IMG/VR virus record: IMGVR_UViG_3300027909_000028
Coordinates: 1 to 51,180 of that record
DNA length: 51,180 nucleotides
Origin: a virus
Direction: 5' to 3' (one strand)
Shown here: in pieces, positions 1 to 51,180 of the stretch
How positions within the stretch are numbered: the stretch's first letter is position 1
How the letters are laid out: every line of letters begins with the position of its first letter
The notes under the pieces: model-generated
What the model was told of the DNA's origin: nothing
Database searches by the model: none
The model's input: the letters and a program-made list of their open reading frames with translations, nothing else
Position numbers and translations under genes: made by a program

Positions 1-45
1 TCGCACCACCACCAGCACCCGACCGGAGGCCGAAGGTTCGGGGGC

Positions 46-81
46 AAAAAGAAAGGGCCGGCCCTGTTCGGACCGGCCCTC
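46..81 (-). terminator. Rho-independent terminator of the left-end leftward genes
   Basis: Arms AGGGCCGG (54-61) and CCGGCCCT (73-80) form a perfect 8-bp stem. Read on the minus strand the hairpin lies just after the stop codon at 93 and is followed by a T-rich tract, the complement of AAAAAGAAA at 46-54. This is the textbook intrinsic terminator layout and would end leftward transcription coming from 1.05 kb. Confidence 0.85.
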
Positions 82-92
82 CTGTTCGGCCA

Positions 93-293
93 CTAGTTCA
101 GGTATGCGAGTTGCTCTGCCGGGATCCACAGCTCGTCGCCGGGCGTGAACTCCACCTCGCTGGTCGTGGGCGCCTCCGTACCTAGGTACGCGGCGTGGCA
201 GTGTACGTACGCCTCCAGGCCGTTGAAGCTACCTGTGTGACACACGTCCACGACCCATCCTGTTCGGATGTCCTGGGCTACTGGGACTGTCAT
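93..293 (-). CDS. Small protein of unknown function, hammerhead-led
   Basis: 66 residues, acidic in the second half (EVEFTPGDELWIPAEQL), with no membrane segment and no motif I recognise. The ATG is preceded by GTAGGAGG at ideal spacing. The gene is the last of the left-end leftward set: its stop is followed by a terminator (46-81), and its ribosome binding site lies directly 3' of a hammerhead ribozyme (308-360). The transcript would therefore be released as a monocistronic RNA with its own 5' hairpin. Function unknown; the coding call rests on the start signal and the isolated open frame. Confidence 0.75.
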   Translation of the reverse strand: MTVPVAQDIRTGWVVDVCHTGSFNGLEAYVHCHAAYLGTEAPTTSEVEFTPGDELWIPAEQLAYLN

Positions 294-307
294 GACGCCC
301 TCCTACG

Positions 308-360
308 GGACTCATCAGCACCGGTACCTTACCGGTGTACGTGCGTTGCACGTTTCGTCC
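308..360 (-). ncRNA. Type II hammerhead ribozyme (HHR1)
   Basis: On the minus strand the order is: stem II 5' arm GGAC (360-357), GAAA (356-353), stem III ACGTGC/GCACGT closed by AAC (353-339), cleavage residue A17 (338), stem I CACCGGT/ACCGGTG with a 5-base loop (337-319), core CTGATGA (318-312), and stem II 3' arm GTCC (311-308). Every universally conserved core base is present: C3, U4, G5, A6, G8, A9, G12, A13, A14, the A15.1-U16.1 pair, and G10.1-C11.1. The cleavage triplet is GUA, which obeys the NUH rule. Predicted cleavage lies between 338 and 337, about 45 bases upstream of the ATG at 293, leaving an mRNA that starts with the stem I hairpin followed by the ribosome binding site. Confidence 0.9.
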
Positions 361-373
361 TGGTAGGGGTGGA

Positions 374-401
374 AGGGTGGCCTCCTTTCGAAGGCCACCC
401 T
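374..401 (-). terminator. Intergenic hairpin after the 411-596 gene
   Basis: Perfect 10-bp stem AGGGTGGCCT (374-383) / AGGCCACCCT (392-401) with an 8-base loop, between the stop of the 411-596 gene and hammerhead HHR1. It lacks a clear T run on the minus strand, so it may act as a 3'-end stabiliser or weak terminator rather than a strong intrinsic terminator. Confidence 0.5.
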
Positions 402-410
402 CCCTGTACG

Positions 411-596
411 TTACCGGCTCGTCATGCTGTCAAGCCCTAATTGGACCTGACGCGCGACTTCGGCACGTTCCACTTCACCCTCACCGTCCGAGTACTGGTA
501 CTCGTCGACGAGTAGTGCCAACGCCTCGTACACGACGTTGACTTGATCGTCCGTGAGGACGATCTGGTGGAACGTCTCCAGTGGCTGACTGGACAT
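411..596 (-). CDS. Small acidic protein of unknown function, hammerhead-led
   Basis: 61 residues starting MSSQPLETFHQ. The chosen ATG at 596 has GGAGG four bases upstream; longer in-frame starts would run through the ribozyme leader and are rejected. The middle is predicted helical and acidic (VNVVYEALALLVDEYQYSD). No family recognised. It sits between hammerhead HHR2 upstream and a hairpin plus HHR1 downstream, so it is another self-contained cassette of the left-end leftward group. Confidence 0.7.
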   Translation of the reverse strand: MSSQPLETFHQIVLTDDQVNVVYEALALLVDEYQYSDGEGEVERAEVARQVQLGLDSMTSR

Positions 597-609
597 GATC
601 CCTCCTACG

Positions 610-669
610 GGTCTCATCAGCGCCGGCGCTTTACCGGCGGACACGGTACTCTCGTACCGTGTTTCGACC
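610..669 (-). ncRNA. Type II hammerhead ribozyme (HHR2)
   Basis: Same architecture as the element at 308-360 but with different stem sequences: stem II GGTC (669-666) / GACC (613-610), GAAA (665-662), a 9-bp stem III ACACGGTAC/GTACCGTGT with a GAGA tetraloop (662-641), cleavage residue C17 (640), stem I CGCCGG/CCGGCG (639-621), and core CTGATGA (620-614). The cleavage triplet is the preferred GUC. All conserved core bases are present. Because every stem differs from HHR1 while pairing is kept, the two copies support each other by covariation. Cleavage would fall between 640 and 639, about 44 bases upstream of the ATG at 596. Confidence 0.93.
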
Positions 670-686
670 TTGGGTGGCATGCTAGG

Positions 687-1098
687 GGGTAGTGGGTGTG
701 GGCCGTGCTAGCTACGGACTATCGGTTGATGTTCCGTGTCACGAACCGGGTTACGAAGCTGTAAACCTCGTCCCGGGTGAACCGCTTCTTACCTTTCGCA
801 CCCTTGACAATCAGACCGTTGCGGTCGTAATTGTACATCATCTGGGGGCGAACCCTGTACTCGACATCCAACGCCTCGAATACGGTGTTGACGATCGAGT
901 GCACCAAGTACGGGGTCATTTCATCTGACGTACCTGCTCCGAAGACCAGGTCCCGTACCAGGTCGTCGAGGACGCTAGGACCCTCGACGTTCGGGATCTG
1001 CTCGTCTACGTTGACGTCGGCGAGCTCGTGGTTGTCTGCTGCATTCATGGTAGTCACCCTTCTGTTGATTGATGGTTGGCTACCCACACCCACTACCC
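687..1098. repeat. 16-bp inverted repeat enclosing the 719-1048 gene
   Basis: GGGTAGTGGGTGTGGG at 687-702 is repeated in perfect inverted orientation at 1083-1098. The copies lie in the 3' and 5' untranslated regions of the leftward gene at 719-1048, so the mRNA ends could pair around the whole coding region. A paralogous gene near the other genome end has its own, different, enclosing inverted repeat. Confidence 0.8.
719..1048 (-). CDS. PQM-Y-Y family protein, left-end paralog
   Basis: 109 residues. The acidic N-terminal half is followed by a conserved C-terminal block containing VRPQMMYNYDRNGLIVKGA (about residues 65-85) and a basic helix. The protein at 49209-49565 shares IHSVINTVFEVL-like and PQMMYNYDRNGLIVKGAKG stretches with it, and the acidic protein at 42591-43091 keeps PQMIYSYIKN, so three paralogs exist. 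The ATG at 1048 has AAGGGTGAC upstream. The basic end suggests nucleic-acid binding, but this is inference only. The gene lies inside a 16-bp inverted repeat and is read from the divergent control region at 1.24 kb. No function known to me. Confidence 0.75.
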   Translation of the reverse strand: MNAADNHELADVNVDEQIPNVEGPSVLDDLVRDLVFGAGTSDEMTPYLVHSIVNTVFEALDVEYRVRPQMMYNYDRNGLIVKGAKGKKRFTRDEVYSFVTRFVTRNINR

Positions 1099-1140
1099 TC
1101 TGGCATGTCACCCTATTTAGTTATCAAATGACGATCCGTA

Positions 1141-1167
1141 CCCCATCCCCCCTCCCCCCGCTACCCC
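1141..1167 (-). other. G-quadruplex-forming tract in a leader
   Basis: On the minus strand the tract reads G4-N4-G6-N1-G6-N2-G4 (complement of CCCC runs at 1141-1144, 1147-1152, 1154-1159 and 1164-1167). It fits the usual four-run quadruplex rule with very short loops. It lies about 100 bases upstream of the leftward ATG at 1048 and downstream of the TATAAT box at 1240, so it would be in the 5' untranslated RNA. The rest of the 300-base gap (1112-1413) holds promoter signals but no gene. Confidence 0.65.
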
Positions 1168-1239
1168 GGCGTCGCGCTCTCCCGCACTACGCACCCGCCG
1201 CGGTTGCTATGAAGTTGGTTGAATGTCGCACGTAACTAT

Positions 1240-1264
1240 ATTATATATCAAGATCCGGATCTTG
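1240..1264 (-). promoter_or_regulatory. Leftward -10 box with 16-bp perfect palindrome (operator-like)
   Basis: A TATAAT on the minus strand (1240-1245) lies next to the perfect palindrome CAAGATCCGGATCTTG (1249-1264), which occupies the normal spacer/-35 region. The half site GATCTTGA recurs next to most leftward promoters of this genome, so the palindrome is the best candidate binding site for a phage regulator. No good -35 hexamer is visible, which fits an activator- or repressor-controlled promoter. The adjoining plus-strand sequence continues TTGAAGGCCCCCC, as in the other members of the family. Confidence 0.6.
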
Positions 1265-1359
1265 AAGGCCCCCCTACGGGTTAAGCCTGGTGCTAGGCAA
1301 AACCTATGTTAAACAAGGTCCTACTCCAGTTTGGTGATCGGTAAAGGTTAACTCCTCCA

Positions 1360-1389
1360 TTGCGTTCCAGCGGTTGCCTACTATATACT
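1360..1389 (+). promoter_or_regulatory. Promoter of the rightward virion operon
   Basis: TTGCGT (1360-1365), an 18-base spacer and TATACT (1384-1389) form a sigma-70-like promoter. The ribosome binding site TAGGAGGTG of the first virion gene follows within 20 bases. It is the only clear rightward promoter before the terminase genes. Confidence 0.65.
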
Positions 1390-1413
1390 AGAGGTAGGGT
1401 AGGAGGTGAACAA

Positions 1414-1734
1414 ATGATCGATCCCAATAGCGACAACGTCGACCCGGAGCTCGCGCGCCTGATCGAGGCTGCGCACCTGGAAGAGAGCCTTCATCCGGAA
1501 GAGGATAACCGGGATAGAGCGATTCGAGTACTTGAGGACGCAGCCCCCGTCGCTGCGATGTCTATCGTGCAGTTGTCACGGCAGGCACAGAACGAGAACC
1601 TCAGGTTCCGTGCTTCGACCTACATCCTCGACCGCGTTCTCGGCGACGTCAAGGGCTCCAACGGCACCAAGCCGCCGTGGGAGGAGCTCTTCGAGGGCGT
1701 CACCATTCCAAACGACGCGAGTGCACTCGAATAG
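1414..1734 (+). CDS. Probable terminase small subunit
   Basis: 106 residues from the ATG at 1414, which has AGGAGGTGAACAA in front. Residues about 45-90 (VQLSRQAQNENLRFRAST, then YILDRVLGDVKG) resemble the C-terminal helical part of phage small terminases, in which a helix of the form RxxASxYILDRVLG recurs. The small subunit recognises the packaging site and feeds DNA to the large subunit. Unusually, four small genes separate it from the large terminase. The acidic N-terminus lacks a recognisable helix-turn-helix, so the call is moderate. Confidence 0.6.
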   Translation: MIDPNSDNVDPELARLIEAAHLEESLHPEEDNRDRAIRVLEDAAPVAAMSIVQLSRQAQNENLRFRASTYILDRVLGDVKGSNGTKPPWEELFEGVTIPNDASALE

Positions 1735-1767
1735 GCCTTTTGGTTTGTTCAGTGCACTTCGTCCTTG

Positions 1768-1813
1768 CCCGTGTGGTGCCCTGTGAAGCTCTCGAACGGG
1801 TAGTTATACAAGG
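1768..1813 (+). repeat. Composite repeat CCCGTGTGG / TAGTTATACAAGG
   Basis: CCCGTGTGG (1768-1776) is followed 33 bases later by TAGTTATACAAGG (1801-1813). This is a diverged copy of a composite motif found on both strands across the genome, here between the small terminase and the next gene, directly before the ribosome binding site at about 1815. Confidence 0.6.
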
Positions 1814-1824
1814 TGGGAGGCGCA

Positions 1825-2037
1825 ATGCCCAACAAGAATGTGCAGACACTGAAGGCACGGAACACGACCGTGCGGTATCGGCGGACGAACGGTAAGTTCG
1901 TGAACGCCTACGTCACCGCGACCAATGGTGCGGGTGGCGTGTGTTCGCTGAAGGTACCGTACCAGAAGGCAGTCATCACGTCGAAGAGCAAGTTGGCTTC
2001 CCTTCACGGGACCGACGGCTACGACAACAGGCACTAG
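1825..2037 (+). CDS. Small basic protein of unknown function
   Basis: 70 residues from the ATG at 1825 (MPNKNVQTLKARN), preceded by GGGAGGCGCA. The protein is strongly basic (TVRYRRTNGKFVNAYVTATN) with no membrane segment. An in-frame GTG 12 bases upstream overlaps the ribosome binding site and is less likely. Its position inside the packaging block suggests a head-assembly or DNA-binding role, but nothing in the sequence proves this. Confidence 0.7.
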   Translation: MPNKNVQTLKARNTTVRYRRTNGKFVNAYVTATNGAGGVCSLKVPYQKAVITSKSKLASLHGTDGYDNRH

Positions 2038-2039
2038 CC

Positions 2040-2234
2040 ATGGCACGCAAGCTGGTGACTTACTACAAGACCGGTACACGAAAGCCGAAGCCTGGTGTGC
2101 TTGTTGGCGGTGTCTCGGCTAATGGCGGGCGTGTCATTCGGATTCGTCACCACGGTGAGACGTACGGCGACGGTACCACGGGGATCCTGTTGAGGACTTC
2201 TCACTCGCAGACGAATGTGTTCGTGTATGCCTGA
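2040..2234 (+). CDS. Small basic protein of unknown function
   Basis: 64 residues (MARKLVTYYKTGTRKPKPG), basic, with a Gly-rich centre. It starts two bases after the stop of the previous gene, so it is probably translated by coupling; the upstream sequence has only a weak ribosome binding site. Size, charge and a Y-(R/K)-x-G-K-like beginning resemble the gene just before it, which hints at an old duplication, but similarity is too low to be sure by eye. Confidence 0.65.
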   Translation: MARKLVTYYKTGTRKPKPGVLVGGVSANGGRVIRIRHHGETYGDGTTGILLRTSHSQTNVFVYA

Positions 2235-2245
2235 CAGGAGGATCG

Positions 2246-2545
2246 GTGGGCGACCTCGTTTGGATAAACTTCGGTTTAGCCGGAGGAATGCTGGTCGCCC
2301 TGTTTGTTGCCCTTCGAAGTGGGGCGCTATACACGAGTAGATCAGTCGACAGGATCGTCCAGAGCTACGAGGATCGGATCAAGCGCGAGCAGGACTACAA
2401 CCACTTGGTAATGGAACTGAACGAGAAACTAGACGAGCGAAACGACCTGCTTACCTCGCGCATAGACCAAATGCTTGCAGTATCACGTGCGAATGGCATG
2501 ATCGAAGCACTTCCACCAGCAACTGCTGAAAGGGTGGTCAAGTGA
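2246..2545 (+). CDS. Membrane-anchored coiled-coil protein
   Basis: 99 residues from a GTG at 2246 with GGAGGATCG in front. Residues about 5-25 (INFGLAGGMLVALFVALRS) form one hydrophobic transmembrane helix; residues 35-80 are charged and helical with heptad spacing (coiled coil). The 3' end overlaps the next gene by four bases (GTGA), which implies translational coupling. A single-span coiled-coil protein between the terminase subunits is unusual; a lysis or envelope role is possible but not shown. Confidence 0.7.
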   Translation: MGDLVWINFGLAGGMLVALFVALRSGALYTSRSVDRIVQSYEDRIKREQDYNHLVMELNEKLDERNDLLTSRIDQMLAVSRANGMIEALPPATAERVVK

Positions 2546-2733
2546 ACGAGCCGGCTCCTGTTGCTGAGCTGCAGGGTGATCCCACTGATGAGACCTTGGC
2601 TGAAGTCGAAGAGAAGATCATCACGGCAGAGGACAAGCTGAGGGAAGCTCGCGAAAAGCTGTGGGAGGTCCGACAGGCTTTTAGGGCCGCCAAGAAGGTT
2701 GAATCACGCGTAGCACAGCTGAAGCGAGCGTAA
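2542..2733 (+). CDS. Small coiled-coil protein
   Basis: 63 residues from the GTG at 2542 inside the GTGA overlap with the preceding gene. Residues 18-60 are almost entirely charged helix (EVEEKIITAEDKLREAREKL), a clear coiled coil. Its stop lies one base before the GTG of the large terminase. It may partner with the coiled coil of the membrane protein next to it. No family recognised. Confidence 0.65.
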   Translation: MNEPAPVAELQGDPTDETLAEVEEKIITAEDKLREAREKLWEVRQAFRAAKKVESRVAQLKRA

Positions 2734-2734
2734 C

Positions 2735-4252
2735 GTGGGCAAAATCGACATGGCGAAGTACTTCGCGAAGATCGGGTACAAGCCCCATCCGCGGCAGATG
2801 CTGTTCCATATGAGTCCAGCACGCTTCCGTGTGCCCTGCTGCGGACGTCGATTTGGCAAAAGTATGATGGGGGCGAGGGACGAGGAGCCAAAGCTTCTTT
2901 TGCCCGATCGCCGAGTGTGGGCAGTAGGCCCAACGTACGACCTGGCCGAGAAGGAGTTTCGTGTCATCTGGAATGACATGATTATCGGCCTGGAGTTCGC
3001 CAGAGACAAGCGGATCAAGAAGGCTTACAACAAGCGCTCTGGCGAAATGTTCATCGAGTTCCCGTGGCAGACGAGAATCGAGTGCCGAAGTGCAGACCAC
3101 CCAGAAAACCTCGTCGGTGAGCGTCTCGATCACGTCATTATGTCTGAGGCTGCGAAGCACAAGAAGGACACGTGGGAGCGCTATATTCAACCTGCACTCG
3201 CGGACCGTCGAGGATCTGCCACGTTCCCTTCAACGCCTGAAGGTTTTAACTGGTTCTACGACGTCTGGTCCCAGGGCCAGGACCCGACCTACCCGGACAC
3301 TGAGAGTTGGCAGTTCCCTAGCTGGGACAACCCTTACGTGTACCCTGAGGGTCGATATGACCCTGAAATTGTCCGACTCGAGCGCGCGTCTACTCAAGAG
3401 TGGTTCGCACAGGAGATTGCTGCGGACTTTACAGCATTCGTCGGGAAGATTTACGGTGAGTTCGCTGAAACGACCCATGTACGACCACATACGTTCAACC
3501 CCGACTGGCCTAACTATGTTGCTTTTGACTGGGGGTACACGAACCCTCTTGCGGCCATAGAGTTCCAGGTAAGTCCTTGGGACGAAGTTTTCGTGTGGCG
3601 GGAGCACTACCAGGCGTACATGACGCTTGAGGAGCATCTGAACATACTCAAGACGAGGAATAACCCGGACGGGTATCGGGTTGACCTGTGCTTTGGAGAT
3701 GCAGCTGATCCTGAGGCCGCTGTTTACGTGTCGCAGCACTACGCACCTTGTGTGGCAATGCCTGAAGCCAAGGCTAACTGGCGTGAAGGTGTTGACCTGA
3801 TTAAGGTGTACCTGAAGATCCGTGAGCCTTCAGACAGCCTTGACCTGACGGAGATGACTTCGAAGCTAGATCTGCAGTACGCCGACGGCTTGAAGAAGCC
3901 ACGGTTGACCATTGACCCGTCTTGCAAGAACATGATTCGAGAGTTCAACGGTTACCGGGCGCCGAGCAGTCGCCTTCAGGTCAATCCACGTGAAGCGGCA
4001 CAGAAGTACGACGACCACGCACTAGATGCACTGCGCTACGGCATGATGCACGTCTTCAAGTTGGGCTGTAACAGTCACCTGGACGAGCTGTACGACCCTC
4101 GAGGATTCCTGAAGGGCGTACCGAACGTCAACACCATGGGCATTGTGTACGACGGTGAAGGTGATGGTGCGAACGGTTTCTTCAAGTTCGGATCAAGCGA
4201 TGGTGCAGCCGACTTTAGTTCGTTTTTCTCGGCCGCCGACATGAACTTCTAG
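2735..4252 (+). CDS. terL: Terminase large subunit (packaging ATPase/nuclease)
   Basis: 505 residues, normal for the family. The N-terminal ATPase carries a Walker A-like CCGRRFGKSMMG (about 35-46), the adenine-binding/Q-like VGPTYDLAEKEF (about 65-76) and Walker B HVIMSEAAK (about 132-140). The C-terminal RNase H-like nuclease shows FDWGYTNPLA, CFGDAADPEA and KYDDHALDALRYGM, which supply the acidic metal ligands. It powers DNA translocation into the prohead and cuts the concatemer. The GTG at 2735 is used here; an internal ATG five codons later is an equally plausible start. Confidence 0.95.
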   Translation: MGKIDMAKYFAKIGYKPHPRQMLFHMSPARFRVPCCGRRFGKSMMGARDEEPKLLLPDRRVWAVGPTYDLAEKEFRVIWNDMIIGLEFARDKRIKKAYNKRSGEMFIEFPWQTRIECRSADHPENLVGERLDHVIMSEAAKHKKDTWERYIQPALADRRGSATFPSTPEGFNWFYDVWSQGQDPTYPDTESWQFPSWDNPYVYPEGRYDPEIVRLERASTQEWFAQEIAADFTAFVGKIYGEFAETTHVRPHTFNPDWPNYVAFDWGYTNPLAAIEFQVSPWDEVFVWREHYQAYMTLEEHLNILKTRNNPDGYRVDLCFGDAADPEAAVYVSQHYAPCVAMPEAKANWREGVDLIKVYLKIREPSDSLDLTEMTSKLDLQYADGLKKPRLTIDPSCKNMIREFNGYRAPSSRLQVNPREAAQKYDDHALDALRYGMMHVFKLGCNSHLDELYDPRGFLKGVPNVNTMGIVYDGEGDGANGFFKFGSSDGAADFSSFFSAADMNF

Positions 4253-4260
4253 GGGAACAG

Positions 4261-5781
4261 ATGGCAGAACAACTGGAACTGGAGATGGCACTGCCAGGTG
4301 TCGACCCTGGAAGTGCGGCTCTCGACGCATACCTCGCCGACCTTCAGGCTCGAACAGGCGTGATGCCTAAGGTCATGAGCTTCCAGGAAGCTTGGGCGAG
4401 GTTCGAGCTTGTTGGTGCTGGCAACGGCAACTTCAACGACTACATCGTCATGGCCGAGCGCGACACAAATCTCGACCCTGGTGCAGCCCTTCGTGAATTG
4501 GGGTACTCTAGCCCCAGTCCGTGGACGTCCTGGACTAGGGAAGAGTGGAACCCGAAGCTGTATGGCTTGCAGGGCCTCACCGAGTACTACCGGATGAAGC
4601 GTCAGGACGGTACCGTTCGAGGAGCTCTGCGCCTACTCAAGACGCCGATTCAGGCGGCGCACTGGTTCTTGGAGCCAGCCTCGGAAAGTCCCCTGGACAT
4701 GAACATCGCCAAGTTCGTCGAAGAGATCCTGTTCGACGGGCTGAACGTGTCTTGGTCCCGTGTGCTGGATGACATCTTGCTCATGTGTGAGTACGGCCAC
4801 ATGGTCTTCGAGAAGGTGTTCGGCCTTAACGATGATGGCAAGATCGTCCTGAAGAAGCTCGCGCCTCGTCACCCGATGGACGTACAGGATTGGCTGTACG
4901 ACCTCAATGGTGGACCTGACGGTGTGCGCATGCTGCCGAACGACTTCCAGGGTGAGCCGGACGGGATCTTCATTCCGATCGGCAAGTTGGTCATCTTCAG
5001 CCTGGAGGCAGAGGCAGGCGACCTGCGTGGAACTTCGGTCTTGAGGTCAGTGTACAAGCACTGGTACTTCAAGGACACGCTGTACAAGATCGACGCCATC
5101 CAGAAGGAGCGGCACGGTATTGGCGTACCGATCATCAAGCTTCCACCGGGATGGGGCGACGCTGACAAGCGCCTCGCGGACGAGATCGGTCGGAACCTGA
5201 GGACGAACGAGCGTGCGCACATTGTGCTGCCGCCGTTCTGGGACATCCTGTTCGCCAAGCTCGAAGGGCAGCCTGTCGACTGCATCAGCTCGATCGATCA
5301 CCATGACAAGAAGATCTACGACAATATCCTTGCACCTTTTGCTACTGCATCTGATCAGAAGCGCGAAGCACAGGACCTGTTCTACAAGAGCACACGTTAC
5401 ATCGCCTCTTGTGTCACAGACACCATCAACAGACACGTCATCAAGCAGCTGGTTGACTTCAACTTCCGTAGGGGTGGCTACCCGAAGCTTCGTGCACGGC
5501 GCATCGGCGAGTGGGAAGACATTCGTACCATGTCGTTCTCCCTGCGTAACTTCATTGGTGCAGGTGCAATCACACCTGACGAGCGCCTGGAGAAGTTCCT
5601 ACGCCACGAGCTCGACCTGCCAATGGCAGAACTCGAAACACGACGCGAAGTAGCGACACCACAAGGACCAGGATCTGTAGAGCCTCCGGGCCAAGCGACA
5701 GCAGGTCCGCCGAGGCAGGCAAAGACCGCGCCTGTCGGAACTGGAAACAAGAATGCAGGGAAGGACTCAAGAGGCAAGTAG
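4261..5781 (+). CDS. Portal protein (Mu gp29 / DUF935-like)
   Basis: 506 residues, beginning eight bases after the terminase stop. Typical portal features are visible: GTVRGALRLLKTPIQAAHWF (about 120-140), a wing region with EYGHMVFEKVF, and a long central helix before the crown. The sequence style matches DUF935/Mu gp29 portals rather than the SPP1 or HK97 types. The last 40 residues are Pro/Gly/Lys-rich and disordered. The portal forms the dodecameric gate through which DNA enters and leaves the head. Confidence 0.85.
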   Translation: MAEQLELEMALPGVDPGSAALDAYLADLQARTGVMPKVMSFQEAWARFELVGAGNGNFNDYIVMAERDTNLDPGAALRELGYSSPSPWTSWTREEWNPKLYGLQGLTEYYRMKRQDGTVRGALRLLKTPIQAAHWFLEPASESPLDMNIAKFVEEILFDGLNVSWSRVLDDILLMCEYGHMVFEKVFGLNDDGKIVLKKLAPRHPMDVQDWLYDLNGGPDGVRMLPNDFQGEPDGIFIPIGKLVIFSLEAEAGDLRGTSVLRSVYKHWYFKDTLYKIDAIQKERHGIGVPIIKLPPGWGDADKRLADEIGRNLRTNERAHIVLPPFWDILFAKLEGQPVDCISSIDHHDKKIYDNILAPFATASDQKREAQDLFYKSTRYIASCVTDTINRHVIKQLVDFNFRRGGYPKLRARRIGEWEDIRTMSFSLRNFIGAGAITPDERLEKFLRHELDLPMAELETRREVATPQGPGSVEPPGQATAGPPRQAKTAPVGTGNKNAGKDSRGK

Positions 5782-5788
5782 TCCTTTG

Positions 5789-5833
5789 CCCGTGTGGGGT
5801 TGTGAATCTCGTGTGGATCGTTGTTAAACAAGG
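5789..5833 (+). repeat. Composite repeat CCCGTGTGG / TTGTTAAACAAGG
   Basis: CCCGTGTGG (5789-5797) and TTGTTAAACAAGG (5821-5833) are exactly 32 bases apart, in the 100-base gap between portal and the next small gene. Further on, TTGCTA-18-GATAAT (about 5837-5866) could be a weak promoter ahead of the strong ribosome binding site AGGGAGGGAACC. Confidence 0.75.
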
Positions 5834-5881
5834 GCCTTGCTAACCATTGGGTGACTACTTGATAATAAAGGGAGGGAACCA

Positions 5882-5998
5882 GTGGGTTACGGAGGCGGTA
5901 AGCCAGCCAAGATCCCAGGGACCAAGGCAATTCCAATGCCCAAGCAGTCAGGCAAGCCGAAGCGGAAGAAGCCCAAGAAGGCGGTGAAGAAGGCATGA
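5882..5998 (+). CDS. Very small Lys-rich protein of the head module
   Basis: 38 residues from the GTG at 5882, which has GGGAGGGAACCA upstream. The Gly-rich start (MGYGGGKPAKIPG) runs into a lysine-packed tail (KPKRKKPKKAVKKA). The stop overlaps the start of the protease gene (ATGA), so the two are translationally coupled. Such short polycationic proteins beside head genes may bind DNA or the inner capsid wall. No homolog recognised; the coding call rests on the start signal, coupling and lysine bias. Confidence 0.7.
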   Translation: MGYGGGKPAKIPGTKAIPMPKQSGKPKRKKPKKAVKKA

Positions 5999-7104
5999 AG
6001 TTCGGTTTCTACACCGACCTCAAGGGACACCAGTTCCACGACGGCAACGTAACTTGGCTGCAGGCCATGCCGTTGGGCAAGTACAAGCACCCACTTTACG
6101 GCGACATCGAGTTCGACGAGGATCGCGTGAAGCGGTTTGCGAAGAACGTGAACGACAACGTCGTAGGAACTGCCCTCGACATCGATTACGACCACAAGGC
6201 CTACACCGGCAAAGCAGCGGGATGGATCAAGCAGGCCGAGGGAAGGGGCAGCGACGGTCTGCACATTCAGGTGGAATTTACACCGGAGGCTGTTGCATCG
6301 ATTCGCAATGGAGAGTATCGGTATTTCTCTCCTGAGTTCGCTGACAAGTGGACGCACCCCAAGAGTGGTACGGAATTCGTGGACGTACTTCGTGGTGGTG
6401 GCCTGACAAACAGGCCATTCCTCAAGGACATCCTACCAGTCAACCTCTCGGAACTGTCTTTCGAGATCCCAGGCAAGAGCAAGAAGGAGGAAGGCGTGAC
6501 GCCAAAGGAGCTCAGGGAGGCCCTGGGATTGGCCGAAACCGCTACCGATGCAGAGGTGCGGGCCAAGCTCACGGAACTCAACAAGCCGGCACCTCCGGCT
6601 GATCCACCCACACCGCCGGCAGACCCGAATGCGGCTCTTCTGGCGGAACTCAAGAAGCTGACCGACGCCAACCCGGCCATGAAGGCTTTGGCCGACCTGG
6701 TTGAGGCGCAGGGCAACCAGCTGACGGAGATGAAGGAGCAGATCCGGCGCGACACGGTCGCACGGAAGCTTGCCGACGTGGACAAGGGTAAGATTGTCCT
6801 CGCGCCGGCGGCGAAGGAAGCCTTCCAGAACATCCTCTTGGGCGACAAGGTCGCCGAGGGTGCTGAGGCCTTCCTGAAGCTGCTCACCGAAGGAACGGCA
6901 CTCGTCGAGACCGGCGAGCGCGGCGGTGGCGACCCGACCACGCTTGGCGAGACGGACGCTGAGAAGCTGTTCGACAAGGCCATCGAGGACCTCATGAAGG
7001 CGAACACCGGCATGCAGTACGCCGACGCCGTCACTGAGGTCTCCCGCAGCAACCCGAAGCTCTTCGCGGAGTACCGCGAAGCGTCCACGGCCTTCAAGGC
7101 GTAA
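5995..7104 (+). CDS. Prohead protease/scaffold (Mu-I family)
   Basis: 369 residues. The first 150 match the phage Mu I protease family: TWLQAMPLGKYKHPLYGDI, DIDYDHKAYTGKAAGWI and GEYRYFSPEFADKW, followed by LRGGGLTNRPFLKDILPVN. The C-terminal part is Ala/Glu/Lys-rich and helical with a Pro-rich hinge (KPAPPADPPTPPADPN), typical of a scaffold that is cut out during maturation. The start ATG overlaps the preceding stop by four bases. It would cleave scaffold, and perhaps capsid precursors, inside the prohead. Confidence 0.9.
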   Translation: MKFGFYTDLKGHQFHDGNVTWLQAMPLGKYKHPLYGDIEFDEDRVKRFAKNVNDNVVGTALDIDYDHKAYTGKAAGWIKQAEGRGSDGLHIQVEFTPEAVASIRNGEYRYFSPEFADKWTHPKSGTEFVDVLRGGGLTNRPFLKDILPVNLSELSFEIPGKSKKEEGVTPKELREALGLAETATDAEVRAKLTELNKPAPPADPPTPPADPNAALLAELKKLTDANPAMKALADLVEAQGNQLTEMKEQIRRDTVARKLADVDKGKIVLAPAAKEAFQNILLGDKVAEGAEAFLKLLTEGTALVETGERGGGDPTTLGETDAEKLFDKAIEDLMKANTGMQYADAVTEVSRSNPKLFAEYREASTAFKA

Positions 7105-7119
7105 GGGGAGGTGTAACAA

Positions 7120-7530
7120 ATGGCAGGTGCTAACTACGTCCTGTCGAAGGGTTTCACCGCCCTCTCGACTTACGCATCTTCCGACCCGTTGGGCGTTCAG
7201 TCCTTCCGGTTCGTGAAGATCACGGCGCAGGACCAGGTCGACCGTCAGACCGCGTCCAACCTCGTTTCGGTCGGCGTGACCATGGAGGATGTGGACCAGA
7301 CCAAGGTCGCGACGGGCAAGGCAGTCATTGGTGTCCAGATCATGGGCATCGCCAAGGTGACTGCGGGTGCTGCAGTAGCGCTCGGTGCCGAAGTCATGTC
7401 GGACACAGTGGGTCGTGCCATCACGTTGGCGACCGCTACGAACCGCCAGACCGGTGTAGCACTTCAGGCCGCAGCAGCGGCTGGCGACATCATCGACGTC
7501 CTGCTCACGCCTGCGGGCCGGGCACTCTAA
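7120..7530 (+). CDS. Capsid decoration/stabilisation protein (DUF2190-like)
   Basis: 136 residues, small-residue rich, with beta-repeat style (GVQIMGIAKVTAGAAVALGAE, split here by a turn, then SDTVGRAITLATATNRQTGVAL). This pattern and the place between protease and major capsid are characteristic of DUF2190 head-decoration proteins, which bind the outside of mature heads as trimers. Start ATG with GGGGAGGTGTAACAA upstream. Confidence 0.8.
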   Translation: MAGANYVLSKGFTALSTYASSDPLGVQSFRFVKITAQDQVDRQTASNLVSVGVTMEDVDQTKVATGKAVIGVQIMGIAKVTAGAAVALGAEVMSDTVGRAITLATATNRQTGVALQAAAAAGDIIDVLLTPAGRAL

Positions 7531-7548
7531 CCCTGAGGGGAGGAAAAC

Positions 7549-8523
7549 ATGCCAGTTTACATGCCGACTGGATCGGGCAACATCCACATCGACAAGGCCC
7601 TCACTCAGGTCTCTGTCGGGTTCCCGAACAACGGCCTCGTTGGCGGGAACTTGTTCCCGGGTGTCCCTGTTGCAAAGCAGTCGGACAAGTACTACATCTT
7701 CGGCCGCGAGCAGTGGCTGCCGGTCCCGGACCTTCGGGCGCCTGGAACTGAGGCGAACGAGATCCCGGGCTACAAGGTGTCGATGGACACCTACTACTGC
7801 CAGGAGCACGCGCTGCAGATCCCGGTCACGGACGAAGAGCGAGAGAACTCCGACTCGCCTTTCTCGCCGGACCGTGATGGTACGGAGCTCGTGACAGCCA
7901 AGATCATGCTCGGCCGCGAGGTCGCGATCAAGAACTTGGCACAGACCGCTGCCAACTATGGTGCCGGTCTGTCGGTCACTCTTGCGGGTGGCCAGCAGTG
8001 GAGTGACTACGTCAACTCCGACCCCATTTCCGACCTGCGTACGGGCAAGTCGGCTGTCCACGCCCGCATCTTCATGGAACCGAACACAGTCATCCTGCCG
8101 TACCAGGTCATGACGAAGCTCGAAGACCACCCGGACTTCATCGAGCGCATTAAGTACTCGGAGCGAGCAGTCATCGCGCCCGAGCTGCTTGCGGCACTCA
8201 TGAACATCCCGAAGTGGGTCATTCCGGGTGTTGGCCTCAACACAGCAGCTCTCGGGCAGCCAGCGACCCTCGGCTACCTGTGGGGCAAGGACGTCGTCAT
8301 GGCGTGGGTGCCGGACCGTGCCGGCATGAAGATCCCGGCGTACGGCTACGAGTACGTCTGGGGCACGCAGTACGTCGACAGGTGGCGCGAGCAGAAGCGG
8401 AAGAGCGACCTCATCCGTGCACAGCGGCGCTACGACCTGAAGCTCACAGCTCTCGGTGACCCCGGTACGGCTGACGCCACTAAGGTCATCGCGGGCTACC
8501 TGATCAAGGCGGCGGTGGCGTAA
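7549..8523 (+). CDS. Major capsid protein
   Basis: 324 residues directly after the decoration gene, with GGGGAGGAAAAC in front of the ATG. It lacks an N-terminal delta domain, consistent with the separate scaffold. The central and C-terminal parts (IFMEPNTVILPYQVMTKLEDHP and MAWVPDRAG, followed by YEYVWGTQYVDRWREQKRKS) show the P-loop/A-domain style of HK97-fold capsids of the Mu-T/encapsulin type. Codon use is strongly biased to C/G endings, as expected for the most abundant virion protein. This bias leaves a long but meaningless open frame on the other strand. Confidence 0.88.
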   Translation: MPVYMPTGSGNIHIDKALTQVSVGFPNNGLVGGNLFPGVPVAKQSDKYYIFGREQWLPVPDLRAPGTEANEIPGYKVSMDTYYCQEHALQIPVTDEERENSDSPFSPDRDGTELVTAKIMLGREVAIKNLAQTAANYGAGLSVTLAGGQQWSDYVNSDPISDLRTGKSAVHARIFMEPNTVILPYQVMTKLEDHPDFIERIKYSERAVIAPELLAALMNIPKWVIPGVGLNTAALGQPATLGYLWGKDVVMAWVPDRAGMKIPAYGYEYVWGTQYVDRWREQKRKSDLIRAQRRYDLKLTALGDPGTADATKVIAGYLIKAAVA

Positions 8524-8524
8524 C

Positions 8525-8800
8525 ATGGGCTACACAGCAGTAAGTGCAATCAAGTACAGCGACCCGAAGGACCCCAACGCTGAGGTCGTCACCTTCGAGG
8601 CTGGCGAGACGGTCGAGGGCCTTCCGGTCGATGTGATGAAGGAGCTCTGGACAGCCGGAGCTCTCGTCAAGGAGGAGGAAGCAGTGTCCGAGCCCGAAGA
8701 GACGACGACTGACGAGACGACCGAGCCTGCGGCTGACGAAGCCGGTGCAGGCGAGGGTGCAGCGGACGACGCAACGACCGACGAGTCGGCGCCGGAGTAG
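8525..8800 (+). CDS. Acidic-tailed small protein of the head module
   Basis: 91 residues starting one base after the capsid stop. Residues 1-48 form a small folded part (AEVVTFEAGETVEGLPVDVMKE); the rest is a Glu/Thr/Ala/Asp-rich disordered tail. Genes in this position in actinophages are often annotated only as hypothetical or head-fibre-like. It could be a capsid accessory protein. No catalytic motif. Confidence 0.7.
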   Translation: MGYTAVSAIKYSDPKDPNAEVVTFEAGETVEGLPVDVMKELWTAGALVKEEEAVSEPEETTTDETTEPAADEAGAGEGAADDATTDESAPE

Positions 8801-8807
8801 GTAGACG

Positions 8808-9266
8808 ATGGCGCGAATCACGCAGGCAGAAGCGCAGGCTTGGGCTGAGGGGACTAAGTTCACTGTCCCTGACATTACCCAGCCTGCGCAATCTGAACTG
8901 CTCGCGCACATCGAAGAGGAAGTACTCGCGAGAGTGGGGGTGGTCGTCGACACGACTGGGTGGACAACTTCAGGTAATACACCCAAGCTTGTACGGACGG
9001 CCATCTCCAAACTCTTCGTATCCTTTCTATATGACCGGCAGTACAGTGAAGACGTCGAAGACGGCAATGCTTGGGCTGCACGTCTCGCAACGAACGCCGA
9101 GATGCTCATCACAGGCATTGTCGACGGCACGATCGAGATTCCTGGTATCACTAACGATGCTGGCCAGCCTGCGTTCTACCCCACCGACATTTCCTCGGCA
9201 CGTGAGCCGACAGCTGAAGACCCATCACTGGGACCTGCGAAGTTCTCGATGGGCATGATCTTCTGA
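8808..9266 (+). CDS. Head-tail connector (gp6-like adaptor)
   Basis: 152 residues, mainly helical: AQAWAEGTKFTVPDITQPAQ, then IEEEVLARVGVVVDTTGW and AISKLFVSFLYDRQYSEDVED. Helical bundles of this size next to the capsid gene are typical of adaptor proteins that bind under the portal. Function is inferred from position and fold style. The C-terminal 35 residues are extended and poorly conserved in appearance. Confidence 0.65.
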   Translation: MARITQAEAQAWAEGTKFTVPDITQPAQSELLAHIEEEVLARVGVVVDTTGWTTSGNTPKLVRTAISKLFVSFLYDRQYSEDVEDGNAWAARLATNAEMLITGIVDGTIEIPGITNDAGQPAFYPTDISSAREPTAEDPSLGPAKFSMGMIF

Positions 9267-9279
9267 GGGAGGAGGTCTA

Positions 9280-10218
9280 ATGCCTGGCGGTACTGGACCT
9301 GGCGGCGCCCCTCAGGAGTGGCCAGAAGGCCACTGGGGCATTGGTGGTCTAAGCGGCCCGGATCGCATGCTCCAGCCAATGCGGCGGGCACTGGGTGAAA
9401 TTGCTGCACGCGAGCAGCGCATCGATGCCATTCGAGAAGTCCTGCCTCAGTTCTCTGCGTCGATGTCGGGCGCAACGCGTGACTACCTCTCACAGGCCGT
9501 GGGCCTTTTGCGGTTCGGTGCGAACGTTCAAGGCTTCGAGTTCACACCCTCTATCGCCATCGTTGCCAAGGACCTGATGAAGCTGGCAATGGCTCTGAAG
9601 GACTTTCGTGTGCCACTCACGCGCTCCGTGAAGCAAGTAATGATGCCGTCTATCGAGCAGACCTTTGCGACTAGCGGCCGCGGTGAGTGGGAGCCTCTTG
9701 CACCTAATACGGTTCAGAAGCATCGTGCGAAGCTTGGCCTTGGTCCGACGCCCATTCTAGTCCGCAGAGGGCGACTTAAGGCAGCTGCGACGTCCTTTAA
9801 CATCTGGTCGATCAATCCCATCTCGGCAGTCGTTAAGGCTTTGCCGAAGAACGTCTGGTACGGAAACATTCACCAGTTGGGCTATGGCGACTACGGCGTG
9901 TCTGCTAGTAGTAAGGCCAGTGCCTCGTGGTTTAAGCCTTACCAAGACGCCGCACGCAAGGTGCTAGTCAAGCGTAGTGCTACAGGCCGTGCTAGTTCGG
10001 AGTTCAGTCGGGCGACGGTTGATAACGTAGCCTGGCAGATCTTCAATAAGCGCCTTCTGAACTTTGGCCCTGGTGTTAGAAAGGGTCAGATGGCGATTCC
10101 TCCTCGACGGTTCATTGTCTTCCAAGAGGACGACTTCACTCAAATCCAGCGGATCTTCTACGACTGGCTGGATGAGCAGATCGTCCTTAAGGGTGGCTGG
10201 CCACCACCGAGGGGATGA
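9280..10218 (+). CDS. Virion morphogenesis protein (Mu gpG / P2 gpS-like)
   Basis: 312 residues. The C-terminal two thirds carry the signature of the family: GRGEWEPLAPNTVQKHRA, then ILVRRGRLKAAATS, NIHQLGYGDYG and IPPRRFIVFQEDDFTQIQ, in the usual order. These proteins complete the head-tail joint or tail. The N-terminal 90 residues are an extra helical segment. ATG at 9280 follows GGGAGGAGGTCTA. Neighbours (adaptor before, tail terminator after) support the assignment. Confidence 0.75.
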   Translation: MPGGTGPGGAPQEWPEGHWGIGGLSGPDRMLQPMRRALGEIAAREQRIDAIREVLPQFSASMSGATRDYLSQAVGLLRFGANVQGFEFTPSIAIVAKDLMKLAMALKDFRVPLTRSVKQVMMPSIEQTFATSGRGEWEPLAPNTVQKHRAKLGLGPTPILVRRGRLKAAATSFNIWSINPISAVVKALPKNVWYGNIHQLGYGDYGVSASSKASASWFKPYQDAARKVLVKRSATGRASSEFSRATVDNVAWQIFNKRLLNFGPGVRKGQMAIPPRRFIVFQEDDFTQIQRIFYDWLDEQIVLKGGWPPPRG

Positions 10219-10221
10219 CAG

Positions 10222-10689
10222 ATGGCGCATACACATAAGCTTTCGGTGGTTGCCACGAGGATACAGAGCCTGGTTGAAGCAAATCAGGTTGCTTTGACCA
10301 TCGACGACGTCTGGTATGGCGACCAAGCAATGGTACCTGCTGGCCGTACTGTCTGCATAGAGCCCATTACGGTGGACCGCAGAATCTCGGGTGCACCTGA
10401 CATGGTCGAGAACAACTTCCAGGTTGCTCTCCTAGTCTACATCACGAAGGTTCAAGACGTTCAGTTGACGCGAGCCGAGTGCGACTCTCTCGCTGAGGCT
10501 CTTGAGGACTTGTTGCACCTGCACCTTAACCTCGACGACAACGCACACACACCTGGTTCGGATATCGTCATACACGGATTCGTTGCCGAGAACATGTCCG
10601 GCTACACGTACAAGGAAGGCCGACTAATCCGTTCGGCAAAGCTTACTTGGTTGGGCAAGTCCAAGACCAGTCTTCGATTCGGTCCGTAA
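10222..10689 (+). CDS. Tail terminator-like protein
   Basis: 155 residues, alpha/beta. The sequence VCIEPITVDRRISGAPDM and FQVALLVYITKVQD, followed by helix LTRAECDSLAEALEDLLH and the C-terminal IRSAKLTWLGKSKTSLRF, gives the alternating strand-helix pattern of siphovirus tail terminators, which cap the tail tube and attach it to the head. Assigned from order (before the tail tube gene) and pattern. Confidence 0.65.
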   Translation: MAHTHKLSVVATRIQSLVEANQVALTIDDVWYGDQAMVPAGRTVCIEPITVDRRISGAPDMVENNFQVALLVYITKVQDVQLTRAECDSLAEALEDLLHLHLNLDDNAHTPGSDIVIHGFVAENMSGYTYKEGRLIRSAKLTWLGKSKTSLRFGP

Positions 10690-10699
10690 GGGAGGGCAA

Positions 10700-10888
10700 G
10701 TGAAATTCGAACTAACATCCGATCGGACACAAACCGTGGACGGTCTTGGTGTCCTCAATGAGGGCGAGACCCGCACATTCTCTCAGGAGGACGTGGAGCG
10801 ATTCCTAGCAATGCGTGGCGTCACACACCTGTACGGCAACCTGCCCGAGGGCATTACGGTGACAGTCGAAGTAGGAGAGGAGGCGTAA
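10700..10888 (+). CDS. Small head-tail region protein
   Basis: 62 residues from the GTG at 10700, with GGGAGGGCAA in front. Sequence MKFELTSDRTQTVDGLGVLN and a VTVEVGEEA end look like a compact beta domain. It sits between tail terminator and tail tube and its stop abuts the next ATG. No known function; possibly a tail-assembly accessory. Confidence 0.7.
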   Translation: MKFELTSDRTQTVDGLGVLNEGETRTFSQEDVERFLAMRGVTHLYGNLPEGITVTVEVGEEA

Positions 10889-11830
10889 ATGGCAGGCCTG
10901 GGTATTGGTGGTGGTGGTCTCCTCGGAGTTGCGCTCGAGGTCACCCCTGGAACCTATCTGGCTCCCACCAAGTTCATCCCGATCAACAGCGAGTCGATCC
11001 AGATGCAGGAGGAGACGCAGTTCCGTCGGCCGATTCGGCAGTCGGTGGACGTTGTCAACGCCGTTGCAGGGAATGAGCACCCTGAGGGCGACATTGAGAT
11101 AGACGCTCGTGAAGACGTCATTGCAGTCATGCTTCATGCTGCACGGCTGGGCGTCGTCAAGACCGGTGCAGTGAACTTCACTTACGTGTTCACTCCGACG
11201 TCGGTCGCAATTCCTGCCAAGACAATGTCAGTCACTGTCGTTCGATCTGGTGAGATCTTCGGCTACACGGGCATGATAGTCTCCGGCTACCGATTCTCAG
11301 TGGCAGAGGGCATCTTGATGTTCGCTGCGACTCTGAAGGGTCGTAACGAGGCTTCGCAGTCAAATCCGACGCCGACGTGGCCTACGACAACACCGTACGG
11401 CATGGGTACATACACCATCGAGATCCCGACGGCGACTCCTGTCACTGACACGGACGGCTTCGAGCTCTCGGTCGAAGACAATGGCACGCCAAACTTCCGG
11501 TTGAAGAGCACCGGTCGGGGCAGCGACTTCATCAACTACGGCGAGCGGCAGGTTCAGCTGACGCTGGCACGTGACTTCGTTTCGCGTGCCGACTACGACG
11601 CCTTCAAGGCCGTTACGGCGCAGTCTATCACACTGACGGCGTCTAAGGGTGTGAACAACTCGATTGCACTCCTCATCCCGAACGCCTTCAAGGAGTCGTA
11701 CGAGGTCGGGCTTTCTGGCCAGGGCGAACTCTTGCGTGCCTCACTTCAGTACCAAGGTGTTCTTGACTCTGCATCACCTGCCAAGGCGCTGGTGATTACG
11801 ATCAAGACGCAGGAAGATATCGTACCGTAA
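10889..11830 (+). CDS. Major tail tube protein
   Basis: 313 residues starting immediately after the preceding stop. Gly-rich N-terminus (GLGIGGGGLLGVALEV) then beta-rich body: VTPGTYLAPTKFIPINSESI, GNEHPEGDIEIDAREDVI and VSVEDNG-like turns (FELSVEDNGTPNFRLKS). This is the usual sequence style of actinophage tail tube proteins, and the next genes are the tail chaperones and the tape measure. Codon use is optimised, as for the capsid. Confidence 0.85.
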   Translation: MAGLGIGGGGLLGVALEVTPGTYLAPTKFIPINSESIQMQEETQFRRPIRQSVDVVNAVAGNEHPEGDIEIDAREDVIAVMLHAARLGVVKTGAVNFTYVFTPTSVAIPAKTMSVTVVRSGEIFGYTGMIVSGYRFSVAEGILMFAATLKGRNEASQSNPTPTWPTTTPYGMGTYTIEIPTATPVTDTDGFELSVEDNGTPNFRLKSTGRGSDFINYGERQVQLTLARDFVSRADYDAFKAVTAQSITLTASKGVNNSIALLIPNAFKESYEVGLSGQGELLRASLQYQGVLDSASPAKALVITIKTQEDIVP

Positions 11831-11955
11831 GCTTAGGGTGAGCTTAACCTTAGACTCGCGGTTAGACAAGAGAGACAAGTGATTAGACTTGAGGAACTAA
11901 CCGTTTACGTAGCTCTAATAAGCTCGTTGACACACGCGATTCTAACTCAAGTCTA
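11831..11955 (+). repeat. Structured element, copy A
   Basis: Intergenic element between tail tube and tail chaperone. Left part AGCTTAACCT and GGTTAGACAAGA; right part GCGATTCTAACTCAAGTCTA; perfect 10-bp arms TAGACTTGAG (11884-11893) / CTCAAGTCTA (11946-11955) enclose a 52-base loop. Copies B (40321-40453, plus) and C (23264-23381, minus) share both ends. The chaperone ribosome binding site follows the right arm by about 11 bases, so the hairpin could modulate its translation. Confidence 0.7.
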
Positions 11956-11977
11956 TATGTTCCAGAGGGAGGAACAA

Positions 11978-12439
11978 ATGCCAGTTGCAACGATCATCAA
12001 GAAAGCGGAGAGGCTCGATCTCAAGACACTTCCAGAGGGCTACGTCGTTATACGTCGCATGACGTACGGCGAGAAGATGCACCGGCTGGAGTCGACAGGC
12101 AAGTTGCGCATTCTGTCCAACAAAGTGGATAAGGATGCTGTCGGCGAGATCAACATGATGAAGGCCGAAGTCCAAATGTGGGAGTTCGCCAACCTCATCC
12201 TCGAGCACAACCTGGAGCACCAAGACACTCCAGATGGGCCAGTTCGTCCTCTCAACTTCAAGAACCCTGCCGACGTGGAGATCCTTGATCCTCGCGTCGG
12301 CGAGGAAATCTCCACGTTCATGGACAAGATGAACAACTTTGAGGAGGACGAAGCAGTAAAAAACTCGCCTTCCGGCTCCGCGCCGGAATCGTCCTCAGTC
12401 GTCCAATCGAGCACGACGCCCGAGAAGTCATCGGAATAG
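11978..12439 (+). CDS. Tail assembly chaperone, short form (gpG analog)
   Basis: 153 residues from the ATG at 11978, preceded by GAGGGAGGAACAA. A GTG further upstream opens the same frame but lies inside repeat element A and has no ribosome binding site. The N-terminal 100 residues (LPEGYVVIRRMTYGEKMHR, then MKAEVQMWEFANLILEHNLE) match the compact helical style of gpG-like chaperones. The C-terminal tail is Ser/Pro/Glu-rich. It keeps the tape measure protein soluble during tail assembly and lies directly upstream of it. Confidence 0.85.
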   Translation: MPVATIIKKAERLDLKTLPEGYVVIRRMTYGEKMHRLESTGKLRILSNKVDKDAVGEINMMKAEVQMWEFANLILEHNLEHQDTPDGPVRPLNFKNPADVEILDPRVGEEISTFMDKMNNFEEDEAVKNSPSGSAPESSSVVQSSTTPEKSSE

Positions 12440-12624
12440 TTCGACTGTGTGTAAAACTACGAACTCTGCCTGAACCTGGTGGCCTTTTCGACCAGGACGC
12501 GTTCTTGGTGTACTTGTTCCAGACCGTCCTCGAAGCAGATGCTGAACGTGATACACAGGAAGCAGAACGGGAACGTCGGAAGGCAGCACAGGCGCAGGCG
12601 CAGATCAATAGTCGGAGAAGGTGA
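11978..12624 (+). CDS. Tail assembly chaperone, -1 frameshift product (gpGT analog)
   Basis: A classic slippery heptamer A AAA AAC lies at 12358-12364 in the correct phase for the short form. Slipping back one base leads into a second open frame that reads KKLAFRLRAGIVLSRPIE, then VRLCVKLRTLPEPGGLFDQD and a charged helical end (QEAERERRKAAQAQAQ), stopping at 12622-12624 just before the tape measure start. The fusion would be 215 residues. This is the conserved G/GT arrangement of long-tailed phages, in which a fixed ratio of both forms is needed for tail assembly. Confidence 0.9.
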
Positions 12625-12627
12625 AGC

Positions 12628-15363
12628 ATGTCGCTCAGTACGCGGGAGCTCTACCTAGCCCTACGTGTTCGTGACGAAGGTACACGAAACATGCAGCGGT
12701 TTGCGCAAGAGATCACGCGTACTGGCACTGCTGCCCGTGTTGCTTCACTGAAGGCCCAGGCTGACTCGATCCGTGAGCAGGCGAACCTCAAGAGGAGCGA
12801 GATTGCCACCAAACGTGTCGAACTGGCACGTTTGAAGGAGAACGAGGCATCACGCGCCCAGATTAGAGGACTTTCGTCCAAGATCGTGGAGATGCAGAAG
12901 GAAGCTGTTGCTCTTGAGAAACAGGCACAAGGGTATGACAGACAAGCGACTGCCTTGCAACGTGCCGCACAGCAACAGAACCACCTTACTGGGACTCTCA
13001 CTCAAACCGGTGTTGCCCTAGAAACTGTTGGTGTGGCATTTGGCTTCCTGGGCGTAACAGGCGTCGCGGCCATGAAGGGTGTCATCGATGTTACGGTTGA
13101 GTGGCAACGGCAAGTTGCAGCCACACTTACCCAGATTGACGGCTTTGGCGAGAGCCTCGGCAACCTCAGTGACATAGGCTTGAAGATCGCCAAGACGATT
13201 GCCGTACCCTTCGAAGAGGTCCAGCCAGCACTGTTCGACATCTTCTCGTCACTGGAAATCTCCACCAAGGATGCCGAGAAGCTCCTGACCCTGTTCTCCA
13301 AGGCAGCTGTGGCCGGTCAGACTGATCTTCAGGCTGCATCGCGAGCCACAATCGGTATCATGAACGCGTTCAATGTACCGGTTGAGCGAGTCAACCACAT
13401 CCTCGACCTTCAGTTCCAGCTGGTCCAGGAAGGTATTGGTTCGTATTCAGAGTGGGTCGCACGCATTGGTATGGTTTCGCCATCGGCAGTGCGTGCCGAA
13501 CAGTCAATTGAAGGAATGCTCGCTGCCCTAGCAGTCACTACGCGGCTTGGTATTCCTGCCTCCAGGTCAGCGACTGCTGTCTCGCGTGCCTTCGACGCAA
13601 TGTCGAACCCCAAGGCCATCGAGGACATGGAAGCGTTGGGCATTAAGGTTCGCAATGCCGATGGCGCTATGCGACCGTTCAACGAGATCCTGCGAGAGTT
13701 CCGAGGCATTCTGTTGAAGATGCCTAAGGAAGACCGTGTGGGAGCAATCCTTGAAACCTTCCAAGGCGCAGGTAGTACTATTGAGGCACGCCGATTCCTG
13801 CAGAGCATGCTGTTAGGTGAAGGTTCCCTAGAGCTGTTCGAAGTCATCCTCAAGGAGATGGAGAAGGACACCGGCTCGTTTGAGAACGCATACGCAATCA
13901 TGGCTGACACGACTGCCATGAAGTCCGTCATCGTTTCCAACAAGTGGAAGGTGATGAAGGAGCAGCTTGGCGAGGGACTTATACCTGCGTTCGAGGGTCT
14001 CCTTGGAATAGTCGAACGGGTCTTCAACTGGTTCGACAAACTATCGCCTAGTACTAAGTCCATGATCGCCCAGTTCCTCATGTGGGGATCTGTTCTTGCC
14101 ATTGTTGTTGGTGCGCTCTTGACCCTCCTGGGTCTCCTTGCCGTCTTCCTCGCTGCAATCTCAGCTACTTGGGCCGTCCTAGTTCCAGTTGTTCTTGCCG
14201 TTACTGTACTCGTCGCAGGCGTCCTTGGTCTTGCTGCAGCACTGGCAGTCGCGTGGGCTCAGAGTGCTAGCTTCCGGGAGAACCTCAAGCAGACCTGGGA
14301 CCAGGTGAAGGAAGGCCTTAAGATCTTCAAGGACACTTCCGAAGGCATCTGGAAGGCCTTTAAGGAGAAGCTCCTCCCACCACTTGAGCGCCTCATGCAG
14401 GTAGTTGAGGACAAGGTAATTCCGGCCTTCACCAAGTTCCAGAAGGAAGTCTGGGACGTATTGAAGCCGAAGCTTGAAGAAGCAGGCCGAATCATCACAT
14501 CGATCGTGACTTGGGCCTTTGAGCAGATCGGTAAGGTCATCGACAATGTTGTGATTCCAGCCATCCAGAAACTGACCGCGTGGTGGGAACGCAACAAGTC
14601 GACGTTGGAGCCGCTCATTGCAATCCTAGCCCAGGTTGTCAAGTGGGCCTTGATCATTGGCGCTGTCATTGTAGGCGTCCTTGTCGTAGCCTTCATCGGA
14701 CCCCTCATCGCAGGCGTACTGGCAGTCGTAGGTGTATTCATACTCTTCGTAGAAACGGGCCAGTTCCTCTGGACCGTCATCATGACGCTTTGGGAGGGCC
14801 TGAAGAAAATAGGCCAGGGGTTCAAGGATATCGGAGTCGCGATCTGGCATGCCCTCTACGAGGGTTGGCAGAACGTCGTGAACTTCTTCGCGAACACTAT
14901 CCCGAACTTCTTCAGCACCAAGACGACCGAGTTCCTGAACTTCGGCAAGAACATAATCCAGGGTCTCGCTGACGGTATCAAGGACAAGTTCAGTACCGTC
15001 CTTGGTGTCATCAAGAGTCTAACTGGTGGAGTGATCGAAGCCTTTAAGACGCTCCTAGGCATCACCTCACCAAGCAAGGTAATGGCAGAGATTGGTGCCT
15101 ATTCCGCAGAAGGGTACATCCTAGGCTTCCAGCGAACGATGGCGCAAGGGTTAAGCCCTTCAGATGCCTTCCTGGGAATTCGACCTGCAGCGTTGGCACC
15201 GAATGAAGCAGCCCCTGTGGATGTTGCCGGACAGAGCAGGGCACTCATGCCTGCGAATGAAGGCAAGAAGCAGATCACGAACAACATCACCATATACACC
15301 CAGGAACTCGATGCACGTGAGCAGGCAGGCAGGCTTGGCTGGGAACTGGCAGGGAGGATGTAA
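12628..15363 (+). CDS. Tape measure protein
   Basis: 911 residues. Residues about 20-120 are a long charged coiled coil (VASLKAQADSIREQANLKRS); the TP901-family core follows (VAFGFLGVTGVAAMKGVID, then FEEVQPALFDIFSSLEIS). Several hydrophobic segments lie at about 485-545 and 670-710, and a C-terminal helical part contains FGKNIIQGLADGIKDKFS, with the TSPSKVMAEIG motif usual near the end of tape measures. By the common rule of about 0.15 nm per residue the tail would be near 135 nm. The stop overlaps the next ATG (TAATG). Confidence 0.93.
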   Translation: MSLSTRELYLALRVRDEGTRNMQRFAQEITRTGTAARVASLKAQADSIREQANLKRSEIATKRVELARLKENEASRAQIRGLSSKIVEMQKEAVALEKQAQGYDRQATALQRAAQQQNHLTGTLTQTGVALETVGVAFGFLGVTGVAAMKGVIDVTVEWQRQVAATLTQIDGFGESLGNLSDIGLKIAKTIAVPFEEVQPALFDIFSSLEISTKDAEKLLTLFSKAAVAGQTDLQAASRATIGIMNAFNVPVERVNHILDLQFQLVQEGIGSYSEWVARIGMVSPSAVRAEQSIEGMLAALAVTTRLGIPASRSATAVSRAFDAMSNPKAIEDMEALGIKVRNADGAMRPFNEILREFRGILLKMPKEDRVGAILETFQGAGSTIEARRFLQSMLLGEGSLELFEVILKEMEKDTGSFENAYAIMADTTAMKSVIVSNKWKVMKEQLGEGLIPAFEGLLGIVERVFNWFDKLSPSTKSMIAQFLMWGSVLAIVVGALLTLLGLLAVFLAAISATWAVLVPVVLAVTVLVAGVLGLAAALAVAWAQSASFRENLKQTWDQVKEGLKIFKDTSEGIWKAFKEKLLPPLERLMQVVEDKVIPAFTKFQKEVWDVLKPKLEEAGRIITSIVTWAFEQIGKVIDNVVIPAIQKLTAWWERNKSTLEPLIAILAQVVKWALIIGAVIVGVLVVAFIGPLIAGVLAVVGVFILFVETGQFLWTVIMTLWEGLKKIGQGFKDIGVAIWHALYEGWQNVVNFFANTIPNFFSTKTTEFLNFGKNIIQGLADGIKDKFSTVLGVIKSLTGGVIEAFKTLLGITSPSKVMAEIGAYSAEGYILGFQRTMAQGLSPSDAFLGIRPAALAPNEAAPVDVAGQSRALMPANEGKKQITNNITIYTQELDAREQAGRLGWELAGRM

Positions 15364-16868
15364 TGGCGCTTTCTGACGACTACGTGTTCAAGCTTGGCGA
15401 CACAGGCACTGAACTGAACACTGATGTCGCAGACCCGTTCGTTGACATCCTTCGTGTGTACGGCTTTGACTCTGCACCTATTCGCGAGACTGAACGTGAC
15501 CACGAGGGTGTTGACGGCGGATTCATGGACGCCGAGTTCGAAAAGGGTCGGCCGTTGATGTTCGACGGCGAAGTCTTTGCTTCAGCCTTGACAGTCGAGT
15601 CCTTCCTCGACGTACTGAAGTCGGAGTGGGCACCGAACGCTGACCTAGTCCCGTTGTACTTTAAGGCGCCTGGTGTGGCAGAGCGCCTAATGTTTGTCAA
15701 GCCTCGTGGGCTTCGATATGACTGGGAGCAGAACCGTCGTCGTGGTGTGACACGTGTGCAGTTCGTGGCTTATGCAGAAGACCCACGTGTCTATGATGCG
15801 ATTCTAAGTTCTACAGTCATTACGTATGGTGGCGTTGCTGGTAATGGCTTCGCATTTACACCTCCTAGCCTGTTTGATGACTTTAGTCGAACTGTATCTG
15901 ATGGTTGGGGTACAGCTGACTCAGGTCATACATACACCCTGACGGGAACTGCGACAGACTTCGATGTCCCTGGTACTGGTTCCTCAACCATTACTCTTAC
16001 GGCTGCTACAGGTACAGCTTACTTTGCCGCACCAAACGTATTCACTACAACTAACCAGTGGTTCCTCTCGACTTCTAACTCCCTCTCGGCTACACCTACT
16101 GGTGGGACGATTTCGCTCTACAATGACCTGCGTGTAGTCGATGCGAACAACTACTACCGCGTGGAAGTTATTTACACCACGTCGAATACAGTTCAGGTGT
16201 CACTGATTCGCGTTGTTGGTGGAACGCCAACAACTATGGCAGGGCCAACTACTGTTGCTGGTTTAACCTCAGCAACAGGGACTAATATTCGTGCAGAACT
16301 TACACGAGGTCAGGGTGGCCAAACCTTTAGCACTTTCCGGGCAAAGTTGTGGCAGTTTGGCACTGCCGAGCCAGCGGCGTGGGATGCTGAAGTAGTTACT
16401 GATCACGTCACCGCAGTGGGTGGCATGCGTGTAGGTGCAGTACGAAACTCAGGTAATACGAACTCCAACCCTGTTGCGAGCCGAGGTAGTATTCGGTGGA
16501 TGCAGGGCATCAGCTTTAGCCTCGACTTCGGTGGCGGTGCCGTACCTACTGGTGGTACTGTTACGAACAACGGAAACAGGCCTACACCAGCTATCATGAC
16601 CATTGCTGGACCAATTGACAACCCAATAATTGTGAACGACACTGTTGGTGCAGCACTGAACTTCCTCATAAGTATAGGCGCAGGCGAAACTCTAGTAATC
16701 GACCTGGCAAACAAAACGGTTCTGTTGAACGGTGTCACGAACCGTAGAAGTGCCTTAATTGCTCCGAACTGGTTCTACTTAGAACCGGGGGGCAACTTCA
16801 TACGGTTTGGTGGCACAACCGGCGGTGCTCCTACTCTCACAATTCAGTTCCGCTCTGCTTGGAGGTGA
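15363..16868 (+). CDS. Distal tail protein with inserted beta-sandwich (evolved Dit)
   Basis: 501 residues. Residues 1-150 have a Dit-like N-terminal beta domain (FEKGRPLMFDGEVFASALTV, then WEQNRRRGVTRVQFVAYAEDPR). Residues about 175-345 form a Thr/Ser/Gly-rich jelly-roll segment starting FDDFSRTVSDGWGTAD, resembling laminin-G/LamG-type or other carbohydrate-binding modules. The final 110 residues (NNGNRPTPAIMTIAGPIDNP, then VLLNGVTNRRSAL and FIRFGGTT) return to the Dit C-terminal galectin-like fold. A binding module inserted in Dit is typical of phages that use it as an extra host-surface adhesin. Confidence 0.75.
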   Translation: MALSDDYVFKLGDTGTELNTDVADPFVDILRVYGFDSAPIRETERDHEGVDGGFMDAEFEKGRPLMFDGEVFASALTVESFLDVLKSEWAPNADLVPLYFKAPGVAERLMFVKPRGLRYDWEQNRRRGVTRVQFVAYAEDPRVYDAILSSTVITYGGVAGNGFAFTPPSLFDDFSRTVSDGWGTADSGHTYTLTGTATDFDVPGTGSSTITLTAATGTAYFAAPNVFTTTNQWFLSTSNSLSATPTGGTISLYNDLRVVDANNYYRVEVIYTTSNTVQVSLIRVVGGTPTTMAGPTTVAGLTSATGTNIRAELTRGQGGQTFSTFRAKLWQFGTAEPAAWDAEVVTDHVTAVGGMRVGAVRNSGNTNSNPVASRGSIRWMQGISFSLDFGGGAVPTGGTVTNNGNRPTPAIMTIAGPIDNPIIVNDTVGAALNFLISIGAGETLVIDLANKTVLLNGVTNRRSALIAPNWFYLEPGGNFIRFGGTTGGAPTLTIQFRSAWR

Positions 16869-16871
16869 CGT

Positions 16872-18035
16872 ATGGCTGTAATCAATCCCCCTGGCTTCCT
16901 GCAGAATGCGGGGGCTACCCACACTGCCGAGCAGATGCGTAACTGGCATGGACTGCTCATTGCGGGCAAGACAGGTGCAACAACTCTTCTGCCACGAGGT
17001 GGTGTAAACCCTGCTCTTGGAAGCGCGTTGCAGGTCACGCAGACAGGCTCGCCGTCGATGGCTGTCGTGGTCAAGTCTGGTCACGCGGCAATTCCGGGTA
17101 CGGAGCACACTAAGCAGGGTGTCTACAGTGTCATGAACGACGCTGATGTGACCTTGAGCATCGCAGCGTCGCATGCCACTTTGAACCGAATTGACATTGT
17201 CGTCTTCAAGATTGAGGACCAGGCTTACTCAGGCAGTGTTAACTCTAGTTCCCTGGCTGTCGTCACGGGTACACCTGCAAGCTCGCCCTCGGCACCTGCA
17301 GCCCCAGCAAACTCCATCATCTTGGCTTCAGTATCTATCGTCGCCAACGACACGTCCATTACGAATGCCGAGATTACCGACCTGCGCTTCTACATGTCGA
17401 GTTTGGGTGGCTTACTCTCCGTCAAGGATCAGGCAGAGGAAACTGCTCTGGTCGTGCATGAAGCACTTGCTCTCTGGCGGCGCGACATTGACTCCATAAA
17501 GGTGTACGACGGTGCTGCGTTTAGGGAGTTCAACGCTACATACCGCGCTCGGCAAACCTTGGGTGGTACTGCTAGTCTTATCACGTTCTCTAGCATACCA
17601 TCTAATCTTCGTCGGCTGTCTGTGTATTGGACTTCACGTGGTAATGACGCTGCAGCACTACAAAACCTGTTAATGCGGATTAACAACGATAGTGGTACCA
17701 ACTACTCGGTTGAGTACCACCAAGGTGCTGGTGGCGCTGCTCAAGCATCCTTCCTTGGCAACCAGACGTCCGCGTTCATTGGTGCTAGCGCTTGCGCCGG
17801 AGCAACTGCTAATCTTTTTGCAGGTGGCGTAGTCGATATAGTTGGTTGGGATTCACCTCACTCGGCCTTCCTGACTTGGACAACTTGCTCAGGAACAATA
17901 ACAAGCGGTGGCATCGCTACTAACACTGGTGGGGTTTTTGCTCCTGCTGGTCCTTACACCCGTCTTGATTTCTTACTTGCAGCCGGTAGCTTTGTGTCTG
18001 GCACAGATTTCCAGTTGGAAGGCACTTACGCATAG
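16872..18035 (+). CDS. Minor tail protein / tail fibre
   Basis: 387 residues. The N-terminal 190 residues (MAVINPPGFLQNAGATHTAE, then TLNRIDIVVFKIEDQAYSG and NTSITNAEITDLRFY-like sequence) match a widespread actinophage minor tail protein domain. A short helical linker (EETALVVHEALALWRRDIDS) precedes a C-terminal Gly/Ala/Ser-rich beta domain of about 170 residues that is probably the receptor-facing part. ATG at 16872 follows GGAGGTGACGT. Confidence 0.75.
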   Translation: MAVINPPGFLQNAGATHTAEQMRNWHGLLIAGKTGATTLLPRGGVNPALGSALQVTQTGSPSMAVVVKSGHAAIPGTEHTKQGVYSVMNDADVTLSIAASHATLNRIDIVVFKIEDQAYSGSVNSSSLAVVTGTPASSPSAPAAPANSIILASVSIVANDTSITNAEITDLRFYMSSLGGLLSVKDQAEETALVVHEALALWRRDIDSIKVYDGAAFREFNATYRARQTLGGTASLITFSSIPSNLRRLSVYWTSRGNDAAALQNLLMRINNDSGTNYSVEYHQGAGGAAQASFLGNQTSAFIGASACAGATANLFAGGVVDIVGWDSPHSAFLTWTTCSGTITSGGIATNTGGVFAPAGPYTRLDFLLAAGSFVSGTDFQLEGTYA

Positions 18036-18043
18036 GAGGGACT

Positions 18044-18229
18044 GTGGCAGAGGAACACGATTGGCACTTGTTCGACGTCGAGAAGGGCTACGAGTGCCGA
18101 CAGGTCACGGATAGTGAGACCGACAACGTGTGGGAGATCCGTGACAAAGATGGCAATGTCACGCAACTCAGTGACGACGAGTTCGAACAGTTCCGGGCTG
18201 AGGGAGACAATCCAAAGGGGTTGGAGTAA
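18044..18229 (+). CDS. Small acidic tail-region protein
   Basis: 61 residues from the GTG at 18044, with AGGAGGGACT in front. Acidic (EEHDWHLFDVEKGYECRQ, DDEFEQFRAEGD). Its stop overlaps the next start (TAATG). Similar small acidic proteins occur between fibre genes in related phages; a chaperone or assembly role is possible but unproven. Confidence 0.65.
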   Translation: MAEEHDWHLFDVEKGYECRQVTDSETDNVWEIRDKDGNVTQLSDDEFEQFRAEGDNPKGLE

Positions 18230-19143
18230 TGGCGAACCCAAACCCGGCAGTGATTCCGGACGCCATGTGGCGGTTGTGGGAGGGCATCCTGGCAGTGACG
18301 CCAGGTGTGCGACTCGGTGGGATCTACGCGAACAAGCGCGGCTACCATAACACCGTCCGAGCAAACCAGATCAACTGGCCGAACGATTACTCGATTCGGT
18401 TCCCGCCGGACCAGACACAGCCCAACGACAAAGCTCGAGCCGGCGACTGGACGATGTCGACTGCTGAGATGATCAAACGGACCGGCTACATGAAGGCGTC
18501 TGCGGAGAACCCACAGGACGACCGACTGGACTGCCTGCGTGAGTTCATCGGGACGCTCGACGGGACCCGCGTCTTCTGCATGATCAAGGACTCGGTGCTT
18601 GGATCGTGGAGGGTCGACTGGTCTAGAGACTCCACACACCTGTGGCACCGGCACGACTCGGTGTTCACGATGTTCTGCTCGGTGTGGGATGCGTCACCTG
18701 GCAAGCCTGGACTCGAAGCAGTCCTAAGCGTGCACAGTGGCGAAACGTGGGAAGCATGGAAGGCTCGTAAGGCCGGAGCAGGAGGGGATGACGACATGTT
18801 TTGTGCATTTGGCGACCAGGGAAATAAGGTTATAGCACTCCAGTTCCTGCTGCTCGAATCGGGCGGCGTGCTGCCGCAGTGGGGCGCTGACGGCAAGTAC
18901 GGCCAGGAGGTAGCCGACGCCCTCGGTGGGCTGCTGGGTGACGACGGGCGCAGCTACGGGCCGTGGCAGTGGGCCAAGCTGTTCACGAAGCACGCTCAGG
19001 TCCAAGGTGGCGGTGGACAAGTTGGTCCAGAAGGTCCTAAGGGCGATAAAGGTGACAAGGGCGACAAAGGTGATCCTGGCAAGGACGGCATTACAGTCGG
19101 TGCGACTGTTCAGATCACCGGTGACGTAACGCAGATCGACTAG
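18229..19143 (+). CDS. Peptidoglycan peptidase-like protein with collagen-like tail (lysin or tail hydrolase)
   Basis: 304 residues with three parts. Residues about 30-150 contain RGYHNTVRANQ, NDYSIRFPPD and STHLWHRHDSV: a His...Asp...His-x-x-His-x-His arrangement (H40, D53, H137/H140/H142), compatible with a zinc DD-peptidase-like fold. Residues about 190-260 resemble a peptidoglycan-binding domain (FGDQGNKVIALQFLLLESGG, DGKYGQEVADALGGLL). Residues about 268-290 are Gly-X-Y repeats (GPEGPKGDKGDKGDKGDPG). A triple-helical tail suggests trimerisation and virion attachment, so it may be a tail-borne hydrolase, although it is also the only endolysin candidate in the window. Confidence 0.6.
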   Translation: MANPNPAVIPDAMWRLWEGILAVTPGVRLGGIYANKRGYHNTVRANQINWPNDYSIRFPPDQTQPNDKARAGDWTMSTAEMIKRTGYMKASAENPQDDRLDCLREFIGTLDGTRVFCMIKDSVLGSWRVDWSRDSTHLWHRHDSVFTMFCSVWDASPGKPGLEAVLSVHSGETWEAWKARKAGAGGDDDMFCAFGDQGNKVIALQFLLLESGGVLPQWGADGKYGQEVADALGGLLGDDGRSYGPWQWAKLFTKHAQVQGGGGQVGPEGPKGDKGDKGDKGDPGKDGITVGATVQITGDVTQID

Positions 19144-19151
19144 GGGGAAGA

Positions 19152-20246
19152 GTGGTTGCGAGGTATCGTTACACCTTCTTGTCACTCGGTGGCGAGCGTG
19201 TAATTCAGGAGATCGACCTGTATGGTGTCTACCTGAGTATGAGCTTGAACGGTGGCGACAGTCAGTTTGACGGTACTTTCCAACTCGACCAGACAGGCAA
19301 ACGTAACGTCGACTTGGTTGAAGCAACAAGTCCAGGAAGAACCTTCTGTGTCGTGGAACGTAATGATGTTCCCATCGGCGCCTGGATCGTCTGGAGTCGT
19401 GTTTATTCCGCCCAGTCAAAGACAATACAGATGCATGGGATGCCCTTCGATTACTACCCACGCAAGCAGCGAATCCTAACAAACACAATTTTCAATGATG
19501 TCGAACAGGTAGAGATCTTCAAGTCCCTGTGGGCGCAAATGCAAGCCGTTCCTGGCCGCAACGTCAACATCAACGTGCCTACTGATGTCGCACCAACAGT
19601 CGTCCCCAAGTCTCTCGACGTCAGAACGACAGAGTTCAAATACTACTCTGAGGCAATGTCCAGTATTGCTAACACGTCCAACGGGTTTGACTGGTACGTT
19701 GCAATTTCGAAAGAGGGCAACTACTTCCGAAAAGACCTACGAATCGGCTACCCTACTCTAGGTACTGGCGTTCATCCGGGTTTGTCCATCTTCGAATACC
19801 CTGGCAACGTCACACAGTACTACATGACTGAGTCAATGGCAGATGCAGGCACGCACGTACTGCTAATTGGTGCAGGCGAGAGTGACGACATGCTCACGTC
19901 GGAGTTTGTACACAGCGACCTGATTGTGGGAGGTATGCCACGTTGGGATGTAGAGGTCCCCCGTAAGGACATCACAACACAGGCCAACCTGAACTTCGTG
20001 GCTGGTGCAGTAGGACCGACGCGCCGTCCACCTATGTTGACTGTGAAGGTTACGGTCAAGGGTGACAAGATTCCGGAATTCGGAGCGTACACTCTTGGTG
20101 ACACTGCTAGAGTAGTCATCAAGGACCCCCGAAACCCTACAGGGTACGAGCGCGACGCTCGACTCGTTGGTTGGACACTTAACCCGCCGGACTCCGAGAG
20201 CGTCGAGGAAGCCCAGCTCCTATTTGAAGGCGACGAGAACATCTGA
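19152..20246 (+). CDS. Tail hub protein (siphovirus Gp37-like)
   Basis: 364 residues from the GTG at 19152, preceded by TAGGGGGAAGA. It has the pattern of ReqiPepy6 Gp37-like tail proteins: GDSQFDGTFQLDQTGKRN, VVERNDVPIGAWIVWSRVY, IANTSNGFDWYVAISKEGN, and the C-terminal YTLGDTARVVIKDPRN followed by RLVGWTLNPPDSE. Such proteins form the hub at the tail tip. Its stop overlaps the ATG of the collar fibre gene. Confidence 0.8.
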   Translation: MVARYRYTFLSLGGERVIQEIDLYGVYLSMSLNGGDSQFDGTFQLDQTGKRNVDLVEATSPGRTFCVVERNDVPIGAWIVWSRVYSAQSKTIQMHGMPFDYYPRKQRILTNTIFNDVEQVEIFKSLWAQMQAVPGRNVNINVPTDVAPTVVPKSLDVRTTEFKYYSEAMSSIANTSNGFDWYVAISKEGNYFRKDLRIGYPTLGTGVHPGLSIFEYPGNVTQYYMTESMADAGTHVLLIGAGESDDMLTSEFVHSDLIVGGMPRWDVEVPRKDITTQANLNFVAGAVGPTRRPPMLTVKVTVKGDKIPEFGAYTLGDTARVVIKDPRNPTGYERDARLVGWTLNPPDSESVEEAQLLFEGDENI

Positions 20247-20863
20247 TGCCTGAGAGCGATAGGTACCGACAGCACCTACCCGACCTAGTTGTGCGGATAG
20301 CAGACATAGCGTGGCGCGTTTCCTCATTGGAACGTGCAATTCTTCTGTCTAGCCTTCCAATACTACCAGCCGGGTCTATCACTCTATTTGCTGGACCGTC
20401 TAGCAACGTCCCAACTGGGTGGTTGGTGTGTGATGGCTCTGCAGTCAATCGAGTTACGTACAACAAACTATTTGCCAATATCGGGACTACGTGGGGTGCG
20501 GGCGACGGTTCGACGACCTTCAATCTGCCCGACTTGCGTGACCGCTACCCAGTTGGCCAAGGTGCTAATAACGTTGGTGTTACAGGCGGTTCTGCCACAT
20601 CCTCATCGAGCGGCGACCACGCACACACCCAAGCAGACATTGGAGCGAGTGGTAGTCACACGCACTCCATTCCTCAAGGCAGTGACCAGACGTCGAGTGT
20701 TGGTGGTACTGCCACTTTCACCGTCTCGCACCAGTCGCACACTCACGGTGGAACCAACTCGAATACTCACACGCACACAACGCCCGACACCGATTCTGCT
20801 GGCACCCACTCGCACAGCACCACGCCACCATTTGCCACGCTAGTGCCCATTATTCGTTACTGA
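20246..20863 (+). CDS. Tail collar fibre with His-x-His metal-binding stem
   Basis: 205 residues. Residues about 43-105 are a phage tail collar domain (PTGWLVCDGSAVNRVTYNKL, then GDGSTTFNLPDLRDRYPVG). Residues 120-195 hold at least six H-x-H motifs (GDHAHTQ, GSHTHSIP, QSHTHGG, NTHTHTT, GTHSHSTT) in a Ser/Thr/Gly-rich stem, like the metal-stacked trimeric needle of T4 gp12 and related receptor-binding fibres. It ends PPFATLVPIIRY, the standard C-terminus of this type. Probably receptor binding. Confidence 0.85.
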   Translation: MPESDRYRQHLPDLVVRIADIAWRVSSLERAILLSSLPILPAGSITLFAGPSSNVPTGWLVCDGSAVNRVTYNKLFANIGTTWGAGDGSTTFNLPDLRDRYPVGQGANNVGVTGGSATSSSSGDHAHTQADIGASGSHTHSIPQGSDQTSSVGGTATFTVSHQSHTHGGTNSNTHTHTTPDTDSAGTHSHSTTPPFATLVPIIRY

Positions 20864-20878
20864 CAGGAGGAGAATCTG

Positions 20879-21160
20879 ATGACAGTTGGACTCTACAGCA
20901 CAAGGGGCGAAGTGGATGTCCGTGCTGGCCAACTTGCGAGGGCTCTACGGGACGTTCTGACTGAAATTGGCGACTTCAAGCTGTGGCTTGACACTCAGTT
21001 AGACTCACAGCTCACTGCCGACTTCGGTTACGCGGCTGGGGACATCGCCACACTGCGGTCGTCCTACATAGACCTCGACAAGGTGCGTCAGATCTACCTC
21101 GGTGCTGTTGCGCAAACCCCTGCTTACGACTTCCGCACCTTTGCCAAGCTCATCGGTTAG
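20879..21160 (+). CDS. Small tail/lysis-region protein
   Basis: 93 residues, helical (VRAGQLARALRDVLTEIGDF, then LWLDTQLDSQLTADF). It follows the collar gene with AGGAGGAGAATCTG before the ATG. Small helical proteins in this place sometimes join tail fibres or act with the lysis genes. No membrane segment, no known motif. Confidence 0.7.
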   Translation: MTVGLYSTRGEVDVRAGQLARALRDVLTEIGDFKLWLDTQLDSQLTADFGYAAGDIATLRSSYIDLDKVRQIYLGAVAQTPAYDFRTFAKLIG

Positions 21161-21175
21161 CCCCTAGGAGGAGAA

Positions 21176-21481
21176 ATGCCTGATACTGATCTCATGATGT
21201 ACAGTGCGATCGTCGGGTTCGTCTCGTCGATGTTCATCATCCCTGTGATCCAGCAGCCTCACTGGACTACGCAGGTTCGAGCAGCAGTGACCTTCGCCTA
21301 CTGCGTCCTGGCGGGTCTTGGGACCGCGTACTTCACCGGCGAGTTCGACATTGCCAACCTTACGACGTCAATACTGTCTGTGTTCGTCACAGCCATTGCG
21401 ACGTACAAGGGTTTGGCCGAGAAGACCACTGCGCCAGTAATTGAGGCCGCGACATCTGTTAGGCCTCCTCCCAGTGTTTAA
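21176..21481 (+). CDS. Holin-like membrane protein
   Basis: 101 residues with three hydrophobic stretches at about 8-27, 36-56 and 60-82 (YSAIVGFVSSMFIIPVI, AVTFAYCVLAGLGTAYF, LTTSILSVFVTAIATYKG) and a short Pro-rich tail. Size, topology and position as the last gene of the rightward operon fit a class I-type holin. ATG with AGGAGGAGAA in front. Function is inferred from topology only. Confidence 0.65.
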   Translation: MPDTDLMMYSAIVGFVSSMFIIPVIQQPHWTTQVRAAVTFAYCVLAGLGTAYFTGEFDIANLTTSILSVFVTAIATYKGLAEKTTAPVIEAATSVRPPPSV

Positions 21482-21516
21482 CTAGACCTTAGAGGTCCTA
21501 CACAACTCCACACGGC
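21473..21516 (-). repeat. Composite repeat, minus orientation
   Basis: On the minus strand GCCGTGTGGAGTTGTGT (from 21516) is followed 32 bases later by TAGTTAAACACTGGG (from 21484), the same spacing as the copies at 5789, 23214, 30146 and 38038. It spans the end of the holin gene and the start of the convergent intergenic region. Confidence 0.7.
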
Positions 21517-21549
21517 GTTGGGAATCCGCCAAATGATTCCCGTTGACGT

Positions 21550-21599
21550 CGAGCTGGTTAGCAGCCCCACCCATTGGGTCCCTCCTGCTAACCAGCTCG
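21550..21599. terminator. Bidirectional terminator between the two converging operons
   Basis: Perfect 15-bp stem CGAGCTGGTTAGCAG (21550-21564) / CTGCTAACCAGCTCG (21585-21599) with a 20-base loop, between the rightward holin gene and the leftward nuclease gene. A second small stem GGGAATC/GATTCCC lies at about 21519-21540. It is placed to stop both converging transcripts; T runs are weak on both sides. Confidence 0.75.
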
Positions 21600-21605
21600 G
21601 CTTAT

Positions 21606-21983
21606 CTATCCTCCAATGCCCTTTCCCCACTCTGGATGCTGTGCAAGGAACATGATCAAGGCCTCGTTAAGCGTGGGAAGCGCACCTATAGCTTGGACGA
21701 CTCCCACGTAGCGTGTAAAGGTCCGGATCTCGTCCGGTTCGAGCTTAGTGTTCGGTCGCGTATAGACCTGCAGTGGCCACTTAAGTGCGGAATTCATACT
21801 ATTACCGAGCCACCAAGCTACAAATCCCTTCACCTCTTTCCCACCTGGTTGATTCTTCTCGGGTGCGAAGACGTCCTTCAGGCGAATTGCTTCTTCCACT
21901 CGGCCGCTAAAACCTGTGTCGATGAGTAAGTTGAGTGTGTCACCATCGACAACTTCCAGCAGCTTTGCACGGTAGTCCCACAT
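21606..21983 (-). CDS. Staphylococcal-nuclease-like (SNase/TNase) protein
   Basis: 125 residues. The OB-fold nuclease start is clear: KLLEVVDGDTLNLLIDTGF (about 7-25), then EAIRLKDVFAPEKNQ (about 30-44), where the metal-binding Asp and the catalytic Arg/Glu of SNase are expected, and a later FTRYVGVV strand. These enzymes cut DNA or RNA with calcium. It is the last gene of the leftward half; ATG at 21983 follows AGGAGGCGAC. It may help degrade host DNA. Confidence 0.75.
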   Translation of the reverse strand: MWDYRAKLLEVVDGDTLNLLIDTGFSGRVEEAIRLKDVFAPEKNQPGGKEVKGFVAWWLGNSMNSALKWPLQVYTRPNTKLEPDEIRTFTRYVGVVQAIGALPTLNEALIMFLAQHPEWGKGIGG

Positions 21984-21991
21984 GTCGCCTC

Positions 21992-22252
21992 CTATGGACG
22001 TGGCTTTGGCCTTAAGGGCTGAGGAGGACGTGTCCGGGGCACTTCAGCCTCTGTGGCTTGTAGGCAACGGCCACACTTCGGTCGGATTGCCACTCCTCCT
22101 GGTTCGTCTGACCATTCGGCGCCATCACCTTTACCACACCTAGCCATGCGACCAAAGCCACGTTCGGTCTTCAGTACTAGGTGTGCCTTGGGTGGTCCCC
22201 AACTACGCATGGGCCGATCAGCATCGAATGCCCAGACACGTTCAACTGGCAC
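21992..22252 (-). CDS. Small basic protein with CxxC pair
   Basis: 86 residues from the GTG at 22252, which has GGAGGCGTA in front and overlaps the TAG of the resolvase gene. A longer ATG start inside the resolvase gene lacks a ribosome binding site. Features: MARCGKGDGAEW, then IRPKCGRCLQA, giving three to four cysteines that could bind zinc, and a Pro/Arg-rich tail (RTRPPQPLRPKPRP). Unknown function. Confidence 0.65.
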   Translation of the reverse strand: MPVERVWAFDADRPMRSWGPPKAHLVLKTERGFGRMARCGKGDGAEWSDEPGGVAIRPKCGRCLQATEAEVPRTRPPQPLRPKPRP

Positions 22253-22830
22253 TACGCCTCCTTCAGCATCTTGAGTAACCATTGCTGGTGCAAATTGAAG
22301 GTCATGAATTTCAACAGATGCCGTAGCGCATCCATTTCATGACGAGAGCCACCGTGTAGGCCGAGCTGAGCTAGTTTGAAGTTCGTCCAGAAGCCCTTAG
22401 CTTCTGAGGCCCCCTGCATGACGATGTCCTGGGCGAGCAGAAGACGCCTCTCGTACTCCTGTGCCAATAACTTGCAGACACCAACGTACTCGGCTGCCAT
22501 GAAGTTGATGCGCTCTCGCTCTCTAGCGTCGTCCTTGCGGTATTCGAACTTCTCACAGATCAGGACGACACCGGCCGTAGCAGAGACCTCCTGATCTGGC
22601 CCATTATCCTTAAGGAAGAACTTCAGGTCGTGAATAGTCTCACTAAGGTGCTTGTACAACCACCCATGTCCATCAGACTCAAGATTGAGAGTCTGTGTGT
22701 CGAAGTTGTGTCCAGGCACTGCAGGGTAGGGATGGTAGACAGCGATGCCACATCCGGGTCCGGGATCAACTGCGATGATGGCGAGCTTGCTACGATCCGA
22801 TGGCGGGGGCACCCTCAACTTTGGTGTCAT
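22252..22830 (-). CDS. RuvC-like Holliday junction resolvase
   Basis: 192 residues with the RNase H-fold signature of phage RuvC-like resolvases: KLAIIAVDPGPGCGIAVY (first catalytic Asp near residue 22), VVLICEKFEYR (catalytic Glu near 93) and SRHEMDALRHLLKFM (C-terminal Asp near 170). It would resolve branched replication and recombination intermediates before packaging. ATG at 22830 has ACAGGAGAACTGT upstream and overlaps the preceding gene by 41 bases. Confidence 0.85.
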   Translation of the reverse strand: MTPKLRVPPPSDRSKLAIIAVDPGPGCGIAVYHPYPAVPGHNFDTQTLNLESDGHGWLYKHLSETIHDLKFFLKDNGPDQEVSATAGVVLICEKFEYRKDDARERERINFMAAEYVGVCKLLAQEYERRLLLAQDIVMQGASEAKGFWTNFKLAQLGLHGGSRHEMDALRHLLKFMTFNLHQQWLLKMLKEA

Positions 22831-23200
22831 ACAGTTCTCCTGTTATCGTGATCAGGGATGGAGAGCCCCACCCAAGTGCCTCTCGGATGATCAGGTCGGC
22901 GTTGTCAAGCGCAATCTCGAACTCGCCACGGTGACTTGAAAGGCTTCCGCGCAGGTTGGCCCGCAAGTCATTGATGCTCCAGACGGCCTTACGCAGGTCG
23001 TGGACGTACGGGTGTTCTTGCGAATCGACGCCCTCCGTCGCCTTGCGGAGCCGCTTGTACACCAGGACGGTCTGCTCGTGATTCGGACAAACGATCACTC
23101 GCGACCAGTTCGGATACTGGAGAGTAGGCTCTCCTTCCATGATCCAGTCGATAAGCGCCTGTGTCTTACCTGATTGTCTATTACCCAGAAACACTTTCAT
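22790..23200 (-). CDS. P-loop ATPase-like protein
   Basis: 136 residues. MKVFLGNRQSGKTQALIDWI gives a Walker A motif at residues 6-13 right at the N-terminus; VIVCPNHEQTVLVYKRL and NADLIIREALGWG follow as possible strands, but a clear Walker B is not visible. It resembles the short phage ATPase or terminase-like P-loop proteins. The start is preceded by a weak AGGA and by the composite repeat and structured element C in its leader. Confidence 0.65.
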   Translation of the reverse strand: MKVFLGNRQSGKTQALIDWIMEGEPTLQYPNWSRVIVCPNHEQTVLVYKRLRKATEGVDSQEHPYVHDLRKAVWSINDLRANLRGSLSSHRGEFEIALDNADLIIREALGWGSPSLITITGELYDTKVEGAPAIGS

Positions 23201-23213
23201 GTCATAGTCCTAG

Positions 23214-23258
23214 CCCGTGTGGAGGTGTGTGAATGAATCAGTGGGTTGTTAAACAAGG
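23214..23258 (+). repeat. Composite repeat CCCGTGTGG / TTGTTAAACAAGG
   Basis: CCCGTGTGG (23214-23222) and TTGTTAAACAAGG (23246-23258), 32 bases apart, with GTGTGTGAATGAATC between them; nearly the same middle block occurs in the copy at 30146. It lies in the leader of the leftward P-loop gene and abuts structured element C. Confidence 0.8.
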
Positions 23259-23263
23259 GACCT

Positions 23264-23381
23264 GATAGACTCTAAATAGACTCGCAAGATCCTCGAGCTT
23301 ACCTACTCTATAGATACGCTCTGTCATCGCGTCTATTTAGAGTCTATCAAGTCTAACAAGCAGTCTCAGCTAACGCGCACC
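23264..23381 (-). repeat. Structured element, copy C
   Basis: Read on the minus strand: GTTAGCTGAGACTGCTTG, TTAGACTTGATAGACTC, then GGATCTTGCGAGTCTA. A perfect 18-bp inverted repeat (23264-23281 with 23331-23348; GATAGACTCTAAATAGAC and its complement) encloses a 49-base loop. The element shares both ends with copy B (plus strand, 40321) and copy A (plus strand, 11831). It overlaps the last codons of the HNH gene. Confidence 0.8.
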
Positions 23382-23777
23382 TAGCTCACTAGCTAGGCGG
23401 TGCTCCAGGCCTTCTTTCTCGGCAGTGAGTTCGTCAATCTTGGCCTGGAGTACTGCAATGCGTGCCCGGATGCTTGACGTGTTGCGGGGAATGATCTCCA
23501 AGTTCCCCTTGTCGAGGTTCCTCCTGTCTCCGTCCTTGAATCGAACGATCTCGTCGGGCAGAAGTGGTCGTCCCAACATCTCCTCGGCAAGGAGGTGATG
23601 AGTCAACCGCCAGCCAGAAGTAGTTTTGGTATTGTGATACCCGTTCACGTTGATGAGGGTCGAGCCAACTTCGCTTGTCTGACCTCTAGGCATGAAATCA
23701 CCATCCAATACGGAGACCAGTATACGGTCAGGATAATGGCAAGGGTTAACAGGAACACGAGGATGACGATTTGCCAT
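23370..23777 (-). CDS. HNH endonuclease-like protein with altered motif
   Basis: 135 residues. TSGWRLTHHLLAEEMLGRPL, then DEIVRFKDGDRRNLDKGNLE and II follow the HNH_3 pattern closely (RxxAExxLGRPLxPxExVxHxDGxxxNNxxxNLE), but the usual HH/HK pair before the NGD-like turn is RF here, so a key metal His is missing. The C-terminal 40 residues form a coiled coil (IAVLQAKIDELTAEKEGLEH). It may be a DNA-binding relic of a homing enzyme. It ends inside structured element C. Confidence 0.7.
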   Translation of the reverse strand: MANRHPRVPVNPCHYPDRILVSVLDGDFMPRGQTSEVGSTLINVNGYHNTKTTSGWRLTHHLLAEEMLGRPLLPDEIVRFKDGDRRNLDKGNLEIIPRNTSSIRARIAVLQAKIDELTAEKEGLEHRLASELGAR

Positions 23778-23780
23778 CCC

Positions 23781-24053
23781 TTAAGCATGGGCTCTCCATT
23801 GAAGCTCGTCGGTGTGTCGGAGGTGGATAGTCATACGGACGTACTGACGTTGTCTGACGTAGTACTGGTCTTCACGTTGCCCAAGTCGATGTGAGTTCTC
23901 GGACCTTGGCACATCGACAAAGGAACCGTTCCAGAGGTGCACTATGTACATGTACACCTCGTTGAGGAGCCACATGAATGGTTCCGTTGTAGCTAGGACG
24001 ACCATTAGGGCCGTCACGGCAATTCCGAGTATGATTGAAAGTGTTAGAATCAT
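23781..24053 (-). CDS. Single-pass membrane protein
   Basis: 90 residues. The first 22 (MILTLSIILGIAVTALMVVL) are a hydrophobic signal-anchor; a second moderately hydrophobic stretch FMWLLNEVYMYIVHLW follows; the rest is basic and polar. ATG at 24053 has GAAGGTAGAC in front. Unknown function; it stands between the polymerase and the HNH gene. Confidence 0.65.
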   Translation of the reverse strand: MILTLSIILGIAVTALMVVLATTEPFMWLLNEVYMYIVHLWNGSFVDVPRSENSHRLGQREDQYYVRQRQYVRMTIHLRHTDELQWRAHA

Positions 24054-24062
24054 GTCTACCTT

Positions 24063-26393
24063 CTAGAGGTCACCCCAGGTTTTCCCGAAGGATAGGTCAA
24101 CTGGGAAGGGGACGTAGTTTGTGTACTTGGCTGCTTCGGAGACCATAATCTCCTGCAGCAGCGTGGACACTCGGTCGGCGTTAGATTCGGGACACTCGAC
24201 GACCAAAGCGTCATGGATCGTGAGCCTGATCCATCCCAGACCACGTAGCAGTGGCCGCAGACGTACAAGTGCGCCCAGGCAGATGTCGGATGCAGTGGAC
24301 TGCGGCAGAAAGGACAGTGCCTCGTTAAGCACGTCCTTGCGATTGTCGTTCGTGATGAGCCAAAACCTGCGTTTACGGCCAAACGGTGTGACAAGGTCTT
24401 CTCCGTTCAGGACGCGTTCTTGTGTCCTCTGTTGCCAGAGGGCTGTTTTAGGTATTAGGTCCATAAACTCCTTCAGGCGTCGTTCTGCTTCCTTGACTGA
24501 CATACGGTACTCCATAGCAATGGAGAATGCCTGTCGTCCGTAACTCAGGCCGTAGAAGAACGCCTTCGTGCGAACGCGTTCTTCTTTGGCCCACTTGCCT
24601 ACACCGTACAGTTGGTCTGACATGTCGTTGAAGATGTCAATGTCGGGATTGCTAAACACGTGCTGCAGGTAGTCGTCTTGTGCCATAGTGGCGATGATGC
24701 GACCTTCGGCTTGTTTGTAGTCTGCCTGAATCAGTACGTGACTTGGCTGTGCGACTGTAAACTGCCGTCGGATCGTCGAATTTCGCACGATATTCTGTAG
24801 GTTCGGATTACGACTAGCAAGCCGTCCGGATGTGGTTCCGTGGAGCATGTATGTTGTATACACCCGACCGCGGTATGTCCGTTTCCTAATGCCTTTGACA
24901 TATGTACCGTAAAGCTTCTGTTCTCGTCGGTGCTGCAACAGGCAGAGCACGAAATTCTGGACCGGTCCGGGTGCCAGCCTTTCCAGGAGTCGCTTGAGGG
25001 TATCCTCATTTGTAGAACCAACGGTAATAGCACAGGATTCAAGGAATCTTCTGACTTGAAGTGGGGATCTTGGGTTAAGTCCGGTAGTATCACCACCGGT
25101 CGCTTCGCTGACGTGTGCATTAAGTTCCTCTTCCAGTTTCTCAAGTACGACGAGGTATTCCGTGTCCAGCCTGCGGCTGTACTCCTTGTCGATCTTGATC
25201 CCGTTCATTTCGAGGTACATGAGTTGGTTTGAGGCCGCCACCATGTAGTCATGCACGCGTCGGAGGTCTTCCCGGTCGAGATCCTTTTCAAACAGTTCGA
25301 AGAGGTCCCACGTGCATGCCACGTCGAGGGCGTTGTACTTGTATAGGATCTCTCGAGGGATGTTTGCGTAGTTCCCGCCTTTGGGAACGTACTTCAGGAT
25401 TTCGTCATCATACTTGGGAGCGCCGAGTCTTTCCACAGCCAGAACCTTGAGTCCATGTTGGCCCGGACGTTCGTCAAGAGCGTAGCTGGCGAGCATGGTG
25501 TCGAACCAGAGTTCAAGTGGGCCCAGGTGTGGAAAAAGCCCTGCCAGATCGAATTTGCCGTTGTGAGCAATGATTCTGGTGTTACGTAGTAGTTCTCCGA
25601 GTGCATCCAGAACAGCCCTGTCGGAAAGTGCACCAGACCCAAGTACCACCGCTTTTCCTTGTGCGTAAGCAAGTCCCACGCAGAGGAGATCGAACTCATT
25701 TGGATGGGCGAAAGAGAAGTCCTTCTCGATGCCGACCTCAATGTCCACGACAAGTCTGCTCGCAACTCGTCGAAGTTCTCCGATGACGGCAAGCGCGTCA
25801 GCAGGATCGTCAAAGTATCTCCAGTCCGGTGGACTCCAAACACTTGCTCCGACCTCCTTGGTCAGCTTGCCAACATCAGTTACAAGGGACGGGAAGGCGT
25901 CCGGATTTCGAAGACAATAGGCTGTGTGCCATGTAGGTACAACCCTTTCAACAGCACTATCGCGAAGTCCTGCTGTGACTTGCTTGGGAGGACCGACGCG
26001 TAGTTGCGTGATGGTCCTTGTATCGTCAACAAGAGCAGACGTCGCGGTGGCTCCAAGAGCAAGTACGTCTCTGGTGGATGTGTTAGCGATTTCGTCAAGG
26101 AGGCGTTTACGACACGCAGTAGTCGCAGCCTTAGGAGGAGTCGCGTTACCTGGAGGGCGACACGACACCACGTTGGTGTAGGCGACTGCAGAGCGTGGGT
26201 ACCCATAGTGCTTGAGTACGCGGTCGAGTAGTTGACCGGAGGGACCGGTAAATGGACGACCCCTGGTCGCTTCTTGGAAGCCCGGTGCCTCACCGACAAC
26301 AACAAGTCGCGGGTTCTCCGGAATTTCGGACGGGACATATTTTTCATCCTTAAGCGGACATTTGTCGCAGTCAGCTAACGGGTGCTTCGACAT
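24063..26393 (-). CDS. Uracil-DNA glycosylase / DNA polymerase I fusion
   Basis: 776 residues from the ATG at 26393. Residues about 1-180 are a family 4/5-type UDG: CDKCPL, GEAPGFQEATRGRPFTGPSG and YTNVVSCRPPGN, with four cysteines placed as for the 4Fe-4S cluster. Residues about 200-390 are the DEDD 3'-5' exonuclease (VVDIEVG, IIAHNGKFDLAGL, KYNALDVACTWDL). The rest is family A polymerase: motif A DYKQAEGRIIA, the O-helix region RVRTKAFFYGLSYGRQ and motif C TIHDALVVECPE. No 5'-3' exonuclease is present. The start overlaps the end of the DpdA-like gene, so repair, replication and base modification genes are translationally linked. Confidence 0.93.
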   Translation of the reverse strand: MSKHPLADCDKCPLKDEKYVPSEIPENPRLVVVGEAPGFQEATRGRPFTGPSGQLLDRVLKHYGYPRSAVAYTNVVSCRPPGNATPPKAATTACRKRLLDEIANTSTRDVLALGATATSALVDDTRTITQLRVGPPKQVTAGLRDSAVERVVPTWHTAYCLRNPDAFPSLVTDVGKLTKEVGASVWSPPDWRYFDDPADALAVIGELRRVASRLVVDIEVGIEKDFSFAHPNEFDLLCVGLAYAQGKAVVLGSGALSDRAVLDALGELLRNTRIIAHNGKFDLAGLFPHLGPLELWFDTMLASYALDERPGQHGLKVLAVERLGAPKYDDEILKYVPKGGNYANIPREILYKYNALDVACTWDLFELFEKDLDREDLRRVHDYMVAASNQLMYLEMNGIKIDKEYSRRLDTEYLVVLEKLEEELNAHVSEATGGDTTGLNPRSPLQVRRFLESCAITVGSTNEDTLKRLLERLAPGPVQNFVLCLLQHRREQKLYGTYVKGIRKRTYRGRVYTTYMLHGTTSGRLASRNPNLQNIVRNSTIRRQFTVAQPSHVLIQADYKQAEGRIIATMAQDDYLQHVFSNPDIDIFNDMSDQLYGVGKWAKEERVRTKAFFYGLSYGRQAFSIAMEYRMSVKEAERRLKEFMDLIPKTALWQQRTQERVLNGEDLVTPFGRKRRFWLITNDNRKDVLNEALSFLPQSTASDICLGALVRLRPLLRGLGWIRLTIHDALVVECPESNADRVSTLLQEIMVSEAAKYTNYVPFPVDLSFGKTWGDL

Positions 26394-27141
26394 CAAGCCA
26401 TCCAAACATAGTCTGAATATTCCGGCGGAGGAGATCAGGATCGAAGTCCCTTACGTCCTTGAAGTAACCATCGGGTCGCTTTACGGCTGCAGGTTTCTTA
26501 ACGTCGAGTCTCTCACCAGCTAATGCATAGTTGAAGGGCATCGATGTGTCGACTGAACGAACGTGTGGTGCATAGTGTGCTGCTTGTGCAATTTCCCTTG
26601 GCCACCAGTGACTTGTGCCCAGGAAGTGAATCTGAAATCTGTTCGGGTACGTTTCGTGTGTCCAGTTCGCCAGATCGATCCGCATAGCGGGCTTCCACTG
26701 AGTCACTAGGCATCGCGGGAGCCCAACGGTGTCAATCTCTGCAATGTCGACGTACTGAGTGATTAGGGCCTGAATGTCGTCTGTGTTGTTTCCATGTGCG
26801 ACTGCCATAAGTCGCAGGCCAGTGGTGTAGGGTTTCGGAAGCTGCTTTGCCTCCTTGAGGAACTTTCCGATGGCCGTTAGTGTCCTGTGGCCATCGTGCA
26901 TCACGTCAGGCAGCACTAGCTCACTTGCACCGATCCTGGTCGATGTGATCACCAGTGCCTTTGTGGACAGGTGCTCGTCCTCGGCAATGCCATTGTCAAG
27001 GACGATGAAGTCTCCCCGTCGCTCTGCCTTCGCATACTCCCGGAGATAGTCACCGGCATCAATATGTGCCAACGCCAGCTGGAAGCTCGACAGGTGTATG
27101 TAGTTTTCCCAGCCCTTCGGGGGAATAAGGGCTAGTTGCAT
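26371..27141 (-). CDS. dpdA: DpdA-like DNA 7-deazaguanine transglycosylase
   Basis: 256 residues, a TIM-barrel protein related to tRNA-guanine transglycosylases. Motifs visible: VLDNG (47-51), LPDVMHDG (77-84, expected catalytic/base-binding Asp), DTVGLPR (137-143), IHFLGTS (171-177) and SVDTSMPFNYA (196-206, second catalytic Asp region). The Cys-rich zinc site of cellular TGT is not evident, as in short phage DpdA forms. Known phage DpdA enzymes exchange guanine in DNA for a 7-deazaguanine. Its neighbours supply that base: FolE, QueE, QueD and QueC lie just upstream in the same leftward operon. ATG at 27141 follows AGGAGGCTAAC. Confidence 0.88.
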   Translation of the reverse strand: MQLALIPPKGWENYIHLSSFQLALAHIDAGDYLREYAKAERRGDFIVLDNGIAEDEHLSTKALVITSTRIGASELVLPDVMHDGHRTLTAIGKFLKEAKQLPKPYTTGLRLMAVAHGNNTDDIQALITQYVDIAEIDTVGLPRCLVTQWKPAMRIDLANWTHETYPNRFQIHFLGTSHWWPREIAQAAHYAPHVRSVDTSMPFNYALAGERLDVKKPAAVKRPDGYFKDVRDFDPDLLRRNIQTMFGWLDVEAPVS

Positions 27142-27142
27142 G

Positions 27143-27421
27143 TTAGCCTCCTGCGAATGGATTGCGGACTGCGTCCTTGCCCAGCGGATCAGGCTTCTGC
27201 TCTGGGAACACTAGTTGGTACTGCAGAAGCCACAACTTGATGAACGTGTACCTTGCATAGTTGGCCAAGTCAGCAACTTCCTCCAGCGCCATCTGAATGG
27301 AGTCGAGCTCAAGGAACTTGACTGGTCCATACTTCTCGGCACCCATATCGTGCCTGTCTTGGATCATGTTCTCGAAGGCGAGGTTCGCTGCATCGAGGGC
27401 TTCTGGGGTCAGTTCAGCCAT
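27143..27421 (-). CDS. Small helical protein, MazG-like signature
   Basis: 92 residues. RHDMGAEKYGPVKFLELDSI, then MALEEVADLANYARYTFIKL resemble the E-E-x-x-D-x-x-NYA helix pair of all-alpha NTP pyrophosphatases (MazG/dATP-dGTP pyrophosphohydrolase type), although the second acidic motif is short. It lies between MazG and DpdA with one-base spacing, so it may help clean the dNTP pool or regulate base modification. Assignment uncertain. Confidence 0.6.
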   Translation of the reverse strand: MAELTPEALDAANLAFENMIQDRHDMGAEKYGPVKFLELDSIQMALEEVADLANYARYTFIKLWLLQYQLVFPEQKPDPLGKDAVRNPFAGG

Positions 27422-27423
27422 TA

Positions 27424-27816
27424 TTATCCCTTGTCCAGTAGCCAGTGACCCTCACGCTGTTCCGGAATGGTACCAATGTCCTGTGTTGGTCCCCATCGCA
27501 GTTCGCAGATCGCCCGCTTCTTCTGGTACTCAGCGTACAAGTCGAAGTCGAGGACGTAGACGAGGTTCATGAGGTAGATGAACACGTCAACGATCTCTCC
27601 GACGATGTCGTCACGACTCTGCTCCAGGGAGTGCGTGCCACGCCAGACCTTCTTGACCGCATTTGCCACTTCGCCTGCTTCTCCAGCCAGTGCCAGTGTG
27701 AAGTAGGCAAGGAGTGCCTCGTCCTTGCGATGACGATTGTCCGGGAACCAGCGCTCTGAGTCGGACAAGCACTGCTGGGCAATTTCGAGGAGTGCCCTTG
27801 AGTAGTCTGGTATCAC
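27424..27816 (-). CDS. MazG-like nucleotide pyrophosphohydrolase
   Basis: 130 residues from the GTG at 27816, which overlaps the folE stop (GTGA). The MazG core is plain: ALAGEAGEVANAVKKVWRG, followed by DDIVGEIVDVFIYLMNLVY, giving the E-x2-E...E-x2-D metal-binding set. Phage MazG enzymes hydrolyse NTPs/dNTPs, and a MazG-like gene beside a base-modification cluster fits nucleotide pool control. Confidence 0.85.
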   Translation of the reverse strand: MIPDYSRALLEIAQQCLSDSERWFPDNRHRKDEALLAYFTLALAGEAGEVANAVKKVWRGTHSLEQSRDDIVGEIVDVFIYLMNLVYVLDFDLYAEYQKKRAICELRWGPTQDIGTIPEQREGHWLLDKG

Positions 27817-28478
27817 TTGCTGACTCCAATGATCTGAAGGAACTCGGCCTTGGCTGTGCGGGTGTGGTCGCTATACACGCCACGCATGTCTGATGTAGTT
27901 GTGATGGTACCGGGGGTCTGTACTCCTCGAATGGTCATGCACATGTGCTCTGCTTGCACCATGACCGCAAGGCCTCGTGGTTCAAGTCGATCGAAGAGGA
28001 AGTCGGCGATCTGCCTTGTCATTCGCTCCTGGATCTGTAGCCGGCGTGCAAAGTGGTGTGCGACCCGTGCAAGCTTGCTCAGGCCACAGATGAGCTGGTC
28101 AGGTATGTAGGCAATGTGTACTTTGCCTACGAAGGGAATGACGTGGTGATTACAGACGGACACGAACGAGATGTTCGCCATAGCAATCATCTCGTCCATG
28201 CCATCATTTTTGAACTGAGCCCACTTGAGGCAGTCCTCAAGGTGATCGGGTGTCATTAAGTCGGGGCGGCACTGTGTAAGTTCATCCAACATGTTTACGA
28301 ATCGTTGAGGTGTCTTTTTGCCGTGCTCGTCTTGAACCAAACCTGCATGCACGCTCAATATGGTCTCAGCCAAGTCTGCTGACCTCGGTATGTCTGAGGC
28401 ATGAACTTGCTGGTGAGGAATCATGTAGTCGACAGCCTCTTTGGCAAGGGCTGCATAGTGGTCAGACGGGTTAGGCAA
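27813..28478 (-). CDS. folE: GTP cyclohydrolase I
   Basis: 221 residues from a TTG at 28478, chosen because TTGGAGTG sits at correct spacing and the start falls right at the queE stop; longer frames run inside queE. Motifs: SVCNHHVIPFVGKVHIAYIP, GLSKLARVAHHFARRLQIQE and AEHMCMTIRGVQTPG, supplying the Cys/His/Cys zinc site and GTP-binding residues. The usual CEHH is CNHH here. It converts GTP to dihydroneopterin triphosphate, the first step towards preQ0. Confidence 0.93.
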   Translation of the reverse strand: MPNPSDHYAALAKEAVDYMIPHQQVHASDIPRSADLAETILSVHAGLVQDEHGKKTPQRFVNMLDELTQCRPDLMTPDHLEDCLKWAQFKNDGMDEMIAMANISFVSVCNHHVIPFVGKVHIAYIPDQLICGLSKLARVAHHFARRLQIQERMTRQIADFLFDRLEPRGLAVMVQAEHMCMTIRGVQTPGTITTTSDMRGVYSDHTRTAKAEFLQIIGVSK

Positions 28479-28479
28479 C

Positions 28480-29172
28480 TTACACTCCAATCGTGTCGGC
28501 TCCGAAAACGTACTTGTGCACTTGGATGTTAAGGTTCCATGGAACTTCGGCATTGTTGATCCACCGGACTAGCTTCTCCGGTGTTAAACTACCCCAAACG
28601 GGTCCACACCACACCACAGGGCGATCGGCGGGGTTGGGCTTGTATATCAGGAACGTTTGCCAGTTCTGCAGTGCCCGATCGAAGTCAGCCTGGTCCTTGA
28701 TTGTGAACTTGATGGCGTCGCTTGGACCGAGGCGGTTGAGGTTGGGCTCGAGGATCGCGTCGTCCGGGAACTCGCCTGAGCCTGGAAGCTTCCAGTCCAG
28801 GATGAAGGTGTCGACGAGGTCAACATCCTTCGGCCACCGAAGCGAGCCGTTCGTGAACACCTCGATGGTCCTGCCGCGCGCCTTGATGGCTGCCCAAACG
28901 TGCTGCAGGTCATTGTGGTTCTGCAGGAACGGTTCTCCGCCTGTGAAGCAGATGTTCGTGATCGGATCACTGAGAATCCTGTCAGACAGGTCCTCGGGCG
29001 TGATGAACTGTTGTGTCTTAGTGAAGATTGCCGGGTCGATGGCGTGCTGCGTGTCGCAAGGCCAGCCCGCGCACTTGAAGTTACATCCAGCAAAGCGAAC
29101 GAACATGGTTGGCTTACCAGTGTTCGGTCCTTCGCCTTGGAAGCTGTTGTACCGTTCAACGAGTCTTAGCAT
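28480..29172 (-). CDS. queE: 7-carboxy-7-deazaguanine synthase (radical SAM)
   Basis: 230 residues from the ATG at 29172, overlapping the previous stop by eight bases. NSFQGEGPNTGKPTMFVRFA leads into the cluster motif GCNFKCAGWPCDTQ; later NICFTGGEPFLQ and IEVFTNGSL are standard QueE elements. The cysteines are spaced C-x3-C-x4-C, whereas radical SAM enzymes normally have C-x3-C-x2-C. It turns 6-carboxy-tetrahydropterin into 7-carboxy-7-deazaguanine, using S-adenosylmethionine and a 4Fe-4S cluster. Confidence 0.92.
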   Translation of the reverse strand: MLRLVERYNSFQGEGPNTGKPTMFVRFAGCNFKCAGWPCDTQHAIDPAIFTKTQQFITPEDLSDRILSDPITNICFTGGEPFLQNHNDLQHVWAAIKARGRTIEVFTNGSLRWPKDVDLVDTFILDWKLPGSGEFPDDAILEPNLNRLGPSDAIKFTIKDQADFDRALQNWQTFLIYKPNPADRPVVWCGPVWGSLTPEKLVRWINNAEVPWNLNIQVHKYVFGADTIGV

Positions 29173-29432
29173 GGCAAGCCCTTTAGTTGGTCGAGTGGAC
29201 CCTCGAAGTAGCCCCAGGATGTGTTGACCCGAATGCGTGGTGGGTAGAACCTCTCTACCCACGCCTTGTGCACCTTCATAGTGCTACCGTCTGGTCTGCG
29301 GACTACCAGTTCACCTGGCATGTATCCTGCACCAGGTCGCTTGATGATGCCTACCACTCTCCCGAGCGGCACGTCTGGACGGGTCGTGTGATGTAGTTGG
29401 ACGTCCATACCCAACTTGACTTCACCATTCAT
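29166..29432 (-). CDS. Small basic protein of unknown function
   Basis: 88 residues, predicted beta-rich (LGRVVGIIKRPGAGYMPGEL, then VVRRPDGSTMKVHKAWVERF), resembling small SH3-like or KOW-like barrels. Both ends overlap neighbours (queE downstream, the 79-residue gene upstream), so it is part of the coupled modification operon. Function unknown. Confidence 0.7.
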   Translation of the reverse strand: MNGEVKLGMDVQLHHTTRPDVPLGRVVGIIKRPGAGYMPGELVVRRPDGSTMKVHKAWVERFYPPRIRVNTSWGYFEGPLDQLKGLPC

Positions 29433-29661
29433 GATTCCTCTTCATGGACAGTGTAGAGCCTTCGCTCCGTTCTCCAATTGCCTTGCCGTACGCCTCCATG
29501 AAGGCCAGGCCGATCATGTTCTTGGCTGCTGTCCGACGGTGCTCGTTGCCGAGTGTCTTGTCCAGAAGGTCTTCAGGGAGGAGCCTAACAACCTTCTTCG
29601 TCCTGAACATACGTCCAGGTACTGCCACCTCAATGGTGACACGGACAAACCCTGCTGGCAT
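29422..29661 (-). CDS. Small protein of unknown function
   Basis: 79 residues, MPAGFVRVTIEVAVPGRMFR then LLPEDLLDKTLGNEHRRTAA and a helical end. ATG at 29661 has AAGGAGGTAGC upstream; the end overlaps the next gene by 11 bases. No recognised domain. It sits between queD and queE and is probably co-translated with them. Confidence 0.7.
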   Translation of the reverse strand: MPAGFVRVTIEVAVPGRMFRTKKVVRLLPEDLLDKTLGNEHRRTAAKNMIGLAFMEAYGKAIGERSEGSTLSMKRNHEW

Positions 29662-29670
29662 GCTACCTCC

Positions 29671-30129
29671 TTATGATGGTGCAGGATACATGGCCATCGA
29701 GGTGGGTGTTTCCCAAACCTCGACGTAGAGCGGTGTGCCTGGAAGGGCAAGATCGTCAAAGCGCTCCTCACAGTATTCGAAGATGTCCTTTGCCAGGTTC
29801 TCCGCCGTTGGTGAGAACTCGACAGAGACCCACTTCCAGTCCCACTTCGGCATGGAGTAGTCGACGAGCGCACGCATTCGTACGTCCAGCCTGTAGAACA
29901 TGAAGCCGTGGTCGTACTTGTCGTGGACTTCTGTCAGGACCTTCTTGATCTCGCCGAAGTCCAAGACCATTCCGGTTCGTGAGCCTTCCATCTGCAGATC
30001 GCCCTGAACTGCTAGAACGATGCGGTAACGGTGCCCGTGAGGGCTCGAACACTTACCTTCATGGTCAGGAACTCGGTGTCCTGCATCGAACTCGATCTCC
30101 TTCGAAACCACATAGCGTGTCAACGTCAA
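29671..30129 (-). CDS. queD: 6-carboxy-5,6,7,8-tetrahydropterin synthase
   Basis: About 150 residues. IEFDAGHRVPDHEGKCSSPH, then GHRYRIVLAV carries the three zinc His (H18, H33, H35 by rough count) and the catalytic Cys of QueD; KYDHGFMF, SPTAENLA and VEVWETPTS complete the T-fold active site. It makes CPH4 from dihydroneopterin triphosphate. There is no ATG: two TTG codons at 30129 and 30123 are possible starts, and the second has GGAAGG at better spacing. The leader contains the composite repeat. Confidence 0.92.
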   Translation of the reverse strand: MTLTRYVVSKEIEFDAGHRVPDHEGKCSSPHGHRYRIVLAVQGDLQMEGSRTGMVLDFGEIKKVLTEVHDKYDHGFMFYRLDVRMRALVDYSMPKWDWKWVSVEFSPTAENLAKDIFEYCEERFDDLALPGTPLYVEVWETPTSMAMYPAPS

Positions 30130-30145
30130 CCTTCCTACTTCCTAG

Positions 30146-30190
30146 GCCGTGTGGAGTTGTGTGAATGAATCGCAGGGTTGTTAACCAGGG
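30146..30190 (+). repeat. Composite repeat GCCGTGTGG / TTGTTAACCAGGG
   Basis: GCCGTGTGG (30146-30154) and TTGTTAACCAGGG (30178-30190), 32 bases apart, with the block GTTGTGTGAATGAATC nearly identical to the copy at 23214. It lies between queD and the next gene, on the strand opposite to transcription. Confidence 0.75.
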
Positions 30191-30405
30191 TAGTCCGAGA
30201 CGAAGTTCGAAGATACAGGCTCGTTCTTCACGTCCTCCTGTGTAATGCGGGTGACGTCGTGGAAGATCCTGTAGGCGCTTACGAACTCGCCTATGACGTT
30301 ATTGACGACAATCCATTCGCCTTGGATAGTCCAGGTGTCGTCCACATCGATGAAGGCGAGAAGGCGCGTCTCCTTACCCTTACGGTGTCCTGTCAGCTGC
30401 CTCAC
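30181..30405 (-). CDS. Small protein of unknown function
   Basis: 74 residues from a GTG at 30405, overlapping the 3' end of queC by 26 bases. Sequence KETRLLAFIDVDDTWTIQGE then VVNNVIGEFVSAYRIFHDVT suggests a small alpha/beta fold. The 3' end overlaps the composite repeat. No family recognised. Confidence 0.6.
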   Translation of the reverse strand: MRQLTGHRKGKETRLLAFIDVDDTWTIQGEWIVVNNVIGEFVSAYRIFHDVTRITQEDVKNEPVSSNFVSDYPG

Positions 30406-31261
30406 GGACTGCCACCTTCCAGTACTCGGAGTCGTCGTACACGGTCTTGTCGACTACGCGACCTTCCTTGGCTAGGCCAAAACGGTCACATGCCTCGTCA
30501 ATAGCTTCGAGGCGCTCGACGCATGTTCCGCATCGGCCGCAGTGGTTCTCACCGCCCTTGTAGCAGCTCCACGTGTGCTGAATCGGAACACCGAGCTCGA
30601 GTGCCCGGTATGCGATGTCGGCCTTCGTCTTGTGCAAGAACGGTGCGTAGATTGGTGTGTACGCAGGTGTGGACTCTTCTTCGCCCGGTGGATTGATGAG
30701 GTGTTCTTCAAAGTGGTGAAAGCCTTCATTGCCGGACAGAATTGCCCACCCAGCGTTGACGACGAATCGAGGACGGCAGTCCGGGTAAATGAAGTGATCA
30801 CCGGAGTGGACACCGAAGCCGATCGTCTTGTACTTGTTATTCACAGCCACACCAGCCGCAATCGAGAGCATGATCATGTTCCGATTCGGAACGACGGTCT
30901 GCTTCATTGTGTCTTCGGCGTAGTGGCCTTCAGGCACTTCGATCGCTGGTACTGCAACGTCGTACATATTGACAGGTTTGCCGACCTGCAGGTTCTCTCC
31001 GTCTGTCAACAGTTCGTATGTGCGTGAGGGTAGTGAGGTGAGGGCCGAGTTGCTAATGAGTTCAGTGATGCCGCGAAGGTCGATCACGTGAAACTCCAGG
31101 CCAAGACGTTGTGCAGTTGCTCGTGCGAAGGTCAGTTCCTTCTTGTGCCTCTGACCGTAGTCGAAGGACAGCAAGTGTGGACGATAGCCCTTGTCCAACA
31201 TGTCATACACGAGGGTCGTACTGTCGAGGCCACCTGAGACGATGGCACAACTGTCACTCAT
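30380..31261 (-). CDS. queC: 7-cyano-7-deazaguanine synthase
   Basis: 293 residues. The PP-loop SGGLDSTT (9-16) binds ATP; LLSFDYGQRHKKEL follows; the C-terminal zinc site is SCYKGGENHCGRCGTCVERL. It converts 7-carboxy-7-deazaguanine to preQ0 with ATP and ammonia. It is longer than the usual 220-240 residues because of a middle insertion and a C-terminal extension (KTVYDDSEYWKVAVREA). No glutamine amidotransferase-like Gat-QueC fusion is present. ATG overlaps the primase stop (ATGA). Confidence 0.93.
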   Translation of the reverse strand: MSDSCAIVSGGLDSTTLVYDMLDKGYRPHLLSFDYGQRHKKELTFARATAQRLGLEFHVIDLRGITELISNSALTSLPSRTYELLTDGENLQVGKPVNMYDVAVPAIEVPEGHYAEDTMKQTVVPNRNMIMLSIAAGVAVNNKYKTIGFGVHSGDHFIYPDCRPRFVVNAGWAILSGNEGFHHFEEHLINPPGEEESTPAYTPIYAPFLHKTKADIAYRALELGVPIQHTWSCYKGGENHCGRCGTCVERLEAIDEACDRFGLAKEGRVVDKTVYDDSEYWKVAVREAADRTP

Positions 31262-33480
31262 CCTAACTTACCTCCTAGGTTGGGTTTACTGGGTCCGAGT
31301 GGATGGTACACTGTCGTTTGGCCTATCTTCGATACCTTGATCATGCCTCGTTGCATGAGTGTGTCGAAGATAGCGTCTGCACCCTTTGCAGTTAGGTGAT
31401 AGTTCTGCATGAGCTTCGACCTACTGATGCCAGGGTTCCTAGCAATGGCTGAGTAAATCTTGTCCAAGTCACGTTCGATTGTTGACCTACCAACACCGTT
31501 GACGACTTCGATCGCATAGCTGCGCCACCTTGTTGCATGGCTGATAGCTGTTACTAGGTCAGCTTCGTCGACAGTAACACGATCTTCACGTTGCCTTGAG
31601 GCAGCAATAAGTATCGCAGCCTTCAGCGTGGACTTAGCAAGTCTGTCGAACATTGGTGTCATCAAGTCGGGACGTTCTGCATCTAGGCCCGACTTTAGTA
31701 GGTCCGTTTCCAGCTTGTTGTACCTTGCCCATGCAGCTGTAGATAGGGTAGCGTCGACCTTCTGAGTCGTGTTCCGTTTGCCATCCAAGATATGGTAGTG
31801 TGCTACCATATCTGCTAGTTCGCGGATCAGTTGGTTGCGGTTGCTCATGTCTACTGTTGTAGGTGGTCCGAGTGGTCGAATGCGATCTGTGTTCGATTCC
31901 GCTGTGATGAAGACGAACCGGGGGATAAAGCCTGACGAGACGTGTTCTGTTGACAAGAGTGACTGCACGCGGTTACGAATGCCACCGGCAAAGAGGATCA
32001 GGACGGGTTCGCGCACCTCTACGGTTTCCCTTCGGAGGATTCTCTTCTGCATCTTCCCGTCATACAGTTTGGTTAGCATCTCTGCCATGCCAGCGTAGTA
32101 GTCACGCTTCGTCATCATCTCCAGGAGGCCACTAAACTCGTCACGAAGGAATACAGATGCACGTCCAGGTCTGGCTTGGAGTGACTGCATCATGCCTTCG
32201 AGCGAGCCGTCAGTGGCTAGGAGCACGTCATCATCTACCTCCATTATCAGGTCCATCGCAATGTCCATTGCGGTGGACTTTCGTGTGAGGGTCGTATCGG
32301 CAAGAATCATGAACCACAGATTGGGAATCATCGTACCGAAGGAAGTTGGCAAGCGGACATGGCCGGCCAGAATGGAACTCAGGGCAACAAACGCACCTGC
32401 TTGATGATACTGTGGTGCTGCGTCCCCTAACTGGCTGGCCCATGCAATGTACCTTTCCAGGAACGTGTCTTGTTGTGCTACAGCTCTTTCTTCCTCGTCC
32501 GAGATAAGTTCGACTTGTGGGGCAGCGGGTAGGACTACAGCACCGATGTTCTGTTGGCACTTTACATAAGCCCGACAAACGTCACGCCACAAGTACTCGA
32601 TGTCACGTCCGTCACGCTTGTACTTGTTGCAGGCGGCCTCATTTGCAATGTGCAGTACCTCAGGCATTTCCATGCCCGCTTCGAACAGCAACATCATGAG
32701 TCGCCAGAGTTGTTCACTCCACGTGCCTTTTGGTTCAGTACTGAACAGGTCAAACACAAGTGCATTTAGACTCCGACGGTATCTCTGCATGATCTCCAGA
32801 GGGTCTTCTGTCGGAATAGTTGCAGGCAGGGGCATCTCAAGGAACTCGGCCCGCTTCACTTCCGGGTACTTCTTGAAGTCCTCTAGCCTGTACTTCGCTG
32901 CAGAGCCACCAGTGATCCGTACGATTGCTGGATCTGAAGGCATTAGTGGGTCTTGGTACTTGTAGTTGCCTGTTCGTGGAATGCGCAGGAACTGTGTAAG
33001 ATCCCAGCCACTTCTATCTGCACCATCGCCTGCGTGGTAGTAAGCAATCCGCCTGGAAAGCGATTCACCATCCTGTGGCGACAGTGATTCTTCGAGCCGC
33101 CAAACAGCCTGGAATCTTCCAGGTGACGTCTCCCAAACAAGCGTAGGCGTAACAAGTAGCCTACTCGGTGGACAATCGTCGAGGTCTGCCCACGCTGTGG
33201 GACATAACACTACCGTCCCTTTGGACAGCTTCTTCTCCTCCAGCAACTGTGGACAGAAGTACAAGTCAGACTTTGAGATGTGTGCGTCTATGATGTCGAG
33301 TGCTTGAGCCAGTTCGGTGGGGTAGTCATAGAAGCGCTGGTGCATCTTTCGCTTATTCCCCGGTATAGGCACAGGTGAAACGCCTATGCAGAAGATGCCT
33401 TCGTTAGAACCGAAGACACTGCGAAAGAAGACCTCCCGATCGGCACGAGCTTCCAACGTGGCACAACTCGAAAGGTCCAC
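31258..33480 (-). CDS. Primase-helicase (AEP/RepB-like primase plus DUF3987-like helicase)
   Basis: 740 residues from the GTG at 33480, with GAGAGGGGACTAT upstream. Residues 1-200 resemble archaeo-eukaryotic/RepB-type primases: TAWADLDDCPPSRLLVTPTL, TSPGRFQAVWRLEES, then DLTQFLRIPRTGNYKY. Residues about 340-600 match DUF3987 helicase-like ATPases: FVALSSILAGHVRLPTSF, LWFMILADTTLTRKSTAMD (Walker A position), VFLRDEFSGLLEMM (Walker B) and SGFIPRFVFITAE. The P-loop reads A-x6-RKST instead of G-x4-GKS/T. The C-terminus (NPGISRSKLMQNYHLTAKGA) is a winged helix. Probably the replicative primase-helicase. Confidence 0.85.
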   Translation of the reverse strand: MDLSSCATLEARADREVFFRSVFGSNEGIFCIGVSPVPIPGNKRKMHQRFYDYPTELAQALDIIDAHISKSDLYFCPQLLEEKKLSKGTVVLCPTAWADLDDCPPSRLLVTPTLVWETSPGRFQAVWRLEESLSPQDGESLSRRIAYYHAGDGADRSGWDLTQFLRIPRTGNYKYQDPLMPSDPAIVRITGGSAAKYRLEDFKKYPEVKRAEFLEMPLPATIPTEDPLEIMQRYRRSLNALVFDLFSTEPKGTWSEQLWRLMMLLFEAGMEMPEVLHIANEAACNKYKRDGRDIEYLWRDVCRAYVKCQQNIGAVVLPAAPQVELISDEEERAVAQQDTFLERYIAWASQLGDAAPQYHQAGAFVALSSILAGHVRLPTSFGTMIPNLWFMILADTTLTRKSTAMDIAMDLIMEVDDDVLLATDGSLEGMMQSLQARPGRASVFLRDEFSGLLEMMTKRDYYAGMAEMLTKLYDGKMQKRILRRETVEVREPVLILFAGGIRNRVQSLLSTEHVSSGFIPRFVFITAESNTDRIRPLGPPTTVDMSNRNQLIRELADMVAHYHILDGKRNTTQKVDATLSTAAWARYNKLETDLLKSGLDAERPDLMTPMFDRLAKSTLKAAILIAASRQREDRVTVDEADLVTAISHATRWRSYAIEVVNGVGRSTIERDLDKIYSAIARNPGISRSKLMQNYHLTAKGADAIFDTLMQRGMIKVSKIGQTTVYHPLGPSKPNLGGKLG

Positions 33481-33503
33481 ATAGTCCCCTCTCTTAAGTT
33501 AGG

Positions 33504-33563
33504 GTACGGCCCAAGCTGATGTGCTCTGACACCGGAAGTAGTTACCTTCAGCTTGGGCCGTAC
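33504..33563 (-). other. Long intergenic hairpin before the primase gene
   Basis: A perfect 16-bp stem GTACGGCCCAAGCTGA (33504-33519) / TCAGCTTGGGCCGTAC (33548-33563) with a 28-base loop fills the gap between the ssDNA-binding gene and the primase gene. There is no strong T run, so it may be an attenuator or RNA-processing/stability hairpin that sets the ratio of the two products. Confidence 0.65.
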
Positions 33564-33572
33564 GTCAGGGTG

Positions 33573-34067
33573 TTACGGGAGGAGCGACTTCTTCGTTGCC
33601 GGAACGACGGCGGAGGCCGAGGCTGCACCGTTCCAGGTGCTCTCGTTCCAGAAGCCCTTGACCTCGTTCTTCGGTGCGTACTTCTTGGTCGGGTCCTTCT
33701 TGTCGACCGTCTCGCCGACCATGAGGGTCTTGACGACGAGCTTCACGCCCAGGAGGTCGCCGGGCTCAGGGAAGTCCAGAGCACCCTTGCCGTCGTACAG
33801 ACCGAGCGCCTTGCAGAGCCAGACGGCCGAGTAGGCGTCGCCGAAGAGCATGATGTTGGTGAACATCTTGCGGCCCTCGTACTCGCCTTCGACGATGGTG
33901 AACTCGATGTTGCACATCGGCGCGCCCTTGTTAGGGGAGTCCTCGCCTTTGACCTCACGAATCTCAGCACCGTCGATCTGGACGAGGTACTTGCCGGTCG
34001 GTACCGGATCGAAGTCCCTCGACTCAGTCGCTGCGACCTTGTCTGACACATTGATATGAATTCCCAT
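33573..34067 (-). CDS. DUF669-like single-stranded DNA-binding protein
   Basis: 164 residues. An OB-like beside beta region (FDPVPTGKYLVQIDGAEIRE, then MCNIEFTIVEGEYEGRKMFT) and a middle helix (AVWLCKALGLYDG) match the DUF669 family found next to Sak/Erf/Sak4 recombinases. The C-terminus is flexible (STWNGAASASAVVPATKKSL). It overlaps the upstream ATPase by one base (TAATG). Expected to coat ssDNA in replication and recombination. Codon use is highly G/C-ended, suggesting strong expression. Confidence 0.7.
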   Translation of the reverse strand: MGIHINVSDKVAATESRDFDPVPTGKYLVQIDGAEIREVKGEDSPNKGAPMCNIEFTIVEGEYEGRKMFTNIMLFGDAYSAVWLCKALGLYDGKGALDFPEPGDLLGVKLVVKTLMVGETVDKKDPTKKYAPKNEVKGFWNESTWNGAASASAVVPATKKSLLP

Positions 34068-34843
34068 TACTGTTCCGAACCTTTCGTTTTGGCTGCTTCG
34101 ATGTAGTTGTAGAGTGTCTGCATTAGGACCTCGTCATCTATGCCAAGAACTGGCGGCATGTCGACGCCCCTTGCTTTCGCGACACATGTGTCTGTTTTCT
34201 GGGTTAGGAGCAGTCTCCGCTGTCCTCTTTCTTCGACCTCCTGTACGTATTGGTATAGGACGATGTCAGGAATTGTGGGCAGCTTCTTCTTCAGCTGTCC
34301 GGTGAGAAGCGGTTGCTTCATCAACCTTCCTGACCTCTGATCACGGTCTTCGACCATGTGCGCGACGAAGATCGTGTTCATAGGCAGATCGCGAAACGTC
34401 CTGATCGCTCGAAGCATTCGAGACGCGACCTTGTTCCAGTGAAAGATTTCCAGAACATCGTCGAAGTCAGGCTTCTTGATCTTTGCCTCTGATGCCACAG
34501 TATCGATGCAGTAGTCGTTGAGCTCGGTGAGACTGTCAACGATAACCGTGTTGTAGTCGTGGCCGCCAGCGAAGAGTGCCTGGTAAACGTCGATGAGATC
34601 CTGCCACTTGTTGATCTCGATCACTTCGACGTTGGGCCACGCCGCCTTGAGGGTGTTCGCGCCTGACTCACAGTCGAGGTGCAGCACCTTCCTCATCTGT
34701 GGCACGGCGTCTGCAGAACCCGCGAGATGTGTCTTGCCTGTGCCCGCGTCGCCATAGATGAGCATGTTCGTAGTGAAGGGCCTATCCGCCGCACGCATTA
34801 CCTTCAGTCCGGCGAAGCTTCTGGGAGTCAGTGTCTGCGTCAC
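34067..34843 (-). CDS. Sak4-like RecA-family ATPase
   Basis: 258 residues. TNMLIYGDAGTGKTHLAGSA is a clear Walker A; VLHLDCESGANTLK and YNTVIVDSLTELNDYC (Walker B) follow, as in AAA_24/Sak4 single-strand annealing ATPases. FVAHMVEDRDQRSGRLMKQP is also typical. The pairing with an adjacent DUF669-like SSB is the usual Sak4 module of phage recombination. GTG start at 34843, six bases from the small basic gene. Confidence 0.85.
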   Translation of the reverse strand: MTQTLTPRSFAGLKVMRAADRPFTTNMLIYGDAGTGKTHLAGSADAVPQMRKVLHLDCESGANTLKAAWPNVEVIEINKWQDLIDVYQALFAGGHDYNTVIVDSLTELNDYCIDTVASEAKIKKPDFDDVLEIFHWNKVASRMLRAIRTFRDLPMNTIFVAHMVEDRDQRSGRLMKQPLLTGQLKKKLPTIPDIVLYQYVQEVEERGQRRLLLTQKTDTCVAKARGVDMPPVLGIDDEVLMQTLYNYIEAAKTKGSEQ

Positions 34844-34846
34844 CTG

Positions 34847-35008
34847 CTATCGGCCACTCTTCTTCGGTGCAGCCTTCTTAGTGCCTGCCTTGGCGGGGCT
34901 TGCGGTTCGTGTTGCAGCAGGCGTACGTGCAGCCGAAGACTTGACCTTCTTCTGAGGCGTCTTGCGATCGTCGTCCTCGTCCGGACGAGGCAGGGGGACT
35001 CGTGCCAT
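34847..35008 (-). CDS. Small histone-tail-like Lys/Ala/Pro-rich protein
   Basis: 53 residues from the ATG at 35008, preceded by AGGAGAGGAAAGGCA. MARVPLPRPDEDDDRKTPQK is followed by a polycationic tail (KKVKSSAARTPAATRTASPA, then KAGTKKAAPKKSGR) that looks like the C-terminal tails of histone H1 or mycobacterial HupB. It lies between the Cas4-like nuclease and the Sak4-like ATPase, so a nucleic-acid-binding role is likely. A longer overlapping frame on the same strand has no start signal. Confidence 0.8.
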   Translation of the reverse strand: MARVPLPRPDEDDDRKTPQKKVKSSAARTPAATRTASPAKAGTKKAAPKKSGR

Positions 35009-35026
35009 TGCCTTTCCTCTCCTGTG

Positions 35027-36322
35027 TTAGCTGTACCTCTTATCGGTCGTGGATTCTGCCGTTTCCCAGTAGTGCCTTGTTCGCTTTTCGTACATTGTGT
35101 CAAGTGCGTATTCGAAGTCTTCGCCACGGTTCTTGGCAACGCAAGGTTCGCGGAAGGCACAGAAGTTACATGCGAACCTTCCAGGCGATGGGAAGTTGAC
35201 CAGATGGGCACTGGTCATTTCCTGTGCCTCGAAGTAAATGTTCTCTCCGGCATTGCGAAGTTCCGTCTCGTTCCGAACGATTTGGTGTCTGTGAATGAAG
35301 TGTTCGGAGTTGGCATTTTCTTTGAGGTACTCGAGAAACTCGTCGTACAGGCCAGACTGATAGGCATATGAGTCATTCTCGGCCACTGTACGCTTGTAGA
35401 CCTCGTACGACGTTTCCTGTTGCTTGTTGACGCTGAACAACCGTCCGAGCCGAGTTGTCTTGTTCGGCTCAGGCTCTTGCGGGTAGGCCTTCTTGATCTC
35501 GACGTAGATGAAGCCCTTGACTGGAACACCAAGAACCCAAAACGCCCAGCAGTAGGACGTGATCTGATCATCCAGGAGCAAGAACTCATCTGCGACGTTT
35601 GGTTCTGCATTCGTCATGCGGACGGTTGTTTTCCAGTCGACGATCCAGTAGTCACCGTTAGTGTCTTGTGCCAACATGTCGACACGTCCACCGTACGTTA
35701 CTGGAAGACCCTTCCAAAGCGGTCGCTCCTGCTGCCAACGTGCCTCGTCGAAGATCTCCATCACTCCTACGAGGCCGTTAGACCACATCCATTTGCAGTA
35801 GCGAAGCCAGCACTGGTCACACTTGCACCATAAGACTCGTTCGCCGTCCGTCTCAGGTTCATAGATTGGGACTTCGAACGGTATCTCGACCTTGACTGGT
35901 GTGAAGTTGTGGTCGTACGTCGGCATGATCTGGGTATACCAAAAATCGAGCATGCCAAGACCAAGCTCGACACGCTCTTTGTAGTCCTCGTCAACTTCAG
36001 ATGTGTACAGGTTTGGGTTATGGGCGATGAACTCAGCCTTTTGCTGTTGGCACTTTGTCTTGAATGCCACCCTCGCCAGTGCATACGCTGTGTCGACCTC
36101 ACCATCGGGTCGATTGAGCGGATCGTACAAGACCTCCATCGCCTTGTGGTAGGCAACCCCGAACTCAAGAGGCTTTGCCGTGACGTGTGGGTAGTACATA
36201 TCTTGGAAAATCCAGCTCCAACGCCTACGACAACCACGCCGACTCATCCGCTCACTGGTGTGAATTTGATGTGTCAAACCAGCTTCGATGTAGTCGTCAA
36301 CCGTTTCAAGCACCAGGGTCAC
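35027..36322 (-). CDS. Cas4/RecB-like PD-(D/E)XK exonuclease
   Basis: 431 residues from the GTG at 36322. The nuclease core is visible: FGVAYHKAMEVLYD (helix with His), GRVDMLAQDTNGDYWIVDWKTT (D...DWK, the D-(x)-E/DxK motif), then FIYVEIKKAYPQ. RRGCRRRW near the N-terminus and FACNFCAFREPC near the C-terminus give four cysteines placed as in the iron-sulphur clamp of Cas4/AddB nucleases. It would process DNA ends for recombination with the neighbouring Sak4 and SSB. Confidence 0.85.
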   Translation of the reverse strand: MTLVLETVDDYIEAGLTHQIHTSERMSRRGCRRRWSWIFQDMYYPHVTAKPLEFGVAYHKAMEVLYDPLNRPDGEVDTAYALARVAFKTKCQQQKAEFIAHNPNLYTSEVDEDYKERVELGLGMLDFWYTQIMPTYDHNFTPVKVEIPFEVPIYEPETDGERVLWCKCDQCWLRYCKWMWSNGLVGVMEIFDEARWQQERPLWKGLPVTYGGRVDMLAQDTNGDYWIVDWKTTVRMTNAEPNVADEFLLLDDQITSYCWAFWVLGVPVKGFIYVEIKKAYPQEPEPNKTTRLGRLFSVNKQQETSYEVYKRTVAENDSYAYQSGLYDEFLEYLKENANSEHFIHRHQIVRNETELRNAGENIYFEAQEMTSAHLVNFPSPGRFACNFCAFREPCVAKNRGEDFEYALDTMYEKRTRHYWETAESTTDKRYS

Positions 36323-36355
36323 CTCGTTTGGGGGATAATGAGGTTCGTTGATCTA

Positions 36356-36385
36356 ATTATAACTCGGGTCAACCGATGTTCTCAA
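36356..36385 (-). promoter_or_regulatory. Leftward promoter for the replication/modification operon
   Basis: On the minus strand TTGAGA (36385-36380), an 18-base spacer and TATAAT (36361-36356). A second ATCTTGAGAA copy lies directly upstream (36394-36403). The start codon at 36322 follows after about 30 bases. Member of the ATCTTGA(G/A) promoter family. Confidence 0.8.
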
Positions 36386-36405
36386 GGGGGCCTTCTCAAG
36401 ATCCT

Positions 36406-36735
36406 TTACAGTCGCCCGTCTGGAACATCGACAACAACAGCGGCCGAAATGGCCTGAGTACGCCTCCTACGCTTTGGAACTGCCGTAAGTGGCGTGGGAG
36501 CGAAGGAGTGGTTGCGATCGTGGTAATCGCCAAGGACGGCCCGGTAGATGGGCAGAGTCCAACTTGGTACTACGCCCGAGTCGAAGAGGTCATCGTCGTA
36601 CACCAGCTTCTCGGCACTCGCTGCTTCATGGGCTGCCGGACTTCCGACCACCTCACAGCAGGTCATGCAACCAGGGAAGAGTTCACCTTCCTTAGTGAGG
36701 AACCAGTCAAGACTTGCCACTGGGGAGTTTTCCAT
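36406..36735 (-). CDS. Protein of unknown function with Cys-rich segment
   Basis: 109 residues from the ATG at 36735, which overlaps the end of the upstream gene. GELFPGCMTCCEVVGSPAAH contains three cysteines close together; the C-terminus is basic (VPKRRRRTQAI). Longer in-frame starts would lie entirely inside the neighbouring gene. It is the last gene before the promoter at 36356. No family recognised. Confidence 0.65.
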   Translation of the reverse strand: MENSPVASLDWFLTKEGELFPGCMTCCEVVGSPAAHEAASAEKLVYDDDLFDSGVVPSWTLPIYRAVLGDYHDRNHSFAPTPLTAVPKRRRRTQAISAAVVVDVPDGRL

Positions 36736-37183
36736 CCCAAACCTTTCCAGTTTCGACGTTGATCCATTGTTTGGTTTCCTGATCGAAGCGATGGCCAGAA
36801 ACACCTTCGCCTCGCCACTCGGGTGCTTGTGTGGAGACAGGCAAAAGGTTCTTGCCGAGGGAAGCGTACCAATGGTCTCCTTTTGCCCAGGCTTGTGAGG
36901 GCTTGCCACACACGTTGTGGACCCAGAGACCGAACTTCGTTCCACGCTTCCAACTGTCGTTCCGACCCCACTTGCCTTCCTTGTTACAGGTGCAGAAGAT
37001 CGTGGGCTTCATGTACAAGCCGCGAACGAATACCCTCTCCAGGTTCAGAGGTTCGAACACGACCTCGCCAATCTTGTCGGCCGGCGTCTTGCCGAAGATG
37101 ACTCCTAGCCTCTGTTCGACGGCAGCAACGAATGCATCGGCCTCGCTGTTGTCGTCGAACGAGAGGATGACGTACCTAGCCAT
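36707..37183 (-). CDS. Protein of unknown function
   Basis: 158 residues. N-terminal MARYVILSFDDNSEADAFVA then VEQRLGVIFG looks like a small ferredoxin-like fold; the middle has CTCNKEGKWGRND and VHNVCGKPSQAW, a possible zinc knuckle, and the C-terminus RFDQETKQWINVETGKVWD. ATG at 37183 follows GGTGGGATACA. It overlaps both neighbours. Conserved-looking phage hypothetical. Confidence 0.7.
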   Translation of the reverse strand: MARYVILSFDDNSEADAFVAAVEQRLGVIFGKTPADKIGEVVFEPLNLERVFVRGLYMKPTIFCTCNKEGKWGRNDSWKRGTKFGLWVHNVCGKPSQAWAKGDHWYASLGKNLLPVSTQAPEWRGEGVSGHRFDQETKQWINVETGKVWDGKLPSGKS

Positions 37184-37457
37184 TGTATCCCACCAATTCG
37201 AAGAGATGCCAGACGAGACGTCCGTTTGCCGTTACAACCGAACCAATATGTTCGACATTGGGAGGCAACCCGTCCCCCGTCCCGTAGATACGAAACGTTC
37301 TTTTGGTGGGAACGACCTCGTCCTCGTGGATGGCCCAGAAGCAGATGAGATCTGGGTAGCCAGGAGCTGTCGTACCGACGTGTACGATCTTACCTTGCAG
37401 TTCGAACGTGTGTGGTCGCGAGTCGCTAGGAACGGTGTATTTGAAGACCTTAAGCAT
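37176..37457 (-). CDS. Protein of unknown function (DUF7352-like)
   Basis: 93 residues: KVFKYTVPSDSRPHTFELQG, then FWAIHEDEVVPTKRTFRIYG and GRLVWHLFELV. The order of a V-x-KY start, W-x-x-H-E and a final HLFE resembles a small phage family seen in many actinophages (DUF7352). Function unknown. Start ATG overlaps the upstream stop (TAATG). Confidence 0.7.
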   Translation of the reverse strand: MLKVFKYTVPSDSRPHTFELQGKIVHVGTTAPGYPDLICFWAIHEDEVVPTKRTFRIYGTGDGLPPNVEHIGSVVTANGRLVWHLFELVGYNG

Positions 37458-37771
37458 TAGCCCTCCAACGAGACTGTGGAGTAAGTGCCTGTCCTCTGGG
37501 CTTCCAGGTAGTCAAAGAAGTCGATGAAGGCCAGGGCAACTTCGATGTGCATGGTGTGCTCGTGGGCAAGCTGTTCGAAGACGAACTGATCCCATGTGTA
37601 CTGGAATGTGCCTTGTGCCGACGAGTACCACATTCCGTTTGCCTTGACGGCAACGTAGTTGTAGTGCCTATTGGACAAGACGCGTGCGTACCGAATGACA
37701 GTACCGTCACTGAACGGATCCTTCTTGGGGAACTCCCGCTTCACAGCAGGCAGGTTCTCTTCCATTAGCAT
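37457..37771 (-). CDS. Protein of unknown function
   Basis: 104 residues, alpha/beta (GTVIRYARVLSNRHYNYVAV, then FQYTWDQFVFEQLAHEHTMH). The start at 37771 has GGAAGGTGTGA upstream; a second ATG two codons later overlaps the stop of the small gene before it. No motif recognised. Confidence 0.65.
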   Translation of the reverse strand: MLMEENLPAVKREFPKKDPFSDGTVIRYARVLSNRHYNYVAVKANGMWYSSAQGTFQYTWDQFVFEQLAHEHTMHIEVALAFIDFFDYLEAQRTGTYSTVSLEG

Positions 37772-37941
37772 TCACACCTTCCAGACAGAGTCAGGAAATA
37801 GGCTGCCGGTTCCTCTTCGTCTGAGTAACGGGCAGTAGTCCACCCATCTTCATGACCAACGATCACAGTCACGCCTCGCGCCTCGGCACGCTCCTTCATG
37901 GCACGCAATGAACAGTAGTTGCATCTGGTTAGCTCGGACAT
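37765..37941 (-). CDS. Small Cys-paired protein
   Basis: 58 residues from the ATG at 37941, preceded by GGAGGAAAC. MSELTRCNYCSLRAMKERAE and a terminal SGRCEC give two cysteine pairs that could form a zinc knuckle around VTVIVGHEDGWTTARYSDEE. Stop overlaps the next start. The pattern (CxYC ... helix ... aromatic strand) recurs in phage proteins annotated only as zinc-binding. New small-gene call. Confidence 0.75.
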   Translation of the reverse strand: MSELTRCNYCSLRAMKERAEARGVTVIVGHEDGWTTARYSDEEEPAAYFLTLSGRCEC

Positions 37942-37994
37942 GTTTCCTCCTTGTCAAGTGATAGTTATCTATGCCGATTGAAAGTAAACCAAAC

Positions 37995-38047
37995 CCCACA
38001 CGGGCTAAGGAAGTTGGCGGGTGCCAGAATTCCTCAGGCCGTGTGGG
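37995..38047 (-). terminator. Hairpin built from two inverted CCACACGG motifs
   Basis: Arms 37995-38012 (CCCACACGGGCTAAGGAA) and 38030-38047 (TTCCTCAGGCCGTGTGGG) pair at 16 of 18 positions. On the minus strand the hairpin follows the stop at 38055 and is succeeded by a T-rich run (GGTTTGGTTTACTTTC), so it can act as an intrinsic terminator. A similar hairpin made of the same motif stands at 44961-45028. Confidence 0.7.
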
Positions 38048-38082
38048 CTTTGCACTACTTTCCAGTGGGTTGTTCAACAGGG
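38038..38082 (+). repeat. Composite repeat GCCGTGTGG / TTGTTCAACAGGG
   Basis: GCCGTGTGG (38038-38046) is followed exactly 32 bases later by TTGTTCAACAGGG (38070-38082). The second half overlaps the C-terminal codons of the 38055-38327 gene, so the motif is preserved even inside coding sequence. Confidence 0.65.
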
Positions 38083-38327
38083 TAAAACTCGTGTGCGTAT
38101 TCGTCGCTACAGGTCACGTTCTTGTGGTGCCAGTGAATCAGTGTGCTGTAGCGCATGAGGAGGTGCGGGTCGTCACTGGAGTAGAATCGTGCGTCATGCC
38201 TCATTGCGTTGAGGTTGCTCTTCCCGTCTACGACGTAGTACATGTGACAGCCGATGCTCTTGACATCCTTGAGGTCGCCCAAGAGTACGCGTACTCCAGT
38301 AGGTTCACGTGCGGTAGGCAGATCCAT
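38055..38327 (-). CDS. Protein of unknown function
   Basis: 90 residues from the ATG at 38327, with AAGGAGAACA in front; longer frames pass through the upstream hairpin. Sequence VRVLLGDLKDVKSIGCHMYY, then RFYSSDDPHLLMRYSTLIHW, rich in His and aromatic residues. Ends VEQPTGK over the composite repeat. No recognised family. Confidence 0.65.
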   Translation of the reverse strand: MDLPTAREPTGVRVLLGDLKDVKSIGCHMYYVVDGKSNLNAMRHDARFYSSDDPHLLMRYSTLIHWHHKNVTCSDEYAHEFYPVEQPTGK

Positions 38328-38342
38328 TGTTCTCCTTAAGTC

Positions 38343-38392
38343 GGGTGGAGGGACCGATGGCAGTCTTCCGTTCCCCCATAGTCCCTCCACCC
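38343..38392 (-). other. 12-bp leader hairpin upstream of a start site
   Basis: Perfect stem GGGTGGAGGGAC (38343-38354) / GTCCCTCCACCC (38381-38392), loop 26 bases. On the minus strand it is immediately followed by CGACTTAAGGAGAACAATG, the start of the gene at 38327. It resembles the leader hairpins of the right-end small genes. Confidence 0.6.
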
Positions 38393-38411
38393 TGAGCAGT
38401 TGAGGAAGTAG

Positions 38412-38471
38412 TTAGCGTAGGCGCCTTTCCTTTAATACGTCCAGTGCACAGGGCTGAACGCAGCGCACCAT
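38412..38471 (-). CDS. Possible 19-residue peptide
   Basis: A very short frame MVRCVQPCALDVLKERRLR begins at an ATG with one of the best ribosome binding sites of the region (TAAGGAGGTGAGGACA). It lies between the helicase stop and the 12-bp leader hairpin. It may be a genuine micropeptide with a Cys pair, a leader peptide that controls the hairpin downstream, or a remnant start. Coding status cannot be settled by eye. Confidence 0.4.
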   Translation of the reverse strand: MVRCVQPCALDVLKERRLR

Positions 38472-38484
38472 TGTCCTCACCTCC

Positions 38485-39918
38485 TTAGTCCCCCAAGAGG
38501 GCCTTGATCCATTCCCACTTGAGTTCGATGCTGTCATTGCGTTCGGCGTCGAGCGTCTCCTTGGCAATGATCGTTACCACTTGTACCGCGTTCTTTTGTC
38601 CGACACGGTGAAGGCGATCCTCAGCCTGCCTGTTCTTCGAGGGGTTCCACGCACGATCAATGAACACAACCGTCGAAGCAGCAGTGAGGGTGAGACCAAT
38701 ACCGCCCGCCGTGATGGTTCCAGAAAAAACCTGATACTTACCAGACTGGAAGTCAGCCACCATAGGACCACGATCCGCCTGCGGTGTGTCTCCAGTAAGA
38801 GTGCAGTTAGTGATACCTTTACGTGTAAGCCTCGCAGCCAGTAGATGAATGACCTGTTTCGATTGGGCGAATACGACAACTTGTCCATCTGTGTTTCCTA
38901 CCAGTTCGACTACGGCGTCGATCTTGGTCGAGGGTTCAGTCAGCTTTAGCGCATTGAGCGTCTCGACCTCGCCGGATACCTTGTTGCGCTTGTTCACCTG
39001 AACCAGCTCACCGTAGGCACAGGCGAACTGTTGGAGACGTACGAGTTGTGAAATGACTGCCGGGGCAGCCACAGGCTCTTCTTCGTGCTCACCGATCCAT
39101 GCAAGCATTACGTCCCGCATGGAATCATAAGCTCGTCGCTGCTTGGGGTGAAGATCAACGACGAGTTCGGAGTAGTACTTGTCCGGGAGGTCTTTAAGAA
39201 CGTCCACCTTGAGGCGTCGAACGTAGAACGGATCCATAGCCGCGTGGAGCTCTTCCACGTTCTTAGGACCTGCATTCTCCCTGAAGCCTCGGATGTGCTT
39301 CTTGTAGCAACCTTCTCCTGCACACATCATCGGCCCAGCTGTATGCTGGACTGAGTCCACGTGCCGCTTGAAGAACCCCCAGTAGGAGGTCCAGACTTTG
39401 GGATACAGCCAGTGCAAGACAGACCATAGATCTTGTGGCTTGTTGTCAGCGGGGGTACCTGACAGGCCTGTCTTGTAGACTGCAGTCAGCTTCTTGAACG
39501 CGACCGTTTGCTGGGCGTCACGGTTCTTGATCGACTGAATCTCGTCGCCAATGACGTGGAACCAGGTGTACTGGGCGAGTTCTGGCATGAGGCGGATTAC
39601 CGCCCAGTGGACGATGAAGATGGTTGCCCTGTCCTTCTTGAGTGCGTACAGAAGCTTGTGACGCACCTTCGGGTCGATGACCTTAACTTTCAGGTCCGGA
39701 CATAGTTCGCGGAAGTGATCGGCCCAACTCGAGAGAAGGCTCGTAGGCGCTACTACGAGTGTCTTCCACGTTAGGGGAGCTCCAAGCTCCTGTCTCCGCC
39801 TGATGTCCAGCGCAATGGCCTCGACCGTCTTACCAAGGCCCATTTCATCCCCCACCAATACTGCAGGCACATTCCACAGTTTGTCCACTGCCTGCTGCTG
39901 GAAGGGGTACAATTCCAT
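38485..39918 (-). CDS. SNF2-type DNA helicase
   Basis: 477 residues from the ATG at 39918, with GGAGAGTAAC in front. Superfamily 2 motifs in order: I GDEMGLGKTVEAIALD, Ia LVVAPTSLLSSWADHF, II HVIGDEIQSIKN (DEIQ rather than DEAH), III GLSGTPADNKPQDLW, IV QVVVFAQSKQVIHLL, V GGIGLTLTAASTVVFID and VI QAEDRLHRVGQKNAVQV. A short insertion MMCAGEGCYKKH may bind zinc. These proteins translocate on double-stranded DNA; in phages they are thought to remodel replication or recombination complexes. Confidence 0.93.
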   Translation of the reverse strand: MELYPFQQQAVDKLWNVPAVLVGDEMGLGKTVEAIALDIRRRQELGAPLTWKTLVVAPTSLLSSWADHFRELCPDLKVKVIDPKVRHKLLYALKKDRATIFIVHWAVIRLMPELAQYTWFHVIGDEIQSIKNRDAQQTVAFKKLTAVYKTGLSGTPADNKPQDLWSVLHWLYPKVWTSYWGFFKRHVDSVQHTAGPMMCAGEGCYKKHIRGFRENAGPKNVEELHAAMDPFYVRRLKVDVLKDLPDKYYSELVVDLHPKQRRAYDSMRDVMLAWIGEHEEEPVAAPAVISQLVRLQQFACAYGELVQVNKRNKVSGEVETLNALKLTEPSTKIDAVVELVGNTDGQVVVFAQSKQVIHLLAARLTRKGITNCTLTGDTPQADRGPMVADFQSGKYQVFSGTITAGGIGLTLTAASTVVFIDRAWNPSKNRQAEDRLHRVGQKNAVQVVTIIAKETLDAERNDSIELKWEWIKALLGD

Positions 39919-39919
39919 G

Positions 39920-40300
39920 TTACTCTCCAATCTTGAGGAACTTCTCAATGTCCTCTTCTGTTAGAGTGCCGCACGTGCACGGCGTTAGGTCTTCGTACTT
40001 GATTGGCTGGGGCAGCTGGTTGCAGAACTGACCGAACCGAAACATCAGGACCAGTAGGTGGCTGCAGTATGCCGAGTATATCTCAACTGCCTCGGCCTGT
40101 GTTGTTGCCTTTTCCCTCGTCCACTCAGTGGCTTGCGTGAGCCGATCACGCAGTAGAGCCACCAGAGCTGGTGACGGGTGCACCTCCTCATGCTCGTCTG
40201 TGGGTAGGCGCAGACCATCGTTGAAGATGTGCCACACCTCGTCGAGCTTCTCGTACTCGTACTGCTGCTTGGCTCGCTGGATCTCCTCACGGTCACCCAT
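39920..40300 (-). CDS. Helical protein of unknown function
   Basis: 126 residues, mostly helical (REEIQRAKQQYEYEKLDEVW, then TREKATTQAEAVEIYSAYCS). A CTCGTLTEEDIEKFL end adds two cysteines. The stop is one base before the helicase ATG, so it may be a helicase partner. ATG at 40300 follows GAGGGGTACCCA. No family recognised. Confidence 0.7.
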   Translation of the reverse strand: MGDREEIQRAKQQYEYEKLDEVWHIFNDGLRLPTDEHEEVHPSPALVALLRDRLTQATEWTREKATTQAEAVEIYSAYCSHLLVLMFRFGQFCNQLPQPIKYEDLTPCTCGTLTEEDIEKFLKIGE

Positions 40301-40320
40301 TGGGTACCCCTCTACTACGT

Positions 40321-40453
40321 GTTTAGGTTAGCTTAACCTGAGACTGGTTGTTAGACAAGATAGACTCGATATAGACTAGAGGACTTCGCGAGGCTTACGA
40401 GTTATATAGCCTGGGGATCTTGCGAATCTAACTCGCGTCTAGATAAGTCCTCT
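40321..40453 (+). repeat. Structured element, copy B
   Basis: Plus-strand order: small stem AGGTTA-GCT-TAACCT (40325-40339), GAGACTGGTTG and TTAGACAAGATAGACTC, then GGATCTTGCGAATCTAACTC and a final arm. Arms AGAGGACTT-CGCGAG (40378-40392) and CTCGCG (40432-40437) plus AAGTCCTCT (40445-40453) pair with one 7-base bulge. Both ends match copies A and C. The element runs opposite to the local leftward genes and overlaps the end of the 40402-40590 gene. Confidence 0.75.
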
Positions 40454-40590
40454 GCCTGCAGTCGATCTACTTCGTCCTTGAGCTCGGCGACTTGCATCTT
40501 CAGTGCACCGATTAGCCGTCCCACCGGTCCGATCTGGTGGCCCACGATAGCATCCCAGTGCGCTACCCAATACTCTGATTCTTCGCTCAC
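40402..40590 (-). CDS. Small coiled-coil protein
   Basis: 62 residues from a GTG at 40590 overlapping the upstream stop (GTGA). IGPVGRLIGALKMQVAELKD, then EVDRLQAEDLSRRELDS form an amphipathic coiled coil. Its last 13 codons lie within structured element B, so the repeat may have extended or truncated the original gene. Confidence 0.6.
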   Translation of the reverse strand: MSEESEYWVAHWDAIVGHQIGPVGRLIGALKMQVAELKDEVDRLQAEDLSRRELDSQDPQAI

Positions 40591-40892
40591 GACCGAATCT
40601 CCGCGCCTGGTTGTGTCGTCAAAGCCTGGAGAGTATCGAGCGAGTCCGCGATTGTTGGGTTAGAAGGTAGTACTGGGAACATCTTGGTACGCTTCTTCAG
40701 TGCCGGAGGGAATGTACCGTCAGGCATGACCTGAACGATCCACGAGGTGTTGAGCCATCTGCACCGTGTGTTCCGACAGAAGAATGTTAGGCTACTAGAG
40801 CCGCGAGCAGCGCCAGGCAAGCGTCCACCTGGCTTGGACTCACCAGGCTGCTCGCACCGTGGACAACGTGCCACCTCTTCGAATGTCGTCAT
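40587..40892 (-). CDS. Zinc-ribbon protein
   Basis: 101 residues. ARCPRCEQPGESKPGG, then LTFFCRNTRCRWLN give two cysteine pairs spaced like a zinc ribbon, followed by a Pro/Thr-rich linker (FPPALKKRTKMFPVLPS) and a short helix. It overlaps neighbours on both sides (ATGA and GTGA), so the three genes are translated as a unit. Probably nucleic-acid binding; role unknown. Confidence 0.7.
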   Translation of the reverse strand: MTTFEEVARCPRCEQPGESKPGGRLPGAARGSSSLTFFCRNTRCRWLNTSWIVQVMPDGTFPPALKKRTKMFPVLPSNPTIADSLDTLQALTTQPGAEIRS

Positions 40893-41101
40893 CGCTTTGC
40901 CCTTGGGTGGAGCCCGCCAGAAGGGAGTCTCCGAGTGGCGAACCGGATCTCGACGCCTTCGAGGCCGAGCATGTCCAGGACTTCTGGGAGAACGTCACGG
41001 CGTACACGATGCTTTACCGAGTTACCGTTCTTGTGTACACGGCACCTGTTCCCATTTGTTGCCTGGTTGCAGTAGACCTCGACGCGGATAGGTGTGAACA
41101 T
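40889..41101 (-). CDS. Small basic protein
   Basis: 70 residues from the ATG at 41101, with GGAGGTCAC in front. MFTPIRVEVYCNQATNGNRC, RVHKNGNSVKHRVRRDVLPE and a basic end (TRRLPSGGLHPRAKR). Its stop overlaps the zinc-ribbon gene. The first gene after the tRNA-like element in the direction of transcription. Unknown function. Confidence 0.65.
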   Translation of the reverse strand: MFTPIRVEVYCNQATNGNRCRVHKNGNSVKHRVRRDVLPEVLDMLGLEGVEIRFATRRLPSGGLHPRAKR

Positions 41102-41133
41102 GTGACCTCCAAACTGGGGGGTTAGGACTTACG

Positions 41134-41206
41134 TGGCCCCGACAGGAATCGAACCTGCCTAACTTCCACGGCAGCGTCTGGCGGACGCTGTACACCAGAG
41201 AGGGCC
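41134..41206 (-). tRNA. tRNA-like element, degenerate
   Basis: A 73-base minus-strand segment has a canonical T arm (GCAGG-TTCGATT-CCTGT) and an acceptor stem GGCCCT/GGGGCC ending in A73, but no encoded CCA. The middle does not fold as a normal tRNA: CAGCGTC-CGCCA-GACGCTG makes a 7-bp hairpin that gives anticodon GCC (glycine) only if read as a 7-base loop with C33 instead of U33. The D arm is reduced to CTG/CAG and the variable region has about 14 bases. It could be a decayed or unusual tRNA-Gly or a tRNA-like structure. Confidence 0.5.
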
Positions 41207-41211
41207 TTGGT

Positions 41212-41229
41212 GGGCGGGTTGCCCCGCCC
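41212..41229 (-). terminator. GC hairpin after the 41234-41695 gene
   Basis: GGGCGGG (41212-41218) / CCCGCCC (41223-41229) with a TTGC loop directly after the stop at 41234 and before the tRNA-like element. No T run, so it may protect the 3' end or aid processing of the tRNA-like RNA. Confidence 0.45.
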
Positions 41230-41233
41230 CGTG

Positions 41234-41695
41234 CTAGGCTGCCTTGGCTTCCTTCAGTTCCTTGATCTCGTCCTCGGCTGCCAACATCCGCTTCGTGAGG
41301 TCGCGGATGCGCTGTTCCAGCATGCCGATCTTGCCCTTGTGCCCTGCTACTGTTGCTCCGGTGCCCAAGTCGCGCGAGAGGAATATCTCCTCCTTAGGCG
41401 GCCCGAGGAGCGCCCACCGCGATGTGGCTGAACCGCCGCCACGTCGAAGTTGTAGGACGCACTCCATGGCCTTAAGAGCTCGTGTGACGCTGGTGTAGTA
41501 CGGGTTGGGGATGTTCATCTCTTGGAACAATCCGGTGAGGTGCCCCGTGTACACCAAGCCTGTTGCCTCGTCGTCTTCCATCAGCTGCTCGACCTCTGCC
41601 GCGTCTTCCATAGCCGCGTAGACCCTCTTGACATAGTTCCAGAGGGCCGGCATAGGCCTTTCGTTGATGGGATGGTCATCTGGTAGTTCAGGCAT
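41234..41695 (-). CDS. Protein with winged-helix-like core and C-terminal coiled coil
   Basis: 153 residues. EDDEATGLVYTGHLTGLFQE, then MNIPNPYYTSVTRALKAMEC look like a winged helix; RGGGSATSRWALLGPPKEEI is the following wing; the C-terminus is a coiled coil (KIGMLEQRIRDLTKRMLAAE). This resembles transcription-factor-like phage proteins that read DNA through the winged helix. Start ATG overlaps the upstream stop, with AGGAGAGG in front. Confidence 0.65.
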   Translation of the reverse strand: MPELPDDHPINERPMPALWNYVKRVYAAMEDAAEVEQLMEDDEATGLVYTGHLTGLFQEMNIPNPYYTSVTRALKAMECVLQLRRGGGSATSRWALLGPPKEEIFLSRDLGTGATVAGHKGKIGMLEQRIRDLTKRMLAAEDEIKELKEAKAA

Positions 41696-41894
41696 TGGTC
41701 AGCCTCTCCTTCAGTTCGCGGAGCGTGCCTGTTCGTGTCTTGTGGTCATCCATCACACGAAGGAACGTCTCCGGCTCTTCGAACAACTTGTCCCGATAGA
41801 ACCCCTTTTCCGTTTCGTCCGCGCCATCGAGCCACTCGTCGATGGCTTCAACGAGAACGTCCCGCTCTCCGGGCTGAATTGGAATGTTAAGCAT
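41688..41894 (-). CDS. Small acidic protein of unknown function
   Basis: 68 residues from the ATG at 41894 (MLNIPIQPGERDVLVEAIDE). A longer frame would begin upstream of the promoter -10 box at 41934 and is rejected. Charged helices follow (WLDGADETEKGFYRDKLFEE). The ribosome binding site ATAGGGAGG is rather far (about 12 bases). First gene after the promoter. Confidence 0.65.
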   Translation of the reverse strand: MLNIPIQPGERDVLVEAIDEWLDGADETEKGFYRDKLFEEPETFLRVMDDHKTRTGTLRELKERLTNA

Positions 41895-41933
41895 GTACGA
41901 CCCCGGCCTCCCTATGTTCTCCCGCTTGTAACT

Positions 41934-41963
41934 ATTATAACGGATGTCAACAAAGGATCTCAA
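41934..41963 (-). promoter_or_regulatory. Leftward promoter
   Basis: Minus strand TTGAGA (41963-41958), an 18-base spacer that itself contains TTGACA, and TATAAT (41939-41934). Same spacing and -35 as the promoter at 36356. Drives the 41894 gene and those after it. Confidence 0.8.
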
Positions 41964-41982
41964 GGGGTTATATTTAGGGCCC

Positions 41983-42225
41983 TCACACGAAGTGACCCCG
42001 TATGCCTGTCGGATACGAATCGTAGGAAGGTTCCCACTGCTCCGCCAAGTGGGCTCTGGCTAGCAGCAAGATCGTCTGGCTGCACTTGGGACACTGCAGA
42101 CGATCGGCCATGACCTTGTAGTAGGGCTCGCCTCCGTCAAGCATCATCTCGATGCGTACACCAACGTTCTTGACGGTCATTTCGACGTTACATGGTTCGT
42201 GAAGTGCTCTGGGAATGTGTGGCAT
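41983..42225 (-). CDS. Small CxxC protein
   Basis: 80 residues: MPHIPRALHEPCNVEMTVKN, then RIEMMLDGGEPYYKVMADRL and QCPKCSQTILLLARAHLAEQ. One CxxC pair and a further Cys suggest a half zinc ribbon. The start overlaps the upstream stop (TAATG) with TGGAGCAG in front. Unknown function. Confidence 0.65.
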   Translation of the reverse strand: MPHIPRALHEPCNVEMTVKNVGVRIEMMLDGGEPYYKVMADRLQCPKCSQTILLLARAHLAEQWEPSYDSYPTGIRGHFV

Positions 42226-42518
42226 TACTGCTCCAGAAGTTGCAAGTGAATGGTGAGTACCGGCTCTTCTTCCCCGTCTGGCGTGACTTCAGTCCTGACG
42301 ACTTCGACCTTGTACTCGCCAGGTATGATCGAGCCCCAACCCTTTGGCGGTTCGGCATGAAAGACGTACTCCACCTTTGCGTTAATTACATCGTCCCAGT
42401 CGTACGGGCCATCTTCGTCGGGCCCATATGCTGCCGTCATTAGAAGTGCCTTCATCGTTATGAACTTGTCCACGTCAATCCCTTCGGGTTGTGAACAGAG
42501 TGATAGCCGGCGCACCAT
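42225..42518 (-). CDS. Protein of unknown function with hairpin-embedded start
   Basis: 97 residues; ATG at 42518 with TGGAGGAAGGA directly before it. The N-terminal helix (GIDVDKFITMKALLMTAAYG) and a beta-rich C-terminus (SIIPGEYKVEVVRTEVTPDG) are apparent, with no recognised motif. The first six codons form the right arm of a 13-bp hairpin whose loop holds the ribosome binding site, so translation is probably controlled. Confidence 0.65.
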   Translation of the reverse strand: MVRRLSLCSQPEGIDVDKFITMKALLMTAAYGPDEDGPYDWDDVINAKVEYVFHAEPPKGWGSIIPGEYKVEVVRTEVTPDGEEEPVLTIHLQLLEQ

Positions 42519-42549
42519 TCCTTCCTCCAGGTCTGATGCGCCGGCTATC
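42502..42549 (-). promoter_or_regulatory. Start-site hairpin with ribosome binding site in the loop
   Basis: Perfect 13-bp stem GATAGCCGGCGCA (42537-42549 read on minus) / TGCGCCGGCTATC (42514-42502 read on minus) closes a 22-base loop carrying the TGGAGGAAGGA ribosome binding site and the ATG. A ribosome could bind the exposed loop, but must open the stem to elongate; a protein or a competing RNA fold could switch it. Confidence 0.7.
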
Positions 42550-42590
42550 TTCCTACCCCACCGTGTAAAGCTATGGTGAGGCGACGAGGA

Positions 42591-43091
42591 CTACTCGGCG
42601 TCCTCGGCCTCTTTGGTCTCGGCGGCGGGCTTGGCCTTCTCGGCCTTCTTCGCGGCCTTGCGCTCCTTGGCGCGCTCCTCCTTGCGGTCCCACCAAGCCA
42701 GAGCCTCGGCCTCCTTGAGGAGGTTGTCCCGGCCGCCCGCGCTGTACGACGGCAGTGGGTCCTTGCCCTTGGCGGTGTTCTTGATGTAGGAGTAGATCAT
42801 CTGCGGAGGAACTTCCTCGTCCTCCTCGAGCCTGCCTGCCGCGATCTCCCTCGCGGTCAGCACCTTGGCGAATGCGACCGGCGCGATGTACCCCTCGGGC
42901 ACTGGCGGGCGCGCCTTGGCCTTCTTCTTGGCCGTCTTCTTGGGCTTCTCGGCCTCGTCGCCCTCTTCGACCTCGTCGGTCTCCTCGTCGTTCGAGTCGA
43001 CCTCGTCGAGCTCCACGTCGCCGTCGTTCGTCTCTTCGACTTCGACGTCCTCAGTGCCAAATTCCTCGTCGGCACTTGTCGGCTGTCCCAT
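42591..43091 (-). CDS. Acidic PQM-Y-Y family protein, third paralog
   Basis: 166 residues from the ATG at 43091, with GAGGGAGAACGACA upstream. The first 55 are almost all Asp/Glu (VEVEETNDGDVELDEVDSND), then a Lys-rich patch (KPKKTAKKKAKARPPVPEGY) and the domain YIAPVAFAKVLTAREIAAGR plus PQMIYSYIKNTAKGK, which parallels PQMMYNYDRNGLIVKGAKG of the proteins at both genome ends. A charged helical tail follows. Codon use is strongly G/C-ended, a sign of high expression. Function unknown. Confidence 0.75.
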   Translation of the reverse strand: MGQPTSADEEFGTEDVEVEETNDGDVELDEVDSNDEETDEVEEGDEAEKPKKTAKKKAKARPPVPEGYIAPVAFAKVLTAREIAAGRLEEDEEVPPQMIYSYIKNTAKGKDPLPSYSAGGRDNLLKEAEALAWWDRKEERAKERKAAKKAEKAKPAAETKEAEDAE

Positions 43092-43164
43092 TGTCGTTCT
43101 CCCTCTCGTTTTCCGTGACATTTGTCAGGTCCTTGTCTGTCCGCCAGCTCTGCTGGCTATCTCA

Positions 43165-43194
43165 ATTATACGCTACGTCCAAGCTGGACTTCAC
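43165..43194 (-). promoter_or_regulatory. Leftward promoter
   Basis: Minus strand GTGAAG (43194-43189), an 18-base spacer and TATAAT (43170-43165), with the family motif AAAAAGATCTTGAAG directly upstream (about 43217-43203). Transcribes the acidic paralog at 42591-43091. Confidence 0.75.
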
Positions 43195-43233
43195 GGGGGC
43201 TACTTCAAGATCTTTTTCCGTCTAACACGCAGT

Positions 43234-43485
43234 CTAACGCAGGTGCGTCGTCTCCATCTCCCGCAGTCGGGACTCGTCGAACTTGCTGAAGAGTCTCTGC
43301 AGCTGCCGGTAGCGTGTCCGCTCGGGCGGAGTCAGGTCGTCCGGGTCCGTGTAGTCGGTCATAGCCCTACCTTCTGCACGAATGATTCGACGTATCAGGA
43401 CTATCTCCGTCTTCGTCAAGTACACCTTGTAGTAGGTTCGCCGTCCCCCACGGCCTCTTACGCTCTGCACTGGTTCCTGCGGCAC
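43234..43485 (-). CDS. Basic protein of unknown function
   Basis: 83 residues from a GTG at 43485 chosen for its GAGGAGGTCCT ribosome binding site; it overlaps the upstream gene by 28 bases. RGRGGRRTYYKVYLTKTEIV is followed by Arg-rich helices (ERTRYRQLQRLFSKFDESRL). A second start at an internal ATG (MTDYTDPDDLTP) with AAGG upstream would give a 43-residue form. Likely nucleic-acid binding; role unknown. Confidence 0.6.
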   Translation of the reverse strand: MPQEPVQSVRGRGGRRTYYKVYLTKTEIVLIRRIIRAEGRAMTDYTDPDDLTPPERTRYRQLQRLFSKFDESRLREMETTHLR

Positions 43486-43655
43486 AGGACCTCCTCGATG
43501 GGTGTAGTATGGTATGCTCTCGACCAAACGTCGATCGAGATGCCACAAGCCGTTAGGGAAGCTGTCCCTGGAAGCAGCTTGTGTTGGAGTGTCGGCCTGC
43601 CGTGGCCGTTGCGAGCTATGACGTATAGTACTGTCTCCGCTTTCCGTCGTGTCAC
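43458..43655 (-). CDS. Small zinc-knuckle protein
   Basis: 65 residues from the GTG at 43655 with GGGGAGACGATGAA before it. Sequence HGRPTLQHKLLPGTASLTAC, GISIDVWSRAY and a terminal LCRRNQCRA provide His and Cys ligands in the spacing of small actinophage zinc-binding proteins (H...ACG...C-x4-C). Unknown function. Confidence 0.65.
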   Translation of the reverse strand: MTRRKAETVLYVIARNGHGRPTLQHKLLPGTASLTACGISIDVWSRAYHTTPIEEVLCRRNQCRA

Positions 43656-43668
43656 TTCATCGTCTCCC

Positions 43669-43980
43669 CTAGAACAGTTTCAGGTCGAGATCGCCGTCGA
43701 CAAGCATCTCTGCCAGACGGCGATCGATCAGGTCTTGTGTCGTTCCGATCTTGCGCGCCAGTTCGATCGCCCACAGGACAACGACGATTCGATCCTCACG
43801 TGTCCGTGCAGCGGCTTTTGGCGCATACATGTACGTGCCATCCTTCTTGGCCTCGCGGATCCTACGTGCCATGTGACAGAAGGTAGCCTCGTTGCCCAAA
43901 CGCGTCTTGCACTTCTGCTCAGGCTCAGCACTGCACCTCGGGCAACTGACCGTAAGACCTTGGGCTGCGTATGCCTTCAT
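43669..43980 (-). CDS. Zinc-finger protein (phage zinc-binding type)
   Basis: 103 residues. LTVSCPRCSAEPEQKCKTRL, then GNEATFCHMARRIREAKKDG is the CPxC...C...CHxxR signature of a widespread actinophage zinc-binding family. The second half is helical (EDRIVVVLWAIELARKIGTT). Start overlaps the lipoprotein-like gene upstream (ATGA). Probably DNA or RNA binding. Confidence 0.75.
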   Translation of the reverse strand: MKAYAAQGLTVSCPRCSAEPEQKCKTRLGNEATFCHMARRIREAKKDGTYMYAPKAAARTREDRIVVVLWAIELARKIGTTQDLIDRRLAEMLVDGDLDLKLF

Positions 43981-44447
43981 GATGTGCCCCCGTAGTAAGT
44001 GAACTCACACCAAACTTCCCCGACGTCCAGGCTCTCAGGGATGGAGTACACTGCAACATTACCTGGCCCCATCAGCTTGACGCCATTCAGATACATGTTG
44101 CAGCCCAGCAGGTCACCACCTTCACCCGCCATTAGAGCGTCGACAGAGTACGTGACTGTGGCACTTGGCGGGTGGACGATGATGTGCTTGTAGGTCGTCC
44201 GCTCAATGTGACTTGTCGGATACAGCTCTCCGTATTCCAGGTTCACTGTTGGTAGCCCCGCATGGTCGACCGCGTCAAGCTTGACCAACACCTGTTTCTC
44301 CGATGGATGACTAACCACCTCGATGACCAGTTCGATCGTGCCTGGTGCATCTGGTGCTGGCGGTTGACCTTTGTCGCCAGGAGCACTACACTCTGACGAC
44401 GTTGCTGCAACAAGCACCGACATGGCCAGTGCCAGTAGAGCCTTCAC
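43977..44447 (-). CDS. Secreted or lipid-anchored protein
   Basis: 156 residues from the GTG at 44447. MKALLALAMSVLVAATSSEC is a signal peptide; the Cys at residue 20 follows an imperfect lipobox (SSEC), so the mature protein (SAPGDKGQPPAPDAPG linker, then a beta-rich domain) could be lipid-anchored outside the membrane. Two later cysteines (LLGCNMYLNG, VWCEFTYYGG) may pair. Phage lipoproteins often block superinfection, but this is inference. It resembles the MmpS/DUF style of actinobacterial exported proteins. Confidence 0.7.
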   Translation of the reverse strand: MKALLALAMSVLVAATSSECSAPGDKGQPPAPDAPGTIELVIEVVSHPSEKQVLVKLDAVDHAGLPTVNLEYGELYPTSHIERTTYKHIIVHPPSATVTYSVDALMAGEGGDLLGCNMYLNGVKLMGPGNVAVYSIPESLDVGEVWCEFTYYGGTS

Positions 44448-44914
44448 CTTGACACATCCTTCATTAGGTTTAGGAACTTAGCCAGTTCCGGACGGTTATC
44501 GCCTCCCCCATGTATCCTTCGGATGACTGACGTAAGGTCTCTCCGAACGTTGTTGAACGTGTCCGGATCCTCTTTCATCAGCTGTTCCAGGTCATCTCTG
44601 ACCTTCTGCCACGACCACTTCACACGCTCGGCCGCGATGTGCCTAGGCATCTGGTACTTGAATCTTGCCACTGCCAAGTACATGGGCGTGTCAGTTAGCC
44701 CTTGGCCTCTGTACTTCTTCAGGACGGAGGCCAGGAGGTTGTTTACCCGGTACCGACGTACGCTTTCGTCGACACGTAGGTACACGGCCAGCTTCATCAG
44801 GTTGTCTGCTGTACCAGCCGGGGTACCCCACCCCCCAAGGGCATTATGCTTGGGCAAAGTGTTCACCCTCAACACCTGCCACTCAACGTCGTACAAAGCT
44901 TCGCGCAGGCCCAC
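44444..44914 (-). CDS. Helical protein of unknown function
   Basis: 156 residues from the GTG at 44914, with AGGAGGGAGCAA in front. Sequence HNALGGWGTPAGTADNLMKL, then RVDESVRRYRVNNLLASVLK and IHGGGDNRPELAKFLNLMKD. All-helical and basic. The stop overlaps the signal-peptide gene (GTGA). A composite-repeat half (TTGTATAAC) lies in its leader. No family recognised. Confidence 0.7.
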   Translation of the reverse strand: MGLREALYDVEWQVLRVNTLPKHNALGGWGTPAGTADNLMKLAVYLRVDESVRRYRVNNLLASVLKKYRGQGLTDTPMYLAVARFKYQMPRHIAAERVKWSWQKVRDDLEQLMKEDPDTFNNVRRDLTSVIRRIHGGGDNRPELAKFLNLMKDVSR

Positions 44915-44960
44915 TTGCTCCCTCCTAAGTTATACAACCCCTACAGTAGGCAAAACAAAA

Positions 44961-45028
44961 CTCCACACGGGCGGAGGACGACGTTTGGGAGCCAGGCTGC
45001 GGCAACGACGTCATTTGCCCGTGTGGAG
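44961..45028 (-). terminator. Large-loop hairpin of inverted CCACACGG motifs, terminator-like
   Basis: Perfect 12-bp arms CTCCACACGGGC (44961-44972) / GCCCGTGTGGAG (45017-45028) enclose a 44-base loop that itself contains a smaller stem (GACGACGTT/AACGACGTC). On the minus strand it follows the stop at 45064 and is succeeded by TTTTGTTTTGCC, so it is well placed to end that transcript. The left arm is also the first half of a minus-oriented composite repeat (second half TTGTATAAC near 44937, 34 bases on). Confidence 0.75.
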
Positions 45029-45063
45029 TGGTGTTGTTGCTCACCGGGCATTCAGGGATATCA

Positions 45064-45285
45064 CTACCTGCTGTCGGAGAAGGTAGTGCGTAGTTCTCCC
45101 TCCTGCTGGGCAAGCCTGTACTCGGTGATTTCGGAGTCACGCTCGTCGGCGTACACGTCAAGTACGTCCTCGAGCATGTGGATGACGAGTTCCCCAATGC
45201 TGGTCTCCCGCCGATCTGCTTCTGTCCGGAGGCGCTCCTTGTTCTTGAGGAGCCATGCTGCTACTTGTTCGGTCGTTTTGTTCAT
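45064..45285 (-). CDS. Small helical protein, possibly DNA-binding, hammerhead-led
   Basis: 73 residues: MNKTTEQVAAWLLKNKERLR, TEADRRETSIGELVIHMLED and a charged helix (ADERDSEITEYRLAQQEG). The middle resembles a ribbon-helix-helix or antitoxin-like helix pair, but no clear strand is visible. ATG at 45285 follows GGGGGCAGGGA. Its leader carries a hammerhead-like ribozyme (45352-45398). Confidence 0.65.
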   Translation of the reverse strand: MNKTTEQVAAWLLKNKERLRTEADRRETSIGELVIHMLEDVLDVYADERDSEITEYRLAQQEGELRTTFSDSR

Positions 45286-45351
45286 TCCCTGCCCCCATTA
45301 GGTGTGTGGCACGGTGCTCCCTTCGTGCGCGTCGTGTCACTGTATCTGAAC

Positions 45352-45398
45352 GGACTCATTCAGCCAGCGCCTTACGCTGGGACCCAAAGGTTTCGTCC
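45352..45398 (-). ncRNA. Type II hammerhead ribozyme, core with one extra base (HHR4)
   Basis: Minus strand: stem II GGAC (45398-45395) / GTCC (45355-45352), GAAA (45394-45391), short stem III ACC-TTTG-GGT (45391-45382), C17 in a GUC triplet (45381), 6-bp stem I CCAGCG/CGCTGG with a 5-base loop (45380-45364), and core CTGAATGA (45363-45356). The core has one extra A compared with CTGATGA, so activity is uncertain, though all other conserved bases are in place. It lies between the terminator of the 45458 gene and the ATG at 45285. Confidence 0.75.
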
Positions 45399-45425
45399 TG
45401 TTTCACAAGCCCAAAACGTAGGATA

Positions 45426-45451
45426 GGCGGGACCTCCGGAGAGGTCCCGCC
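45426..45451 (-). terminator. Rho-independent terminator of the 45458-45817 gene
   Basis: Perfect 11-bp stem GGCGGGACCTC (45426-45436) / GAGGTCCCGCC (45441-45451) with a CGGA tetraloop, seven bases after the stop codon; on the minus strand TATCCTACGTTTTGGG follows, a modest T run. Confidence 0.75.
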
Positions 45452-45457
45452 GACATG

Positions 45458-45817
45458 CTACTTCAGAAGTGCCTCGGGCTCGGCTTCCTTGACCGCGAAC
45501 GCGTTCTCACGCTCCCACGGGAGGAAGTCCTCGCCGAAGCCGACGCTGTCCAGCCCGGCCGACACCTCATCGCTCACGACCTTGGACGCGTAGGAGTCCA
45601 CGTCCTCGATCGCGGCGAACTGCTGGGTGTCGTCCACGCTGGCCAGTTCGGCCGCAGCGGCGTCGTCGGCCTCGATCGCGAGCGTGGTCTCCTGAACCTG
45701 GCTCTCGATCGCCTGCCGCCCGAGGCTGTCGAGGTTGATCACCGGGGTTGCCCCTTCGTCGGTGGTCAGCTCGATTGTCGTCTGACGAGTGACGACCAGC
45801 TTCTGTGTGTTGCTCAT
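45458..45817 (-). CDS. Acidic, probably abundant protein, hammerhead-led
   Basis: 119 residues, rich in Asp/Glu/Ala (VDDTQQFAAIEDVDSYASKV) with no Cys and few aromatic residues. Codon use is strongly G/C-ended, as in capsid and tail tube genes, suggesting high expression. ATG at 45817 has AGGAGGGGCC upstream. It is insulated on both sides: a hammerhead upstream (45849-45906) and a terminator downstream. Function unknown. Confidence 0.75.
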   Translation of the reverse strand: MSNTQKLVVTRQTTIELTTDEGATPVINLDSLGRQAIESQVQETTLAIEADDAAAAELASVDDTQQFAAIEDVDSYASKVVSDEVSAGLDSVGFGEDFLPWERENAFAVKEAEPEALLK

Positions 45818-45848
45818 GGCCCCTCCTAAGGGCTAGCCGAGTGAGGTA

Positions 45849-45906
45849 GGACTCATCGGGACGGCTCCTTGCCGCCGACGCCTCGTGATGAGGAGGCGTT
45901 TCGTCC
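45849..45906 (-). ncRNA. Type II hammerhead ribozyme, core U4 replaced by C (HHR3)
   Basis: Minus strand: stem II GGAC (45906-45903) / GTCC (45852-45849), GAAA (45902-45899), 7-bp stem III ACGCCTC/GAGGCGT (45899-45878), C17 in a GUC triplet (45877), 6-bp stem I GGCGGC/GCCGTC with one G-U pair (45876-45860), and core CCGATGA (45859-45853). The conserved U4 is C, a change expected to weaken cleavage; the fold is otherwise complete. Predicted cleavage is about 60 bases upstream of the ATG at 45817. Confidence 0.8.
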
Positions 45907-45913
45907 GCTTGCC

Positions 45914-46237
45914 TCAGAACCCGCGGTACTCGAAGCCGGCTTGCTCAGCCGCCTCCTTGGTCTCCTCGCTTGGAGTACGGCGAGGCAGTGCTTCGTGGCT
46001 GCCCACGTCTTCACGGTCCGTGGTGACCTGGACGACGTGCTGCCCGACCAGGAACGGGTTGTCTCCGTTCGCCCGCCATGACTCGAGGAGAGTTTCGAAC
46101 TCCTCGATTGCGGTCTGCGGGTCTGACATCGCCGTCTGCTGGCGTGCCAGTTCTGCGTTGGGGTCGTCGAAGTTCCGTTCGTCCGTGTCGTGCGTGATGA
46201 CGAACACGTGGGTTGTGCGGATGTACCTGCGTTCCAT
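45914..46237 (-). CDS. Protein of unknown function
   Basis: 107 residues from the ATG at 46237, with CCTAGGAGGGGAC in front; longer frames run through the leader hairpin. Predicted alpha/beta: YIRTTHVFVITHDTDERNFD, AIEEFETLLESWRANGDNPF, then VGQHVVQVTTDREDVG. No motif recognised. One of the insulated small genes of the right arm. Confidence 0.7.
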   Translation of the reverse strand: MERRYIRTTHVFVITHDTDERNFDDPNAELARQQTAMSDPQTAIEEFETLLESWRANGDNPFLVGQHVVQVTTDREDVGSHEALPRRTPSEETKEAAEQAGFEYRGF

Positions 46238-46270
46238 GTCCCCTCCTAGGACTTGAAGGATTGCGTGAAC

Positions 46271-46294
46271 GGCTCGGACATCAAATGCCCGGCC
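46271..46294 (-). other. Leader hairpin with GCATTTGATGT core (copy 1)
   Basis: Minus strand GGCCGGGCAT-TTG-ATGTCCGAGCC: stems GGC/GCC, CGG/CCG and CAT/ATG around a TTG loop. Copies at 46612-46630 and 46873-46889 keep the GCAT-TTG-ATGT core while the outer pairs change together (GAG/CTC, CGA/TCG). Located in the leader of the 45914-46237 gene. Confidence 0.65.
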
Positions 46295-46304
46295 GCTCGG
46301 TCCG

Positions 46305-46589
46305 TTAGGACACGTCGAGGTGTTCGGCGAGTCCGCTGTCTTGCATGCGGAACAGAATGCTCGACACATTCCCCAGCGTCAAGTGAAGGAACGCTTCGTC
46401 CTCGACGCTGAATCTTACGTCGCCGTCCATCTTGGTGCTGAGGTCGTGCTCCAGCTTCTCCTTGTACGCTCGGAGGGCAAACCAGATGGTGCGCACGTCC
46501 TCTTCATGCATGTCCAACGTCCGTACACGTTTACCGTTCCAGTAGTTCAAGTGCGAGAACGTGGACTTGCGTTCCTGTTCCTTAGGCAT
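46305..46589 (-). CDS. Protein of unknown function
   Basis: 94 residues from the ATG at 46589, directly after CACGAAAGGAGGCAGAC. Helical, charged (HEEDVRTIWFALRAYKEKLE, then FLHLTLGNVSSILFRMQDSG). A longer frame extends upstream but would cross the leader hairpin. No family recognised. Confidence 0.7.
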   Translation of the reverse strand: MPKEQERKSTFSHLNYWNGKRVRTLDMHEEDVRTIWFALRAYKEKLEHDLSTKMDGDVRFSVEDEAFLHLTLGNVSSILFRMQDSGLAEHLDVS

Positions 46590-46611
46590 GTCTGCCTCCT
46601 TTCGTGGACGC

Positions 46612-46630
46612 GGAGACATCAAATGCCTCC
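46612..46630 (-). other. Leader hairpin with GCATTTGATGT core (copy 2)
   Basis: Minus strand GGAGGCAT-TTG-ATGTCTCC: GGAG/CTCC outer stem, CAT/ATG inner stem. It precedes CACGAAAGGAGG, the ribosome binding site of the 46305-46589 gene, by about ten bases. Confidence 0.65.
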
Positions 46631-46641
46631 AACGCCCCAGC

Positions 46642-46845
46642 CTATCTCTTGACTCTGATTCCGAGGACAGGCTTGTTTGGATCTTTGTCACTCGGCGTGA
46701 CGTACTGAATGTTCCGATCGTCGTTAGCCTTGATCTCGGCCTCAGTGAACCAGCCCGATCCAAGCGACTCCGTTCGGAATACAGCGCCGTCGCGCCATTC
46801 GGTGATCCGTACCTTTTCTCGGTACACCTCATACTCTTGGGTCAC
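46642..46845 (-). CDS. Small protein of unknown function
   Basis: 67 residues from a GTG at 46845 with AAGGGAGGTGCACC in front. MTQEYEVYREKVRITEWRDG, then SLGSGWFTEAEIKANDDRNI and a basic end (VLGIRVKR). Probably a compact alpha/beta fold. Unknown function. Confidence 0.65.
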   Translation of the reverse strand: MTQEYEVYREKVRITEWRDGAVFRTESLGSGWFTEAEIKANDDRNIQYVTPSDKDPNKPVLGIRVKR

Positions 46846-46872
46846 GGTGCACCTCCCTTCCGTGGACGGACG

Positions 46873-46889
46873 CGAACATCAAATGCTCG
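46873..46889 (-). other. Leader hairpin with GCATTTGATGT core (copy 3)
   Basis: Minus strand CGAGCAT-TTG-ATGTTCG: CGA/TCG outer and CAT/ATG inner stems. It lies about 25 bases before the GTG at 46845 and is followed by CCACGGAAGGGAGG. Confidence 0.6.
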
Positions 46890-46901
46890 GCCGCCCCCTG
46901 C

Positions 46902-47111
46902 CTAACCGCCAGAACACGTGCATGAACCGACGTTCGACATCAGCACGTTGCAGTTAGGACAGAGTTTGTTACGCTTGCGTCTGTACCCGCCCATGAGCTT
47001 CGCCTCGGCCATGATGTCTAGCAACCACTCAGGGGGTTTGTGCCGCCCGTTCGGAAAGTTACCCTGCCGGGCGTTCTCGTGCTCTGCGTGGATCTGAGGC
47101 GGTGTTACCAT
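46902..47111 (-). CDS. Small zinc-ribbon-like protein
   Basis: 69 residues from the ATG at 47111 with GGAGGACAATC upstream. MVTPPQIHAEHENARQGNFP, then EWLLDIMAEAKLMGGYRRKR and the C-terminal LCPNCNVLMSNVGSCTCSGG with four cysteines. The basic YRRKRNK stretch before the CPNC pair suggests nucleic-acid contact. First gene after the promoter at 47159. Confidence 0.7.
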   Translation of the reverse strand: MVTPPQIHAEHENARQGNFPNGRHKPPEWLLDIMAEAKLMGGYRRKRNKLCPNCNVLMSNVGSCTCSGG

Positions 47112-47158
47112 GATTGTCCTCCGACCTTGACAGTTCGCAGATTTTTCGCTCTACAATA

Positions 47159-47189
47159 ATTATAGCTCAGCCCCTATAGGACCTTTCAA
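47159..47189 (-). promoter_or_regulatory. Leftward promoter with conserved upstream block
   Basis: Minus strand TTGAAA (47189-47184) and TATAAT (47164-47159), 19-base spacer. Upstream lies AAAAAGATCTTGAAAAAATC, then CCAC and CGACCATCTTGAAAGG (about 47224-47182), a block almost repeated at the promoter near 50046. Confidence 0.75.
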
Positions 47190-47226
47190 GATGGTCGAGC
47201 CAGTGGATTTTTTCAAGATCTTTTTC

Positions 47227-47409
47227 CTAGTCGCCTAGGCGCTGCCCTGGAACATCTGGTAGGGTTTTGTTCGTGTCCAGATGGGCATACTGTGGATAGC
47301 ATGCCCGGCACAGACGCAGGTTTAGCTCCGCAATGGAGTGACTGTCCCTTTGCCCGTGCCGCTTTCGACAATGGCTGCACCAGTAGTACACTTCGGCGTC
47401 AGTTGTCAC
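47227..47409 (-). CDS. Small CxxC zinc protein
   Basis: 60 residues from the GTG at 47409, with GTGGGAGGAAGAACTAA in front. YYWCSHCRKRHGQRDSHS, then LRLCRACYPQYAHLD: two CxxC pairs separated by a short helix, a treble-clef-like zinc site. Overlaps the upstream small gene. Unknown role. Confidence 0.7.
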   Translation of the reverse strand: MTTDAEVYYWCSHCRKRHGQRDSHSIAELNLRLCRACYPQYAHLDTNKTLPDVPGQRLGD

Positions 47410-47566
47410 TTAGTTCTTCCTCCCACTTTGCTAGGCCCCGCTTGGTTCGATCCTCGTTGCCGATGTGAAACCCCTCTACCGGGGTACCCCCCTCCCCCTG
47501 GTCATTAATAGGTTTTCTGGGTTGAGGGATTTTCTCCTCTGCCCTGCCGCTAACGTCCTCACTCAC
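47399..47566 (-). CDS. Small hydrophilic protein
   Basis: 55 residues from a GTG at 47566, with CAGAAGGGAAACCCG upstream. MSEDVSGRAEEKIPQPRKPI, NDQGEGGTPVEGFHIGNEDR and TKRGLAKWEEELSDN: charged and mostly disordered. Its last codons contain the ribosome binding site and GTG of the next gene, so the two are coupled. New small-gene call. Confidence 0.65.
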   Translation of the reverse strand: MSEDVSGRAEEKIPQPRKPINDQGEGGTPVEGFHIGNEDRTKRGLAKWEEELSDN

Positions 47567-47597
47567 CGGGTTTCCCTTCTGGTTTTGAACAGCACGA

Positions 47598-47627
47598 AAC
47601 CCTCCCGTCGGCAGGACGGGAGGGGTT
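47598..47627 (-). terminator. Intergenic hairpin, terminator-like
   Basis: AACCCTCCCGTC (47598-47609) / GACGGGAGGGGTT (47615-47627) with a 5-base loop; TTTCG follows on the minus strand. It separates the 47722-47955 gene from the small gene at 47399-47566, whose ribosome binding site lies about 20 bases on. The rest of the gap to 47721 holds a copy of GTAGCATCGAAGCA. Confidence 0.6.
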
Positions 47628-47721
47628 CGCTCTTTGCGTGCCCGTAGGAAGGCGCGAGGCAGGTTGCTTCGATGCTACGACCCTACTCACGACGGTGAAT
47701 ATGTCGCCCACCTCCCTCGTG

Positions 47722-47955
47722 CTAGACCTTACGGTTCAGGTAAGGTGTCGTGCCCTGGTCCACTGGTTCGATCGAGATGACCCAGTGGTCAGGTAGTGCT
47801 TGCGTGCCTGCCACCGGCCTGGCGCTCCAGGTCGACTCGGTGGTTCCGCTTCGACCCAGGTATAGCATCACGGCCTCGCGCTCCACCTTCTGGGTGTCGC
47901 TCTTGTACCGGATGCGATACATGTTTCCCTGGACCGGGATAAACCTAGGCATCAT
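47722..47955 (-). CDS. Small protein of unknown function
   Basis: 77 residues from the ATG at 47955, directly after CACGAAAGGAGGCAGTC. MMPRFIPVQGNMYRIRYKSD, then QKVEREAVMLYLGRSGTTES and a beta-rich end; it looks like a small SH3-like beta barrel. Longer frames cross the leader hairpin and are rejected. Confidence 0.7.
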   Translation of the reverse strand: MMPRFIPVQGNMYRIRYKSDTQKVEREAVMLYLGRSGTTESTWSARPVAGTQALPDHWVISIEPVDQGTTPYLNRKV

Positions 47956-47972
47956 GACTGCCTCCTTTCGTG

Positions 47973-48002
47973 AGGGTAGGTCCGCTCTGAGGTGCCTACC
48001 CT
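47973..48002 (-). other. Leader hairpin AGGGTAGG/CCTACCCT before CACGAAAGGAGG
   Basis: 8-bp stem (47973-47980 with 47995-48002), 14-base loop, followed on the minus strand by CACGAAAGGAGG and the ATG at 47955. The homologous leader at 48621-48654 has AGGGCAGG/CCTGCCCT: a compensatory T-A to C-G change. Confidence 0.65.
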
Positions 48003-48008
48003 CCCTTG

Positions 48009-48227
48009 TTACTGGATCGCTCGATCGTTCCCGCGTCCGTCGATGAGACGGAGCTTCTTCGGGTCGAAGTCGATCGAGATCACCGGACAGTTGCCTTCGT
48101 ACCAGTCGTTCGACTCGAACGTTAGGGTCAAGTTCCCTACCTCTGGGAAGTAGAAAGTCTGGAACTCGGTCTTTCCGTCCTCCTCGGTAAGCCGGCCGTA
48201 GACGTGGAACTCGTGTCGCTGGTCCAT
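48009..48227 (-). CDS. Small beta-rich protein
   Basis: 72 residues from the ATG at 48227, directly after CACGAAAGGAGGTCGCT. Strands are obvious: RHEFHVYGRLTEEDGKTEFQ, TFYFPEVGNLTLTFESNDWY and CPVISIDFDPKKLRLIDGRG. No motif recognised; it belongs to the series of insulated right-arm genes. Confidence 0.7.
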   Translation of the reverse strand: MDQRHEFHVYGRLTEEDGKTEFQTFYFPEVGNLTLTFESNDWYEGNCPVISIDFDPKKLRLIDGRGNDRAIQ

Positions 48228-48244
48228 AGCGACCTCCTTTCGTG

Positions 48245-48277
48245 CCGGCGAGGTAAACGTGGAGCGGTCCCCGCCGG
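48245..48277 (-). other. Leader hairpin before CACGAAAGGAGG
   Basis: CCGGCGAGG (48245-48253) pairs with CCCCGCCGG (48269-48277) at eight of nine positions; on the minus strand the stem is followed by CACGAAAGGAGG and the ATG at 48227. Confidence 0.6.
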
Positions 48278-48286
48278 ACCATGGCG

Positions 48287-48601
48287 TTACTTCTGAGGCT
48301 CGAACCACTCCCGAATATCGATCCTCAGCCGGTCCTTGCGAAGGACGACGGTCACACGAAGTTCCGTGTCCTCCGCCCACATCATTGCCTTGTGGGCCTT
48401 CTTCCCGAACGAGTCGGAAGTACTGACCCACCCATAGTCCTCGACCAGGTTGATAAGGACCTGTTCGGCTTTGGACAGCCCGACCTCTTGGTCCTCGAGT
48501 TCGGTCGCCTTGCGCACCTCGTCGAGGGCTCGGTCGAAGAAACCGAGTGTCGAACTGTTCAGGGTGATGTGGACCCCTTTGTTGCTCGGTGCTAGTGGCA
48601 T
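48287..48601 (-). CDS. Protein of unknown function
   Basis: 104 residues: GVHITLNSSTLGFFDRALDE, VRKATELEDQEVGLSKAEQV, LINLVEDYGWVSTSDSFGKK and a strand-rich end (LRVTVVLRKDRLRIDIREWF). Mixed alpha/beta fold. ATG at 48601 comes directly after CACGAAAGGAGGTGGCACC. Confidence 0.7.
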   Translation of the reverse strand: MPLAPSNKGVHITLNSSTLGFFDRALDEVRKATELEDQEVGLSKAEQVLINLVEDYGWVSTSDSFGKKAHKAMMWAEDTELRVTVVLRKDRLRIDIREWFEPQK

Positions 48602-48620
48602 GGTGCCACCTCCTTTCGTG

Positions 48621-48654
48621 AGGGCAGGAGCTACTTCGATGCTTACCCTGCCCT
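48621..48654 (-). other. Leader hairpin AGGGCAGG/CCTGCCCT before CACGAAAGGAGG
   Basis: 8-bp stem (48621-48628 with 48647-48654) with the loop containing AAGCATCGAAGTAG, followed on the minus strand by CACGAAAGGAGG. A related leader with one mismatch (AGGACAGG/CCTGCCCT) stands at 48920-48962, also with GTAGCATCGAAGCA in its loop. Confidence 0.65.
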
Positions 48655-48661
48655 ACCTGGT

Positions 48662-48880
48662 TCAGAACGTCAGGATCACTACACCGGGGAAGTTGTCCTC
48701 AAGGGCCGCGTTCCGACACCACTCGCAGATCCGCTCCATGAACACGACTTCCGTCGCCCCATCGGTGCAGGTCTGGAGATGTACGGTGTTTAACAGTGCA
48801 GGTCGTTCCTCACAAAACCCACACGGGCTAGATTCCGTTGCGGGCTGGAGGTCGATGACGTCCTTCTTGGATACCTGCAT
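48662..48880 (-). CDS. Small zinc-knuckle protein
   Basis: 72 residues: DLQPATESSPCGFCEERPAL, then NTVHLQTCTDG and VFMERICEWCRNAALEDNFP. Two CxxC pairs plus a His and a further Cys suggest one zinc. ATG at 48880 follows AGAAGGGAACGGTC. A minus-oriented composite repeat (CCCGTGTGG at 48827, CTGTTAAACA at 48796) lies within the coding sequence. Confidence 0.7.
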   Translation of the reverse strand: MQVSKKDVIDLQPATESSPCGFCEERPALLNTVHLQTCTDGATEVVFMERICEWCRNAALEDNFPGVVILTF

Positions 48881-48969
48881 GACCGTTCCCTTCTAGTAGG
48901 GGTAGGATGTGCGGTCGTGAGGACAGGTGCTTCGATGCTACGGGCACAAGCCCGCCTGCCCTCGCCTTG

Positions 48970-49143
48970 CTACCTCCGATACCAAGCGCCGTTGCGGTAG
49001 TCACAGTCGAGTATGACCGAGTCTTCCGTTGGTGCCGAGCACGCGGGGGTTGTGGAGCGTTCCTGATATCTCCCGGCCTCGTACAAGACGACTCCGACGA
49101 ACACCAGGAATAGTGCCACTGCGGTGTACAGGACCTTTTTCAC
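48970..49143 (-). CDS. Small single-pass membrane protein
   Basis: 57 residues from a GTG at 49143, with AAGGAAGGGGGACCC in front. MKKVLYTAVALFLVFVGVVL is a signal-anchor; YEAGRYQERSTTPACSAPTE and DSVILDCDYRNGAWYRR form a short outer domain with two cysteines that could pair. It fills a 300-base stretch otherwise without genes. Possibly a superinfection or lysis accessory; function unknown. New small-gene call. Confidence 0.75.
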   Translation of the reverse strand: MKKVLYTAVALFLVFVGVVLYEAGRYQERSTTPACSAPTEDSVILDCDYRNGAWYRR

Positions 49144-49163
49144 GGGTCCCCCTTCCTTAGGTG

Positions 49164-49636
49164 TGACAAGTACATAAGGACCGAGCCGGTCAGGTAATGC
49201 GGGTCTTGCTACTTGGTCGTGTGCTTGGTCACGAACTTAGTCGCGAAAGCCACGACCTCCTCGTGTGCGTAGCGCTTGACGCCCTTCGCACCCTTCACGA
49301 TGAGCCCGTTCCGATCGTAGTTGTACATCATCTGCGGGCGGACGGTGCGCTCGGATCCCAGGACCTCGAACACCGTGTTGATCACCGAGTGAATCTGGTA
49401 CGGGCTGACGGTCTCCGGGAGCGCCTCGACGACCTCCCGCACCAAACCCTCGATGTCAGTGACCTCGCCGACCACCGCTGCCGGGGTCTCGTCGATCATG
49501 GTGTTCTCCGTGCCGTCGATCTCCGCCATCTCGTCCACAGACTCCACGGTCAGGTTCTCGTTCATGACAGTTCCCTTCGTTTTGGTGAGGTTGGGTTTGA
49601 AACGAACTGCCCGGCTCGGTTCTTATGTACTTGTCA
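49164..49636. repeat. 26-bp inverted repeat enclosing the 49209-49565 gene
   Basis: The segments 49164-49189 (TGACAAGTACATAAGG then ACCGAGCCGG) and 49611-49636 (CCGGCTCGGT then TCTTATGTACTTGTCA) are inverted copies identical at 25 of 26 positions. They flank the coding region by about 20 bases downstream and 46 bases upstream, so the mRNA could close on itself. Confidence 0.88.
49209..49565 (-). CDS. PQM-Y-Y family protein, right-end paralog
   Basis: 118 residues with acidic N-terminus (ESVDEMAEIDGTENTMIDET) and the shared block SPYQIHSVINTVFEVLGSER plus VRPQMMYNYDRNGLIVKGA, then a basic helix (VVAFATKFVTKHTTK). It is clearly paralogous to 719-1048 and related to 42591-43091. ATG at 49565 follows GAAGGGAACTGTC. 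Codon use is strongly G/C-ended. Enclosed by a 26-bp inverted repeat. Function unknown. Confidence 0.78.
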   Translation of the reverse strand: MNENLTVESVDEMAEIDGTENTMIDETPAAVVGEVTDIEGLVREVVEALPETVSPYQIHSVINTVFEVLGSERTVRPQMMYNYDRNGLIVKGAKGVKRYAHEEVVAFATKFVTKHTTK

Positions 49637-49677
49637 AGTTACGCGCCGGGAGAGGTATCGAGCCTCTCCGCGGCCGT

Positions 49678-49980
49678 CTAGAATGTTCGAACTACTACGG
49701 TACGTCCTGCCCTCGTACCTAGCTGTCCGATCCGCCTAGACTCGGTTTGTGTTGCAACTCTACACCCAGTCTCTTTGTGTGCGATCGCCTTCACCATGTC
49801 TAGCACTCTGGATCGGCTATCTCCTGGGTGTCGTCGTAGCTCTGCCCAGTCTTGACGTACTCGAGGATCGCGGAGGACTCGTCCTCCCTTGCGTACGTCG
49901 CGCTTGGTGGGAACTACGACATTGTGACGCATCAGGTGTGCTAGAGCACGTTCCCTGAGTACGTCTTTGAGTGCGGACAT
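49678..49980 (-). CDS. Basic protein of unknown function
   Basis: 100 residues, Arg-rich (VPTKRDVRKGGRVLRDPRVR, then DWAELRRHPGDSRSRVLDMV), predicted helical with a beta end (GRTVVVRTF). ATG at 49980 directly follows CACGGAAGGAGGAGCG. Likely nucleic-acid binding. First gene behind the promoter at 50046. Confidence 0.7.
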   Translation of the reverse strand: MSALKDVLRERALAHLMRHNVVVPTKRDVRKGGRVLRDPRVRQDWAELRRHPGDSRSRVLDMVKAIAHKETGCRVATQTESRRIGQLGTRAGRTVVVRTF

Positions 49981-50045
49981 CGCTCCTCCTTCCGTGTGAG
50001 GTTAGGTGCTAGGGAGTGCGCCCACTCTTTGCTTGCTACCTATAG

Positions 50046-50074
50046 TATATAGCAGCCCCCCTAGGGGGCTTCAA
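50046..50074 (-). promoter_or_regulatory. Leftward promoter with conserved upstream block
   Basis: Minus strand TTGAAG (50074-50069), a 17-base spacer holding the palindrome CCCCCTAGGGGG, and TATATA (50051-50046; TATACT lies two bases further). Upstream AAAAGATCTTCAAAAATCC, then CCGACCATCTTGAAG parallels the promoter at 47159. Confidence 0.75.
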
Positions 50075-50207
50075 GATGGTCGGATAGGTGGATTTTTGAA
50101 GATCTTTTGCACACACCCTTCCGGTTTGGTTAGGGACCTTGGTAAACAAAACCCCTAAACGCGTACACACCGCCCACAGGGCCGGGGTCTTGCTTTGGAT
50201 CTCCGTG

Positions 50208-50237
50208 GATAGGAGAGGAGTTACCTCCTCTCCTATC
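50208..50237 (-). terminator. Strong intergenic hairpin, terminator-like
   Basis: Perfect 13-bp stem GATAGGAGAGGAG (50208-50220) / CTCCTCTCCTATC (50225-50237) with a 4-base loop, eight bases after the stop at 50246. No T run. Between here and 50075 I see no gene, only the upstream block of the next promoter and TGGTAAACAAAACCCCTAAA. Confidence 0.65.
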
Positions 50238-50245
50238 CTGACCTA

Positions 50246-50440
50246 CTAGTCGTCCGTCGGACTAGTGTGTCGGTACTTCTTGGAGTACGGTAGGAGTTCC
50301 TCGATCAGGTTGTCCACGAGGTCTACCGTGGTCCAGAACAACGGTTGTGGTTCGGAACCTTTGGGTCCATCGGTCGTCTTGACGACGATGTCTCCTGGGG
50401 TTCCGGTTGTGTTGTCCGGTTCCACGACGTAGTGACCCAT
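50246..50440 (-). CDS. Small protein of unknown function
   Basis: 64 residues from the ATG at 50440 with GAGGAAGGAGTAGTC in front; a longer frame would begin upstream of the promoter at 50496. MGHYVVEPDNTTGTPGDIVV, then GSEPQPLFWTTVDLVDNLIE and a Lys-rich end. First gene of the leftward half in the direction of transcription, so probably expressed early. Unknown function. Confidence 0.7.
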   Translation of the reverse strand: MGHYVVEPDNTTGTPGDIVVKTTDGPKGSEPQPLFWTTVDLVDNLIEELLPYSKKYRHTSPTDD

Positions 50441-50495
50441 GACTACTCCTTCCTCGGGGGCGATCTGGATCGCCCACTTTTTACTTCCTACCTCT

Positions 50496-50526
50496 ATTAT
50501 ATAGTAGCCCCCATAGAGGGCCACAA
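50496..50526 (-). promoter_or_regulatory. Leftward promoter
   Basis: Minus strand TTGTGG (50526-50521), then a 17-base spacer to TATATA (50503-50498) or 19 bases to TATAAT (50501-50496). Upstream AAAAAATTCCACC and GACGGACATCTTGTGG are diverged versions of the upstream block seen at 47159 and 50046. Drives the 50440 gene. Confidence 0.7.
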
Positions 50527-50602
50527 GATGTCCGTCAGGGTGGAATTTTTTCCCAGTCCGTCCCTGGAGAGTCGGCCCCCTGGTGGGTGAGGTATTACCT
50601 AT

Positions 50603-50632
50603 ATTATACTCTGGTTCACTGTGGGGAGTCAA
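50603..50632 (-). promoter_or_regulatory. Leftward promoter, near-consensus
   Basis: Minus strand TTGACT (50632-50627), an 18-base spacer and TATAAT (50608-50603). It is the closest match to the sigma-70 consensus in the window and fires into the right-end genes, so it is a candidate early promoter. Confidence 0.8.
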
Positions 50633-51180
50633 GAGGGTACTACCAAGGAAGATGTTACAGTTAGGAAACCTTACGGGTCAGAAGTCTTAGGGTGATTTAG
50701 GTTGTGTGATACTCAGGTAGTCCTTTGCTAGTGAGGTGATGTTAACCCCAGTAAGAACACGAGTTCCTAACAGACACGAGGGAAGGGTACCCTACTGACC
50801 GTTGGTCCGAGGGAGTGAGCTATAACATTAAGGAGGCTATTATATATCAGGTAAAGGTAAGGATATATAGGGATTTATACGGGTTTTCTGGATCGTTTAG
50901 AGTTCTCCCGGTATATACCGGCCTCTTTTATATATAAGCCTCAGCCTCAATTATACACGGCCCGTATAAACCAGTATATAACTCCCTAAAACCCCTAAGC
51001 GGTTCCACAAGCATACCCGGCCCCCCCCCCCGCAGGTTATATAGGGGTGCCTTTGCCTTGAACACTCCTCTGCCCGGGTTCCAGCCGGAACGAAGGCCGT
51101 GTGGTGCCTTTGGGGATCCCCTACGGGGGTCGGACCCCTGCACCGGCCTAGCGCTCCCTGTACGGACCCCTACACCCCCC
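50633..51180. other. Gene-free terminal region with nested inverted repeats
   Basis: About 550 bases without a convincing gene. AT-rich in the middle (several TATATA runs at 50838-50870 and 50927-50937). TTTATACGGG (50874-50883) / CCCGTATAAA (50961-50970) forms a perfect 10-bp inverted repeat around the 14-base palindrome CCGGTATATACCGG (50908-50921). An 11-base C run lies at 51021-51031 and a lone GCCGTGTGG at 51096. It could hold the replication origin or packaging site; neither can be proved here. Confidence 0.6.

Follow-up and report, generated by a model that had tools for sequence, protein, structure and literature searches.

A complete type II hammerhead (HH-B) lies between two genes at the left end of an uncultured tailed phage genome, and we consider it likely to be a self-cleaving spacer ribozyme that gives every gene a short mRNA of its own with a standard leader. 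Its sequence, structure, covariation, and position argue for this reading, under which the RNA would be cut in the cell, would acquire defined ends, and would bring the phage some benefit. The window, that is, the whole stretch of DNA analysed (51,180 bp, 56% GC), encodes terminase, portal, capsid, and tape measure proteins matched by PHROGs, and the closest named relatives of its terminase are those of actinobacteriophages, at about 32-38% identity.

Structure of HH-B and comparison with HH-A

HH-B contains the conserved core CUGANGA and GAAA, an NUH triplet, and a three-helix junction in which A15.1-U16.1 closes stem III (Table 1). Stems I and III are closed by loops (627-633 and 650-653), and the ends lie in the open stem II, as in the type II permutation. 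The stem III strands CACGGUAC (661-654) and GUACCGUG (649-642) surround GAGA (653-650) and are followed by U641 and C640. Because hammerheads cleave 3' of NUH, the cut is predicted between 640 and 639. All of these features, namely a complete hammerhead at 610-669 with this core, a GUC triplet, a 9-bp stem III, a GAGA loop, and this cleavage site, are as the first-pass annotation had claimed.

Table 1. Hammerheads and neighbouring features of the window
Feature	Position	Strand	Remarks
Intrinsic-terminator-like hairpin	52..82	-	closes three-gene operon
Gene 1, 66-aa protein	93..293	-	downstream of HH-A; without database match
Shine-Dalgarno AGGAGG of gene 1	299..304	-	read from sequence
HH-A, complete type II hammerhead, GUA triplet	308..360	-	predicted cleavage 338/337; descriptor, fold, covariance model
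GC-rich hairpin, 15 bp	371..404	-	between gene 2 stop and HH-A; from fold
Gene 2, 61-aa protein	411..596	-	directly downstream of HH-B; without database match
Shine-Dalgarno AGGAGG	601..606	-	3 nt after HH-B stem II; read from sequence
HH-B, complete type II hammerhead	610..669	-	direct reading, pairing descriptor, fold, covariance model; Rfam RF02276 sub-threshold
HH-B stem II	666-669/610-613	-	GGUC/GACC
HH-B stem I	634-639/621-626, loop 627-633	-	CGCCGG/CCGGCG; loop UAAAGCG
HH-B stem III	654-662/641-649, loop 650-653	-	9 bp counting A15.1-U16.1; loop GAGA
HH-B core	CUGAUGA 620-614, GAAA 665-662	-	direct reading and pairing descriptor
HH-B triplet GUC	642-640	-	NUH before cut; direct reading
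Predicted cleavage site	639..640	-	2',3'-cyclic phosphate on C640, 5'-OH on C639; from NUH rule
Gene 3, 109 aa	719..1048	-	upstream of HH-B; stop 49 nt before HH-B
HH3, hammerhead-like element with weak stem III and a one-base insertion in its core (CUGAAUGA)	45352..45398	-	covariance model; ahead of gene 45285-45064
HH4, type II hammerhead, core CCGAUGA (U4C), GUC	45849..45906	-	predicted cut 45877/45876; covariance model; before gene 45817-45458

A pairing-based descriptor matched only HH-B and the copy at 308-360 (HH-A) in the 51 kb, with 0 matches in 100 first-order Markov shuffles. The three-way-junction hammerhead is the MFE structure of the isolated HH-B 60-mer (-30.1 kcal/mol, z = -4.9), and 0 of 200 shuffles are as stable. 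A covariance model built from 46 hammerheads of other phages, none of them from the window, scores HH-B at 55.2 bits (E = 4.7e-18 over 255 kb) and HH-A at 50.7 bits (E = 2.7e-16). The Rfam model RF02276 detects HH-B only, at 27.4 bits (E = 0.005), under its gathering score of 37, which is a database cut-off and not a catalytic requirement.

Inspection of HH-B revealed no pseudoknot of at least 4 pairs between loop I and the 3' tail, where only GCG/CGU (3 pairs, one wobble) can form; this pseudoknot is found in the majority of type II hammerheads and is not required (PMC3088659). Loop I fits a GUNANG class that is common to many viral contigs, and the exact tail motif CTGATGAGNCCCGTAGGAGG has no match in viral contigs. 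When HH-B is folded with its flanks (about 76-82 nt, RNAfold), the MFE structure departs from the hammerhead, and AUGA of the core pairs with UCAU at the start codon instead. This alternative pairing is no stronger than in tail shuffles, and co-transcriptional folding may bypass it.

The stems of the two complete copies had been described as unrelated and as strong internal covariation, which is accurate for stem III, the sole stem that differs wholly, but overstated for the other two. One compensatory swap separates the two versions of stem II (GGUC/GACC in HH-B versus GGAC/GUCC in HH-A), and in stem I a single pair among the first six is changed (CGCCGG/CCGGCG versus CACCGG/CCGGUG), so the covariation is real but smaller than claimed. 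The preferred GUC triplet is likewise present in HH-B, while HH-A has GUA. CCCGUAGGAGGG is common to both tails, and loop I is similar too. The near-identical stems I and II and the common tail indicate that HH-A and HH-B are probably old, diverged duplicates.

The left-end operon and two weaker copies

The left end of the window is a leftward three-gene block, in the order gene 3, HH-B, gene 2, hairpin, HH-A, gene 1, and terminator-like hairpin, so HH-B and HH-A flank gene 2 on one strand, as in the phage arrays of Perreault et al. The terminator-like hairpin is weak evidence by itself because shuffles yield a similar number of such sites. We found no homologues of the gene 2 protein in viral contigs and no DNA relatives of the window's left end in the named phages searched. 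Gene 3 is a paralogue of the gene at 49209-49565 on the minus strand (54% over 83 aa), and it has homologues in the related contigs L001, L003, L006, L015, and L024. The two paralogues encode small proteins that share a conserved YNYDRNGLIVKGAKG stretch. Homologues of this protein also occur in the hammerhead-bearing phage contigs L048, L064, L081, L108, and L122, and contigs L517, L518, and L520, recovered via the gene 3-type protein alone, carry hammerheads too.

The first-pass annotation counted two hammerheads in the window, and the covariance model gives four, the other two (HH3 and HH4) lying at 45.4-45.9 kb on the same strand as HH-A and HH-B, with altered cores. The extra base of HH3 sits after A6, and both types of change, A6 insertion and U4C, are described as low-activity variants (PMC3088659), so HH3 and HH4 may be decayed copies. 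An extra strong hairpin just past the upstream stop codon precedes both HH-A (371-404) and HH3 (about 45420-45450), and these hairpins may protect the new 3' end of the upstream message.

Placement of hammerheads across phage contigs

We searched viral contigs with a pattern made of the type II core and a fixed GAC/GTC stem II, ignoring the flanks; the resulting contig sets are not random samples, and the contigs may be related, with only exact-sequence duplicates removed. Among the matches listed, 135 of the 163 distinct full hammerheads (83%) are followed within 60 nt by an SD, a start codon, and an ORF (131 with ATG), compared with 614/3260 random same-strand positions (19%) and 12/163 on the opposite strand (7%); a cruder gene caller, with controls placed outside called genes, gives 112/175 versus 192/726. 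Stem II and the start codon are a median of 24.5 nt apart (interquartile range 20-28) among the matches listed. When both pattern sets are pooled (302 elements), 213 elements (71%) have GAAA no more than 12 nt from the stop of an upstream ORF on the same strand, versus 97/1510 random positions, and all 76 of the 76 loci with at least two copies carry them on a single strand at a median spacing of 556 nt, again among the matches listed.

A pattern combining the core with an SD returned full hammerheads in 112 of 136 distinct viral matches, versus 7/2720 with shuffled arms, among the matches listed. The same pattern in bacterial genomes gives mostly noise (22/121 full hammerheads among the matches listed, three of them Streptomyces loci) and was set aside. 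Covariation counts among the collected hammerheads are partly built in, because pairing was a selection criterion. The phage hammerheads precede a diverse set of small genes (median about 95 aa), and the few of these with matches include DUF932, HNH endonuclease, GroES, and host-nuclease-inhibitor families, among the matches listed. The predicted openness of the SD in 219 phage elements is 0.57 in the 3' product versus 0.52 in the precursor (p 0.002) and 0.46 behind random upstream sequence, among the matches listed; the SD is slightly more open after the predicted cut and clearly more open than behind random sequence, which fits the expectation for an insulator.

Hammerheads of types I and III also precede phage genes, though less tightly. 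An SD and start codon follow 49/119 and 4/25 of them, respectively, and an upstream stop codon precedes 43/119 and 1/25, among the matches listed in a non-random contig sample from which only exact duplicates were removed. This weakens the case for a special status of type II based on the hairpin that each of its two products keeps at the end.

In the related phage contig L001, whose terminase is 71% identical, a type II hammerhead (49.2 bits with the covariance model) occupies the same side and orientation; its first nucleotide is also the final base of the upstream stop codon, and AGGAGGA follows it directly. The spacer of HH-B, 49 nt past the gene 3 stop, exceeds that of most phages. No hammerhead was found in most phages with a related terminase, and none that is convincing in the named actinophages with related terminases, where a 15-bit match in Indlulamithi was treated as chance, indicating that the hammerhead is dispensable.

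Contigs from bacterial genomes (L270, L290, L312, and L308; Streptomyces and Acidimicrobiaceae) also show the order hammerhead, SD, and ATG. Three Streptomyces loci have the SD leader CCGTAGGAGG after the hammerhead, which resembles CCCGTAGGAGG of the window. PHROG matches beside the Streptomyces hammerheads are a sigma factor in L270, a DNA polymerase and a sigma factor in L290, and only an excisionase in L312, and L308 has four hammerheads in a row, one of them before an anti-restriction gene.

Proposed function, rival explanations, and known systems

We propose that HH-B folds while the transcript emerges and cuts it between 640 and 639. The gene 3 message would keep its own stop codon and have the stem III hairpin and a 2',3'-cyclic phosphate at its 3' end. 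The gene 2 message would open, with a 5'-OH, directly at the stem I hairpin and continue through a short unpaired segment to the SD and the start codon. HH-A would do likewise between genes 2 and 1. Cutting between genes is supported by the position of both copies between co-directional genes, and by phage elements that abut the upstream stop, precede an SD and start codon, keep to a single strand, and are spaced at gene-sized intervals. The tight SD spacing agrees no less well with the making of a defined 5' leader than with the mere separation of messages. The best reading of these placements is that phages repeatedly use hammerheads as punctuation between genes. If so, the mRNA ends of any phage with such an array should map to the predicted bases, directly behind stop codons and in front of SDs, and in mutants with a dead core the messages should be joined again.

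Such cleavage would free the translation and decay of each gene from those of its neighbour, and the arrangement would amount to a natural equivalent of RiboJ and the RBS insulators of synthetic biology. RiboJ consists of the sTRSV hammerhead plus an added hairpin. It is likewise a self-cleaving ribozyme between upstream RNA or promoter and RBS, it leaves a uniform 5'-OH leader, and it raises transcript and protein levels (PMC6206723). RiboJ differs in being engineered and placed after promoters, not between genes.

The competing explanations differ widely in plausibility. A chance hammerhead-like sequence might be suspected from the Rfam score under the gathering threshold, but the existence of two copies, a model E of about 1e-18, and 0 matches in 100 shuffles leave next to no room for it. 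If the three-way junction were a structural or protein-binding leader with incidental catalysis, one would expect what is seen in HH3 and HH4, which retain hairpins with weakened cores, and in the non-ribozyme hairpins that precede SDs on the same leftward strand (46270-46910 and 47650-48960); such a leader would not need the catalytic nucleotides, however, all of which are kept in HH-A and HH-B, and we find it very improbable. Hammerheads might also be neutral or selfish passengers, carried along with small phage genes and tolerated without serving the phage. Their patchy occurrence among relatives and the decayed cores of HH3 and HH4 would agree with this, but precise placement between stop codon and SD in unrelated phages and single-strand tandem arrays (76/76 among the matches listed) are unexpected for neutral elements, and pairing is kept despite the replacement of stem III, making passengers quite unlikely.

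A regulated leader, whose core strand would switch between forming the catalytic structure and pairing with the tail or the SD region, so that cleavage is coupled to translation or a signal, we judge unlikely, although part of the evidence speaks for it. In a subset of phage hammerheads (about a tenth of the elements among the matches listed), the tail after stem II reads NUCAG, complementary to CUGAN of the core, and its N covaries with N7 in 31/40 cases (permutation mean 19.1, p about 5e-5), N7=U facing A in 20, G in 3, and U in 2, and N7=C facing G in 10 and A in 1, among the matches listed. The tails of HH3 (GUUCAG, core CUGAAU) and HH4 (UCGG, core CCGA) match their own altered cores, and tail shuffles equal this pairing in 1.4% of 500 and 0/500, respectively. 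In a few phages the SD lies within the core, as CUGAGGAG..AUG, so that the RNA should not be able to fold as a ribozyme and bind the ribosome at the same time; these N7=G hammerheads, with CUGAGGAG just before AUG, occur in L526 (about 1550), L171, L536, L603, L617, and L619. On the other side, core:tail pairing over all elements is not enriched (0.333 vs 0.349 in shuffles, among the matches listed), the pairing in HH-A and HH-B is equalled by 0.23 and 0.48 of shuffles, and no ligand pocket or conserved insert was seen. We therefore rejected a global core:tail signal, leaving only the NUCAG subset, and also rejected a switch in HH-A and HH-B based on core pairing with the SD and start-codon region, which does no better than shuffles. 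The catalytic fold and core:tail pairing cannot coexist, so the pairing would serve either as a switch or, once the RNA has been cut, as a product trap, and we treat the covariation, read from sequence, as a lead and not as a result.

A broader proposal combines these elements. In many tailed phages, stop codon, ribozyme, SD, and start codon would form a standard module whose cleavage leaves a hairpin at both new ends, the 3' end of the upstream message and the 5' leader of the downstream one, and in a subset the core would refold with the tail (CUGAN:NUCAG), making cleavage irreversible and possibly controlling initiation. We offer this as a tentative possibility that is more doubtful than spacer cleavage by HH-B itself.

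The self-cleaving spacer reading of HH-B belongs to a known class. Perreault et al. (2011; PMC3088659) discovered natural type II hammerheads, found clusters flanking single phage genes, and proposed processing into single-gene mRNAs; they also showed that comparable tandem arrays cut themselves, both in vitro and in E. coli (PMC3088659). The first-pass suggestion that ribozymes cut a polycistronic RNA into single-gene units agrees with the genomic context but is not new, a defined 5' leader fits at least equally well, and HH-B is a further example of the intergenic processing already proposed in 2011. HH-B resembles RF02276 type II hammerheads (PMC3088659) in permutation, core, NUH site, phage context, and tandem copies flanking small genes, and differs in its 4-bp stem II, 9-bp stem III, GUNANG loop I, lack of the 4-bp loop I-tail pseudoknot, and score under the gathering cut-off.

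The prophage tandems of Agrobacterium tumefaciens, Azorhizobium, and Clostridium scindens similarly place several hammerheads around small genes on one transcript, and cleavage of their transcripts of about 2 kb has been shown (PMC3088659). They surround ardA and other genes, whereas in the window each complete copy is placed directly before an SD, within a small block of leftward genes. HHphage of haloviruses HF1/HF2 also lies shortly before a start codon (13 nt), with the mRNA 5' end mapped within 3 nt of the cut (PMC3088659); it differs in coming from an archaeal virus, with a variant core and a single copy before a helicase gene, and its close analogue HHmeta needs high salt. A 2017 review by De la Pena repeats the phage association and treats the role of prokaryotic hammerheads as an open question (PMC6155905), to which the placement statistics make one answer testable. 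Our literature search, which covered few subscription journals, found no paper quantifying the stop-ribozyme-SD-start layout or the core:tail covariation, and both the layout and the covariation of the subset appear under-described.

Other leaders of the window share motifs of their own. Intergenic hairpins before SDs at 46265-46300, 46600-46635, and 46870-46905 (minus strand) have a common top, GCAUUUGAUGU, on different, still-paired stems; the right-arm hairpins have no Rfam match, and the GCAUUUGAUGU hairpins are possibly an undescribed leader element. A second common hairpin tip, GCAUCGAAGC/U, occurs in three same-strand intergenic leaders at about 47665, 48635, and 48930 (minus strand), and several leaders near these hairpins (about 47665-48930) end in CACGAAAGGAGG. 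A 52-nt repeat, present in three copies at 47161-47212, 50046-50097, and 50498-50549, has the look of a minus-strand promoter (TTGAA.., TATAAT-like).
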